Positions 1 to 47,036 of a DNA stretch of 47,036 bases are shown here, piece by piece. Numbering within the stretch: position 1 is the stretch's first letter; the number at the start of each line of letters is the position of its first letter. Under the pieces are notes generated by a model. The model had not been told where the DNA came from and ran no database searches. It worked only from the letters and a program-made list of their open reading frames with translations. Source of the DNA: a bacterium (GTDB lineage Bacteria; Sysuimicrobiota; Sysuimicrobiia; Sysuimicrobiales; Segetimicrobiaceae); assembly GCA_035691305.1 (NCBI GenBank), contig DASSJF010000008.1, forward strand, positions 1-47,036, given 5' to 3'. The translations under genes and the position numbers were made by a program.

Positions 1-276
1 CCGCGGGTAGTCCGGCTGAGCGGCCGCGAGCGGCTCGAAGAGGTGAGAAAAATTCTCGCCGAGCGCGGCTTCATGCCGGTGCTAACCTCGGAAGCCGGCG
101 AGCAGCTGCTGCGCGAGCACAACTGTCCGGTGATGCGCCTCGCGGTCAAGCACGCCGAAGTGTGCGACATGGTGCACCGGTGGCTCGAGTCGCTGATCGG
201 GGGGCGCCTCACGCGCGTTCGCTGCATGCGGCGCGGCGAGCCGTTTTCTGAATACCGGATCGGTAACCCTACGTAG
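1..276 (+). CDS. SufR-like winged-helix regulator, C-terminal part (cut by window edge)
   Basis: The frame is open from base 1 to TAG at 274-276, so the start and the DNA-binding part lie outside the window. What remains resembles the C-terminal sensor domain of SufR-like DeoR/ArsR-type regulators: a V-R-x-I-L-A-E-R-G-F helix, then NCPV, a H-A-E-V-C segment about 14 residues later, and a terminal G-E-P-F-S-E-Y-R-I strand. In SufR, cysteines in these positions hold an iron-sulfur cluster. Here the first two are kept, the usual last one (GDxxCxF) is Ser, and another Cys sits nine residues earlier, so cluster binding is uncertain. The GTG at 43 is internal, since the homologous sequence continues upstream of it. 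Confidence 0.7.
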   Translation, partial: PRVVRLSGRERLEEVRKILAERGFMPVLTSEAGEQLLREHNCPVMRLAVKHAEVCDMVHRWLESLIGGRLTRVRCMRRGEPFSEYRIGNPT

Positions 277-338
277 CCGGCCTACATCCCAGACCACACG
301 TGGGCATGTCAATACCCGCGCGCGAGAACGGAAGGGGC

Positions 339-344
339 TATAAT
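339..344 (+). promoter_or_regulatory. Probable -10 box of the tRNA-Gly promoter
   Basis: A perfect TATAAT lies 31 bases before the first tRNA base, the right distance for a short 5' leader. No good -35 box is visible 16-18 bases upstream, where the sequence is a CG repeat. Confidence 0.5.
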
Positions 345-375
345 AGGAAGTGTCGTAGACCGGCTCTATAGGCGA

Positions 376-450
376 GCGGGAATAGCTCAGTGGTAGAGCA
401 TCTGCTTCCCAAGCAGAGGGTCGTGGGTTCGAATCCCATTTCCCGCTCCA
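376..450 (+). tRNA. tRNA-Gly(CCC)
   Basis: A complete cloverleaf can be folded by eye. The acceptor arm is GCGGGAA/TTCCCGC. The D arm is GCTC/GAGC. The anticodon stem TCTGC/GCAGA encloses loop TTCCCAA, giving anticodon CCC, which reads the glycine codon GGG. The T arm is GTGGG/CCCAT around TTCGAAT. The discriminator base is T and the CCA end is encoded at 448-450. The recombinase reading frame begins directly after it and runs open back through its 3' half, which marks this gene as the likely integration site. Confidence 0.96.
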
Positions 451-454
451 GCCC

Positions 455-1396
455 AATAAAATCAAGGGTTCTAGCGATTCTGCGTCGCCAGAACAGCCAG
501 AAAAAGCAGACGCTCAGGCGTGGTCAGATGTTCAGCAATCTTTCTTACTGACTAGGCAGGTCGCAAACTGCTCCCGTCAAACAGTCGCAATCTACAAGGC
601 TAACCTCAGCCGGCTCCAACGGGAAACTGGCGTAACCGTGCTGGCTGACGTTACGCCTCTTGTCGTTCAGAAGTACCTAACTGCTCTGCAAACTCGGATG
701 AAGGCTGTCTCCGTCCACCAGCACTATCGCTGCCATCGCGCCTTCTTCGGCTGGTGCGTCGAAACCGGACTGCTCACTGAGGCACCGACCAGGGGCATCA
801 AAATGCGGTGCCCCAAGACTCTCCCGAGGGTCCCCGAAGACGACACAATCGGACGGCTCCTCGCGGCCTGTGACGAGACCTTCGAAGGCCGTAGGAACCG
901 CGCCTTAGTCTCTCTTCTCGCCGACTCCGGTCTACGAATCAGTGAGACATTGAGACTGAGGATCGAAGACGTAAACTTCAACGCCCGAACCCTGTCGGTG
1001 CGCGGTGGCAAGGGTCAGACGGATGGTGTTGGTTTCTTCGGTGCAGAGACGGCCCAGGTTGTGCGCTCGTGGCTTGGAAGCCGTACGGATGCGATGCTTG
1101 AGGACTTCCTGTTCTGCGACTAGCAGGGGCGGGCACTCAGCCGTTCCCACGGGCCCCACATCCTCCACCGTCTTTCCGTTCGTGCTAGCCTGAGCCGGAA
1201 GGTTGGTCCCCACGCACTCAGACATTACGCCGCTACGTCGATACTGAAACAGACGGGGGACTTGGAACTGGTCAGGCAAGTCTTGCGCCACGAAAGCCTC
1301 GCGATGGCCCTTCGTTATGCTCATCTAGCGAAGCCGGACGTGAGTCGGAAATTCAGGAGGGCCAGTCCGCTCGACAACCTGAGAGCGGGCCGCTGA
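455..1396 (+). pseudogene. Tyrosine recombinase (integrase) with in-frame TAG at 1121-1123 and no normal start codon
   Basis: One frame runs from the tRNA 3' end to TGA at 1394-1396, broken only by TAG at 1121. The first half has a SAM-like core-binding domain (from about 530) and the start of the catalytic domain with Arg in SGLRISETLRLR and Lys in RGGKGQTD. Past the TAG, in the same frame, follow PHALRH (His and Arg), LRHES (His) and RYAHL (nucleophile Tyr), so all six catalytic residues are encoded. There is no ATG, GTG or TTG in frame between the stop inside the tRNA (383-385) and GTG 638, which would lose the first helix of the core-binding domain. It is either a decayed integrase or one whose start was separated by integration. 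The TAG is followed by CAG. Confidence 0.85.
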
Positions 1397-1419
1397 TAAG
1401 GAATCTGAACGGGTTGCGG

Positions 1420-1450
1420 GGGCCGGGGGTTTTCCGGCCCTCTATCTATC
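1420..1450 (+). terminator. Rho-independent terminator after the recombinase
   Basis: GGGCCGG (1420-1426) pairs with CCGGCCC (1434-1440) around a GGGTTTT loop, followed by the pyrimidine-rich TCTATCTATCC. It lies 24 bases after the recombinase stop. Confidence 0.7.
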
Positions 1451-1641
1451 CTTGCCAGCACCCATAAGAGCAAAGGGGACTTCGGTAGGAACTCTAGACA
1501 CCAATGAGGAACGATGTGCCGCTGGGTTTTCCAGAATTGCCTATTTCAATCGTTTCTTGTTCGTAGCGTTGTCCCACACTTGTTGTCGTCCGCAGCCGCT
1601 CCTGAACACGACTGGTCCGAATAGAATCGAGGGGGGAGTCT

Positions 1642-2745
1642 ATGGGCTTGATACGTGGTTTGGTTCAGCACGTCTCTGCCCTTGTTTCCGCAAAACCTAG
1701 TCGATGCCGCGAGCATATTGGTATGGCGCGGTGGCTCAAGACCGGTGCTCTGTTGCTCGCTTCACTAGGTATCGCTTTTGCTCTTATCGTTCCGTCTGCC
1801 GCGTTGGGAACCATTACATCTTTTAGTTGCGGCCAGGTCTTCGGCGTCAATGGAACCTCCCCGACGTATTCTATTGTGGGGTTTCAAGATGTAAGCAGGA
1901 CCTACCTCGGATTCAAGGCGAACGTCGCCTTCATTACGAGTTCCTGTGGAAATAATGTCAGCATACCAGGCGCCACCTCAGTGTTTCCGCAGGCCATTAG
2001 CCCGGACGGTTTTATGACCGGCATTTATGAGGCCTCAGATACAACGCGGCCTGCTTTTGTGATGGACCCGCAAGGGAATGTCCTTTCCTTCAAGGCGGCT
2101 AACCTTTCCGGCGACGCCAACGCCTATGGCCAGCATCCAAACGGAATTACCGTCTCAACTGGCGGCATCGCGTGGGTGGTGGGATCCTACCTCACCAACA
2201 AAGGAAAGACATCGCACTCCTTCGCCGTCCAAGTCAATACCAGCGCTAGTCCGACGATCGTCAGCGGGAGTTGGATTTCGTTCGACATTTCAGTGGCCGG
2301 GAGCGGCACTGCCAGAGGCGTGGATGGCGCCGACCCCGCTAGTGTAATCGTGGGTTCTTATCCGGATGCGAGTGGAAAAGATCAAGGGTTTGTGCTCAAC
2401 CTCGCTGACCTGAAGGCGGCGAGACAGGCTGCGCCGCAGGTGACGGTCATACCGCTCAGTTCTGTGGCTACCCTGACCTGTTCCGGCGCGATTGGCGGCC
2501 GTATTCATGGCATCAGCGACGGTGGTCGGATCGTCGGGGTAGCCTTCACGGGCACTGTGTCAGGGTACGCTTATTGGGTGGATGGCGGCCCCTGGACTAA
2601 AGGTTCAGTCAACCACCCGGTCTGCAACCAAATCCCCGTTCCGGGCGCGTCGAAGGGCGGCGAGACATGGGCGTCCGGAGTTACCTCGGATGGCGTGTAT
2701 ATCGTCGGACAGGGCGGCAGCGCAGACTGGGTCTATCAGCCATAG
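1642..2745 (+). CDS. Exported HAF-repeat-like protein of unknown function
   Basis: 367 residues. A G-rich ribosome binding site (GGGGGGAG, 1631-1638) precedes ATG 1642. A second ATG at 1723 would start directly at a classical signal peptide (positive residues, then LLLASLGIAFALIVPSAALG), so the true start may be 1723. The mature part holds spaced repeats of the HAF type: AISPDGFMTGIY, GVDGADPASVIVGSY, GISDGGRIVGVAF and GVTSDGVYIVGQ. Such repeats form beta-propeller-like extracellular domains of unknown role. Four or more cysteines could form disulfides outside the cell. Codons here are visibly richer in A and T than in the neighbouring genes, which fits acquisition with the recombinase. Its stop lies 9 bases from that of the convergent glycosyltransferase gene. 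Confidence 0.7.
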   Translation: MGLIRGLVQHVSALVSAKPSRCREHIGMARWLKTGALLLASLGIAFALIVPSAALGTITSFSCGQVFGVNGTSPTYSIVGFQDVSRTYLGFKANVAFITSSCGNNVSIPGATSVFPQAISPDGFMTGIYEASDTTRPAFVMDPQGNVLSFKAANLSGDANAYGQHPNGITVSTGGIAWVVGSYLTNKGKTSHSFAVQVNTSASPTIVSGSWISFDISVAGSGTARGVDGADPASVIVGSYPDASGKDQGFVLNLADLKAARQAAPQVTVIPLSSVATLTCSGAIGGRIHGISDGGRIVGVAFTGTVSGYAYWVDGGPWTKGSVNHPVCNQIPVPGASKGGETWASGVTSDGVYIVGQGGSADWVYQP

Positions 2746-2754
2746 AGTCCTAGA

Positions 2755-3912
2755 CTAAACTAAGTCTGTGACGGTATCCGTACGCCGCGCCAGTGGGGCG
2801 CCGTGCCGGATTCCGGCCAGGCCCCGAGCCACGTCGCCGACAGCGGCGTGGCTGCTCCTCCGTGCGCCGCGTCCCGCGTGGCCTAGCTTATCTGCGACGA
2901 CGGTGCGGTATGCGGTTTCGTACATTTCGGCCATACGGCGCGCAGAAAAGTGGTTCTCCACATGGGTCCGGCAGGCGGCCCGGGAGAGGTTGTCTATTCT
3001 CTGGACCGCGTCGATCATTTCTGCCTGCGAGCGACAGACAAATCCTGTTTGACCGTGGACCACGACCTCCGGCACGGACCCAAGGTTCATGGCGATCACC
3101 GGCGTGCCGCAGGCCATCGCTTCGATCATCGTCATCCCAAACGGCTCCGGCCAGTCGATCGGGAAGAGATAGGCAAACGCGTTGCCCAGAAACTCGTCCT
3201 TTTGCATTTCGTCGATTTCGCCGATATATTCCACCCGGGGATCGCATAGCATCGGTTTGATCTTCGCCTTGAAGTACTCGTCGTCGACCGGGTCGACTTT
3301 TGCGGCGATCCGAAGCGGCATATCCACGGCCTGGGCAATTTTGATCGCCCGGTCGACACCCTTCTCCGGCGAAATCCGTCCTAAGAAAGCAAGGTAGCCG
3401 CCTGAGCCCTGCCGTAACGTGAAGTGTCTCAGGTCGATCCCGTTATAGACGGTCGCCGCCCACCGAGCATGGCGAATGGGGCGTCGCTGAGCGTTACTGA
3501 TCGACACGAGGTACTGGTCGGAAAACTCCGCGTACACGTCCTGGAGCTCCGCGAGATCGAGGCGCCCGTGGAGCGTTGTGACCATCGGCGTCCGGATCTG
3601 GCGGGCCGTCGGCATGGCGAGGTAATCAAGATGATTGTGAATGATGTCAAAGTCCCGTGCCCGCGCGCTGACCTTTCCCAACTCGATCATCGTATATGCG
3701 ACGTGATTCCGCATGTGGGGGTTCAGCCGCAGGCCCTCCGGACAGCATGCCACCAGCTCCGCAGATGTCTCTGAATCCCCGCTCGCAAAGAGCACGACGT
3801 CATGGCCTCGCCGTACGAGCTCCTCCGTTAGGCCGGAGACGACACGCTCAGTGCCGCCATAGAACCGCGGCGGCACACTTTCAGCAAGTGGGGCAACCTG
3901 AGCAATCTTCAT
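2755..3912 (-). CDS. Family 4 glycosyltransferase
   Basis: 385 residues from ATG 3912, chosen because GAGGAG lies 7 bases before it and the protein then begins MKIAQVAPLAE, the usual GT4 start; longer in-frame starts add Arg-rich sequence without homology. The N-terminal Rossmann half has PPRFYGGTERVVSGLTEEL (the glycine-rich acceptor-side loop). The C-terminal half has FLGRISPEKGVDRAI and the nucleotide-sugar signature EPFGMTMIEAMACGTPVIA with the E-x7-E pair. The enzyme transfers a sugar from a nucleotide donor with retention of configuration; the acceptor is unknown. The last 40 residues are divergent. A debranching-type enzyme gene lies nearby, so a role in glucan, trehalose-like or surface polysaccharide metabolism is possible but unproven. 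Confidence 0.88.
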   Translation of the reverse strand: MKIAQVAPLAESVPPRFYGGTERVVSGLTEELVRRGHDVVLFASGDSETSAELVACCPEGLRLNPHMRNHVAYTMIELGKVSARARDFDIIHNHLDYLAMPTARQIRTPMVTTLHGRLDLAELQDVYAEFSDQYLVSISNAQRRPIRHARWAATVYNGIDLRHFTLRQGSGGYLAFLGRISPEKGVDRAIKIAQAVDMPLRIAAKVDPVDDEYFKAKIKPMLCDPRVEYIGEIDEMQKDEFLGNAFAYLFPIDWPEPFGMTMIEAMACGTPVIAMNLGSVPEVVVHGQTGFVCRSQAEMIDAVQRIDNLSRAACRTHVENHFSARRMAEMYETAYRTVVADKLGHAGRGARRSSHAAVGDVARGLAGIRHGAPLARRTDTVTDLV

Positions 3913-4025
3913 TGGTACTCCTCTTTTCCTTCGAAGTATTGCAGCCTTGGTCGAACACGACGACCATCCCCTTGTGCCACGGTGATTGACGGGCCGTTCG
4001 CCGCCGCGGCGCGGTAGCTCCCGAA

Positions 4026-4415
4026 TCAGGAGACGGCGCGAGCGGGCGAGCGAAACGTCGCGAGCGCCGCGGCAACGGAGACGAAGATGGGCATCGCCTG
4101 CTCGTGCCCCTCGGCTTCGAGAAGCGCGCGCACGACGGGACTCGGCGCCGCGAACACGAGCCGCTGTCCGCACTGAATGAACAGCTGATGCATATCCAGC
4201 AACGCACGCATCCCATCAGGATCGACGCGCGGGATCGCCTTCAGGTCGACGATGACGTTGAGGTGGTCCTCACGCAGTGCCCTCAGATTGGACCACAGGA
4301 CGGGAATGGCGGCCGCGTTGACCTCTCCGACGGGACGAACCACCATGGCTTCGTTGGTCCGTTCGCTCACCCACTCGAGGCCGCCGACATGCAGGTCCGG
4401 AGATGATGTGGACAT
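4026..4415 (-). CDS. STAS-domain protein, anti-anti-sigma-factor type
   Basis: 129 residues from ATG 4415. A strong GGAGGAG lies about 16 bases upstream, rather far, so a slightly different start cannot be excluded. The whole protein is one STAS fold: V-V-R-P-V-G-E-V-N strand, the V-I-V-D-L-K-A-I-P-R-V-D strand, then D-P-D-G-M-R-A-L-L, where Ser/Thr is normally phosphorylated. Here the D-S-(S/T)-G motif reads D-P-D-G, with Asp in place of the phosphoserine, so ordinary partner-switch control by phosphorylation looks lost or mimicked. It lies 113 bases upstream of the glycosyltransferase on the same strand and divergent from the debranching enzyme gene. Confidence 0.75.
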   Translation of the reverse strand: MSTSSPDLHVGGLEWVSERTNEAMVVRPVGEVNAAAIPVLWSNLRALREDHLNVIVDLKAIPRVDPDGMRALLDMHQLFIQCGQRLVFAAPSPVVRALLEAEGHEQAMPIFVSVAAALATFRSPARAVS

Positions 4416-4626
4416 GTGTGCACCGTGCTTTCTCCTCCGAAGAGCCGACCAATGTCCGGGGAAAGGTTCGAGGACACGAGAAACAGGAGGCATACTCACC
4501 GTACTCCTTCGCAGGCGGATACACAAGAGAATCTTGGTAGAGTCACTCCCTGGAGGAGACCCGGTACGTCCCTCAACAAGATCTTGGGGCAACGGTCCCA
4601 CGTCGTGACGAGTGCAGGTGTGAACG

Positions 4627-6771
4627 GTGCTCACCGGGATCAAGGTCGGTCCGGATGTCATCACCATCAACCGGGGACAGACCTTCATGGTCAGCGCGCT
4701 GGACGGGGTCGTCAAAGGGACCGCGGAACAGGGGTTGTTCACCCACGATGTCCGGTTTCTTTCGCACTACCGCTACAAGATCAACGGGCGGAAATGGTCC
4801 CTAGTGACCTCGTCTCCTTTATCGCACTCTGCTGCGCGGTTCGAATTCGCCAATCCCGCGCTGCTGAGCGCGTCCGGGCCGATCCCGAAACACGTGGTGG
4901 GGCTTTCTGTCGAGCGGGCCGTCTCCGGCGGGGTCCATGAAGACCTGGACCTAGTCAATTACCAGCGCGTCCCGGTAGAGCTCACGCTGGAGATCGAGCT
5001 CGGGACCGACTTTGCCGATCTGTTTGAGGTGCGGGGGCATCATCCCAGAATTCGGCGTACGATTTCGACGGAGTGGGACGCCGAGCATCAGCGCCTGCAC
5101 GCGGTATACGTGCGGGACGGCTACCGGGCCGGATTTACCTATCAGCTCGAACGACAGTCCACCCCGGGCCGGTGGCAGGGATCCAGACTGCAATTCGACT
5201 TTATCCTCCAGCCCGAGGAAATTTGGCACCTCTGCGCCCACCTGATACCCGAAGTCGATGGAATCGCCTTCGCCCCGCCGGACCGGTGTTATGAGGCGGG
5301 AGAAAACGGCACAGAGTTTGAGACACGCTGGCGCGCAGCCGTCACACATGTACGCTCCAGTGACGATACGATGACACGCACGGTGCGCCAGGCGGCTGAG
5401 GACCTCGTCTCCCTATTGATGGAAAGCGACGGCCCGGGAACGCCCAGCGTCATCGCGGCCGGCGCGCCGTACTTCGTGGCGCTGTTTGGCCGAGACAGCA
5501 TCATCGCCGGGCTGCAGACGCTCAGCATGGACCGATCGTTCAGCCTCGGGGCCCTGGAGAAGCTGGCGGCGTACCAGGCGACGCAGGTCGATGACTTTCG
5601 TGACGCCGACCCCGGCAAGATTCTGCACGAGTTGAGGGTCGGCGAACTGGCCCGGTTCCGGCAGATCCCGCACACACCCTATTACGGGAGCGCGGACGCC
5701 ACGCTGCTCTACCCCATTCTGCTCCACGAAACCTACGCGTGGACCGGCGACCGCGCGCTGCTGGACGCGTACTTGCCCGCGGCAGAGCGCTGTCTAGACT
5801 GGATGGACCGCTACGGGGACCGAGACGGCGACGGCTTTCAAGAATACCGGACACGCTCCCCCCGTGGCATCAAGCACCAAGGATGGAAGGATTCTGGCGA
5901 TGGGATCGTCTACGACGACGGGCGCCCTGTGGAACCGCCCATCGCGCTCTGCGAACTTCAAGGCTATGTCTACGACGCGAAGCAGCGGATGGCGGCCCTA
6001 TTTGCGTCCGTGGGGCAGGAGTCGCGCGCCGCGCGTCTGCGCGCCGAATCCGATGTCCTTTTCGAACGGTTCAACGAGGCCTTTTGGATGGAGGACGAAG
6101 GAACGTACGCGTTTGGCCTCGACGCCGACAAGCGGCGCATCGCGAGTGTCGTCAGCAATGCCGGCCACTGCCTCTGGTCGGGAATCGTCCCCCCGGCCCG
6201 AGCGGGCCGCGTGGTGAGCCGGCTGCTGTCTGACGACATGTGGAGCGGCTGGGGCATCCGAACGCTCAGTGCCTCCCATCCGGCGTTCAACCCGTTCGCT
6301 TATCAGCGAGGCGCCGTGTGGCCGCACGACAATGCCCTCATCGCCGCCGGCTGCAAACGCTACGGGTACGGCGCCGCGGTGAGCCAGATTGCACGCGGCA
6401 TTTTCGACGCCGCCGGTCTGTTCCAAGGCTACCGGCTGCCGGAGCTCATGTCGGGGCACCAGCGAAAAGCGCTTGGGTTCCCCGTCCAGTACCTAGGCGT
6501 CAACATTCCCCAGGCGTGGGCGTCCGGAAGCGCGTTCCTCCTGTTACAGGCCATCCTCGGCCTTCGCGGCGACGCCGCCCAAGAGTGTCTCTACCTTGCG
6601 CCCGATCTGCCGCCTTGGCTGACCTCGATTGAAGTCGAACACCTTGAGGTAGGACAGGCCCGGATCTCATTTCGCTGCTGGCGGGAAGGGAAGGTGCACC
6701 GGTTCGAGATCCGCCACCTGGAGGGGCCGTTGACTGTGGTGCCCCGCAGCGACGTCGTCCAGCACAGGTGA
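4627..6771 (+). CDS. Amylo-alpha-1,6-glucosidase / glycogen-debranching-type enzyme
   Basis: 714 residues from GTG 4627. The first 200 residues match the beta-rich N-terminal domain of bacterial debranching-like proteins (VSALDGVVKGTAEQGLFTHD, typical for GDE_N_bis). The rest is an (alpha/alpha)6 barrel of the GH133/GH63 type, with FGRDSIIAGLQTL near residue 285, a GIKHQGWKDSGDGI segment, and AVWPHDNALIAAGCKRYGYG near residue 565. Members act on alpha-1,6 branches of glycogen or on related glucosides; the exact substrate cannot be read from sequence. It is transcribed away from the STAS gene across a 211-base gap that shows no clear promoter boxes. Family and length are secure, specificity is not. 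Confidence 0.88.
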   Translation: MLTGIKVGPDVITINRGQTFMVSALDGVVKGTAEQGLFTHDVRFLSHYRYKINGRKWSLVTSSPLSHSAARFEFANPALLSASGPIPKHVVGLSVERAVSGGVHEDLDLVNYQRVPVELTLEIELGTDFADLFEVRGHHPRIRRTISTEWDAEHQRLHAVYVRDGYRAGFTYQLERQSTPGRWQGSRLQFDFILQPEEIWHLCAHLIPEVDGIAFAPPDRCYEAGENGTEFETRWRAAVTHVRSSDDTMTRTVRQAAEDLVSLLMESDGPGTPSVIAAGAPYFVALFGRDSIIAGLQTLSMDRSFSLGALEKLAAYQATQVDDFRDADPGKILHELRVGELARFRQIPHTPYYGSADATLLYPILLHETYAWTGDRALLDAYLPAAERCLDWMDRYGDRDGDGFQEYRTRSPRGIKHQGWKDSGDGIVYDDGRPVEPPIALCELQGYVYDAKQRMAALFASVGQESRAARLRAESDVLFERFNEAFWMEDEGTYAFGLDADKRRIASVVSNAGHCLWSGIVPPARAGRVVSRLLSDDMWSGWGIRTLSASHPAFNPFAYQRGAVWPHDNALIAAGCKRYGYGAAVSQIARGIFDAAGLFQGYRLPELMSGHQRKALGFPVQYLGVNIPQAWASGSAFLLLQAILGLRGDAAQECLYLAPDLPPWLTSIEVEHLEVGQARISFRCWREGKVHRFEIRHLEGPLTVVPRSDVVQHR

Positions 6772-6792
6772 CCCTCACGCGTGAAAAGAACA

Positions 6793-6826
6793 CGGCCCGG
6801 TGACAAGCCGGGCCGCAAACGGTGCG
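6793..6826. terminator. Hairpin between convergent genes, probable terminator
   Basis: CGGCCCGG (6793-6800) and CCGGGCCG (6808-6815) form a perfect 8-bp stem around TGACAAG. On the minus strand it is followed by TGTTCTTTTC, a U-rich tail, so it can end the SPFH transcript; for the plus strand there is no T run. The rest of the 157-base gap shows nothing recognisable. Confidence 0.6.
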
Positions 6827-6928
6827 CATCAGCACAATCATCATACTGCTGGCGACACGAACAGTCAATGGCCTTGGCACATACTCCCAGCGATCACGGT
6901 CTCGCTGATGCTGGCGATCTCGGGGCAG

Positions 6929-7798
6929 TTACGGCGTCCGCTGCGGCGGAATCCCACGCCCCCCATCCACGAATGGTTGGAGCAGCCGAGTGAACTCCAT
7001 CGGGAACACCAACTTCGTGGCGGGGCCCGCTCCGAGGGCTTTCAGGGCCTCCAGGTACTGGAGGCTCATCGTATTCATGTCCACGGTCTTGGCGACATTG
7101 AAGATCGTGCCAAGGGCGAGCGAGAAGCCTTCCGCCCGAAGGATCGCGGCCTGGCGGTCGCCCTCGGCCTTTAGAATTGCCGACTGCTTTTCTCCTTCGG
7201 CAATGGTGATGGCGGCCTGTTTCTTCCCGTCGGCCTCGGTCACGAGCGCGCGCCGGCTCCGTTCGGCGGACATCTGCCGCGTCATCGCGTCCTGGACATC
7301 CTTGGGAGGGGTGATCTCGCGGATCTCCACGGTGGTCACCTTGACCCCCCACCGCTCCGTGACCTCGTCGAGCTTGGCGCGCATGACCTGGTTGATCTGC
7401 TCCCGCTTCGTCAGGGCGTCATCGAGGCTGAGGTCGCCGATCACGGCGCGCAGCCCGGTCGTGGCGATCCCCTGGGCGGCGCCGGCGAAATTGCCCACCT
7501 GGATGACGGTACGCTGCGGATCGAACACCTTCCAGTAGATCAGGAAATCAATGGAGATCGGGGCGTTGTCCTTGGTGATGCACGTCTGTGCGGGGATCTC
7601 GAGGAACGCCTCCCGGAGGTCCACCCAGACCGCCTTGTCGACGATCGGGATTAGGTAGACTAACCCCGGACCCTTCGGGCCGAGAGTGCGGCCCAGGCGG
7701 AAGACCACTAGGCGTTGGTAGTCGCGGACAATCTTGACCCCGTTATACGCTAGGAGCAAGGCGACGACGACAACTGCGATCGTAAGTTCATATCCCAT
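6929..7798 (-). CDS. SPFH/Band 7 domain protein (slipin/stomatin-like)
   Basis: 289 residues from ATG 7798, preceded by GGAGG at 6-7 bases. One N-terminal membrane anchor (about residues 4-20, Val/Ala/Leu rich) is followed by the SPFH domain, starting VRDYQRLVVFRLGRTLGPKG, with the slipin-type segments WVDLREAFLEIPAQ and GVKVTTVEIREITPPKDVQ. An Ala/Glu/Lys-rich coiled coil follows (about residues 185-235, repeated AEG-K/D-xQ-A-A-I). Such proteins form large rings on the membrane and organise lipid domains or regulate proteases. No NfeD-type partner gene lies beside it, so its client is unknown. Confidence 0.9.
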   Translation of the reverse strand: MGYELTIAVVVVALLLAYNGVKIVRDYQRLVVFRLGRTLGPKGPGLVYLIPIVDKAVWVDLREAFLEIPAQTCITKDNAPISIDFLIYWKVFDPQRTVIQVGNFAGAAQGIATTGLRAVIGDLSLDDALTKREQINQVMRAKLDEVTERWGVKVTTVEIREITPPKDVQDAMTRQMSAERSRRALVTEADGKKQAAITIAEGEKQSAILKAEGDRQAAILRAEGFSLALGTIFNVAKTVDMNTMSLQYLEALKALGAGPATKLVFPMEFTRLLQPFVDGGRGIPPQRTP

Positions 7799-7992
7799 GG
7801 TAATCCTCCGATTCCACGACCCCTTCGTGTCCACGGGAGGGGGCCCCTGCGTCTCAAACGGCGAGGTGACTTAGGCGGCAAGTTTGTATCACCGTGCTAA
7901 CGGACTCCTACAGAAGTCACGGCGCACGGATGCCCCGCCCTGCCGGCTCCCGCCACGGATGGTCTGACCGGACAGCGTCTCCGCCTCGGGCC

Positions 7993-9513
7993 TCACGCCC
8001 GGCGTGGTGGCAAACGGCGCGTCGCCTCGATCGCGGCGGCCAGCCGCCGGGCCCCCTCCCGCAGCGCATCGGGAGGAACCGCTGCGAAGCCGACGACGAG
8101 GCTGTTCGCGGCCCGCGCCGGATTCGCGCAATACGCGGCCACCGGCGTCACCTCAACGCCGCGCGCGGCCGCTTCGCGCGCCACCCGGCTGGCGCTCGCG
8201 CCGTCGAGATCGGCGATCGCGTGCAACCCGGTATGCACCGACCGGAGCCGCAGCGCCCCGCCGCAGTAGCGCTCGAGTGCCGCAGCCATTGCGCCAAGCC
8301 GCTCCCGGTACGCGGTGCGCATGCGCCGCAAGTGCCGAGTGAAGTGTCCCTCGAAAATGAAGTCCGCGAGCACACCCTGATCCAGTACGGGCGGGTGCTG
8401 ATCCGCGGCGCGGCGGGCGTCGACCAGGGCTCCGTGAATCCGGGGCGGGACAATGAGAAACCCGAGCCGCAGCGCCGGAAAGAGCGTCTTGCTGAAGCTC
8501 CCGATGTAAATCACACGCCCGCGGTTGTCCAGCCCATGCAGGCATGGCACGGCCCGCGTGCCGTAGCGAAACTCGCTATCGTAATCGTCCTCGACCACCC
8601 ACGCGTTCGCGGCCTCGGCCCAGCGGAGCAGCGCTAACCGCCGGCGCAGGCTCATCGGCACGCCGAGCGGGTACTGATGCGAGGGCGTTATGTACGCCAG
8701 ACGCGCCCGGCCTGCGCGGCGCACGCCGGCCTCGACGTCGAGCCCCTCGCCGTCGACCTGCACCGGGACGATCCGCGCACCGGCTCCGACGAGCGCACTC
8801 CGCGCGCCTGGATACCCGGGCTCTTCCAGCCAAGCCTGCTCGCCGGGATCCAATAGGGCGCGGCATACGAGATCGAGCCCCAACTGCGCGCCCGCGACGA
8901 TCACCACCTGATCGGCGCCGCACGTCGTGCCGCGTGCGGCCTGCACGTGAGCCGCGATGGCCTCGCGAAGCGGCCCGAATCCGGCCGGATCGCCGTAGTC
9001 GAGATCCGCGATGGCCGTGGCTCGGCACCGACGGTTGACGAGGCGCTGCCAGAGCCGAGCCGGAAAGAGGTCGAGGCCGGGTGTACCGATCCGGAACGCC
9101 CGCGGTGCGCCCCCAAGCCGTTGCGCCCCCTGCGGCGTCGCCGCGAGCGCCGCGCCCCGGGGGGAGAGCGCCGGGACGGAGGCGGGTGGTCGCCGCCCGG
9201 CGACCCGCTTCCCTCGTCCGCGGCGAGGCACGGACGGTAGATCGTCCGGCAGATCGTCGGCGACGAACGTGCCCGCACCCCGGCGCGCCGCGAGATACCC
9301 TTCGGCCGTCAACTGCTCCATCGCCAGTACCACGGTGGTGCGGGACACGCCCGCATCGTCGGCGAGGGCGCGCGACGACGGCAGCCGAGTACCGGGCGTG
9401 AGTACGCCTGCCAGAATCGCCCGCCGGATCTCGCGGTAGAGCTGCTGCTGCAGCGTCCCGGCCAAATGGCCGTCGATGCGGATCAACAGATTGGCCACGC
9501 GCCAGTCAGTCAT
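7993..9513 (-). CDS. MocR-family transcriptional regulator (GntR HTH fused to class I aminotransferase fold)
   Basis: 506 residues from ATG 9513; a GTG at 9525 is also possible and neither has a clear ribosome binding site. Residues 10-75 are a GntR-type winged helix (LPSSRALADDAGVSRTTVVL, GYLAARRGAGTFV). The rest is a PLP-dependent fold I domain with D-D-Y-D-S-E-F, and the Schiff-base lysine in SFSKTLFPALRLGFL. These regulators bind PLP, often with an amino-acid ligand, and usually control a neighbouring gene. The neighbour here is the divergent exporter gene across 219 bases, making that exporter the likely target. The aminotransferase part is thought to sense rather than catalyse. Confidence 0.92.
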   Translation of the reverse strand: MTDWRVANLLIRIDGHLAGTLQQQLYREIRRAILAGVLTPGTRLPSSRALADDAGVSRTTVVLAMEQLTAEGYLAARRGAGTFVADDLPDDLPSVPRRGRGKRVAGRRPPASVPALSPRGAALAATPQGAQRLGGAPRAFRIGTPGLDLFPARLWQRLVNRRCRATAIADLDYGDPAGFGPLREAIAAHVQAARGTTCGADQVVIVAGAQLGLDLVCRALLDPGEQAWLEEPGYPGARSALVGAGARIVPVQVDGEGLDVEAGVRRAGRARLAYITPSHQYPLGVPMSLRRRLALLRWAEAANAWVVEDDYDSEFRYGTRAVPCLHGLDNRGRVIYIGSFSKTLFPALRLGFLIVPPRIHGALVDARRAADQHPPVLDQGVLADFIFEGHFTRHLRRMRTAYRERLGAMAAALERYCGGALRLRSVHTGLHAIADLDGASASRVAREAAARGVEVTPVAAYCANPARAANSLVVGFAAVPPDALREGARRLAAAIEATRRLPPRRA

Positions 9514-9581
9514 GAACGATCGCACCGCTCGCGACGAATGTGCCGCAAGAATCGGATAGTCGAGAACGGCCGCATCCCCGT

Positions 9582-9639
9582 AGTCTGTCTTGAGTCACGC
9601 GTTGTGGTGGTACCCGAATCGGCTGGTACAGACAAGACT
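9582..9639. promoter_or_regulatory. Repeat cluster between the MocR regulator and exporter genes, candidate operator
   Basis: TGGTAC occurs at 9608-9613 and again at 9624-9629, a direct repeat 16 bases apart. It is flanked by AGTCTGTCT (9582-9590) and CAGACAAGACT (9629-9639), whose outer AGTCT/AGACT ends are inverted. MocR regulators commonly bind spaced direct repeats between divergent genes. No clear -35/-10 pair could be fixed. Confidence 0.4.
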
Positions 9640-9732
9640 ATCATAGCGGTGTGCGGGGTGATCGAAGTGGTCTTATCACTTTGGCTGCAATTGGGCCTTC
9701 ACCGTCTCCACAACTCCGAGCGATAATCGCCG

Positions 9733-11004
9733 ATGATGACGTACAAACTCGGCTTGTGGCAGGCCGTAGCGCTCTACGTCGGGGCGGTGCTGGGGACCGG
9801 CGTCCTCGTCCTCCCGGCGATCGCGGCGGAGACCGCCGGTCCGGCGTCGGTGCTCGCGTGGCTTGGACTCGTTGCGCTCTCGCTCCCGATGGCCCTCACG
9901 TACGCCGCGTTGTCGCAGCAGCGCCCGGACGCGGCAGGATTCTCGGGCGCGGTCGAGCGCGCGTTCGGCGCGCAGTGGGGTGGCGCGGCCGGATGGATCT
10001 TCCTCGCTCAGGTACCGACCGGAACCGTCGTCGCGGCCCTCATCGCCGGGCAGTACGGCGCGAGCCTCGCGGGCGGCTCCCGGGAGGCTGCGTTCGCCCT
10101 CGGCACGGGGCTCGTTGCGCTCGCCTTTGTGCTGAACGCGGCGGGCCTGCGCGTCAGCGTTCGGGCGCAGTTGTTTGCGGTCGGAGCGATCGCGGCGGCG
10201 CTCGTGCTGGTCGTGGCCCGGACCTTGGGCCGTGTCGACCCGGGGGCCTTCGTGCCGTTCGCGCCCCACGGCGCCGGCGCCGTCGGCCTGGCGGCGCTGC
10301 AGCTGTTCTGGGCGTTCGTCGGATGGGAGGCCATCACTCCGCTTGCCGCGGATTTCGAAAGTGCCCGCGACATCGCGCGGGCCAGCGTGATCGCGGTCGT
10401 GCTCGTTGGCCTGTTGTACGTCGCGCTGGCGGTGGCGACGATCGGCACCCGCGCGTACGGACGCGCGCTGGGATCGGGGGCGCCGCTTGGCGTCATGGCG
10501 GGCGCCGCCTTTGGGCCGGTGGCCGCCGTCCTCGTCGGCGCGGCCGGCTTTGTACTGTCGTTCGCGCCCCTCAACGCCTACACCGCCGGCATCGGGCGGC
10601 TCATCGGCGCCCTCGCTCAGCGCGGGCAGTTGCCCGCCTGGCTGGGCGTCACCGGGCCGACCGGCACTCCGCGTCGCGCGCTCGCCGCCCTCGGCGCGGT
10701 CTGCGCCGCTGCGGCCGCCGTCGCCTACGCGCGGGCCTGGACGCTCGCCGACCTGCTGCCGTTGTCGACGTCGTCCTTTATTGCGACCTACATCCTGTCG
10801 ATGGCCGCGGCGACGCGTCTGCTGCGGCCGCCCCTCCGCTACGCGGCTGCGATCACTCTGCTCGCATGCACTGTCCTGCTGCTTTTCTCCGGCCCCCTCC
10901 TCGCCTGGATCGGCGGCGTCGCCGTGTGCTCCTTCGGATTCCAATGGCTCACCGCCCCGGCGGCGCGCCCGTCCGGCGCTAGCGCACGCGCCGGCACCTC
11001 ATGA
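9733..11004 (+). CDS. APC-superfamily amino acid exporter, YjeH-like
   Basis: 423 residues, almost entirely hydrophobic with about 12 membrane segments. The start has LGLWQAVALYVGAVLGTGVL, the TM1 region of APC transporters with the unwound G-A-V-L-G-T-G motif, and TM6 has FWAFVGWEAITPLAADF. Length and the short loops match E. coli YjeH, an exporter of methionine and branched-chain amino acids; the substrate here is unproven. ATG 9733 is followed by a second ATG at 9736. The divergent MocR gene probably regulates it, which fits export of an excess amino acid sensed through PLP chemistry. Confidence 0.85.
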   Translation: MMTYKLGLWQAVALYVGAVLGTGVLVLPAIAAETAGPASVLAWLGLVALSLPMALTYAALSQQRPDAAGFSGAVERAFGAQWGGAAGWIFLAQVPTGTVVAALIAGQYGASLAGGSREAAFALGTGLVALAFVLNAAGLRVSVRAQLFAVGAIAAALVLVVARTLGRVDPGAFVPFAPHGAGAVGLAALQLFWAFVGWEAITPLAADFESARDIARASVIAVVLVGLLYVALAVATIGTRAYGRALGSGAPLGVMAGAAFGPVAAVLVGAAGFVLSFAPLNAYTAGIGRLIGALAQRGQLPAWLGVTGPTGTPRRALAALGAVCAAAAAVAYARAWTLADLLPLSTSSFIATYILSMAAATRLLRPPLRYAAAITLLACTVLLLFSGPLLAWIGGVAVCSFGFQWLTAPAARPSGASARAGTS

Positions 11005-11079
11005 CGGGCGAAGGCCGGCGGCGCCTCAACGCGCTGGGCACCGGCCTCGCGGCATCCACGGTGGGGGCAGTGTCGATTT

Positions 11080-11421
11080 CTACAAACAGCGGTTAACGAG
11101 CATCTGTACCGCCGACCCGCTTCCTCCTCCACCCCAGACGCCATCGGCCCAGGATCGGAATAGTCCCAGTTTGTCCCCCCGCGAGTCTAGACACTGGAAT
11201 AGGCTGAGAGTCTTTTGAGTGCTGATCCCGTTTCCACTGGCGGCAGCCTTTGCGAAGATGGACACAGTATCGTACACGCCCGCCGCATAACCGTCCTTAA
11301 ACGAGTCGGGCTTATTTTGAATGTCGGACACGCCTTCAAAGTATGCCCCCGGCGATGCCACGGCGGCAACGACACATCCCGCGAGAAACGACAACGCGCA
11401 AGCGACGATGAGCCTCTTCAC
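11080..11421 (-). CDS. Small exported protein, Rap1a/Tai-immunity-like
   Basis: 113 residues from GTG 11421, selected because GGGGGG lies 5 bases before it and a signal peptide starts there (KRLIVACALSFLAGCVVAAVA). The Cys within the signal region could be a lipobox-like cysteine, though LAGC is followed by Val. The mature part has SFKDGYAAGVYDTVSI, like the G-Y-x-x-G-V-x-D core of Rap1a/Tai domains, and a Cys at the very end, as in that family. Rap1a/Tai proteins are periplasmic immunity proteins for type VI amidase effectors, but many homologues stand alone. No toxin or secretion gene is visible here, so immunity is only one option. Confidence 0.5.
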   Translation of the reverse strand: MKRLIVACALSFLAGCVVAAVASPGAYFEGVSDIQNKPDSFKDGYAAGVYDTVSIFAKAAASGNGISTQKTLSLFQCLDSRGDKLGLFRSWADGVWGGGGSGSAVQMLVNRCL

Positions 11422-11672
11422 GTGTTCCCCCCAATCTCCTGTTGATGGTCTCCTACCCCACAAGACGCGACTGCCAAAGTGGCCTTCCACCACCGCGTCG
11501 ACTCGTGTTTCCCCCGTATCTGGTCAGCCCCTGCTGAAGGATTGCTGGAAGTTTTCTGCACATCTGTAGGCCGGATGTCAAATCAGACCGATGTCCGATA
11601 CCAGAAACTTCACTTAACGACTACCATGCCTCTTGCCGATTACCATACTGCTTGAGCGACTACGCAACGGCA
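11422..11672. other. Intergenic leader region with an imperfect direct repeat
   Basis: No credible gene. An 18-base sequence is repeated with 14 of 18 identical bases at 11618-11635 and 11637-11654 (CGAYTACCATRCYKCTTG), and a shorter CGACTAC follows at 11657. The copies sit immediately upstream of the riboswitch and may be an operator or overlap its promoter. I could not fix a convincing -35/-10 pair. Confidence 0.4.
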
Positions 11673-11763
11673 CCTCGCTCAAGGCAAACCCAGGGCAACC
11701 TGGGGACGCAAAGCCACGGGGCATTCCGGGATGTCGCCGGGGATGTTAGCCGGGTTGCCGAGG
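11673..11763 (+). ncRNA. Cyclic di-GMP-I riboswitch (GEMM-I aptamer)
   Basis: The sequence follows the GEMM-I consensus closely: AAGGCAAACC (11681-11690), a stem CCCAGG/CCTGGG capped by a GCAA tetraloop (11689-11704), GGACGCAAAGCCACGG (11703-11718), a second helix region, then TTAGCCGGGTTGCCGA. P1 closes as CCTCG (11673-11677) with CGAGG (11759-11763). The conserved GACGCAAAGCC joining segment is where c-di-GMP binds in the Vc2 structure. The genes directly downstream break down and make c-di-GMP, so the assignment is supported by context as well as by sequence. Confidence 0.92.
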
Positions 11764-11771
11764 AGACGGTC

Positions 11772-11813
11772 GGACCGAAGTCCCTCTCGTGGCTAGCTAC
11801 AGGGAGGGACTTC
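11772..11813 (+). promoter_or_regulatory. Riboswitch expression platform: hairpin burying the ribosome binding site
   Basis: GAAGTCCCTC (11777-11786) is the exact reverse complement of GAGGGACTTC (11804-11813), giving a 10-bp stem. The ribosome binding site GGGAGGG (11802-11808), 7 bases before ATG 11816, lies mostly in its 3' arm. A competing small hairpin, GGAC (11772-11775) with GTCC (11780-11783), uses part of the 5' arm and would free the site. There is no U run, so control appears translational. Which fold the ligand favours cannot be told by eye. Confidence 0.8.
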
Positions 11814-11815
11814 GT

Positions 11816-13435
11816 ATGAGTCTCGCGACCGCGACGCGCGCGCTTCGAGAGGGGACGGCGACAGCCCCTCCGCTTCCCGCACGGCTGCGATCGATAAGCG
11901 TCCGTACGAAGATCAACGTGCTGATCGCCGTGTTCACGGCACTCTTCTTGTTGGGCGCGGGAGCCATCAGCGTTGGCGAGACCCAGAGGAACCGATCCTA
12001 CGCGGAAATCTTCCAGGGGACGCAGGCGCAGTTCTTCGGACATCTATTGACGCTCAAGGGCGCCTCGTTGCAGGCGCTCTCCGTCGATTACACGTTCTGG
12101 GACGAGATGGTAGCGTTCGTTCAGACCGGGAACCGCGAATGGGCGCACGAAAATCTCGACACGGCCCTCTCGACCTTCGACGTCGATGCGCTGTGGGTGT
12201 ACCGCCCGGATTACTCGCTGACGTACACCGTCGCCAACCGCCAGTACCCGGCACTGTCGGCCGCGGCGCCGCCGGCGGCGATCCCGCGGTTCCTCACCGC
12301 GCACGGCCCCTTCTCCCACTTTTTCATGGCCAGCCGGTACGGCCTGGTTGAAGTCCGGGGGGCGACAATTCAGCCCACCAACGACCCTGAACGAAGAACA
12401 CCCGCCCGAGGATACTTGCTGGCGGGGCGGGTGTGGGACCGGCAATACCTGCGCGATCTCTCCACAATGATGAACGGGACGGTGCGGCTGTTTCCCGCGC
12501 CGGACAAGGCCGGGCGCCCACGTCCGGCAACACCCTGGACGGTCATTAGAGTCCGGGAGACGCTGCGGACATGGAACGGCGCGCCACTCGCGGTCGCCGA
12601 ATCGGAACAGGTCCCGAACCGGTTCATTCAGGTCCACCAGCAGGGACGCCAGCGGTCTCTGCTGCTCGCCTTTTTCGGTCTCGGAACGATCGGGATGGTG
12701 ACTCTCGCCCTGTACCGATGGGTCAATGTCCCGTTGGGCGTGATCTCCGAGACGCTGCGAACCGGCGACCCCGGGCGACTCGACCGCCTGGGGGAAGATC
12801 GGGCGGAATTCGGGCGCGTGGCCGAACTCGTCCGCCAGTTCTTCGTTCAGTCCGCGCAGCTCGCGGAATTCACACGACGAACGGCCTACGAGACGACGCT
12901 CCAGGGCTGGTCCCGGGCGCTCGGGATGCGGGACGAAGAAACCGAAGGCCACACGCAGCGGGTCGCGGCGCTGACTGTTCGGCTGGCACAGACCCTTGGC
13001 GTCTCCGATGAGGACCTCGTGCACATCCGTCGCGGCGCGCTGCTGCACGACATCGGCAAGATCGCCGTTCCCGATGGGATCCTGCGCAAGCCGGGCCCTT
13101 TGACGCACGAGGAACGGGCGGTGATGCGGCAACACCCGGCCTACGCGTACGAGATGCTGGCACCGGTCACCTACCTCCGGCTCAGCCTCGACATTCCATA
13201 CTGCCACCACGAACTCTGGGATGGGTCGGGATATCCGCGAGGGCTGAAGGCCGAAGACATTCCGCTGGCCGCGCGGATCTTTACGGTCGTGGACGTTTGG
13301 GACGCGCTGCGTTCAGACCGGCCATACCGGCGGGCCTGGAGCGACGAACGGGCGCGAGCGTACCTGCGCGAACAGGCGGGGGTGAAATTCGACCCGCGCG
13401 TCGTCGCCGCATTTCTGGCACTCGACAATGTCTGA
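11816..13435 (+). CDS. Membrane c-di-GMP phosphodiesterase: CHASE4 sensor with HD-GYP domain
   Basis: 539 residues from ATG 11816. TM1 is near residues 32-52, followed by an extracytoplasmic CHASE4-like sensor with its signature DYTFWDEM (91-98), TM2 near 287-307, a short HAMP-like linker, and an HD-GYP domain from about 360. The catalytic HD is in LLHDIGKIAVPDG and the GYP motif in CHHELWDGSGYPRGL; the downstream segment V-V-D-V-W-D-A-L-x-S-D-R-P-Y is intact, so activity is expected. It hydrolyses c-di-GMP to pGpG or GMP. Translation is controlled by the riboswitch upstream, so product and substrate levels feed back on it. It overlaps the next gene by 8 bases. Confidence 0.93.
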   Translation: MSLATATRALREGTATAPPLPARLRSISVRTKINVLIAVFTALFLLGAGAISVGETQRNRSYAEIFQGTQAQFFGHLLTLKGASLQALSVDYTFWDEMVAFVQTGNREWAHENLDTALSTFDVDALWVYRPDYSLTYTVANRQYPALSAAAPPAAIPRFLTAHGPFSHFFMASRYGLVEVRGATIQPTNDPERRTPARGYLLAGRVWDRQYLRDLSTMMNGTVRLFPAPDKAGRPRPATPWTVIRVRETLRTWNGAPLAVAESEQVPNRFIQVHQQGRQRSLLLAFFGLGTIGMVTLALYRWVNVPLGVISETLRTGDPGRLDRLGEDRAEFGRVAELVRQFFVQSAQLAEFTRRTAYETTLQGWSRALGMRDEETEGHTQRVAALTVRLAQTLGVSDEDLVHIRRGALLHDIGKIAVPDGILRKPGPLTHEERAVMRQHPAYAYEMLAPVTYLRLSLDIPYCHHELWDGSGYPRGLKAEDIPLAARIFTVVDVWDALRSDRPYRRAWSDERARAYLREQAGVKFDPRVVAAFLALDNV

Positions 13436-14585
13436 TTGGACTCTGGGGGGGTGGCGCGACACGGAGACCAGGCCGGACCGTCCAGCCGCGTCTGGGCATC
13501 CGGCCGATGTGAAGCCCGCGCCCCCTCGCGATCGTCGGCTGGACGAGGGCCATCTTCGCATCTTCGGCGTCGGCCTTGCCACGGCCGTTGGATCGTTATT
13601 GATCACCTGGGTTCTGGCGGCGAACGATCCCTTTGACAATGTCGCGTCTTTGACCGCCGCCGCGTGCCTCCTCACCGCCCTGGCGGGCCTGTGGGTGTTG
13701 CCCAGCGTGGCGGACCGCATCGCGGAAGGAACGGCCTTCCTCGTGGTCTCCTATGTCGCGGCGAAGGTTGTGCACTTGCTGTTTGCGCCGCTCGCTCCTG
13801 AGCAGTTTGCGGTGGAAGCGGCCGTCTTTGCTCCGTGGGGGCCGGTCATCGTGACGATGGGATGGGTGGTCTTCGGGAAGAGTTCGCGGCTCTACGCTAC
13901 GATCGGCGCCTATTACGCCGCCCTCCTGGTTCCCGGCGCGTGGCGGTTCGCCGTGTACGGGCCGGCGTGGGGGTCCGCGTTGGCAATAGGAGGTTCGATC
14001 CTCCTCGCCAGCGGCGTGGTCACGGTAATGGTCGCGCTCTTGATGGACCTTGAAACGCGCCATGCGACGGCCGTGGCTCGCAGCGCGATGCTACAAGAGA
14101 TGGCGTGGGTGGACCTCGTGACCGACCTGCCGAATCGCCGGGCCCTTGAGGATGCACTGGAACGCGGGAAAGCCCGCAGCGTCCGGACAGGGACCCCGCT
14201 GTCGCTCCTCTTGTTCGATCTGGACGGTTTCAAGGAAATCAATGACCGAGAAGGGCACCGCGCAGGAGACCGAATGCTGGCGGTCGTTGGTCAACGCGCT
14301 CGTCAGGTTCTGCGGGCCGCCGACCTCCTGGGCCGCTGGGGAGGGGACGAATTCCTCGCGATCCTCCCTGACACCTCACGTCGCGAAGCGCTTGGACTCG
14401 CCGAGCGTCTCCGCAGCGCGCTGGCGTCGCCACCGAGCGTGAATCCGGAGCCTGCCGTTACGGCAAGTTTCGGCGTCGCGACGTTTCGCGGCGGCGAACC
14501 GATCGCGGAGCCAGTCGCTCGCGCCGACACGGCGCTCTACCTCGCCAAGGCGCGCGGTAGGAATCGCGTCGTGGCAGAATCCTAG
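13428..14585 (+). CDS. Membrane diguanylate cyclase (GGDEF)
   Basis: 385 residues; ATG 13428 lies inside the end of the phosphodiesterase gene (ATGTCTGA), so translation is probably coupled. About five or six membrane helices (residues 43-208) are followed by a GGDEF domain starting D-L-V-T-D-L-P-N-R-R. The active site GGDEF is residues 305-309. An inhibitory site RxxD (Arg296, Asp299) sits exactly five residues before it, so product inhibition is expected. It makes c-di-GMP from two GTP. Pairing with an HD-GYP enzyme under one c-di-GMP riboswitch gives a self-adjusting module. Confidence 0.94.
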   Translation: MSDWTLGGWRDTETRPDRPAASGHPADVKPAPPRDRRLDEGHLRIFGVGLATAVGSLLITWVLAANDPFDNVASLTAAACLLTALAGLWVLPSVADRIAEGTAFLVVSYVAAKVVHLLFAPLAPEQFAVEAAVFAPWGPVIVTMGWVVFGKSSRLYATIGAYYAALLVPGAWRFAVYGPAWGSALAIGGSILLASGVVTVMVALLMDLETRHATAVARSAMLQEMAWVDLVTDLPNRRALEDALERGKARSVRTGTPLSLLLFDLDGFKEINDREGHRAGDRMLAVVGQRARQVLRAADLLGRWGGDEFLAILPDTSRREALGLAERLRSALASPPSVNPEPAVTASFGVATFRGGEPIAEPVARADTALYLAKARGRNRVVAES

Positions 14586-14617
14586 GCGCCGCGCCAAATC
14601 GGGCTTCGGGCACGATT

Positions 14618-14648
14618 GATCCCGGACCCAGGCCGGGATCATTATTTT
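14618..14648 (+). terminator. Rho-independent terminator of the c-di-GMP operon
   Basis: GATCCCGG (14618-14625) and CCGGGATC (14633-14640) form a perfect 8-bp stem with loop ACCCAGG, followed by ATTATTTT. It lies 32 bases after the cyclase stop. Confidence 0.88.
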
Positions 14649-14753
14649 CCGATACAAGTTTCGTTTCATTGAACCGGACGAGATGTGTGTGGGAAAAATC
14701 CGCTTAGCGGCAGTTCCATCCGACTACCGCCAGAAACCCCCAGGGGGTGTTCG

Positions 14754-15311
14754 ATGAAATTGCGTCACGCGCAGATCCTGATGGTGGCAACCCTTGTGCT
14801 GACGGCGTCGGTAGCCACCGCACAGTACAATACGCAGCCGTCGCAGCCCATGTATCAACCCCAGCCCGCGGCACCGGCGCCGGCCCCCGCCGCACCCGCC
14901 CCGGCGCCCGCAACACCGACGCCTGCGCCCGCGGCACCTGAATCCACGCCGGCAGGATCCGTGAACCCGACGAATACGATCGACGGGGAGATCCAGGCGA
15001 TCTCGCTTTCCTGCTCCGGCACGGTGCCCGACACTTGTGCCGCGACCGCGGATATCGTTATTGGGGCGTTCCCTGCTGTCGTGAACGGTGATCATGGTGG
15101 AGAGCGTTTGATAACTGCGGGATACGGGCCGGTAACGCGCATCTATGTCCCGGCGGGCATGCTCGTCGCATACGGTAATCGGCAGGTTCCGGTGACCACA
15201 CTCCGCGTCGGCGATGAAATGCGGATCGACTACGCAACCACGACGGCGAGCGACTTAAACATCGCCGTCAACACGGCGTCCGCAGGGACGGTCGTCAGGA
15301 CGGGCCTGTAA
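14754..15311 (+). CDS. Exported protein with Pro/Ala-rich linker, function unknown
   Basis: 185 residues from ATG 14754, with GGGGG about 7 bases upstream; a longer frame from 14685 has no signal peptide at its front. Residues 1-23 are a signal peptide ending A-T-A before QYN. Residues 31-70 are a Pro/Ala tract of alternating AP and PAP units, which would reach through the cell wall or act as a flexible stalk. The globular part (about 78-185) starts N-T-I-D-G-E-I-Q-A-I, typical of a small beta-barrel, and ends with a strand pattern G-D-E-M-R-I-D-Y. Two cysteines (in SLSCSGTVPDTCAA) may form a disulfide. No family recognised. Confidence 0.7.
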   Translation: MKLRHAQILMVATLVLTASVATAQYNTQPSQPMYQPQPAAPAPAPAAPAPAPATPTPAPAAPESTPAGSVNPTNTIDGEIQAISLSCSGTVPDTCAATADIVIGAFPAVVNGDHGGERLITAGYGPVTRIYVPAGMLVAYGNRQVPVTTLRVGDEMRIDYATTTASDLNIAVNTASAGTVVRTGL

Positions 15312-15339
15312 TCCGGTTCGTCGAAACAACTCAAACAAA

Positions 15340-15370
15340 CCGGGGCTCGCGTGGATGGGCGCGGCCCCGG
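15340..15370. terminator. Possible hairpin terminator
   Basis: CCGGGGC (15340-15346) pairs with GCCCCGG (15364-15370). There is no T run on the plus strand, but TTTGTTTGAG follows on the minus strand. It may simply end the transcript of the exported protein by pausing. Confidence 0.35.
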
Positions 15371-15479
15371 CTAAATGTGTGCCCGCGCCGGTGCGTCTGC
15401 ATTCGATCGCGAGAGGGCATGATGCCCAGCGCAGGGTGTGTGGGCTGTCGAGACCGCGCGGGCCCTACGTGCCGCGTCG

Positions 15480-16496
15480 ATGCCGCGGAGGAAACGCGTG
15501 CCATTCCGCAGGTTCCCATCTCTGTCGTTGGCGTTGTGCGTGGCGGCGCTGGCCTGGGGTTTTCCGCCGACGGCAACCGCCGGCGAGGAAATCGCCGGCC
15601 TATGCCGTGCGGACACGCTGTTCGTGAGCGATAACCCCGAGGCGGTGCGCGGCACGCGCGGCCTCTTCCGCGCCGAAACCGGCGGCGGCGGGTGCGTGCG
15701 CCTCTTGTACCATCATGAAAACGCGAACCCCACGTCTCGGATGGCGATTCAGGTCTGGGCGCTGGACCCTGACGACAGCGCCGTCCACCTTCGGGTCACG
15801 CTGGGCGCCGGAGGACCAACCCAGGACGTCATGGCGGCGGGCCACTCCGCGGCCGTCAAGTTTTGGCAGGCGGTTCTGGCGAACGCCGCCGTGCAGATGG
15901 ACATCGCCCCGCACCAGTGGAAGCCGCTCCTCGAGACCGTGCTTCAGCCCCACGACGTCATCAGCGGGCTTGCACAGATGGAGATTACCGGGGGTCGCCT
16001 CACGCTCGTTGTGCTGGCGTACCTGCCCGGAGCGTCGGAGGGCGATATCGCCCCGGCGAGTTTTCTCGCCCGAGTGGGTACGCATCCATTCGGCGTCTTC
16101 AGCGCGCCTTTCATCGAGGAACATGTCCAGGCGAAATTGGACCAACCGCGGGGCCTGCAGCTCGCCAGCGGCAGATTTCTCGCGGGGCGCCAGCCAAGCG
16201 AGATCCTAAAGGGGAATTACGGCGTCGTCTATCATCTGCGCGTAAACTGCGTCAATGCGTCCGGCCGGCCGGTCCTGTTGAGCCTCGTCTTTACGCCTCG
16301 TCACGGACCCGCCGCGGGGACGCTCGTCGTCAACGGCAGGCTCGTCGAGATACCTCCGCTCCCGCTCGGCGCCCGCCGGGAAGTGGGAAGGTACTGGATC
16401 CCCGCGGGGACCTGGCTGTTCGATATCTGGACGTCGCCCGAAGGGTCCTCGGCGTATCCGGTGCGCTTGGATTTCCTGCCCGGCGGCGGCGCTTGA
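15480..16496 (+). CDS. Exported protein, function unknown
   Basis: 338 residues from ATG 15480, chosen because a signal peptide follows at once: MPRRKRVPFRRF, a hydrophobic core SLALCVAALAWGF, then TATAGEE. A GTG at 15498 would also keep it; no strong ribosome binding site is seen for either. The mature protein alternates beta strands with few charged helices and includes G-T-R-G-L-F-R, R-L-L-Y-H-H-E-N and N-Y-G-V-V-Y-H-L-R-V. It ends in segments such as RYWIPAGTWLFDIWTS, suggesting a two-domain beta-sandwich. I recognise no family. It lies between two other exported proteins on the same strand, which may share a cell-envelope role. Confidence 0.65.
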   Translation: MPRRKRVPFRRFPSLSLALCVAALAWGFPPTATAGEEIAGLCRADTLFVSDNPEAVRGTRGLFRAETGGGGCVRLLYHHENANPTSRMAIQVWALDPDDSAVHLRVTLGAGGPTQDVMAAGHSAAVKFWQAVLANAAVQMDIAPHQWKPLLETVLQPHDVISGLAQMEITGGRLTLVVLAYLPGASEGDIAPASFLARVGTHPFGVFSAPFIEEHVQAKLDQPRGLQLASGRFLAGRQPSEILKGNYGVVYHLRVNCVNASGRPVLLSLVFTPRHGPAAGTLVVNGRLVEIPPLPLGARREVGRYWIPAGTWLFDIWTSPEGSSAYPVRLDFLPGGGA

Positions 16497-16654
16497 CGAG
16501 CCCCGGCGCCGGAGCACCGCCCGTGCGTTTGGACTTCCGTTAGTCTCCGACATCCCTTCGGACTGCGCGTAGTCCACCCGTTACCTCGTTTTGACCCAAA
16601 TCGTGCGTCCTTGACGGTACACTAGAGGTACAAGGCTGGTCGTGGGGTGCGGCG

Positions 16655-17311
16655 ATGAGGCGCGGGAGCGGTCGGCTGTTGCTTTCGGCGGCAGGCCTGG
16701 TCTTGGTGCTTGCCGGGACGACGCCGGGATGGGCGGGCGTTGCGGTGGTTCAGTTCCCCGTCTTTTCCAACGCCGTGATTTTCTTTGTGACTTCAGGGTT
16801 CACCGGCCTGCCCATCGGCGGGCTGGGATTATCTCCGTTCTCGCAGGTGATCATCCAGCCCGTGATCGTCGTGCGCCCCCGAGTGTTCGTTGCTCCGACC
16901 CGTGTTGTGGTGCTGTCGCCCGCCGTCCCCACGTCACTGTCGATTCTTCCGCTGGTGCCAATGATCGCGCCGCCGATTGAACCTACCTTCGACCCGGGAC
17001 TGACGACGCCGCCTGCGACCTCGACGGTCGATGGTATCGTGCGGGCGCCGGAACTTTTCGACCATCACGTCGTGGCGGTGGACGGACGAGTCTCGCACGT
17101 CGAGCCCTTCATGGACGGCCGCGGTCAGCCGTACATGTTCCTTCGTCTGCAGGGCGACCTACGGTCGGTGTCGGTGCTTGTGGGCGGGCACGCCGATCTG
17201 CGGGAGGGTCTGTCCGTGCGCGTAACGGGCGTATTCTATGGGTCGGCCGTCGCGCCCGAAGGCTGGCCGCCGATGGTTATTCAGGCGCTGGCGGTGACCG
17301 GTGCCCCGTGA
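16655..17311 (+). CDS. Exported protein with C-terminal OB-fold-like domain
   Basis: 218 residues from ATG 16655. Signal peptide: MRRGSGRLLLSAAG, hydrophobic core, cleavage near GWAG. The middle (about 30-125) is a Val/Pro-rich stretch without charged residues that could be a linker or lie against the membrane. The last 95 residues (from TSTVDGIVRAPELFD) read like a small OB fold of five strands: V-D-G-R-V-S-H-V-E, Y-M-F-L-R-L-Q-G, V-S-V-L-V-G-G-H, L-S-V-R-V-T-G-V-F. Similar domains are found in periplasmic ligand-binding or nucleic-acid-binding proteins; no function can be assigned. Confidence 0.65.
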   Translation: MRRGSGRLLLSAAGLVLVLAGTTPGWAGVAVVQFPVFSNAVIFFVTSGFTGLPIGGLGLSPFSQVIIQPVIVVRPRVFVAPTRVVVLSPAVPTSLSILPLVPMIAPPIEPTFDPGLTTPPATSTVDGIVRAPELFDHHVVAVDGRVSHVEPFMDGRGQPYMFLRLQGDLRSVSVLVGGHADLREGLSVRVTGVFYGSAVAPEGWPPMVIQALAVTGAP

Positions 17312-17324
17312 TCCGGCATAGTCC

Positions 17325-18104
17325 TCATCGGCACGGATTTCGCAGGGCGCTTTGGGCGATGGCCGCGCCGTCGGCGGGGCGGGAGACCGACCCCCACGTT
17401 TGCATCGCCACGACGTCACCCGACGCGTCGAGCACGGGCGCTCCGGACTGCCCGTGTTCCACCACCCCCGCGTAGCGCACTACGACCACGGGAGTGCCGT
17501 CGGGCGCCGCGTAGAGACCGAGGACGCGGCCCCGATACGTCGCAAGGGTCGGCGGGGCGCCGCTAAATCCGTACCCCGGGCTCCCGACCTGCTGTCCGGC
17601 GGACGGGTCCCGCCCGGCAAACGCGAGGGCGGGGAACACCGGCAGCGGCCCCGTGTGCGCGCGCCACTGCCGTCCGTGGATCTCGAGGGCTTGGCTGCCG
17701 AACGCCGGACTGAGCTGGACTTCGGCCGCGTCCTTATGGGGACGGACGGTCTGCGATAAATCAAGAGGTCCCGGGTCGGACGCGGAAAAGGACGCGCACG
17801 CGACCGATGCCGAGAACCACTCGGCGCGCCACAGCGCGACGAGGCGGTAGTGGTCCGGATCGCGGAGCGTTCCGATCACGACGTGCGCGTTCGTCAACAC
17901 GGTGCCCTCGGGGCCGACGAAGAAGCCCGAGCCGAAAACGTCTTTCCCGGCAGGCGGGACCGTAATGTCGAGCAACGCCACCACGCTGCTCGAACCCGCG
18001 ATCTCCTGCGCGCGCGACACGAGCGGCGGGCACATCAAACCGGCGCTCAACGCCACCGCGATGAGCGAAGCCGACCGGATCCCGCGCGTCACCCGCCGCC
18101 GCAT
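17325..18104 (-). CDS. Exported trypsin-like serine protease (S1/HtrA-type fold, no PDZ)
   Basis: 259 residues from ATG 18104, with a signal peptide (RRRVTRGIRSASLIAVALS, cleavage near SRAQ). The catalytic His is in LTNAHVVIG (74), the likely Asp in DAAEVQL (125) and the Ser in EHGQSGAPV (220). The preceding VFGSGFFVGPEGTVLTNAHV is typical of HtrA/DegP-type peptidases, but there is no PDZ domain. It would cut or sense proteins outside the membrane. It is the last gene of a tight operon, 14 bases after the receiver-cyclase gene, so it may be an output of, or a signal source for, the sensor kinase. Confidence 0.85.
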   Translation of the reverse strand: MRRRVTRGIRSASLIAVALSAGLMCPPLVSRAQEIAGSSSVVALLDITVPPAGKDVFGSGFFVGPEGTVLTNAHVVIGTLRDPDHYRLVALWRAEWFSASVACASFSASDPGPLDLSQTVRPHKDAAEVQLSPAFGSQALEIHGRQWRAHTGPLPVFPALAFAGRDPSAGQQVGSPGYGFSGAPPTLATYRGRVLGLYAAPDGTPVVVVRYAGVVEHGQSGAPVLDASGDVVAMQTWGSVSRPADGAAIAQSALRNPCR

Positions 18105-18118
18105 GGCGCCCGCTGCCC

Positions 18119-19243
18119 TCAGGCGGTGGACTCCTTGAGCCGCAGGACGTTGTAGGCGGAGACCGGCCGCGACAGTCCTCTGAGCGCCATCTCGCCCAAA
18201 GGCTCGACATCCACCGCGTCCTCGATCGTCGCAAAGACACGCTGGCTGATCAGGATCTGGCCGGCGAGGGCCTCGCCGCACAGCCGGGCGGCAAGATTCG
18301 TGACCGCGCCGATCGCGCCGTAATCGGAGCGGCCCTCGAACCCGATCCGCCCCAGGGTCGCGAATCCGAGGGCGATCCCCATCCCAAACCCCAGTTGGTG
18401 GCCCCGTTTTCTCCACGCGTCGGCGAGGGTGGTCACGCGCGTTCGCATCTCGACCGCCATGCGAACGGCGCGCAGCGCGGGGTCCGGACACGGCACCGGA
18501 TCATTGAAGAAGATCATCAACCCGTCCCCGGCGAAACGCTCCAGCGTCCCCTCGAAGCGAAAGATCACTTCGCCCAGCGCGGCGTGATACTCGCGAAGCA
18601 CGCCCATCAACTCCTCCGGCTCCGCGGTCTCCGAAAAAGCCGTAAACCCGCGGAGATCGCAGAAGGCCACGGTGATCTCCCGCCGGTGACTCTCGAGCAC
18701 CTTGTCGGTGCCGGCGGAAAGAATCGCCTCCGCGACCTGGGGGGACAGAAAGCGCCTCAGTCCGTTGACCCGCTCGATCTCGCTCACCTGCGCGGCGACG
18801 CGCTGCTCCAGGGTCCGATTCCACTCCGTCAGCTCCGCCGTCTGCGCCTGCACGGTGTCGTGCAGCGCTTTGATCCGCAGCATCGACTTGACGCGGGCGA
18901 CGAGCGCGGCCCCATCAAACGGCTTGGTGAGATACTCGTCGCTGCCGGCCTCGAGCCCCGCGACGACGTCGGCCGAGTCGGCCTTCGCGGTGACCATGAT
19001 GATGGGAATGAACGGGACGCCGTCGTCGCCGCGCAGCCGCCGGCAGACCTCGAGGCCGTCCATCTTGGGCATGTCGACGTCCAGCAGGATGAGATCGGGG
19101 CGGTGTTCTCGCGCCGCCGCGAGCGCCTGTTCGCCGTCCGCGGCCGTAATCAAGTCATAGTTGTGGGCCGCGAGGCGGGCCCGCAGAACGTCGACGTTCA
19201 TCGGGTTGTCGTCGGCGATGAGGATGAGCGGGGGCGTCCGCAC
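18119..19243 (-). CDS. Response-regulator receiver fused to class III nucleotide cyclase
   Basis: 374 residues. Residues 4-120 are a receiver with acidic pair D11/D12, phosphoacceptor D55 (LILLDVDMPKMDG) and KPF near 110. A coiled coil (about 130-165) leads to a class III cyclase domain with metal-binding Asp in VAFCDLRGFTAFSE and FAGDGLMIFFND, and transition-state Asn and Arg in TNLAARL. At the position that usually carries the adenine-specific Lys there is Arg (E-R-F-A-G-D), so cAMP versus cGMP cannot be assigned with certainty. Phosphorylation by the upstream kinase would switch cyclic nucleotide synthesis. Two proteins with cyclic-nucleotide-binding domains are encoded 4-7 kb away. Confidence 0.93.
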   Translation of the reverse strand: MRTPPLILIADDNPMNVDVLRARLAAHNYDLITAADGEQALAAAREHRPDLILLDVDMPKMDGLEVCRRLRGDDGVPFIPIIMVTAKADSADVVAGLEAGSDEYLTKPFDGAALVARVKSMLRIKALHDTVQAQTAELTEWNRTLEQRVAAQVSEIERVNGLRRFLSPQVAEAILSAGTDKVLESHRREITVAFCDLRGFTAFSETAEPEELMGVLREYHAALGEVIFRFEGTLERFAGDGLMIFFNDPVPCPDPALRAVRMAVEMRTRVTTLADAWRKRGHQLGFGMGIALGFATLGRIGFEGRSDYGAIGAVTNLAARLCGEALAGQILISQRVFATIEDAVDVEPLGEMALRGLSRPVSAYNVLRLKESTA

Positions 19244-19259
19244 GGAGTTTCCTCGACGG

Positions 19260-19625
19260 TCAGGAGAGGAATTCGCGGACCTTGGCCAGCAGCTCGCGGG
19301 GGCTGAAGGGCTTCGACATATAGCCGTCGCACCCCGCCTCCCGCGCCTTCACCTCGTCGCCGCTGAGCGCATACGAGGTGACCGCGATGATGGGGATGGC
19401 GCTGAGGGAGGGATCGGCTTTGATCCGCCGCGTCGCCTCGTACCCGTCGAACACCGGCAGCTGGATGTCCATGAGAATCAGATCTGGGCGCTGCGTCCCG
19501 GCCGCGGCGACGCCCTCCGCGCCGGTCTGCGCCTCGAACACCTCGTAGCCCGCGCTGACGAGGAGGTCGTGCATGATGCGCCGGTTGTCCTCGTTGTCTT
19601 CCGTCACCAGAATACGTTTCGTCAT
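19260..19625 (-). CDS. Stand-alone response regulator (CheY-like receiver)
   Basis: 121 residues, one receiver domain only: acidic residues E9/D10, phosphoacceptor D53 (LILMDIQLPVFDG), switch Thr in VTSYA and Lys in MSKPF. Its ATG overlaps the kinase stop by one base (TGATG), so the two are translationally coupled. With no output domain it probably relays phosphate, acts as a sink, or binds a partner. Two receivers behind one kinase, this one and the cyclase-fused one, suggest branching or a phosphate-sharing design. Confidence 0.94.
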   Translation of the reverse strand: MTKRILVTEDNEDNRRIMHDLLVSAGYEVFEAQTGAEGVAAAGTQRPDLILMDIQLPVFDGYEATRRIKADPSLSAIPIIAVTSYALSGDEVKAREAGCDGYMSKPFSPRELLAKVREFLS

Positions 19626-21235
19626 CACGCCACCCCCGCCGCTGCCGCGCGAACCGGCAGCGTGAACCCGAACGTCGACCCCACGCCGAGCTGCGAGGTG
19701 ACCCAGATCCGCCCGCCGTGCCACTCGACGATCCGCTTCGCGATGGCGAGCCCGAGGCCCGCGCCGCCTTTGTTGCGCGTGCTCGTGTTGTCGAGTTGTT
19801 GGAATTCCTCGAAGACCCGCTGCCGATCGGCTTCCGGAATCCCGGGGCCCGTGTCCGCAACCGTCACGAGGAACTCCCCGCCGTCCGCGGCCACCTCGAT
19901 CCGCACCTCACCCGTGTCGGTGAACTTGATCGCGTTGCCGACCAGGTTCAAGAGGACCTGCGTGATCCGCCGTTCGTCTCCGCACCCCACCGGAAGATCG
20001 GGCGGCACCGCCACGGTCAGGGCGATCTTCTTCGCCTTGGCGAGGGATTCCACGGAGGTGAAGACCGATTGGGCGACGGCCTGCATCGAGTAATCGCTCA
20101 GCGACAGGGCCGCCCGTCCCGCTTCGATCTTGGAGAGGTCCAGCACGTCGTTGATCAACCGGAGAAGGTGCCGGCCGCTCAGCTGCATCCGCAGCAGGAC
20201 GTCCCGAATCTTGTCCGGGACCGCGCCGTAGATGTCGTCCAGGATCAGCTCGGCGTAGCCGAGGATGGCGTTCAACGGCGTACGCAGCTCGTGGCTCATG
20301 TTCGCGAGGAACTGAGACTTGTGCTGGGAGGCGACGGTGAGTTGGTCGTTGAGGTCCTTGAGCTCGCGGGTCCGCAAGGCCACCATGGCCTCGAGCTCCC
20401 TCGCGTACGCTTTCACGTCCTCGTGCAGCCGGGCCGTCTCGATGGCCATGGCGGCCTGATCGGCGAGCGCGGCCAAGAGGTGCTCGGCGTCGGCGTCGAA
20501 CCGGCGGGGGTCTCGACCGGCCGCGTACAGGACGCCGATCACGCGGTCGTGCACCTTGAGCGGCACGCCGAGCACCGATTGCAGCTCCGCGTGGACGCCG
20601 GGCTCGGGGGGACCCGCCGAGTCGCCGTTCGCGGCCGCCGGCGCGCCGAAGTCCAGCACGCGCTCGTCGATGCCGCCGTTAAGAACGAAGCGCATCGCGG
20701 CGAAGTCATCGGCGCCCTGTCCGCTCACGGCCTGCGTTGCGAAGACGTCGGTCTCGCCCTCGCGAAGAGCCACGAGCCCGGTCTCCGCGTGGAGCAGATG
20801 CTGTGCCTGCTCCGCGATGAGGTCGAGGGTGGGCTCGTAGGCCACCTGCGCGTTGACTTCCCGGCTGATTTCGTACAGGGTCTGCGATTCCCGGATCTTG
20901 CGGTTCAGGGCTTCGACGGTGGTCCCGAGGCCGGCGGCCATGCGGTTGAACGCGTCGGCGAGCAGCCCCAACTCGTCCTTCGTCGTGACGTCCAGGCGGA
21001 CGTCGAGGTCTCCCTGTGCGATCTTCTGGGCGGCGGCGGCCAGGCCGCGGAGGGGCCGGACAAAGCCGCGGGCGAGCCACGCCGCAAGCCCCACGCCCAC
21101 CGCGGACAGCAACAGCCCGGTCAGCACCGTGCTCTGCTGCACCAGCGTGCCGCGCCCGACAAGGAACAGAAAACTGCCGAAAATGAAGTCCTCGAGGAGT
21201 AGGAAAAGGAGCACGAGCTTGAGCTGCAAACTCAT
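19625..21235 (-). CDS. Membrane sensor histidine kinase (HAMP-GAF-HisKA-HATPase)
   Basis: 536 residues. TM1 (about 7-27) and TM2 (37-57) are separated by only ten residues, so there is almost no external sensor and the signal is likely read in the membrane or by the GAF domain. HAMP 58-110, GAF about 130-270, then a coiled coil to HisKA with His315 in SHELRTPLNAILGYAEL. ATPase boxes: N in LVGNAIKFTD, G1 in DTGPGI, F in FEEFQQLD, G2 in KGGAGLGLAIAKRI. All catalytic boxes are intact. First gene of the operon kinase - receiver - receiver-cyclase - protease. Confidence 0.95.
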   Translation of the reverse strand: MSLQLKLVLLFLLLEDFIFGSFLFLVGRGTLVQQSTVLTGLLLSAVGVGLAAWLARGFVRPLRGLAAAAQKIAQGDLDVRLDVTTKDELGLLADAFNRMAAGLGTTVEALNRKIRESQTLYEISREVNAQVAYEPTLDLIAEQAQHLLHAETGLVALREGETDVFATQAVSGQGADDFAAMRFVLNGGIDERVLDFGAPAAANGDSAGPPEPGVHAELQSVLGVPLKVHDRVIGVLYAAGRDPRRFDADAEHLLAALADQAAMAIETARLHEDVKAYARELEAMVALRTRELKDLNDQLTVASQHKSQFLANMSHELRTPLNAILGYAELILDDIYGAVPDKIRDVLLRMQLSGRHLLRLINDVLDLSKIEAGRAALSLSDYSMQAVAQSVFTSVESLAKAKKIALTVAVPPDLPVGCGDERRITQVLLNLVGNAIKFTDTGEVRIEVAADGGEFLVTVADTGPGIPEADRQRVFEEFQQLDNTSTRNKGGAGLGLAIAKRIVEWHGGRIWVTSQLGVGSTFGFTLPVRAAAAGVA

Positions 21236-21244
21236 ACCCGCGCA

Positions 21245-21259
21245 GGGGGCTCCGCCCCC
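21245..21259 (-). promoter_or_regulatory. Leader hairpin just before the kinase start codon
   Basis: On the minus strand GGGGGC-GGA-GCCCCC forms a perfect 6-bp stem whose loop carries the GGA of a GGAG ribosome binding site. It ends 9 bases before ATG 21235. It could hold the site in a loop or simply be a GC-rich chance repeat. Confidence 0.35.
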
Positions 21260-21420
21260 GTCCCTCCCCCCGCCGCGCCCCCGAGCCCGGCTCGGCCGTG
21301 GTGTGTTCTTGGAAGGTATCGAAAATCCTTGCTCCGAAAAGCGTCTTACAGTAGAATGCGCTCAAGCGCGTTGCGTTCCTGGTTTCTCACGCAACAGCCG
21401 GCTCGGGGGGCTTGGCGCGG

Positions 21421-21939
21421 GTGACGGGCGAGCAGCTCCGCAAGCGAGTGGAGCAATTGGAGAGCGAGCTTCAGGAGCGCGCTCGCTTCCTAGCCGCGCG
21501 GGAAGCGAAGCTCCGAGAGCTGGAACAACGCGCGCACCGCGTCGGCGGCGTGTGCCTCGAGACGGCGCAAACGCTGGTCGCGTCGACCAATCAGCCCATC
21601 CTCCTTCAGTTTCACGTGAAGATCGGACCCGCCAGATTCCGCATCCGCGCCGGATCGGTCTACTCGCTGGTGGCGAAGCTGACGGATGAGGGCTGGGACG
21701 TCGCGGCATACCTGCGCACCGGCGTGCGCCGCGCCACCTTCGCGACCGACGAGGAGTTCCTGGAAGCACGCATGCCGCTCCTCGAGGACGTGATCGCCGA
21801 CGCGGTGATGACGCTCCTGGCCGGGCGGGATGTCTTCTCCCCCGCGCCGCCCCCGCAACCGAAGGAGCCGTTCTGGGTACCCTGGCAGAAGATGTTCGGC
21901 GCGCGCTTTGCGCGCCCACCCGCGCAGAAGACCGCCTAA
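21421..21939 (+). CDS. Coiled-coil protein of unknown function
   Basis: 172 residues from GTG 21421; GGGGGG lies 10 bases before it, while the TTG at 21412 would be only one base away. Residues 1-40 form a Glu/Arg/Leu heptad coiled coil (EQLRKRVEQLESELQERARF). The rest is a compact alpha/beta region including P-I-L-L-Q-F-H-V-K-I-G-P, G-S-V-Y-S-L-V-A-K-L-T-D-E-G-W-D and R-R-A-T-F-A-T-D-E-E-F-L, ending in a Pro-rich tail. No family recognised. It opens an operon with a PAS-like protein and a metallo-hydrolase, divergent from the kinase operon. Confidence 0.65.
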   Translation: MTGEQLRKRVEQLESELQERARFLAAREAKLRELEQRAHRVGGVCLETAQTLVASTNQPILLQFHVKIGPARFRIRAGSVYSLVAKLTDEGWDVAAYLRTGVRRATFATDEEFLEARMPLLEDVIADAVMTLLAGRDVFSPAPPPQPKEPFWVPWQKMFGARFARPPAQKTA

Positions 21940-21970
21940 CCGAACGCCGAGAATCCGGCGCTATCCCGGG

Positions 21971-22357
21971 ATGGCTCAGCGCCCGATCGAGCTGATCCTG
22001 CTCAGACAAGTCGCGGCGACCCTGGCCCAGCCGATGTGCGTGGTCGACGAGCAGGAAGTGTTACTCTACTGCAACCAGGCCGCCGAACGGCTACTTGACC
22101 TCCGCGGAGACGAGGTCGGCGAGGTGCTCCTGCCGCAGCGCCTGGCGCTTCTTTCCGCGACGGACGCCACGGGAACGCTGCTCGATCCGGCGGCACTCTC
22201 CATCCGCGCCGTGATGCGCCGAAAACAACCTGCACATCAGACTCTCGGGCTCATCGACCGGGCCGGCCTCGCGCGGCGTATCGTCATGACGGCGTTCCCG
22301 ATCATACGGCAGGGAGATCGCCTTCTCGGCGCCGTCGCCATCTTCTGGGACGCCTGA
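21971..22357 (+). CDS. Small PAS-like domain protein
   Basis: 128 residues from ATG 21971, 31 bases after the preceding gene. It reads as a single PAS fold: A-T-L-A-Q-P-M-C-V-V-D-E-Q-E, L-L-Y-C-N-Q-A-A-E-R-L-L-D, then a helical region and closing strands I-V-M-T-A-F-P-I-I and L-L-G-A-V-A-I-F-W. There is no attached output domain, so it probably senses a ligand or partners with the neighbouring proteins. The stop overlaps the start of the next gene by one base (TGATG). Confidence 0.75.
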   Translation: MAQRPIELILLRQVAATLAQPMCVVDEQEVLLYCNQAAERLLDLRGDEVGEVLLPQRLALLSATDATGTLLDPAALSIRAVMRRKQPAHQTLGLIDRAGLARRIVMTAFPIIRQGDRLLGAVAIFWDA

Positions 22358-23190
22358 TGGAAGTCACCCTGTGGGGCGTGCGCGGCTCGATTCCAAGCCC
22401 CGGCCCGAGCACCGTCCGCTACGGGGGCAACACCTCCTGTGTCGGGGTACAAGGTTCCGGCGGACGAACCGTGATTCTCGACGCCGGCACCGGGATCAGG
22501 CGCTTGGGCGAGGTGATTCGGCCAAACGAAGGGCGGCTCGATCTGCTGCTCACGCACCTCCACGCGGATCACGTTCAGGGACTGCCGTTTTTCGAGCCGC
22601 TGTTCGCCTCCGGCTTGAATCTGCACATCTGGGCGCCGGCCGCGGCGCCCGACGCACTCCGGGCCGGGCTGGCACGCTATCTGTCGCCGCCCGTCTCCGC
22701 GCTTCCGCTGCGGGATCTCCCGTGCCGCCTGACCCTCCACCATGTGCCCGGCGGGCCGCTGGATGTGCCGGGGTTTCAGATCATCGCGGACTATGTCTGT
22801 CATCCCGCCCCTACCGTCGGGTACCGCGTTTCAGACGGAGACGCCGCCGTGTGTTACCTGCCGGACCACGAGCCCGCATTGGCGACCGGCGGCCGGTTCG
22901 ACGCGCCGCAGTGGACGTCCGGATACGATCTGGCGAAGGGCGCGGCGCTGCTCATCCACGACGCGCAGTACACCCCGGAAGAGTACGCCGTGCGCCGGGG
23001 CTGGGGGCACAGCACGGCACCGGACGCCGTTGCGCTGGCGCGGGTTGCGCGGGCGGCGCTGCTGGTGCTGTTCCACCACGATCCCGACCGCGATGATGCC
23101 GCGCTCGACGCGCTGCTCGAGGACGCGGAGCGCCGGGCGGCGCCGCTGCCGTGCGTGAGCGGCCGGGAAGGCATGCGCTTCGCATTGTGA
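22357..23190 (+). CDS. Metallo-beta-lactamase-fold hydrolase (phosphodiesterase-like)
   Basis: 277 residues. The start is typical of a widespread bacterial subgroup, with GVRGSIPSPGPSTVRYGGNT and VILDAGTGIRRLG. The metal-binding motif is THLHADHVQGLPFF, with further ligands likely in CHPAPTVGYR, the D of YLPDHEP, and LFHHDPDRDD. Related proteins include cyclic-nucleotide and RNA phosphodiesterases, so hydrolysis of a cyclic nucleotide is one possibility beside the divergent cyclase operon. That link is inference. Translationally coupled to the PAS-like gene. Confidence 0.85.
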   Translation: MEVTLWGVRGSIPSPGPSTVRYGGNTSCVGVQGSGGRTVILDAGTGIRRLGEVIRPNEGRLDLLLTHLHADHVQGLPFFEPLFASGLNLHIWAPAAAPDALRAGLARYLSPPVSALPLRDLPCRLTLHHVPGGPLDVPGFQIIADYVCHPAPTVGYRVSDGDAAVCYLPDHEPALATGGRFDAPQWTSGYDLAKGAALLIHDAQYTPEEYAVRRGWGHSTAPDAVALARVARAALLVLFHHDPDRDDAALDALLEDAERRAAPLPCVSGREGMRFAL

Positions 23191-23236
23191 CGAGGCCGTT
23201 GGACGATCGACCGCGCCCCCGGCCTGAGGGCGGCCG

Positions 23237-25141
23237 CTAGCCGGAGATCAATCCGATCGCACGCCAGTAGGGCACGCTCGCCGCGATAGCGGCGAGGACC
23301 AACAAGGTCAGCACAACGCCCATTCGGAGCCCGTCGCGGTCGGTAAACATCTCGCCCTTTGTGCCGTCCCGCATGAGGATGTAGAAATCGCTGAGGCTCG
23401 GCAGCAGCCACGTGTTTCCGACGGTCAGCACGATAAACCCGACAAGCCACGGTGACAGTCCGAGCTGCGGCGCGATCGGAATCAGGCCAAGGGTGAGCAA
23501 GAAGTTTGCCGGGACGCGGGGAAGCGCGAGGCGGCACGCCGCGACGACCGCGCCGAGCAGGACCACCATGGCCGACGGGCCGGCGAGGCGAGCAACCGGA
23601 ACCAGCCAGCCGGCGATCCAGCGGTCGATCCCGACGCTGTGAAACACGGCCCCCGAATTGACGAGGAGTCCGAAGAGCACGAGAAACCCCCACGCGATTC
23701 CGCTGCGGAACGTCGCGCGATCGAGGACGCCTCCGGCCAGGCTGACGACGAGGGCCGTCGTCGCGAACCAGGCCGGGTCGGCGTGGAGCACCGGTTCAAG
23801 CACCATGCCGGCCAAGAAGACGGCGACGGCCGCGGCCGTCACGATCTCGTGTTTCGAGGGCGCGCCCAACACGCGGTACTGGCGCTGCAGGGCCTCGTGA
23901 GAAATCGTGGGCGGGCGTTCAGGACGAAACAGCAGCCAGAGAGCCGCGAGCGCGCCGAGAAGCACGAGAGCCCCGACCGGCGCGGCGCCGCGCAACCAGG
24001 TGAACCAATCGACGCGGGCGCGTTCGGCCCGCGGCAGCAGACCGAGCACGAAAAAATTCGTGGCCAGCCCGGTCAGGAAGGTGCTGCTGAACGTGGTGTA
24101 ACCGATGACGCCCGCGAACGCCAGTCCCGCGCTCGCGCGGCTTCGCCCCGCATAGCCGAGAGCCTGCGCCAGTTCGTGCGCAAGCCCGGCGGCAGACGCG
24201 ATCCTCGCCCCTGCACTCGGCACGAGCGGAGTGGTCAGCACGCCTCCAATCAGCAGCGCTAGGAGCTGGCCGGTGTACGTCGCCGGCAAGATTCTCAGGA
24301 GCAGCAGGGCGAGTCTGAAGAACAGACCTGAACGCGCCATCGCGGCGGCGAGCCCGACCGCCCCAAAGGCGAGCACCCATGTCGGACTCGCAAACCCCCC
24401 GAAGGCGACGGGAATCGGGACGAGCCCAATCAACCCCCACGCCGCCATCATCGCAAGCGCGATCGCGAAGTCGGGCACGGGTTGGAGCAGCCATCCTGCC
24501 GCCGCGCCGACGACAATGACCATAACATGCCAACCTTGCGGGCTCAGACCGGCCGGAGGCGGGGCCCACCACAAGATGAAGGGAAGGATGATTGGAACGG
24601 CAACCGCGGTGATTTGCGACACACGGGACGGCGCCGCCGCGGTTGTCACCGGCGCGGCCCCTTGCGATTGGCGCGGCGCTGCCGCGACTCCCGCATGCTC
24701 CCGGGTGCGGTCTTCGACAAGTCGGGCGAGCGACGCCGCCACGGCCACGCCTACCGCCCCCCGCTCCCGGACCACTCGATTGAATCGGTGGCGCGGCAGT
24801 GTCCAAGCCTCGACGTCTGAGATCGCCCGCACGGAGGCGCTGCGGCGTGCGAGCAGCAGGCCGAGTTCGCCGAAGTACCCGGGCGCCGCGACCACGGCCA
24901 CCGGCCGCTCGCCGCTTTCCGCCTTCACGCTGACCTCAACCTTGCCGGTCTCGAGCAGATACAGCGAGTCCGCCTCCGCCCCCTCGATGAAAATCGAAGA
25001 TCCGGCTACGAAGTGAACCTTTTCGAGCGCCCCAACCAGCCGGGCGACGTCTATGCGGTCAAGATCCTGAAAGAACGGCACGCGGCGCACGAGGCGTTCC
25101 AGCGGCTCAGGGGAACGCGATGCCGGGCCCCGCTCGCTCAT
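23237..25141 (-). CDS. Cyclic-nucleotide-binding domain fused to SLC13/DASS-type transporter
   Basis: 634 residues from ATG 25141; the longer frame adds 38 Arg/Gly-rich residues without homology. Residues 10-135 are a CRP-type binding domain: VPFFQDLDRIDVARLVGALE, SLYLLETGKVEV, and a phosphate-binding cassette G-Y-F-G-E-L-G-L-L-L-A-R-R-S-A-S-V with both the Glu and the Arg that hold the cyclic nucleotide. A linker of about 55 residues follows, then about 11-12 membrane helices with the repeat organisation of divalent anion:Na+ symporters (GYTTFSSTFLTGLATNFF; FIVLTVGNTWLLPSLSDFY). Likely substrates are dicarboxylates or similar anions. The fusion predicts transport gated by cyclic nucleotide. 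Confidence 0.88.
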   Translation of the reverse strand: MSERGPASRSPEPLERLVRRVPFFQDLDRIDVARLVGALEKVHFVAGSSIFIEGAEADSLYLLETGKVEVSVKAESGERPVAVVAAPGYFGELGLLLARRSASVRAISDVEAWTLPRHRFNRVVRERGAVGVAVAASLARLVEDRTREHAGVAAAPRQSQGAAPVTTAAAPSRVSQITAVAVPIILPFILWWAPPPAGLSPQGWHVMVIVVGAAAGWLLQPVPDFAIALAMMAAWGLIGLVPIPVAFGGFASPTWVLAFGAVGLAAAMARSGLFFRLALLLLRILPATYTGQLLALLIGGVLTTPLVPSAGARIASAAGLAHELAQALGYAGRSRASAGLAFAGVIGYTTFSSTFLTGLATNFFVLGLLPRAERARVDWFTWLRGAAPVGALVLLGALAALWLLFRPERPPTISHEALQRQYRVLGAPSKHEIVTAAAVAVFLAGMVLEPVLHADPAWFATTALVVSLAGGVLDRATFRSGIAWGFLVLFGLLVNSGAVFHSVGIDRWIAGWLVPVARLAGPSAMVVLLGAVVAACRLALPRVPANFLLTLGLIPIAPQLGLSPWLVGFIVLTVGNTWLLPSLSDFYILMRDGTKGEMFTDRDGLRMGVVLTLLVLAAIAASVPYWRAIGLISG

Positions 25142-25385
25142 ACGCGGGCGGCCGGCGCGCGGAGAGCACCGCCCTCCACGGGCGTGCGAGGGAATGAACC
25201 CGTCACGGTGGCCCCTAGATTCGCCCCCGCCGGACCGTCTCCATTTCCGGCGCACCTGGTCAAGTTGTTTGAGGGAGCAGACGCCGGGAGCACCGAAGAG
25301 ACTTTTGGGGCGGGAGCCTCATGGTGCGCTGCCAGGCCTCTCCGCCATGGTCAGGCACCGCAGGCCGGACTAAGGGGATGCTTGG

Positions 25386-25808
25386 ATGGCAACGCAGCGA
25401 TCGAGCAAGGTCGCGGCCTTGGAAAAAATCTCGCTGTTCGAAGGGCTCTCGCAGCGCGACCTAGAGAAGGTCTCTCGACTGACAGAGGAGGTCGCGGTCC
25501 CTGCCGGGCGCCGCATCGCCGCGGCGGGGGAAACGGGGCGGGAGCTGTTCATCATCGTCGACGGCCGGGCCCGGGTCACGACCCGTCGCGGCCGTGCAAT
25601 CCACCTCGGACCCGGCGACTCGTTCGGTGAGATCAGCCTGATCGACGGCGAGCCGCGTTCGGCCGACGTCGACGCCGTTACGCCGATGCGGCTCCTCGTC
25701 GTCGGCTACCGCGAATTCTGGGGACTGCTCGACGATCATCTGCCGATCGTCCGCAAGGTCGTCCGCACGCTCGCCCGCCGTCTGAGAGAGGCGGAACGGC
25801 CGGTCTAG
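25386..25808 (+). CDS. Stand-alone cyclic-nucleotide-binding (CRP-type) domain protein
   Basis: 140 residues, one cyclic-nucleotide-binding fold and no HTH: KISLFEGLSQRDLEKVSRL, ELFIIVDGRARV, and a phosphate-binding cassette G-D-S-F-G-E-I-S-L-I-D-G-E-P-R-S-A-D-V with canonical Glu and Arg. A C-helix follows and ends the protein at the place where a DNA-binding domain would begin in CRP. It probably regulates a partner protein. It is divergent from the fused transporter across 244 bases, in which I see no clear promoter or gene. Confidence 0.88.
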   Translation: MATQRSSKVAALEKISLFEGLSQRDLEKVSRLTEEVAVPAGRRIAAAGETGRELFIIVDGRARVTTRRGRAIHLGPGDSFGEISLIDGEPRSADVDAVTPMRLLVVGYREFWGLLDDHLPIVRKVVRTLARRLREAERPV

Positions 25809-25931
25809 CGCACCCTCGGGCCGCGGGCCGCCTACGGCCGCCGCGTGCCGTCACGACGTCGGTGGTAGAGAAGCAGATCCGTTCGCGCGGCCGCGACCGC
25901 GGCCCGATCCTTCCGCTCCCAGTCCGAGATC

Positions 25932-25974
25932 GCCGGCGTTTTTGAACCCTCCGCCGCGAGAGGGGAACGCCGGC
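25932..25974. terminator. Long inverted repeat between convergent genes
   Basis: GCCGGCGTT (25932-25940) is the exact reverse complement of AACGCCGGC (25966-25974). Inside it CCCTC (25947-25951) pairs with GAGGG (25960-25964), giving an extended two-part hairpin. It lies between the convergent binding-domain and M20 genes and is best read as a bidirectional terminator, although neither side has a strong T run. The rest of this 180-base gap holds nothing I recognise. Confidence 0.55.
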
Positions 25975-25988
25975 GCCTTGGAGAGGCG

Positions 25989-27419
25989 TCAGGCCCCTCG
26001 CGCCCTCCGCAACGGCGGCGGCACGACCTCGTCCGGAATCGGGCAGGTGTACCCGCCGCTGCCGACCCGCTCCTTGAGCTCGGTCTTCGCCCGCCGCAAC
26101 AGCTCCGGATCCCGGATCGCGTCGAGCGCGGTCGCCGCCATCACCTTCGAGGCGTGGACCATGCCCTTGTGCGCCGCCGGCGCCATGCCTTGGGCCACGA
26201 GCTGCCACGAGTGGCCCGGGGTCCCCACCGCAAAGCACGCGCCCCACAATTGCACGGTAGGGATGATCCAGCTGACGTCGCCGACGTCGGTCGAGCCGCC
26301 GATGAGGCGCGGCGTGGGATCGAGCGGCACCGGCGCGCCGTAGAGCGGCTCGGACGCCGCTTCCGGCGCGCCGTACATCTCGATACTGTGCGCGATGTCG
26401 TCCGGGGTGAGCGTCTTGCGGATCGCTCCGGCGAACGCGACGTCCGCGGCGTCGAAGGGCACCGGGCCGACGCGCTTCAGATTCTCGTACATCGCCTCGG
26501 CGAGCGCCATGTTGGGGATGATGTTGGAGCAGGCCTTGTCGATCTCCATCTCCACCCGCGTCTCGGTCATCAGCGCGGCGCCGTCGGCGATCTTCCTCAC
26601 CCGGTCGAAGAGCCTGCGCGCGGCGCCGACTTCCGGCGCGCGGATGAGATACAGCACCTCGGCGCGCGGCTGAACGACGTTCGGCGAGATGCCGCCCGCG
26701 TCGGTGATCGAGTAGTGAACGCGCGCGCTCGACGGCATGTGCTCGCGCAGAAAGTTGACGCCGATGTTCATCAGCTCGACGGCATCCAGGGCGCTGCGCC
26801 CGAGGTGGGGCGCGCCCGCGGCGTGCGAGGCGCGGCCGGTGAATCGCCAGTACACCTGAAAGTTCGCGAGTGAGCTCCGCGACATCACGCTCGCGAAGCA
26901 CCCCGGATGCCAGGAGACGGCGGCGTCGAGGTCGTCGAACGCGCCGGCGCGGGCCATGAACGTCTTGCCCGACCCGCCCTCTTCCGCCGGACACCCGTAG
27001 AAGCGCACCGTACCCTTGGTGCCGGTGCTCATCAGGTGGTTGCGGAGCGCCACCGCGGCGAGCGCGGCGCCCGCGCCGAGCAGGTTGTGGCCGCAGCCGT
27101 GGCCGACCGCTCCCGGCGTCGCCGTCTCGGGCTGCGCCACGCCGGCCTCCTGGCTGAGGCCCGCGAGCCCGTCATACTCGCCGAGGAAGCCGATCACCGG
27201 ACCGCCGGTACCGGACTCGGCGACGAACGCCGTGTCCATGCCGCCGACGTTGCGGGTGACGCGGAAGCCTTCTTCTTCAAGCGCCCCGATGTGCGCGGCG
27301 ACGGACTTGCGCTCGTTGAAGCGGATCTCCGCGAGCCGCCAAATCTCGTCGGCGAGCGCGACGAAGGCGTCGCGTTTCGCGTCGACGTGGCGGACGATCT
27401 CGTCAACCTTGACGACCAC
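25989..27419 (-). CDS. M20-family amidohydrolase (AbgB/p-aminobenzoyl-glutamate hydrolase-like)
   Basis: 476 residues from GTG 27419, with AGGAGG about 8 bases before it. Peptidase M20 signatures: GFLGEYDGLAGL with the metal-bridging Asp, AVGHGCGHNLLGAGAALAAV, F-Y-G-C-P-A-E-E-G-G-S-G-K with the catalytic Glu pair, and the dimerisation-domain segment FTGRASHAAGAPHLGRSALD. The length and the GHGCGHN form match the AbgB subgroup, which cleaves amide bonds of N-acyl amino acids or p-aminobenzoyl-glutamate. The substrate is not determined. It lies beside other peptide- and amide-processing genes. Confidence 0.9.
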   Translation of the reverse strand: MVVKVDEIVRHVDAKRDAFVALADEIWRLAEIRFNERKSVAAHIGALEEEGFRVTRNVGGMDTAFVAESGTGGPVIGFLGEYDGLAGLSQEAGVAQPETATPGAVGHGCGHNLLGAGAALAAVALRNHLMSTGTKGTVRFYGCPAEEGGSGKTFMARAGAFDDLDAAVSWHPGCFASVMSRSSLANFQVYWRFTGRASHAAGAPHLGRSALDAVELMNIGVNFLREHMPSSARVHYSITDAGGISPNVVQPRAEVLYLIRAPEVGAARRLFDRVRKIADGAALMTETRVEMEIDKACSNIIPNMALAEAMYENLKRVGPVPFDAADVAFAGAIRKTLTPDDIAHSIEMYGAPEAASEPLYGAPVPLDPTPRLIGGSTDVGDVSWIIPTVQLWGACFAVGTPGHSWQLVAQGMAPAAHKGMVHASKVMAATALDAIRDPELLRRAKTELKERVGSGGYTCPIPDEVVPPPLRRARGA

Positions 27420-27535
27420 AGCCTCTCCTCCTTTGTCTGCCGCCCCACGGCTCTTCGGCGGCGCCGTGTGCGATTTCCTCGACGTCCGCGCCGGCGGCGA
27501 GGATTGGCCGACCGGCGCACGGAAGAAGGCCAACC

Positions 27536-28321
27536 GTGAAGTCGCGCAGCGTACGGGCGCCGTGGTCCCGGATCTGGGCGTTCGCCCTCGCCTGCCTCCT
27601 CATCGCGGTACTCTTCACCGGGACGGCGTCCTCGGACCCCAACGTCCTTTGGAACATCGTGCACACCATGTGCGTCCCGAACGAGCGACAACACGGCAGC
27701 CCGGCGCCGTGCCGGCTGGTGGATGTAAGCAAGGGCGAGCAGAACGGCTACGTGGTACTCAAAGATTTGGTCGGCGCGACGCAGTTTCTGCTCATTCCGA
27801 CCGCGCGCGTGACCGGAATCGAGAGTCCGCTTCTCCTTGCCGCGGGCGCGCCGAACTACTTCGCCTACGCGTGGCGATCCCGCGACTACATCGACGGCGT
27901 CCTGCACAAGACGATGTCCCGTGACGACATCTCGCTCGCGATCAACTCGGTGACCGGCCGGTCGCAGAACCAGCTCCACATCCACATCGATTGCGTGCGC
28001 GCCGGCGTCCGCGATACCCTGAAACGGCAGGAAAGGGCGATCGGCGGCCGCTGGGCCCCTCTGGCCGTGTCGTTCGCCGGGCACCAGTACCTGGCCGTGA
28101 AAGTCGACGGCGAGGGGCTCAACCGGACCAACCCCTTCACCCTCCTGGCCGACGGTGTGCCGGGCGCCCGGCTGGACATGGGGCATCATACACTCGTTGT
28201 CGTGGGGGCGACGTTCTCGGACGGCCGGCCCGGGTTTTACATCCTCGACGGCCGCACGGCCCCGGGCGACGACGCGAGCGGTGAAGAGCTTCAGGACCAC
28301 GATTGCGCCGTCGCCAAATGA
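27536..28321 (+). CDS. cdh: CDP-diacylglycerol diphosphatase
   Basis: 261 residues. The order of motifs follows E. coli Cdh through its full length: an N-terminal membrane anchor (about 14-32), LWNIVHTMCVPNERQ, GYVVLKDLVGATQFLLIPT, the G-x-E-S-P-L-L segment, PNYFAYAWRSRDY, SLAINSVTGRSQNQLHIHID with the catalytic HxHxx of the HIT superfamily, and RTNPFTLLADGVP. The end E-E-L-Q-D-H-D-C matches the E-E-I-Q-D-H-Q-C of E. coli. The enzyme splits CDP-diacylglycerol into phosphatidate and CMP at the membrane. Starts are divergent from the M20 gene across 116 bases. Confidence 0.93.
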   Translation: MKSRSVRAPWSRIWAFALACLLIAVLFTGTASSDPNVLWNIVHTMCVPNERQHGSPAPCRLVDVSKGEQNGYVVLKDLVGATQFLLIPTARVTGIESPLLLAAGAPNYFAYAWRSRDYIDGVLHKTMSRDDISLAINSVTGRSQNQLHIHIDCVRAGVRDTLKRQERAIGGRWAPLAVSFAGHQYLAVKVDGEGLNRTNPFTLLADGVPGARLDMGHHTLVVVGATFSDGRPGFYILDGRTAPGDDASGEELQDHDCAVAK

Positions 28322-28348
28322 CCCGGCCGCCGGCATGACGGCGGCCCC

Positions 28349-30016
28349 GTGACCGACGTGCCGCGGCGCTGGGACCGGGAAGCCGACGTGGTGGTCGCCG
28401 GATCCGGCGCGGCGGGCCTGTGCGCCGCACTCGCCGCCGCGGCCGGGGGCGCGCGGGTGCTCGTGCTGGAAAAGGCATCGGTGTTGGGCGGGACGACCGC
28501 GATGTCGGGCGCCGGCACGTGGATCCCAGCCAACCACCATATGCTCGCCGCGGGGATGTCGGACTCCACGGACGAGGCGCTAACGTACATTCGCGGCGTC
28601 GCGCCCGACGGATGGGCCGAGATCGAAGCACCCCTCTGGCGCGCCTTCGTCGAAAACGCACCGGCGATGCTGGCGTTCGTCGAGGCCAACTCCCCGCTCC
28701 GATTCGAGCTCGTCCATCACCCCGATCCCTACGTCGAGGCGCCTGGCGGCAAGGCGCACGGCCGGATGCTGTCCCCGCGGCTGATCAGCCAGAACATCCT
28801 CGGGCCGTGGCGCGATCGGATCCGCCGGTTTACCCGCGGGCAGCGGTTCAAATACAGTGAGATGGTGGTGGGCCCGGTACTGTCGCGGCCGGTGCCGACA
28901 CTTCTCAAAATCGCCCCCGCCCTCGCCTATCGCTGGCTCACCCGGCGCGTCGGCATGGGAAACGCCCTCGTCACCGGTTTACTTAAGGGCTGCCTCGACC
29001 ACGGCGTCGAGATCATGGCGGAGACGCGGGTCACACGGCTTGTCACGGACGGCGGCGGCGGCACGCCGAGCCGCGTCGCGGGCGTCGAGGCAACCGGAAC
29101 CGGCGGTCTGGTCGCGATTCGCGCCGCGCGCGGCGTTGTCTTGGCGACCGGAGGCTTCGAGTGGGACCCGGAGCTCCGGGCGCGCTACTTCCCCGGCGAC
29201 GTCGGTCTCATCGGCAGCCCGCGCACGAACACCGGCGACGGCCAGCGCATGGCCGCGGCCGCCGGCGCCCGGCTCGAGCGGATGGACCAGGCGCTCATCT
29301 ACTGCTGCCTGCCGATCGGATACGAGGGGCACCGTCACGCGGTGCCCATCACCGACGTGTACAGTCCGCACTGCATCGTGGTGGATCGCACGGGCTGCCG
29401 CTTCTTAAATGAAGGGCGCCCGAACCTCGGCGTGGCGATCGACGAGCGCGACCCGGCCACCGGCCTGCCGGTTCACCTGCCGGCGTGGCGGATCTTCGAC
29501 GCCCAGTTCGCCCGAAAGAATCCGGCGGTCATGCTGCTCTGGCGGCTCGACCGCGGGCGGAAGCTTCACACGGCGCCGAGCCTCGCGCATCTCGCCGCGC
29601 AGATCGGCCTCGGCGCACCGGCGCTGACCGCCACGGTGGACCGGTTCAACGAATTCGCGCGGCGCGGCAGGGACGACGAATTTCACCGGGGCGAAACCGC
29701 GTGGGAGAAATTCAACACGCCCGGCGGCGCGCTGGGGACGATCGAGCGGCCGCCGTTTTACGCCGCGCCGTTCGACCGGGCCATCCTCGTGACGAAAGGG
29801 GGCCCGCGAACCAATCCGAGCGGTCAGGTCCTGCGTGATGACGGCAGCGTCATCGAGGGACTCTACTGCGCGGGCGCGGCGATGGCCAACCCCATCGGCT
29901 CGAAAGCCGTCGGCGCGGGCAGCACGATCGGGCCGTGCATGACCTGGGGCTACATCTGCGGCCGCCATCTCTGCGCCGCGCACGCCCGGGAGGCCGCCGC
30001 GCCGTCGACCGCCTGA
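28349..30016 (+). CDS. FAD-dependent oxidoreductase, 3-ketosteroid dehydrogenase/fumarate reductase flavoprotein family
   Basis: 555 residues from GTG 28349, 27 bases after cdh. The FAD-binding fold begins DVVVAGSGAAGLCAALAAAA with Glu in LVLEKASVLGGTT. GGTTAMSGAGTWIPANHHML is the form seen in KstD-like enzymes. The end, GLYCAGAAMANPIGSKAVG followed by GAGSTIGPCMTWGY, is also typical of KstD. These enzymes remove two hydrogens next to a ketone or reduce a related double bond; the actual substrate may not be a steroid. No steroid-degradation genes are visible in the window. Confidence 0.88.
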   Translation: MTDVPRRWDREADVVVAGSGAAGLCAALAAAAGGARVLVLEKASVLGGTTAMSGAGTWIPANHHMLAAGMSDSTDEALTYIRGVAPDGWAEIEAPLWRAFVENAPAMLAFVEANSPLRFELVHHPDPYVEAPGGKAHGRMLSPRLISQNILGPWRDRIRRFTRGQRFKYSEMVVGPVLSRPVPTLLKIAPALAYRWLTRRVGMGNALVTGLLKGCLDHGVEIMAETRVTRLVTDGGGGTPSRVAGVEATGTGGLVAIRAARGVVLATGGFEWDPELRARYFPGDVGLIGSPRTNTGDGQRMAAAAGARLERMDQALIYCCLPIGYEGHRHAVPITDVYSPHCIVVDRTGCRFLNEGRPNLGVAIDERDPATGLPVHLPAWRIFDAQFARKNPAVMLLWRLDRGRKLHTAPSLAHLAAQIGLGAPALTATVDRFNEFARRGRDDEFHRGETAWEKFNTPGGALGTIERPPFYAAPFDRAILVTKGGPRTNPSGQVLRDDGSVIEGLYCAGAAMANPIGSKAVGAGSTIGPCMTWGYICGRHLCAAHAREAAAPSTA

Positions 30017-30068
30017 ACCGCCGCGTGCCGGCAGGTGCCCCCGCGCCGCTCTGCGGAATCGACAGATC

Positions 30069-31151
30069 ATGCTCATCGTCGACAGCCATCTCGATCTCGC
30101 CCTCAACGCGCTGCAGGGCAACCGCGACCTGCTGACGTCCGCCTACACGACCCGCGTGCTGGAACGGTCGATGAAGGGACCGGGGCGCGCGCAGGGCACG
30201 GTCGCCTTTCCGGAAATGCGGCGCGGCCGGGTCGCGCTCTGCTTCACGACCGTGCTCGCGCGGTCGAGCGGCCGCCCGGAGCCCGGCATTGACTACCCGA
30301 CGGCGATCCAGGCCCACGCGCACGGCAAGGGCCACCTCGCCTACCATCAGGCGCTCGAACGCGAGGGGCACATCCGCATCATCCGGGACGCGGTCCAACT
30401 CGACGCGCACGTCGCGGAATGGACCGACTGGGACGCCGCGCACTCATCGGACGATCCCGCACCGACCCCGCCGCTCGGCATGGTTATCACGATGGAGAGC
30501 GCCGATCCCGTGCTCTCGCCGTCGACGCTGCGGGAGTGGTGGGAGGGCGGATTGCGGCTGCTCGGTCCGGCGCACTTCGGGCACGGCCGGTACGCCGGGG
30601 GCACCGGCTGCGACGAGGGATTGACCGAACTCGGCCCCCCGCTGCTCCGGGAGATGGCGCGGCTCGGCATCAGCCTCGACCTCTCGCACTGTTCGGACGA
30701 GGCGTTTTGGCAGGCGCTCTCCCACTACGACGGCCCGGTGCACGCGAGCCACAACAACTGCCGGGCGCTCAACCCTCACCAGCGCCAGCTGACGGACGAG
30801 GAGATTCGCGCGATCGTCGAACGCGGCGGCGTCATCGGCACGGTTCCGGGCTGCTGGCAGATGATTCCCGGCTGGACGAACGGCGACAGCAACGCGCACG
30901 TGACCCTCGCCGACATCGTGCCGCATATCGACCACATCTGCCAGATCGCGGGGAGCGCACGACACGCCGGCATTGGCAGCGACCTCGACGGCGGCGTCGG
31001 CCGCGAAGGCTTCGCGCACGACCTCGACACGATCGCCGATCTGCAGAAGATCGGCGCGCTGCTCGCCGAGCGCGGATACCCGCCCGCCGACGTGGCCGCG
31101 GTCATGCACGGCAACTGGATCCGCTTCCTCCGCGAGGCCTGGGGCGGATAA
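30069..31151 (+). CDS. Membrane-dipeptidase-type (M19) dipeptidase
   Basis: 360 residues. The zinc-binding motifs of peptidase M19 are all present: HxD in IVDSHLDLALN, bridging Glu in ITMESADP, His in SLDLSHCSDEAFW and HASHNNCRAL, and HAGIGSDLDGGVG near the end. The family hydrolyses L,L- and L,D-dipeptides and sometimes beta-lactams or lactones. No signal peptide is seen, so it acts in the cytoplasm, where it could process peptides taken up by the Dpp system encoded downstream. Confidence 0.92.
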   Translation: MLIVDSHLDLALNALQGNRDLLTSAYTTRVLERSMKGPGRAQGTVAFPEMRRGRVALCFTTVLARSSGRPEPGIDYPTAIQAHAHGKGHLAYHQALEREGHIRIIRDAVQLDAHVAEWTDWDAAHSSDDPAPTPPLGMVITMESADPVLSPSTLREWWEGGLRLLGPAHFGHGRYAGGTGCDEGLTELGPPLLREMARLGISLDLSHCSDEAFWQALSHYDGPVHASHNNCRALNPHQRQLTDEEIRAIVERGGVIGTVPGCWQMIPGWTNGDSNAHVTLADIVPHIDHICQIAGSARHAGIGSDLDGGVGREGFAHDLDTIADLQKIGALLAERGYPPADVAAVMHGNWIRFLREAWGG

Positions 31152-31248
31152 GAGTAGTAAGGACTACACGGCCCCGCTCTCGGCGCCGGCAGTCGGCGGC
31201 GCCGGACGACTACCGCGGCGACAAGAGACTCGCGAGGGAGGAAGCGCC

Positions 31249-31722
31249 ATGCCGAGGATCACACCGATGCTGTGGTTTGACAGCAACGCGGAGGACGCGG
31301 CCCAGTTCTACACGTCGATCTTCAAGAACTCGAAGATCTGCGAGGTCAGCCGCTATGGCGACGCGGGCCCGGGGCCCAAAGGGCAGGCGATGGTGGTGCG
31401 GTTCCAGCTCGAGGGACAGGAGTTCCTGGCCCTCAACGGCGGCCCCCAGTTCAAGTTCACGGAGGCGATATCGTTCGTCGTGAACTGCGAGACGCAGGAC
31501 GACGTCGATTACTACTGGGACAGGTTGTCGGCGGGCGGCAAAGAGGTCCAGTGCGGCTGGCTGCGGGATAAGTTCGGACTGTCGTGGCAGGTCACCCCGG
31601 CCGTTCTGCCGCGGCTCCTGCGGGATCCCGACCCCGCCAAGTCCCAGCGAGTGATGAAGGCCATGTTGGAGATGGTAAAGATCGACATCGCGGCGCTGCA
31701 GCGCGCCTACGACCGGGCGTAG
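31249..31722 (+). CDS. VOC-superfamily protein, PhnB-like
   Basis: 157 residues from ATG 31249, preceded by GGGAGGAAG. It starts with RITPMLWFDSNAEDAAQFYT and continues IFKNSKICEVSRYG, the typical opening of the PhnB/3-demethylubiquinone-methyltransferase-like subgroup. The glutamates and the FGLSWQVTPAVLP segment near residue 107 fit the two beta-alpha-beta-beta-beta repeats of the fold. Its biochemical role is unknown in most organisms. Confidence 0.9.
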   Translation: MPRITPMLWFDSNAEDAAQFYTSIFKNSKICEVSRYGDAGPGPKGQAMVVRFQLEGQEFLALNGGPQFKFTEAISFVVNCETQDDVDYYWDRLSAGGKEVQCGWLRDKFGLSWQVTPAVLPRLLRDPDPAKSQRVMKAMLEMVKIDIAALQRAYDRA

Positions 31723-31782
31723 CGACGGCCGAGGGCGTCCGCGCGGCAGGTGGCCGGCCGTCCGGCGGTTTAGACATCTCAC

Positions 31783-33456
31783 ATGACCCTACGGGGAGCG
31801 CATCTCGCGCTCCGCTGCCTCAAACTCGAAGGCATCCGCAAGTTGTTCACGATCGTCGGGGATACCATTCTGCCGATCTGCGACGCCGCGGTCGACGAGG
31901 GGATGGACCTCGTCGATACCCGGCACGAGGCGGCGGCGCTGCACATGGCGGACGCGTGGTCGAGAGTGACCGGCGAGCCGGCCGTGGCGCTCGTGACCGG
32001 CGGTCCCGGTTTCGCCAACGCGATCTCCGCGCTGCCGCCGATCCACGCAAGCGAGAGCCCCGTCATTTTGCTGGCCGGGTGCGGCGAGCTCGTCGAGCGC
32101 GGGATGTACGGTTTTCAGGAGATCGACCAAGTGGGCCTGGCCGCACCGGCCACCAAGGGCTCGTGGATGGTGCCGGACCGCCGCCGCATTCCCGGCATGA
32201 TCGCCACGGCGTTCCGCACCGCACTCGAGGGCCGCCGCGGTCCGGTGCACCTGACGATTCCGATCGACATCCAGGAGGCCGCCGTCGCCGAGAGCGAAAC
32301 GCCGGCCTATCCGCCGAGCGAGTACCGCCCCGCGGGCCGCAGCCTCGGCGATCCCGCGCTCGTGGCGCAGGCGATCGACGTGCTGGGGAACGCCGAACGG
32401 CCCGTCGTCGTCGCGGCCAACGCGGCGAGGGCGTCCCTCGCCCCGCCGGACCTCCGGGATTTCGTCGAGGCGACGAACCTGCCGTGCTTTACGGTCGAGC
32501 AGGCACGGGGGCTGCTCTCCGACGATCACCCGCTGTGCTTCGGGTATGGGGATCCGGCGCTCAACGACACGGCGAAGCACTTCCGGGAGGCCGACGCCGT
32601 TCTGCTGCTGGGCAAGCGTCTCGATCACCGCTATCGCTACGGGCGGCCGCCGTTTTTCAACGCGGCCGCGACGCTGATCCAGGTCGATCCCTCGCCGGCC
32701 GAGATCGGACGCAACCGCGGCGTGCACGTCGGGATCGTGGGAGATGTCGGAGCGGTCGTGCGGCAGATGACCGAGGCGGCCCGCGGCGCGGAGCGGTGGA
32801 CCGGTGTGGCGGCGTGGCGCCGGCAGCTCGGCAAGACCCGCGAGGCGCAGCGGCTTCGGTTCGAGGCGCTCGGCACCGACGAGACGCCGCTGCACGCCGT
32901 GCGCGTGCTGCGGGATGTCGATACGTTTACCGACGACGACACGATCTTGGTCGTGGACGGCGGCGACTTCGCCGGATGGGGGCGGAGCTATCTGCGGGCC
33001 CGGAACGCCGGGGGGTGGCTACGCCTCGGTCCGCTCGGCCAATTGGGCTGCGGGGTCCCCTACGCGATCGCGGCGAAGCTCGCGCGCCCCGAGGCGGACG
33101 TACTGCTGCTCATCGGCGACGGATCGTTCGGATTCTACGGCATCGAGTTCGACACGGCGGTCCGGCACGGCGCCGCGTTCACCGCGGTGATGGGGAACGA
33201 CGCGTTGTGGGGCATCGACCGCAACTTCCAGCTGGCGTACTACGGCCGAGCGGTCGGAACCGAGCTGCGGCCGGTGCGTTACGACAAGATGGTGGAAGCG
33301 CTGGGCGGCCACGGCGAGCACGTCACGCAGCCCGGCGAGATCGTCCCGGCGATCCGGCGCGCCCGCGAGTCGGGACGGCCGTCGCTCGTCAGCGTCACGA
33401 TCCGCAACACGCCGTGTCCGCTCGCGAACGCCATGATGGCCCGGAAAATGCGATGA
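31783..33456 (+). CDS. Thiamine-diphosphate-dependent enzyme, acetolactate synthase-like
   Basis: 557 residues. The PYR domain has the cofactor-activating Glu in DTRHEAAALHMADAWSR and ALVTGGPGFANAISAL. The central domain follows, and the PP domain holds the ThDP/Mg motif from LLLIGDGSFGFYGIEF to GNDALWG about 25 residues later (G-D-G ... N). Related enzymes include acetolactate synthase, benzoylformate decarboxylase and oxalyl-CoA decarboxylase; none can be singled out. It lacks a neighbouring IlvN regulatory gene, which argues against a biosynthetic acetolactate synthase. Confidence 0.9.
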   Translation: MTLRGAHLALRCLKLEGIRKLFTIVGDTILPICDAAVDEGMDLVDTRHEAAALHMADAWSRVTGEPAVALVTGGPGFANAISALPPIHASESPVILLAGCGELVERGMYGFQEIDQVGLAAPATKGSWMVPDRRRIPGMIATAFRTALEGRRGPVHLTIPIDIQEAAVAESETPAYPPSEYRPAGRSLGDPALVAQAIDVLGNAERPVVVAANAARASLAPPDLRDFVEATNLPCFTVEQARGLLSDDHPLCFGYGDPALNDTAKHFREADAVLLLGKRLDHRYRYGRPPFFNAAATLIQVDPSPAEIGRNRGVHVGIVGDVGAVVRQMTEAARGAERWTGVAAWRRQLGKTREAQRLRFEALGTDETPLHAVRVLRDVDTFTDDDTILVVDGGDFAGWGRSYLRARNAGGWLRLGPLGQLGCGVPYAIAAKLARPEADVLLLIGDGSFGFYGIEFDTAVRHGAAFTAVMGNDALWGIDRNFQLAYYGRAVGTELRPVRYDKMVEALGGHGEHVTQPGEIVPAIRRARESGRPSLVSVTIRNTPCPLANAMMARKMR

Positions 33457-33549
33457 ACGCCGCGGGCGCCGGATCAGGCGCGCCCCACGCCGCGTCCGCC
33501 TCGCGGCGGGCGCAGGGACCGGACCGGCGCGACCGAAGGCACTGACGCG

Positions 33550-34401
33550 ATGCACGCATCCGCGGCGGGCACGGTCGTCATCGGCGGCGATCTGCGCGTC
33601 GCGCGGCTCGGTTTCGGGGCGCTGCGGATCCTCGGCCGCGGAGGGCTCGGCCCGCCGCGCGATCGGGCCCGGGCGCTCGGGGTGCTGCGGCGCGCGGTGG
33701 ATCTCGGTGTCACGCTCATCGATACCGCCGACTCGTACGGTCCCGGCGTCTCGGAAGAATTGATCGCGGAAGCCCTCAACCCGTACCCGGCCGGACTCGT
33801 CATCGCGACGAAAGGCGGCTTCACCAGGCCTGGAGGCGCGTGGATCGCGCGCGGGCGGCCGGCGCACCTCCGCGAGGCGCTCGAAGGGAGCCTCCGCCGG
33901 CTGCGCGTCGAGCGGATCGACCTCTATCAACTGCACACCGTCGACCCCAAGGTGCCGATAGAAGAGTCGGTGGGGACGATCGTCGAGATGCAGGCGCAGG
34001 GCAAGATCCGGCACATCGGCGTCTCCAACGTCTCCACCGAAGAACTGCGGAAGGCGCAGTCCGTCGCGCGGATCGTCTCGGTCCAGAACGAGTACAGCCT
34101 CGCCGAGCGCGAGTCGGACGGCGTGCTGGACGTGTGCGCGCGAGAAGGGCTCGCGTTTCTCCCGTGGGCGCCGCTCGCCGGCGCGCGGCGCGCCGCAAAG
34201 AAGCTCACGGCCGTGCTCCACAAGGTCGCCGCGGCGCACCGCGCCACGCCCTGGCAAGTCTCGCTGGCGTGGCTGCTGCACCGCTCCCCGGCCGTGGTGC
34301 CGATCCCCGGCACGGGATCGCCCGAGCATTTGGAGGAGAACCTTGCCGCGGCGGACCTGCGCCTCTCGGACGACGAATACCAGTCTCTCACCGAACTCTG
34401 A
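33550..34401 (+). CDS. Aldo/keto reductase
   Basis: 283 residues. The catalytic tetrad is visible: Asp and Tyr in LIDTADSYGPGV, Lys in VIATKGGF, and His in LYQLHTVDP. The C-terminal NADP-binding signature VPIPGTGSPEHLEENLAA is present. It reduces aldehydes or ketones with NAD(P)H in a TIM barrel; the substrate is unknown. Its stop overlaps the start of the next gene by one base (TGATG), so the reductase and the serine hydrolase are co-translated. Confidence 0.93.
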   Translation: MHASAAGTVVIGGDLRVARLGFGALRILGRGGLGPPRDRARALGVLRRAVDLGVTLIDTADSYGPGVSEELIAEALNPYPAGLVIATKGGFTRPGGAWIARGRPAHLREALEGSLRRLRVERIDLYQLHTVDPKVPIEESVGTIVEMQAQGKIRHIGVSNVSTEELRKAQSVARIVSVQNEYSLAERESDGVLDVCAREGLAFLPWAPLAGARRAAKKLTAVLHKVAAAHRATPWQVSLAWLLHRSPAVVPIPGTGSPEHLEENLAAADLRLSDDEYQSLTEL

Positions 34402-35303
34402 TGGAAGGCGGTGTTTCCGACGTGATCACGGAGCGCGCGCGGCTCGCGTCCTCGCTGAACGCCTTATGCGATGCGCAGCCCTTCGAGACCGGCTGGTATC
34501 TCCGCGACCTGCGCCGGGGCGTCTCGGCGGACCGCCGCGGCAGCGTCGTGGTGCCGTCGGCGAGTACGCGAAAAATCGCGATCTTGATGACCGCGCTCGG
34601 CGACGTGCACACGGGGCGGCTGTCGCTCGACCGGCGCGTCGCGATCGAGGCGCGCTACCAGATCAGCGACAGCGGCTGCATGCAGCACTTCCGGCCGGGG
34701 TCCACCCTCACGCTGCACGACTTTCTCGTCATGATGATCATCGTCAGCGACAACGTCGCGACCGGCACGGTGGCCGACCTGGTCGGCCTGGATGCGATCA
34801 ACGCGTTCTGCCGGTCGATCGGCATGACCGGTACGACGCACCGCGCGGGCATCCCGCAAGAGAACTACCCGCTCATGCCGCCCGGCGAAGTGCCGCCGCA
34901 CGACGTTAACCGCCTGAACGCCACGACGCCGGCCGACGTCGGCCATCTGCTGGAAGCGGTCTTGAAGGGCGGCGACGATGCCGACGCGGCGGCGCGGCTC
35001 GGCGTCACGCCGGACCTCTGCCGCTACGCCCTCGACATCCTGAGCTGGCAGAACCTGACGGCGCGCCTCCCTTCCTGGCTCCCCACCGGCACGAAGGTGG
35101 CCCACAAGACCGGCACCGGCGGCAACGCGATCAACGACGCCGGCATCATCTTCCAGAACGGGCGGCCGCTGTTCGTGCTCACGGTCTACACGTACCCCGT
35201 GCCGCGCGTACTGCGAAACGGCGAGCCGGGTAAGGCCGCGGCCACCGCGCACATCGGCCGGCTCAGCCGCGCCTGCTGGGACGCGCTCGCCGAGCCGGAG
35301 TAG
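34401..35303 (+). CDS. Class-A-beta-lactamase-like serine hydrolase
   Basis: 300 residues from ATG 34401, coupled to the reductase gene. Active-site motifs: S-T-R-K (Ser55, Lys58), S-D-N (116-118) and K-T-G (236-238), in the right order and spacing. NATTPADVGHLLEAVL matches the segment after the omega loop. The E-x-x-L-N motif that carries the deacylating glutamate of true class A enzymes is not seen between SDN and this segment, so it may be acylated by beta-lactams without turning them over, or act on another peptide or ester. No signal peptide is visible, which also argues against a classical secreted beta-lactamase. Confidence 0.85.
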   Translation: MEGGVSDVITERARLASSLNALCDAQPFETGWYLRDLRRGVSADRRGSVVVPSASTRKIAILMTALGDVHTGRLSLDRRVAIEARYQISDSGCMQHFRPGSTLTLHDFLVMMIIVSDNVATGTVADLVGLDAINAFCRSIGMTGTTHRAGIPQENYPLMPPGEVPPHDVNRLNATTPADVGHLLEAVLKGGDDADAAARLGVTPDLCRYALDILSWQNLTARLPSWLPTGTKVAHKTGTGGNAINDAGIIFQNGRPLFVLTVYTYPVPRVLRNGEPGKAAATAHIGRLSRACWDALAEPE

Positions 35304-35336
35304 CCGCCACCCCGAACGTCGCGACATCCACCCCGG

Positions 35337-35365
35337 TTGACAAACCGTAACCGATCGGTTACGTT
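35337..35365 (+). promoter_or_regulatory. Promoter of the ArsR-SRPBCC operon
   Basis: Consensus -35 TTGACA (35337-35342), a 17-base spacer and a weaker -10 TACGTT (35360-35365). Almost the whole spacer is taken up by the first operator palindrome, so bound regulator would block polymerase. Confidence 0.65.
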
Positions 35366-35386
35366 ATTTGGTAACCAAATGGTTAC
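35347..35386. promoter_or_regulatory. Two palindromic ArsR operators
   Basis: GTAACCGATCGGTTAC (35347-35362) is a perfect 16-base palindrome. GTAACCAAATGGTTAC (35371-35386) shares both half-sites and differs from symmetry only at its two central bases. The copies are 24 bases apart, a little over two helical turns. One lies between -35 and -10, the other over the transcript start and an upstream ATG (35379). Confidence 0.85.
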
Positions 35387-35390
35387 GGTC

Positions 35391-35708
35391 ATGGACACCC
35401 AACGCGATGCCGTGTTCCGGGCGCTGGCCGACCCGACGCGCCGGAGGATCCTCGGACTGCTTCGCGGGGGCCGCCGAACGGTCGGTGAGTTGGCGGGTAA
35501 CTTCCAAACGAGCCGACCCGCGATCTCGAGGCACCTCCGGGTGCTGCGGGCGGCCGGCCTCGTCACCGCCCGCCGGCAGGGCACCGCGCGCATCTGCCAG
35601 CTGAATCCGCGGCCGCTCCGCACCGTCGACGCGTGGCTTCAGGACTACCGCGCCTTCTGGCGCGCAACCTTGCGCGATCTCAAGCGCTATGTGGAGGAGA
35701 CCCGATGA
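35391..35708 (+). CDS. ArsR-family winged-helix repressor
   Basis: 105 residues from ATG 35391. The in-frame ATG at 35379 lies inside the second operator and adds four residues; neither has a good ribosome binding site. The fold begins VFRALADPTRRRILGLLRGG and the recognition helix is in FQTSRPAISRHLRVLRAAGL. No metal-binding cysteine motif is present, so it belongs to the non-metal group that pairs with SRPBCC proteins and often responds to small organic molecules. Its stop overlaps the next gene (ATGA). Palindromes in the promoter point to autorepression. Confidence 0.9.
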   Translation: MDTQRDAVFRALADPTRRRILGLLRGGRRTVGELAGNFQTSRPAISRHLRVLRAAGLVTARRQGTARICQLNPRPLRTVDAWLQDYRAFWRATLRDLKRYVEETR

Positions 35709-36160
35709 ACGCGACCAAAACGGAAGGCCCCATCGTCGAGGAAATCACCATCAGCGCGCCGGCCGAGCGTGTCTTCGACGCGCTGACCGATCCTGAGCAG
35801 TGCGTCAAATGGTGGGGGCACGAAGGGCAGTTCGGATGGACGCAGATCGAGTCCGACCTGCGGGCCGGCGGCAGGCTCGTGATGCGCGGTTACGGCTACG
35901 GCGGAAAGAGCGTCACCGTCACCGGCGTGTACCGCCAAATCGAGCGGCCGCGCCTGCTCGTCCACACCTGGCTGCCGGACTGGCAGGGTGACGCCACCGA
36001 GAGCGTCGTGCGCTGGGACTTCGAGGAGCGCGGCGGCGTCACGCGGGTGCGCATCACGCATTCCGGGCTCGCCACCGAGACGTCCCGGATGAGCCACCGC
36101 GGCTGGCCCAACATCCTCAATTGGCTCCAGGAATACACGGAGGGCAAGCCGCGCGCGTGA
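35705..36160 (+). CDS. SRPBCC/AHSA1-type ligand-binding protein
   Basis: 151 residues, ATG overlapping the repressor stop by four bases. The AHSA1-type START fold is clear: ITISAPAERVFDALTDPEQ, V-K-W-W-G, G-G-R-L-V-M-R-G, G-V-Y-R-Q-I-E-R-P-R-L-L-V-H-T-W, and HRGWPNILNWLQEY at the end. The fold encloses a hydrophobic cavity for a lipid-like or aromatic ligand. ArsR-SRPBCC pairs are common in soil bacteria and seem to respond to the ligand together; the ligand is unknown. Confidence 0.92.
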   Translation: MNATKTEGPIVEEITISAPAERVFDALTDPEQCVKWWGHEGQFGWTQIESDLRAGGRLVMRGYGYGGKSVTVTGVYRQIERPRLLVHTWLPDWQGDATESVVRWDFEERGGVTRVRITHSGLATETSRMSHRGWPNILNWLQEYTEGKPRA

Positions 36161-36195
36161 CGCGGACGGCGCGGTAGACTCGGGAGGTACGTGCG

Positions 36196-36615
36196 ATGAA
36201 AACGGCGGCGATGCCCGCTCGAGAGCTCTACCGCATCAAGGGCTGTCACGGCGTTCGCTACCAAGTGCGAGATGTCGGCCGGTCGATCGCATTCTACACG
36301 GGGCTCGGTTTTCACCTAGATCACCAGGCGCTGCCGGCGTTCGCGACCCTATCGCTCGATCAGTTGAAACTGCTACTCAGCGGCCCGAACGCATCGGGAT
36401 CGCGGCCGATGCCCGACGGACGCCGCCAAGAGCCGGGCGGCTGGAATCGCATCGTCCTGCGCGTCGCCGAACTGCCGGCCGCGATGACGGCGCTTCAAGA
36501 CCGGGGGATCCGCTTCCGCAACCGGATGGAGACGGGTCCCGGCGGGCGGCAGGTGCAGCTCGAAGACCCGGACGGGAACCCAATCGAGCTGTTTGAGCCG
36601 GCCCGTCCGTCGTAG
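36196..36615 (+). CDS. VOC-superfamily (glyoxalase-like) protein
   Basis: 139 residues from ATG 36196 with GGGAGG about 9 bases upstream. Typical single-repeat-pair VOC protein: H-G-V-R-Y-Q-V-R-D-V-G-R-S-I-A-F-Y near the start and Q-L-E-D-P-D-G-N-P-I-E-L-F-E at the end, which carries the metal-binding Glu. Candidate roles are a lyase, dioxygenase or resistance protein. It may belong to the ArsR regulon, 35 bases downstream of the SRPBCC gene. Confidence 0.9.
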   Translation: MKTAAMPARELYRIKGCHGVRYQVRDVGRSIAFYTGLGFHLDHQALPAFATLSLDQLKLLLSGPNASGSRPMPDGRRQEPGGWNRIVLRVAELPAAMTALQDRGIRFRNRMETGPGGRQVQLEDPDGNPIELFEPARPS

Positions 36616-36684
36616 GGACCCGGCAGCGGCTCGCCTTGACACCGCTTCGATAAGGAGCGGGACGGGCCGCCGACGGCGTTCCGG

Positions 36685-37077
36685 TCAGCGCGCGCGCACG
36701 CGGCGCACGGTGTACGTGATCCAGAAGAGGTTCCAGGCGGCAAGGATCATGCCCGCGAGCGCGAGGCGCGCGACGTCGACGATCGGCTTCACTTTCGTCC
36801 CGTCCGCGCCGACTTCGAGCACGGCGACGGGCCGCACCGAGACGCGTCCGCCGCCGCCGCCCCCCGCGCCGCCTCCGGCGTCCTTGCCGGCCTCATCGAC
36901 GCTCTGGGCGCCGTTTCCCTTCAGGGTGCCCTGTCCGCCCCCAAAGCCGAACCCAAACGAGACCTTGGCCACCGGAATGATCGTACGCCCGTTGACCTGA
37001 TACGGCTCGCCGAACACCGTCTTGACGGTGGCGCGCTCGTGCATCTGCCCGAACCGGTTCAGCATCTCTGCAAACAT
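36685..37077 (-). CDS. GerW/YtfJ-like spore protein family member
   Basis: 130 residues from ATG 37077. The N-terminal half matches the GerW/YtfJ core: VKTVFGEPYQVNGRTIIPVA, then V-S-F-G-F-G-F-G-G-G. The Gly-rich stretch leads to V-S-V-R-P-V-A-V-L-E-V and a single C-terminal membrane helix (about 103-123). In Bacillus YtfJ/GerW is needed for spore germination, but homologues are common in bacteria that are not known to form spores. No other sporulation gene is seen here. Confidence 0.85.
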   Translation of the reverse strand: MFAEMLNRFGQMHERATVKTVFGEPYQVNGRTIIPVAKVSFGFGFGGGQGTLKGNGAQSVDEAGKDAGGGAGGGGGGRVSVRPVAVLEVGADGTKVKPIVDVARLALAGMILAAWNLFWITYTVRRVRAR

Positions 37078-37159
37078 GGACCGCCTCCTCGCGGCGCACC
37101 CCACGCCGCGAGTCCATCGTACGCCTTCGCTGCGAGCCCGTGCGAGCGCTGCGGTGTGG

Positions 37160-38215
37160 CTACGGCCCGGCCACGGGCCACAGGACGAGCGCGTTTGCGA
37201 TTTCACGACCGGGACGCACGAGGTAGTTGCCACCGCAGACGAGACTGCTCGAGGCGTTATCGTCGAGGTTCATCGCATCCCAGGCGCCCAGCCGCCGCGC
37301 CGCCTCCGCCGCCTCGGGAACCGTGGCGCCGCTCACCACGGCGAACAGAACCTGGCGGTCTTCTGTATAGCCGATGAGCGAGCGCCGGCCGTGATATGCG
37401 GTAACCTTCGGGTCGCGGAAGCCTTCCGCGACGGCGTCCAAAACGATCCTGCCGCGGTCGACGAGCCGCGGCCCGGCTCCGAGGCTGAACCGGGTGCGCA
37501 GCGGCTCGCCGTCCTGCACCGCGCGGTAGTCGATCCGCTGGCCGATCCGAAACTTCCAGCCGAGGACGCCGACCTCTCGGCCCATTAACGCGAGCACGAA
37601 CCCGTCGTCCGGGATCGGCGCGTCACGGTTCTGCTCGATCGCGACCACCCGGCCCCGGTGCGCCGTGACCGCGAGATCCGCGTGGAAGCCGAGGCTCGGG
37701 CCGCGGTCGCGAGTATAGATGAAGGCGCCCGTCGACGCCGTCGGCGTCTGGTTCAGGTTGTAAGCGTACCAGTTGTACGGGTAGACCTCGCTGCCCTCGA
37801 GCGCCCCCCGGATCTGCAAACGCTCGCGGACCATCCGCATGCCGCCGCCGTCGAAGACGTCGAGCCGCGTGCCGAAATCCCCGAGATGAATCAGCCGCCC
37901 GTTCACGACCAGCGTGCCGTATGGTTCGCGCGTCTCGCCGGCGTAGGCGGCGAAGAACGTGCCGTTGATCGCGCAGGCCGCCCCGGACGCCTGCGCGATC
38001 GAGGCCAACCACGCGTTGTCGCCGACACGGCTCCCGGCCAGCGCCACGCCGAGCCGGTACCGTGAGAGCGGCGCGCGCACCACGATCGCCGGAAGCACGC
38101 GGCTCCCGACGGCCACGCTCGTCCGCTCATACGGCGCGGGATACGCCGGCGCCGCGGACGGCGGCACGGCGACGACGATGATCGCGGCGGCCGCGACGGC
38201 CAGCCGGAACGCCAC
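37160..38215 (-). CDS. Exported phosphodiester glycosidase-domain (NAGPA-like) protein
   Basis: 351 residues from GTG 38215, with GGGGGGA directly upstream. Signal peptide: FRLAVAAAAIIVVAVPPSAA. The NAGPA-type domain shows CAINGTFFAAYAGETREPYG, G-T-L-V-V-N-G-R-L-I, G-A-G-P-R-L-V and MNLDDNASSSLVCGGN with the end R-E-I-A-N-A-L-V-L-W. Characterised relatives remove N-acetylglucosamine from phosphodiesters (lysosomal uncovering enzyme) or act on bacterial surface glycans. It sits 62 bases after the sensor phosphatase gene on the same strand. Confidence 0.88.
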   Translation of the reverse strand: MAFRLAVAAAAIIVVAVPPSAAPAYPAPYERTSVAVGSRVLPAIVVRAPLSRYRLGVALAGSRVGDNAWLASIAQASGAACAINGTFFAAYAGETREPYGTLVVNGRLIHLGDFGTRLDVFDGGGMRMVRERLQIRGALEGSEVYPYNWYAYNLNQTPTASTGAFIYTRDRGPSLGFHADLAVTAHRGRVVAIEQNRDAPIPDDGFVLALMGREVGVLGWKFRIGQRIDYRAVQDGEPLRTRFSLGAGPRLVDRGRIVLDAVAEGFRDPKVTAYHGRRSLIGYTEDRQVLFAVVSGATVPEAAEAARRLGAWDAMNLDDNASSSLVCGGNYLVRPGREIANALVLWPVAGP

Positions 38216-38277
38216 TCCCCCCGTAATGACCGCTCCCCCTGATTCCTCAAACGTCCCCTGCCGTTATACCCGGGCGC

Positions 38278-41112
38278 TCACGACTCCCTGACACGCGCGG
38301 CGGTGACCGCGTCCGCCAGCGAATCGAACACCGGCAGCATCGAGGCGACGTCCATCGCCTTGAGGACCGGCCGCAGCGGCGCGTCGGGCCCGACGACGAG
38401 CAGCAGCAAGCAGCGCATCGTCGCGAGGCGCTGGCCCGCCTGCAGCAGCGCCCGAAGGCCCTGGCTGTCGAAGTAGCGCGCCTGCGTCAGCGACAGCGCG
38501 ACCGCACCGCGCCCGGCATGGACACACGCCTCCTGGATCAGCACCTTGAACCGGCCGACGTTCTCGGAGTCGACGTCGCCGGAGATCTCCACCACGGGCA
38601 CGTCGTCAACCACGCGGGTGCGCCAGTTCTGCCAGTCGCCCGGCGCGCGGCCGGACCTCGGCGCTCCCACCCGACGGACGGACGGCGTGGAAGGGTCCGC
38701 GGGGTTCGCCGGTCCCGGCGCCGGAGCGGCACGGGCCGGAGCAGCGGCCCGGTCCGGAAGCGGCACGGTGAAAGTGACCGTGGTGCCGCCGGGCGCCCTC
38801 CCGATTTCCACCTCGTCCGCCAGCGCCCGGATCAGGTCCAGACCGCGGCCGCCGGTGTTGTGGGCGCGGTCCGGCCGCCACTTTCCGCGGTCCTGCACCT
38901 CGACGCGCAGCACGCCGTCGGCCGGGGTGGCGCGGAGCAGCACGGAGCCCGGAGTGACGCCGTAAGCGTGCTCGATTACGTTGTTGACGGCCTCGCCGGA
39001 CGCGATCATGAGCGCCGACACCGCGTCCTCGTCGAGCCCGAGCCCGCGGCTCAACTGGCGCAGCGCGTGCCGCATCAGCCGGAGGCTCGACGGCTCCGCC
39101 GGCAGCACGAGGTCGAGCCGGTCCACGGGCTGCGGGTCGACGGCAAGGGTCACGATGGCGATGTCGTCGGGGGCCGCTTCCCCGACGGTGCGCGCCAGAA
39201 GCGCGCGCGCCGCGTCCGGCGAGCGCTCCTGCGCTTCGCGCGCGACCGCATTCAACAGCGCTTCCTGTCCACCGATCGGATCGCGGGTCGATTCGATCAG
39301 CCCGTCGGTGTGCAGGACGAGAAGCGAGCCCGGCGCGAGATCGACCGACCACGACGGCGCGCCCGGCGCGTCCATAAAGCCGAGCGGCAGACCGCCCGAC
39401 GGCAGCGCGCGCACCCCCGCCGCGTTCGCGACAACCGGCGCGGGGTGGCCGGCGGTCGCGTAGGCAAAGACCCCCGTCGCCGGGTCGAAGATCCCGAAGA
39501 TCGCGGTGGTCATGCCTTCGTGCTCGTGACTCAAACGGATGACCTGGCTCGCGAGCGCGAGCGCCTCGGCCGGAGGGTGGCCCTCGAGCGCGGCGGCGCG
39601 CACCGCCTGGCGCACCTGCCCCATCACGACCGCCGCTTCGACGCCGCGTCCGACGACGTCGCCGATCGCAAGCGCCACGCGGCCGTCGGGAAGCCGGAAC
39701 ACGTCGTACCAGTCGCCGCCCACGCCGGGCTCGAGGGCGCTCGGCACATAGACCGCGCGGAGCCGCAGGCCGGGGACCTCCGGCATTCCCGCCGGGAGCA
39801 GCGCGCGCTGGAGCGTCGCCGCGGTCTGGTGCTCCTGTGCGTAGAGACGTGCGCGCTCGAACGCCTGGGCGCACTGCCTGCCGAGCGTGAGAAGGAATGC
39901 CGCTTCGTCGTCGTCGATCGGACGCGGCGAGACGAACCGCAGCGACAGAGCACCCGTCACGGCCGTCTGCAGCACCAGCGGCACGACGGCGCCGCCGCCC
40001 GCAGCCGCGCGCGGCGCGCCGTCCCCGAACACCGCCTCGTGCCCCACCACGGCCCCGGCCTTCACCGCCTCGTCGAGATACCGGTCCTGTCCCGGCGCCA
40101 CGCGGCGCCAGCGGTCCACGACCTCGTCCCGATATCCGATCGCCGCGATCAGCTCGAAGGTGCCTTCCTGCGTCGCGAGCCACAGCGCCGCCGCCGCTCC
40201 GCCCAATCCGGCGGTCGCACGCTCCACGATCGCCTGGGCGACCTGGCCGGGGGTGACCGCCCCGGAGAGCGCGGCCGTAATGTCGACGAGCAGGTGCTGC
40301 CGCCGCTCCAGCCGGAGCCGGCTCGAGATGTCCCGGGCGATCGTCGAAGCCGCGATGATGCGCCGGTCGCGGTCCCGAATCGGCGAGATCGTCAGCGCCA
40401 CGTCGACGCGGCCCCCATCCTTGCGGACGCGGACTGTCTCGAAGCGCGAGATCGTCTCGCCGTTTCGCAGCCGCGCCATGATCGTCGAAATTTCGTCGGG
40501 GCGCTCCGGCGGCGCGAGCATGGCGACCGGCCGCCCGACGGCCTCCCCGGCGGTGTAGCCGTACAGCCGCTGCGCGCCGACGTTCCAGGAGAGGATGACC
40601 GCGTCCATGCTCTTGCTGAAGATCGCGTCGTCCGACGATTCGACGATCGCCGCGAGGTGCGCGGTCCCGTTCTCGACGCCGCGGCGCCGCCGCTCCGTGT
40701 CGCTGGCGCGCGCGAAGCCCTCCGCGACCCCGAAGACGGTCACCGCAAACAGCGCCAGCACCGGCAGCGTGGAAGCGACGGCGGGCCACGAGTCCGTCGC
40801 CGGCAGCAGGTAGGCCCACGCCGCCGCCGTGGCGACGAACGCGGCCAGGAGGCCGACCGCGCGGCCGGCGCCGTAGGCGAGCGCAGCGATGGGCGGGATG
40901 TAAAGGAAGAGCCCGGGCGTCGCGATCATCTGGGAGCGCACCGAGAGCGAACGCAGGCCCACGGCGAGGAACGTGACGGCCGCCACTACCGCGACCGCCA
41001 CAACGGCCTCGCCCAACACGCGGGCGCGACGGCGCGGCGGCGCCGCGGGCGCGATAATCCCGGCCGGCGGCCGGACGGGGAAACCGTTTCCGGCGGACGT
41101 CTGTGACGGCAC
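38278..41112 (-). CDS. Six-part sensor phosphatase: membrane-PAS-GAF-PP2C(SpoIIE)-HATPase-STAS
   Basis: 944 residues if started at GTG 41112; no ribosome binding site is seen, so the transcript may be leaderless or the start elsewhere. Order: three or four membrane helices (about 33-130), PAS (150-270, DAIFSKSMDAVILSWN), GAF (280-435), PP2C/SpoIIE phosphatase (about 450-655, GGDWYDVFRLPDGRVALAIG and LHTDGLIESTRD), anti-sigma-type ATPase (about 680-800, SGEAVNNVIEHAYG, GGRGLDLIRALAD) and STAS (about 850-944, YFDSQGLRALLQAG, with the phosphorylatable D-S). Kinase, phosphatase and substrate of a partner switch are thus on one chain. It is divergent from the peptide transporter. Confidence 0.9.
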   Translation of the reverse strand: MPSQTSAGNGFPVRPPAGIIAPAAPPRRRARVLGEAVVAVAVVAAVTFLAVGLRSLSVRSQMIATPGLFLYIPPIAALAYGAGRAVGLLAAFVATAAAWAYLLPATDSWPAVASTLPVLALFAVTVFGVAEGFARASDTERRRRGVENGTAHLAAIVESSDDAIFSKSMDAVILSWNVGAQRLYGYTAGEAVGRPVAMLAPPERPDEISTIMARLRNGETISRFETVRVRKDGGRVDVALTISPIRDRDRRIIAASTIARDISSRLRLERRQHLLVDITAALSGAVTPGQVAQAIVERATAGLGGAAAALWLATQEGTFELIAAIGYRDEVVDRWRRVAPGQDRYLDEAVKAGAVVGHEAVFGDGAPRAAAGGGAVVPLVLQTAVTGALSLRFVSPRPIDDDEAAFLLTLGRQCAQAFERARLYAQEHQTAATLQRALLPAGMPEVPGLRLRAVYVPSALEPGVGGDWYDVFRLPDGRVALAIGDVVGRGVEAAVVMGQVRQAVRAAALEGHPPAEALALASQVIRLSHEHEGMTTAIFGIFDPATGVFAYATAGHPAPVVANAAGVRALPSGGLPLGFMDAPGAPSWSVDLAPGSLLVLHTDGLIESTRDPIGGQEALLNAVAREAQERSPDAARALLARTVGEAAPDDIAIVTLAVDPQPVDRLDLVLPAEPSSLRLMRHALRQLSRGLGLDEDAVSALMIASGEAVNNVIEHAYGVTPGSVLLRATPADGVLRVEVQDRGKWRPDRAHNTGGRGLDLIRALADEVEIGRAPGGTTVTFTVPLPDRAAAPARAAPAPGPANPADPSTPSVRRVGAPRSGRAPGDWQNWRTRVVDDVPVVEISGDVDSENVGRFKVLIQEACVHAGRGAVALSLTQARYFDSQGLRALLQAGQRLATMRCLLLLVVGPDAPLRPVLKAMDVASMLPVFDSLADAVTAARVRES

Positions 41113-41272
41113 TATGATGTACAGGATATCTACCCTGTTCCACGCTTCGGTTCCGCGGCGAACCGGGAGATGCCGAGGAACTGCCGGAGGACCCGCCGAA
41201 CCCTGGCCTGCCGGGCGCCTCCCGGTTCGCCGCGCCCGCGCTGTCCCACATTTCGGATCAGGAGGCAGAGTC

Positions 41273-42811
41273 GTGCGCATGTTTCGTCTGATGGCCGCCG
41301 CGGCGGCCGCGGTCGCGCTCGTCTTCGGGTTGTTCCCCTCGATCTCGCCCACCGGCGCGGCCGGGTTCAAGACCGTCATCAGTTTCGGGGTCAACCGCGC
41401 CGCCGACGACCTCGATCCGGTGACGCAGGACGCCAACCCCAACATCTGGGCATATATGCAGATCTACCAGCAACTGGTGCGCGTCAACGCCGCGGGCGAC
41501 GGGTTCGTCCCCGACCTCGCGACGAGCTGGAAGGTGTCGGCGGACGGCAAGATCTGGACGTTCACGCTGCGGCCCGACGCCGTGTTCTCTACCGGGGAAC
41601 CCGTCACGTCGGCCGACGTCGTGTGGACCTTCCAGCGCGCGCACGATCTCGACGGCCCGTGGCAGTGGGCGCTCGAGCCGATGCAGGCGATCACGGCGGT
41701 GAACGCCCACACCGTGGCGATCACGCTGAAGGAGCCGTTCGCGCCGTTCCTCTCGGACGTGTCGCTGTTCTCCAACAGTATCGGGCCGGTGAGCAAGTTC
41801 AAGTCGGCGTCCCACGAAGAGATTTCGAACCACCCGATCGGGTCCGGCCCATACATGCTCGTCGATTGGAAGAAGGGCGAGCAGCTGACGATGCGGGCCA
41901 ACCCGCACTACTACGGGCGCGGGCTGCCGAAGACGCCCGAGCTGCGGATCATCTACATCCCCGACGACAACACGCGCACGATCGCGCTGCAGTCCGGCCG
42001 CGTGGACGGCATCGACTATCCGCCCTTCTCGCTGCTCTCGGCGCTGCGCGGCGATCCGCGGATCGATGTCCAGCTGAACCCCTCGACCGCGGTCAGCCAC
42101 GTGCTGCTCAACGTTAGCAAGGCACCGCTCAACAACGCCAAGCTGCGCCAGGCGCTCTCCTGGGCGACCGACCGTCCGGGCATCGTGAAGGGCGTGCTGT
42201 ACGGCAACGGGACGGCCGCGACGTCGTTCCTTCCGATCACGACGCCGTTTTTCGACAAGCAACTGAAGGCGTACACCCTCGATCTCAACAAGGCGCAGGC
42301 GCTGCTCAAGGAATCGGGCGTCCCCACGCCGGTGACCCTGCGCGCGATGGTGCAGTCGGGCAACGCCGACGCGCAGACCACGACGACGCTCTTGAAGGGC
42401 ATGTGGGCGAAGATCGGCGTGAACCTCGAGATCGAGCCGCTCGACCGCGCCGCCGCGACGCAGCGGATGCGGAACCTCGACTACCAGGTCTACGCCGGCG
42501 GGTGGACCAACGATGTGCCCGATCCGTCCGAGCTCGCGTCCTACGAGTTCGACTATGTGACCGCCAAGTCGTACCACACCGGGTACCAGTCGGCCGCGAT
42601 GACCGCGCTGATCAAGCAAGGCGAGCGCGAGATGGACCCGGCCAAGCGGCGGCAGATCTACTACAAGATGCAGGAGTTGGCGATCCAGGACGCGCCGCTG
42701 ATCTGGCTGTACTACGCGCCGTACACGGACGCGCTCAACAAGAACATGCACGGGTTCGTGCAGCTGGCCACGGGGCCGTGGATCTTCACGAACGTCACCG
42801 TGGCGCAGTAG
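41273..42811 (+). CDS. Peptide ABC transporter substrate-binding protein (DppA/OppA family)
   Basis: 512 residues from GTG 41273, 7 bases after AGGAGG; ATG 41279 is also possible. Signal peptide: MFRLMAAAAAAVALVFGLF, cleavage near GAAG, with no lipobox Cys. SBP family 5 signatures: DLATSWKVSADGKIWTFTLR, A-V-F-S-T-G-E-P-V-T-S-A-D-V-V-W, and NHPIGSGPYMLVDWKKGEQL. It captures di- or oligopeptides or related compounds outside the membrane. First gene of a complete five-gene transporter. Confidence 0.93.
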   Translation: MRMFRLMAAAAAAVALVFGLFPSISPTGAAGFKTVISFGVNRAADDLDPVTQDANPNIWAYMQIYQQLVRVNAAGDGFVPDLATSWKVSADGKIWTFTLRPDAVFSTGEPVTSADVVWTFQRAHDLDGPWQWALEPMQAITAVNAHTVAITLKEPFAPFLSDVSLFSNSIGPVSKFKSASHEEISNHPIGSGPYMLVDWKKGEQLTMRANPHYYGRGLPKTPELRIIYIPDDNTRTIALQSGRVDGIDYPPFSLLSALRGDPRIDVQLNPSTAVSHVLLNVSKAPLNNAKLRQALSWATDRPGIVKGVLYGNGTAATSFLPITTPFFDKQLKAYTLDLNKAQALLKESGVPTPVTLRAMVQSGNADAQTTTTLLKGMWAKIGVNLEIEPLDRAAATQRMRNLDYQVYAGGWTNDVPDPSELASYEFDYVTAKSYHTGYQSAAMTALIKQGEREMDPAKRRQIYYKMQELAIQDAPLIWLYYAPYTDALNKNMHGFVQLATGPWIFTNVTVAQ

Positions 42812-42873
42812 CCTGAGCCGCGCCGGCGGCCGCCGCGTGTCGCGGCGGCCGCCGGATTCCGGAGCGCTCGAAC

Positions 42874-43809
42874 GTGCTGCGCTATGCCCTCGGGCGGATC
42901 GGCCAGATGGTGCCGATCGCGCTCCTCGTGACCGTCCTGATCTTTCTGCTGATCAAGCTGGTGCCGGGCGATCCGGCCTCGGCTATTCTCGGCGACCGGG
43001 CGACGGACGCCTCGGTGCGGGCGCTGCGGCATCAGTGGGGGCTCGACCGCCCGATCTGGGAGCAGTACGCCGTCTACATGCGTAACCTCGCGACCGGCAA
43101 CCTCGGCCAGTCGCTCCGCTACCAGACCCCCGTCACGTCGATGCTGCCGCGCCGGACGGGCGTCACGTTTTTCCTGATCGTCTACAGCCTGCTGCTGTCG
43201 GTACTGATTGCGGTGCCGCTCGCGCTCCTCGCAGCGCTGTACCGCAACCGCTGGCCGGACCATGTGATCCGGGCGTTCATGGCGCTGCCGCTCGCCTCGC
43301 CGGCGTTCTGGATCGGCATCCTGCTGCTGATCGTCTTCGCGTTGAAGCTGCGCCTCCTGCCGGCGGAGGGGTACGGCGAGGGCTTCGCGGACCACCTGCA
43401 GCACCTGTTCTTGCCGGCGCTGACGCTCTCGTACGCGTTCGCCTCGGTCCTGAGCCGAAACTTGCGCTCGTCGCTGATCGACGTGCTCACGACCACCTAC
43501 GTCGACTTCGCGCGGGCGAAGGGGCTGCGGGGCCGCACCGTGCTGTTCGGCCACGTGCTGCGCGCCGCGATGCTGCCCATCGTGACGCTCGTGGGTGTGC
43601 GGCTCTCCTACGCCATCGGCGGCTCGGTCGTGATCGAGACGGTGTTCGCGATCCCGGGGCTGGGCTCGTGGATGGTCGACTCGATCCTCTCCCGCGACTA
43701 CGTTGTGGTGCAGACGCTGACGCTGATGTTCGCGCTCGGCACGATGCTGATCAACCTCATCACCGACCTCGTGTACCCGCTGTTCGACCCGCGGGTGCGC
43801 GTGGGATGA
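42874..43809 (+). CDS. Peptide ABC transporter permease (DppB family)
   Basis: 311 residues from GTG 42874. Six membrane helices are visible. The start LRYALGRIGQMVPIALLVTV with FLLIKLVPGDPA, and the EAA loop FARAKGLRGRTVLFGHVLRA, are standard for DppB/OppB. The end DLVYPLFDPRVRVG is also typical. It forms half of the membrane pore with the next gene product. Confidence 0.94.
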   Translation: MLRYALGRIGQMVPIALLVTVLIFLLIKLVPGDPASAILGDRATDASVRALRHQWGLDRPIWEQYAVYMRNLATGNLGQSLRYQTPVTSMLPRRTGVTFFLIVYSLLLSVLIAVPLALLAALYRNRWPDHVIRAFMALPLASPAFWIGILLLIVFALKLRLLPAEGYGEGFADHLQHLFLPALTLSYAFASVLSRNLRSSLIDVLTTTYVDFARAKGLRGRTVLFGHVLRAAMLPIVTLVGVRLSYAIGGSVVIETVFAIPGLGSWMVDSILSRDYVVVQTLTLMFALGTMLINLITDLVYPLFDPRVRVG

Positions 43810-43819
43810 GGGCCGGGGC

Positions 43820-44689
43820 ATGAGCGCGGACGCCGGCACGACCGTCGCGGCCGCCGCCGTTCCCGCGTCGCGTCCGGCGCGCCTCAGGCCGCCGCTCGGG
43901 ATCGTCGCCGGCGGGCTCATGCTGCTCGCGCTCACGGGCGCCACCATCCTCGCACCCGCGCTGCTGCCCACGGACCCGAACGCGCAGGACCTCAACGCGA
44001 TGCTGCAGGCGCCGTCGGCGGCCCATCCGTTCGGCACCGACAACTACGGCCGCGACGTCCTGACGCGCGTCCTCTACGGCGCGGGCATCGACCTGCGCAT
44101 CGGGGTGCTCGCGGTCGTCTTTCCGTTCATCTTCGGCTCGCTCGCCGGGGCCGCCGCCGGCTACGCCGGCGGGTGGGCCGACGCGCTCGTCATGCGCACG
44201 GTCGACGTGATCACGGCCGTGCCGTTCACCGTGCTGGTCATCGCCATCGTCGCGTTCCTCGGCCCGGGCGAAACCAACATCCTCATCGCGATCGGCGCGG
44301 TCGACTGGATCATTTTCGCGCGGCTCGTCCGCGGCGAAGTGTTGCGGGAGAAGAACCTCGAGTACGTGGCCGCCTTGCGCGCGTTCGGCTTCAGCAGCCG
44401 GCGCATCGTCTTCCGGCACATCCTGCCAAACGCGATCGCACCGGCGGTCACGTTCCTCGCCTCGGACATCGTGCTCGTGATCCTGACGGCCTCCGCGCTC
44501 GGCTTCCTCGGGCTCGGCCTCCGCCCTCCGGCGCCGGAGTGGGGACTCATGATCGCGGAGGGCCGGACTTTCATGTACACCGCCTGGTGGGTCGCGACGA
44601 TGCCCGGGTTTGCCTGCATGTTCGCGGGCATCGGGTTCATCCTGGTCGGCGACGGCCTCTCGGACTTGCTGCGCGTGCGGGGCCAGTGA
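43820..44689 (+). CDS. Peptide ABC transporter permease (DppC family)
   Basis: 289 residues from ATG 43820. It has the N-terminal DppC/OppC-type segment with HPFGTDNYGRDVLTRVLYGA, five to six membrane helices, and the EAA loop YVAALRAFGFSSRRIVFRHI with L-P-N-A-I-A-P. Its last bases overlap the start of the ATPase gene (GTGA), so all parts are co-translated. Confidence 0.94.
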   Translation: MSADAGTTVAAAAVPASRPARLRPPLGIVAGGLMLLALTGATILAPALLPTDPNAQDLNAMLQAPSAAHPFGTDNYGRDVLTRVLYGAGIDLRIGVLAVVFPFIFGSLAGAAAGYAGGWADALVMRTVDVITAVPFTVLVIAIVAFLGPGETNILIAIGAVDWIIFARLVRGEVLREKNLEYVAALRAFGFSSRRIVFRHILPNAIAPAVTFLASDIVLVILTASALGFLGLGLRPPAPEWGLMIAEGRTFMYTAWWVATMPGFACMFAGIGFILVGDGLSDLLRVRGQ

Positions 44690-45717
44690 CTCCGCCCGCG
44701 GCAATTTCGTCGTCGCCGGCGAGCCCACCGCAAGGCGGTCCGCCCGCCCTTGCCGTCGAGAACCTCCGGCTCGAGATCCCAACCCGGCGGGGGGTCGTAG
44801 CGGCGGTGCGCGGCGTGAGCTTCGCCGTCGCGCCCGGCGAGACGTTCGCGCTCGTCGGGGAGTCGGGATCCGGCAAGACGATGACCTGCCGGTCCATCGT
44901 ACGGCTGCTTCACCCGCCGGCGCACATCACGGGCGGTTCGGTCTACTTCCACGGTCGGGACCTGCTCCGCCTTTCCGAACGGGAGCTCGAAACCGTCCGG
45001 GGGCGCGGGATCGCGATGGTCTTCCAGGACCCGATGACCGCCCTCAACCCCGTGCTGACGATCGAGCGGCAGATCGCCGAAGCGCTCACCGACGCGCCCG
45101 CGGACCGCGGGGAGCGCCGGCGCCGCATCGTCACGCTGCTGCGCCAGGTCGGGATCCCGGACGCGGAGCGGCGGCTGCGCGCCTACCCGCACCAGTTGTC
45201 GGGCGGTCAGCGGCAGCGCGTGATGCTGGCCGTCGTCCTCGCGCGCCGCCCCTCCGTGCTGCTCGCGGACGAGCCGACGACCGCGCTCGACGTCACGATC
45301 CAGGCACAGATCCTCCGCCTGCTCGCGTCGCTCCAGCAGCAGCTCGGGATGGCGCTCGTCCTCGTGACGCACGACCTCGGCGTGGTGCGCCAGGTCGTGC
45401 ACCGCGTCGCGGTGATGTACGCCGGGCAGATCGTCGAGACGGCGCCGACCGCGGAGCTGTTCGCACGACCGCGCCATCCGTATACCGCGGGGCTGATCGC
45501 GTCGGTGCCGAGCATGGACCGCGCGCGGCCGCTCGTGCCGATTCCCGGCACGCCGCCCGACTTTGTGAGCCTCCCGGACGGGTGCGCCTTCGCGCCGCGG
45601 TGTCCGCTCGCCGCCCCGGAGTGCCGGCAGGGCACGATCGCGCTGCGCGACGTCGCGCCGGATCACCTGAGCCGATGCCTCAAGGCGGAGATGGTGGGGG
45701 CACCCGTTGCCGTCTGA
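44686..45717 (+). CDS. Peptide ABC transporter ATPase (DppD family)
   Basis: 343 residues from GTG 44686, overlapping the permease stop. Walker A GESGSGKT, signature LSGGQRQRV, Walker [13 protein letters not shown], and the H-loop in LVTHDLG are all intact. The C-terminal extension carries the oligopeptide-transporter cysteine set ([14 protein letters not shown] ... RC), which in characterised DppD proteins binds an iron-sulfur cluster. Confidence 0.95.
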
Positions 45718-46741
45718 GCCCCGGGAGCGGACCGGCCGGCAGGATGCGCCGCCGCCGGCGCTCCTGCGCGTCCGCGATCTCGTCAAGCACTTCCCGCTGC
45801 CCCGCTCGCCGCTCGACGTCATCGCCGGACGCCCTCCTGAAGCGGTGCGCGCGGTCGACGGCGTGTCGTTCGACCTCGCCCGGGGTACGACGCTCGGGCT
45901 GGTCGGAGAATCCGGGTGCGGCAAGAGCACCCTCGGGCGGTGTCTCCTACGGCTCTATCAGCCCGACGCGGGCTCCATGTGGTACGGCGACGCGGATCTC
46001 GCGCGTCTCGACGAACGCGGCCTCGCACCGTTCCGCCGCCGAATGCAGGTCGTCCTGCAAGATCCGTACTCGTCGCTCGATCCTCGGCAGAGCGTGGGCA
46101 GCGCGCTGACGGAGGTGCTGACGGTGCACGGCGTGGGGACGCCGGCCGACCGTCCGTCCCGCGTGGCCAAGCTGCTGGCCCTCGTCGGCCTGGGCGCCGC
46201 GGACGCCCACAAGCACCCCGGCGAGTTCTCCGGCGGGCAGCGGCAGCGCATCAGCATCGCCCGCGCGCTCGCGGTCGGCCCGGAGCTGCTGGTCGCCGAC
46301 GAACCCGTCTCCGCGCTCGACGTCTCCATTCAGGCGCAGATTCTCCAGCTCTTGCTCGAGCTGCGGACCTCGCTCGGGCTGACGATGATCTTCATCTCGC
46401 ACGACCTGCGCGTGGTACGCTACCTGAGCGACCAGGTCGCCGTGATGTACCTCGGCAAGATCGTCGAGCAGGCGCCGGCGGCGGATCTGTTCGCCCGGCC
46501 GCTGCACCCGTACACGCTTGCGCTGCTCTCCGCGATCCCGGAAGTAGAGGCGCCGGCCCGCCAGACGATCGAGATCGAGGGCGAACCGCCGAGTGCGGTG
46601 CGGGTGCCGCAGGGATGCCGGTTTCATCCCCGCTGCCCCTGGCGCACGGAGCGGTGCCTGCGTGAGACGCCCGAGCTGCGCGCGCTCGCGACCGGACACG
46701 TCGTGGCGTGCCACGAGGCGGAAAAGATCGCGCAGACGTAA
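45707..46741 (+). CDS. Peptide ABC transporter ATPase (DppF family)
   Basis: 344 residues from TTG 45707, overlapping the preceding gene by 11 bases. Walker A GESGCGKST, signature FSGGQRQRI, Walker B LLVADEPVSALD and H-loop FISHDLR are complete. The C-terminal extension again has the cysteine set (CRFHPRCPWRTERC ... C). It works as a heterodimer with the DppD-type ATPase. Confidence 0.95.
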   Translation: MPSEPRERTGRQDAPPPALLRVRDLVKHFPLPRSPLDVIAGRPPEAVRAVDGVSFDLARGTTLGLVGESGCGKSTLGRCLLRLYQPDAGSMWYGDADLARLDERGLAPFRRRMQVVLQDPYSSLDPRQSVGSALTEVLTVHGVGTPADRPSRVAKLLALVGLGAADAHKHPGEFSGGQRQRISIARALAVGPELLVADEPVSALDVSIQAQILQLLLELRTSLGLTMIFISHDLRVVRYLSDQVAVMYLGKIVEQAPAADLFARPLHPYTLALLSAIPEVEAPARQTIEIEGEPPSAVRVPQGCRFHPRCPWRTERCLRETPELRALATGHVVACHEAEKIAQT

Positions 46742-46786
46742 GGAACCGGCCGGCGCCCCGCGAGGGGCTTGGGACTTGCAGGCTTG

Positions 46787-46795
46787 TGTTACAAT
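46787..46795 (+). promoter_or_regulatory. Extended -10 promoter of the zinc-ribbon gene
   Basis: TGTTACAAT is an extended -10 box (TG, one base, TACAAT). Transcription would start about 46801-46803, only a few bases before ATG 46806, so the message is probably leaderless. The -35 region is weak. Confidence 0.55.
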
Positions 46796-46805
46796 CGTCG
46801 TTGCC

Positions 46806-47036
46806 ATGGCGACCGAACCGACGACGGGTACCACGCGCCACTGTGAGACCTGCGGCGCTTCGCGGGAGCCGTTCTTCGACAGTCCGTGCGACTACCCGGT
46901 CGCCTGGCTCTGTCCGGCGTGCCGCACCGTGGAGATGGAAGTCTCGCGCACTTCGCTCTCGCCCGAGGCTCGCCGGGAACTCGCCGCGCTCGAATCGTTC
47001 ATGCAGGCGGGCGCCTCGCCGGCACGCCCCGCGGCG
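46806..47036 (+). CDS. Small zinc-ribbon protein (cut by window edge)
   Basis: 77 residues before the window ends with the frame still open. Two Cys-x2-Cys knuckles (C13/C16 and C36/C39) can bind one zinc in a ribbon, with a further Cys at 28. A helical stretch follows (S-P-E-A-R-R-E-L-A-A-L-E-S-F). No family name can be given. It lies 64 bases after the transporter but has its own promoter. Confidence 0.65.
   Translation, partial: MATEPTTGTTRHCETCGASREPFFDSPCDYPVAWLCPACRTVEMEVSRTSLSPEARRELAALESFMQAGASPARPAA

Follow-up and report, generated by a model that had tools for sequence, protein, structure and literature searches.

A start-less tyrosine integrase frame at a bacterial tRNA-Gly gene and the far-end start codons of its relatives

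Introduction

Where is the start of an integrase gene whose reading frame emerges from a tRNA gene and meets no start codon before its first domain? Such a frame adjoins a tRNA-Gly gene in the window, by which we mean the whole stretch of bacterial DNA analysed here (47,036 nucleotides). A preliminary description of the locus proposed that the attachment (att) core lies within or just before the 5' end of the gene, with the start codon on the other side of the core, and that integration into the tRNA gene cuts the integrase off from its start. Here we follow this proposal through the window and its relatives in the same phylum. It is highly probable, judging from the sequences compared below, that the left end (attL) of an integrative element survives in the window in decayed form, and that the tyrosine integrase gene of this element carried its own att site near the 5' end, so that insertion separated it from its start.

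Results

The integrase frame of the window

The recombinase frame opens at position 386, right after a TAG in the 5' part of the tRNA gene, and spans the 3' half of the tRNA into the integrase, where the first in-frame ATG, GTG or TTG is GTG 638. The core-binding domain (PF13495) maps to about 536–766 and the catalytic domain (PF00589) to about 842–1333. The former thus begins upstream of 638, as had been supposed, and since GTG 638 falls within this domain, the true start is unlikely to lie there. The frame had also been described as open from inside the tRNA-Gly 3' half into the integrase (455–1396). It is indeed open from 386 and start-less before 638, but the TAG at 1121–1123 interrupts it, so that it does not run open to 1396. 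This stop ends the protein ahead of the HxxR and tyrosine catalytic motifs, and the window copy, as assembled, is dead. When the TAG is read as X, the protein matches PF00589 with an E-value of 1.4e-31, which places it among the tyrosine recombinases, while its scores against the NCBIfam equivalog cut-offs are 154 versus 335 bits for XerC and 133 versus 330 for XerD. An open frame in the 3' half of a tRNA gene means little when taken alone; its recurrence among relatives exceeds chance. Elsewhere in the window, an ORF at 33840–35303 is weakly similar to class A beta-lactamases (76 bits; cut-off 200).

Table 1. Features of the tRNA-Gly locus, in window coordinates
Feature	Position	Strand	Remarks
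tRNA-Gly(CCC), integration target	376..450	+	ARAGORN
Start-less open integrase frame: tRNA-encoded part, linker, core-binding domain, start of catalytic domain	386..1120	+	
Candidate att core, equal to the tRNA 3' half	402..450	+	by analogy with the exact repeats of four relatives, which start at tRNA positions 13–27
Element remnant lacking a right end	455..2743	+	sister contig C72 has 283 unrelated nt in its place
Tentative core-proximal left-arm site atcaagggttctagcga	461..477	+	weak; comparable to the GGGTTTCAG repeats in both arms of G016
Left-arm motif AAAGCAGACGCTCAGGC	503..519	+	77 nt after core GGTTCGA; probable arm-type integrase site
In-frame TAG killing the window integrase copy	1121..1123	+	
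Remaining integrase frame with HxxR and Tyr motifs	1124..1396	+	stop TGA 1394–1396
367-aa ORF of unknown family within the inserted segment	1642..2745	+	

A sister contig and the missing right end

A second contig of the same draft genome (C72) matches window positions 1–454 at 97% and 2744–2955 at 96%, with 283 unrelated nucleotides in between. Because the flanks match while the middle differs, window 455–2743 is an inserted or replaced segment that starts at the 3' end of the tRNA. The contig (G000:C72, L024:5384-6035) presents an alternative tRNA-Gly allele to window 1–2955, with an epimerase-like fragment in place of the integrase, and the occurrence of both alleles in one draft genome suggests a strain mixture in the assembly. 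The two alleles also differ in the T-arm, where the window has T424 and A438 (GTGGG/CCCAT) and C72 has C and G (GCGGG/CCCGT), two changes that pair with each other. The occupied locus of G002 carries the window-type T/A pair, and the unoccupied locus of G001 carries C/G. This pattern fits the idea that the element would supply its own tRNA 3' half.

The 367-aa ORF of the inserted segment has no match in Pfam or PHROG. Three right-arm searches found no right end of the element in its own genome, and the window contains no second copy of the att core; the right end thus appears to be lost. Given this loss and the dead integrase, we regard the window as a fossil of a split-integrase system, and the agreement between start and integrase frame described below comes from its relatives. 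The same genome contains a second start-less family member at a tRNA-Ala gene, open to the contig end (G000:C17, L025).

Homologous integrases at other tRNA genes

About ten homologous XerC-like integrases of the same bacterial phylum lie directly on tRNA-Gly, -Ala, -Pro or -Arg genes, with the integrase frame open into the tRNA; the targets are Gly(CCC), Ala(TGC), Pro(GGG, TGG) and Arg(CCG, TCT). In most of them, no start codon separates the tRNA from the core-binding domain; an in-frame start is absent from this interval in the window, L032, L033, L079, L025, L027 and L074. Start-less copies that are intact occur at Ala, Pro and Arg tRNAs (L032, L076, L078 and L079), and in all four the PF00589 domain is complete with its conserved Arg, HxxR and Tyr. 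Just ahead of its domain, L078 carries a TTG in frame that could act as a weak start. The window, L074, L027, L084 and L038 are decayed copies, and a tRNA-Gly element of genome G004 (G004:C34) has lost its integrase and has a broken right-end start frame as well. On the other hand, in L026, L080, L302 and L082 an ordinary ATG, preceded by a Shine-Dalgarno sequence, stands behind the tRNA site, and the split is therefore not universal in the family. About three changes of the start-less trait are needed on a tree that is itself weakly resolved, and the trait has been lost or gained more than once.

Many copies and relics reside at different tRNAs within the single genome G004 (contigs C12, C34, C40, C51 and C58), which makes them useful for the study of decay and of rescue in trans. 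Two elements have a second integrase of the same family, antisense and close to the right end, which begins with ATG and has no adjoining tRNA (L074:8617-9645, minus strand; L035:3446-4318, minus strand). Its Shine-Dalgarno sequence is strong in L074 only, and these antisense genes may be the working enzymes of their elements. Replication genes are carried aboard, as in integrative plasmids: a DnaB-like helicase in G022 and a Prim-Pol in G014. The hosts are bacterial, as bacterial DnaA (TIGR00362) is present in 39 of 43 genomes of the phylum that were examined, the window's genome included. Outside this group, a scan of genome contigs, the output of which may leave out near records, returned only distant recombinases with at most 38% identity; IMG/VR gave four matches only (28–33%), and plasmid and phage records contained distant relatives only.

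The far ends carry a start in the integrase frame

Both element ends were found in four relatives, on one contig in G014 and G022 and on two contigs of the draft genomes in G016 and G001. The ends share exact repeats of 49 nt (G014), 124 nt (G022), 66 nt (G016) and 63 nt (G001), which begin at tRNA positions 13–27. The second tRNA copy, at the far end, is closely preceded by a Shine-Dalgarno sequence (−10 to −13 kcal/mol) and an ATG or GTG, from which the frame of the integrase reads through the core. In G014, the copy of the tRNA-Ala 3' part lies 8.2 kb downstream and is immediately preceded by aaggaggtggacgcgATG in the integrase frame; the integrase itself has two stops. In G022, at a tRNA-Arg gene, the repeat is 6.7 kb away, and a GTG at position 76181 of the contig, preceded by AGGAGG, is the start. 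The far-end start is likewise in the integrase frame in G016 (tRNA-Arg) and G001 (tRNA-Pro). When the two parts are joined, the genes of G022 (348 aa) and G016 (355 aa) run without stops. A fifth locus has the joined form, in which a single piece contains the start, the core and a decayed integrase (G004:C58 / L038), and G004:C12 is a further right end of the same type. Thus, the preliminary description was borne out in these relatives: a start lies on the other side of the core and reads through it in the frame of the integrase.

The four end pairs use all three tRNA reading frames. The integrase core phases are 0, 2, 1, 0 and 1, and the far-end start matches the phase in all five testable cases. 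Across the six right ends, G004:C58 and C12 included, the integrase frame is the only one with a Shine-Dalgarno sequence and a start open to the core. For the five ends with a known integrase frame, shuffling that preserved dinucleotides gave probabilities of 0.045–0.22 each, with a product of about 5e-5. As the phase differs between elements, the match between start and integrase must have been re-adjusted.

The right-hand repeat of G022 (G022:C6:76243-76366) continues for 69 nt beyond the tRNA and covers the left-arm site, which looks as though an earlier element of this kind had lain behind it (tandem accretion). Hexamers resembling TTACAAT or TGATAAT lie shortly ahead of the right-end start in L035 and L198, and the integrase promoter may also reside at the far end. 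The right end of L032 was not found; a candidate attR for it (L089, 15372) shares the T-arm only and has no in-frame Shine-Dalgarno start at the usual distance, and was left out for that reason. A second core copy directly behind the L079 integrase was set aside because of an in-frame stop, and a match in G009 to a right arm was taken as chance.

Arm sites and the linker

In each of the six right ends, a 17-bp motif with the consensus AAAGCAGnnGCTCACCC precedes the core by exactly 88 nt; in the left ends it follows the core at 75–90 nt. Within one element, the arm copies agree also at positions where they deviate from the consensus (12/12 in G022, AAGCCAAGGTTC; 12/12 in G001, CACTCAGGTGCT). 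The motif is probably an arm-type integrase site. The reading frame that crosses the motif varies among the right arms, so the motif is conserved at the DNA level. A motif-like match upstream of the tRNA-Ala in L032 (4336) was taken as chance. Changes in the linker are spread evenly over the codon positions, with no constraint of the protein type, and the open frame alone is kept; linker identity is therefore not evidence for translation. An attP carried inside the gene probably entails the N-terminal tail as a tolerated by-product.

Alternative explanations

The integrase could be a mere 5'-truncated or decayed pseudogene beside a tRNA, in which the absent start has no meaning. The window copy, with its in-frame TAG and no right end, and the several broken relatives are what one would then expect, and for the present state of this single copy the description holds. 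As an account of the family it is very unlikely, because the same start-less layout recurs in the four intact copies that sit at tRNAs for Ala, Pro and Arg, and the paired ends, with an in-frame far-end start wherever this can be examined, refute it. We give the lowest probability of all to the idea that the start at the right end is that of a distinct small gene, agrees with the integrase frame by accident and adjoins an att site conserved only as DNA. The conservation of the linker and right arm is indeed of the DNA type. However, the agreement extends over five of five pairs and three tRNA phases, with no Shine-Dalgarno start in the other two frames, and the stubs left by integration are short (44–120 aa) and unrelated in sequence.

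Translation from a cryptic start is unlikely too, though it deserves more weight. Transcripts from the tRNA promoter might be translated from a TTG or GTG in the tRNA or from a rare codon close to the domain, and integration would then alter only the N-terminus or the expression level, comparable to the promoter switch of ICEKp1 and ICEclc. An integrase gene driven by a tRNA promoter is documented (PMC13023037), an in-frame TTG or GTG exists inside the tRNA of L032, L033, L025 and L076 as does the TTG before the L078 domain, and the left linkers of L032 and L078 contain fairly strong anti-Shine-Dalgarno matches. By contrast, neither the tRNA nor the linker offers an in-frame start in the window, L079, L027 or L074, and most start-less linkers have no strong match (−4.3 in the window, −3.2 in L027).

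Discussion

We therefore return to the integrase gene that is split at its own att site. In the circular form, the gene would be whole, with the ribosome-binding site and start, about 25–40 codons containing one arm site, and then the core, which comprises about 15–18 codons encoded by the tRNA 3' half. A linker of about 25 codons with the second arm site would follow, and finally the core-binding and catalytic domains. Recombination with the host tRNA gene would rebuild the tRNA and leave the ribosome-binding site, the start and the first 25–40 or so codons at the far end (attR), with the integrase body start-less behind the tRNA. Because the body would then have no start, integrase production should stop and the element should be locked in, and excision would need integrase from another copy or from a circular form. 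The circular form, the silencing and the rescue in trans are what we infer from the architecture of the ends.

In a wider sense, it is rather probable that one bacterial lineage of tyrosine integrases acquired self-disruption separately from those of Archaea. The att site and the 5' coding region would have been fused, each insertion would act as an off switch, the frame would have been re-adjusted for each new tRNA and reading frame, and some descendants may have escaped by a new start behind the site. If this is true, one-way integration would have evolved convergently in a bacterial phylum and in a different domain family from that of Archaea, and the persistence of self-disabling integrases becomes testable with complete elements. 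G022 is a ready test case, at a tRNA-Arg gene, with both ends on one contig, an intact joined gene of 348 aa and a DnaB-like helicase. For annotation, such integrases resemble truncated pseudogenes unless the far end is read. We found no bacterial precedent for a self-splitting integrase in the open literature, outside which many journals lie, and the bacterial split integrase is likely to be novel.

Among known systems, XerC and XerD are the families whose models come nearest to the catalytic and core-binding domains, but the scores are far under the equivalog cut-offs, and the present proteins are element-borne and target tRNA genes. ICEKp1 and ICEclc also have the integrase beside a tRNA and the expression signals of the circular form at the other end of the element (PMC13023037), whereas there the promoter alone is exchanged and the coding sequence retains a start of its own, at about 200 bp from the tRNA. 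In the integration-dependent immunity of mycobacteriophage BPs, attP likewise lies in a coding sequence and the product depends on integration (PMC4557955); unlike here, it is the repressor that loses a C-terminal tag and becomes active, and the integrase is unsplit.

In archaeal suicidal integrases, the split removes a sizeable N-terminal part. In the family described here, it takes only the ribosome-binding site, the start and the first 25–40 or so codons, and arm-like repeats flank the core. The archaeal SSV-type (type I) integrases include SSV1, pTN3 and pT26-2, in which frame changes around att are compensated, and a 2021 review places recombinases that disrupt their own gene exclusively in Archaea (PMC8371274). 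The likeness to SSV drawn in the preliminary description stands for the logic of the split. As in the archaeal class, the protein includes tRNA-encoded residues and integration splits the gene (PMC8371274); the recombination site lies in the integrase coding sequence in the four two-ended relatives and in the joined junction. The likeness does not extend to the host, which is bacterial by its DnaA, or to the protein family, as PF00589 and PF13495 are found here and PF16795 (Phage_integr_3, superfamily 25_02) is not. As the SSV-type domain is absent, the family appears to be a separate bacterial occurrence. The integrated fragments of the archaeal class are inactive and excision needs an intact copy in trans, and the same would hold for the bacterial elements.
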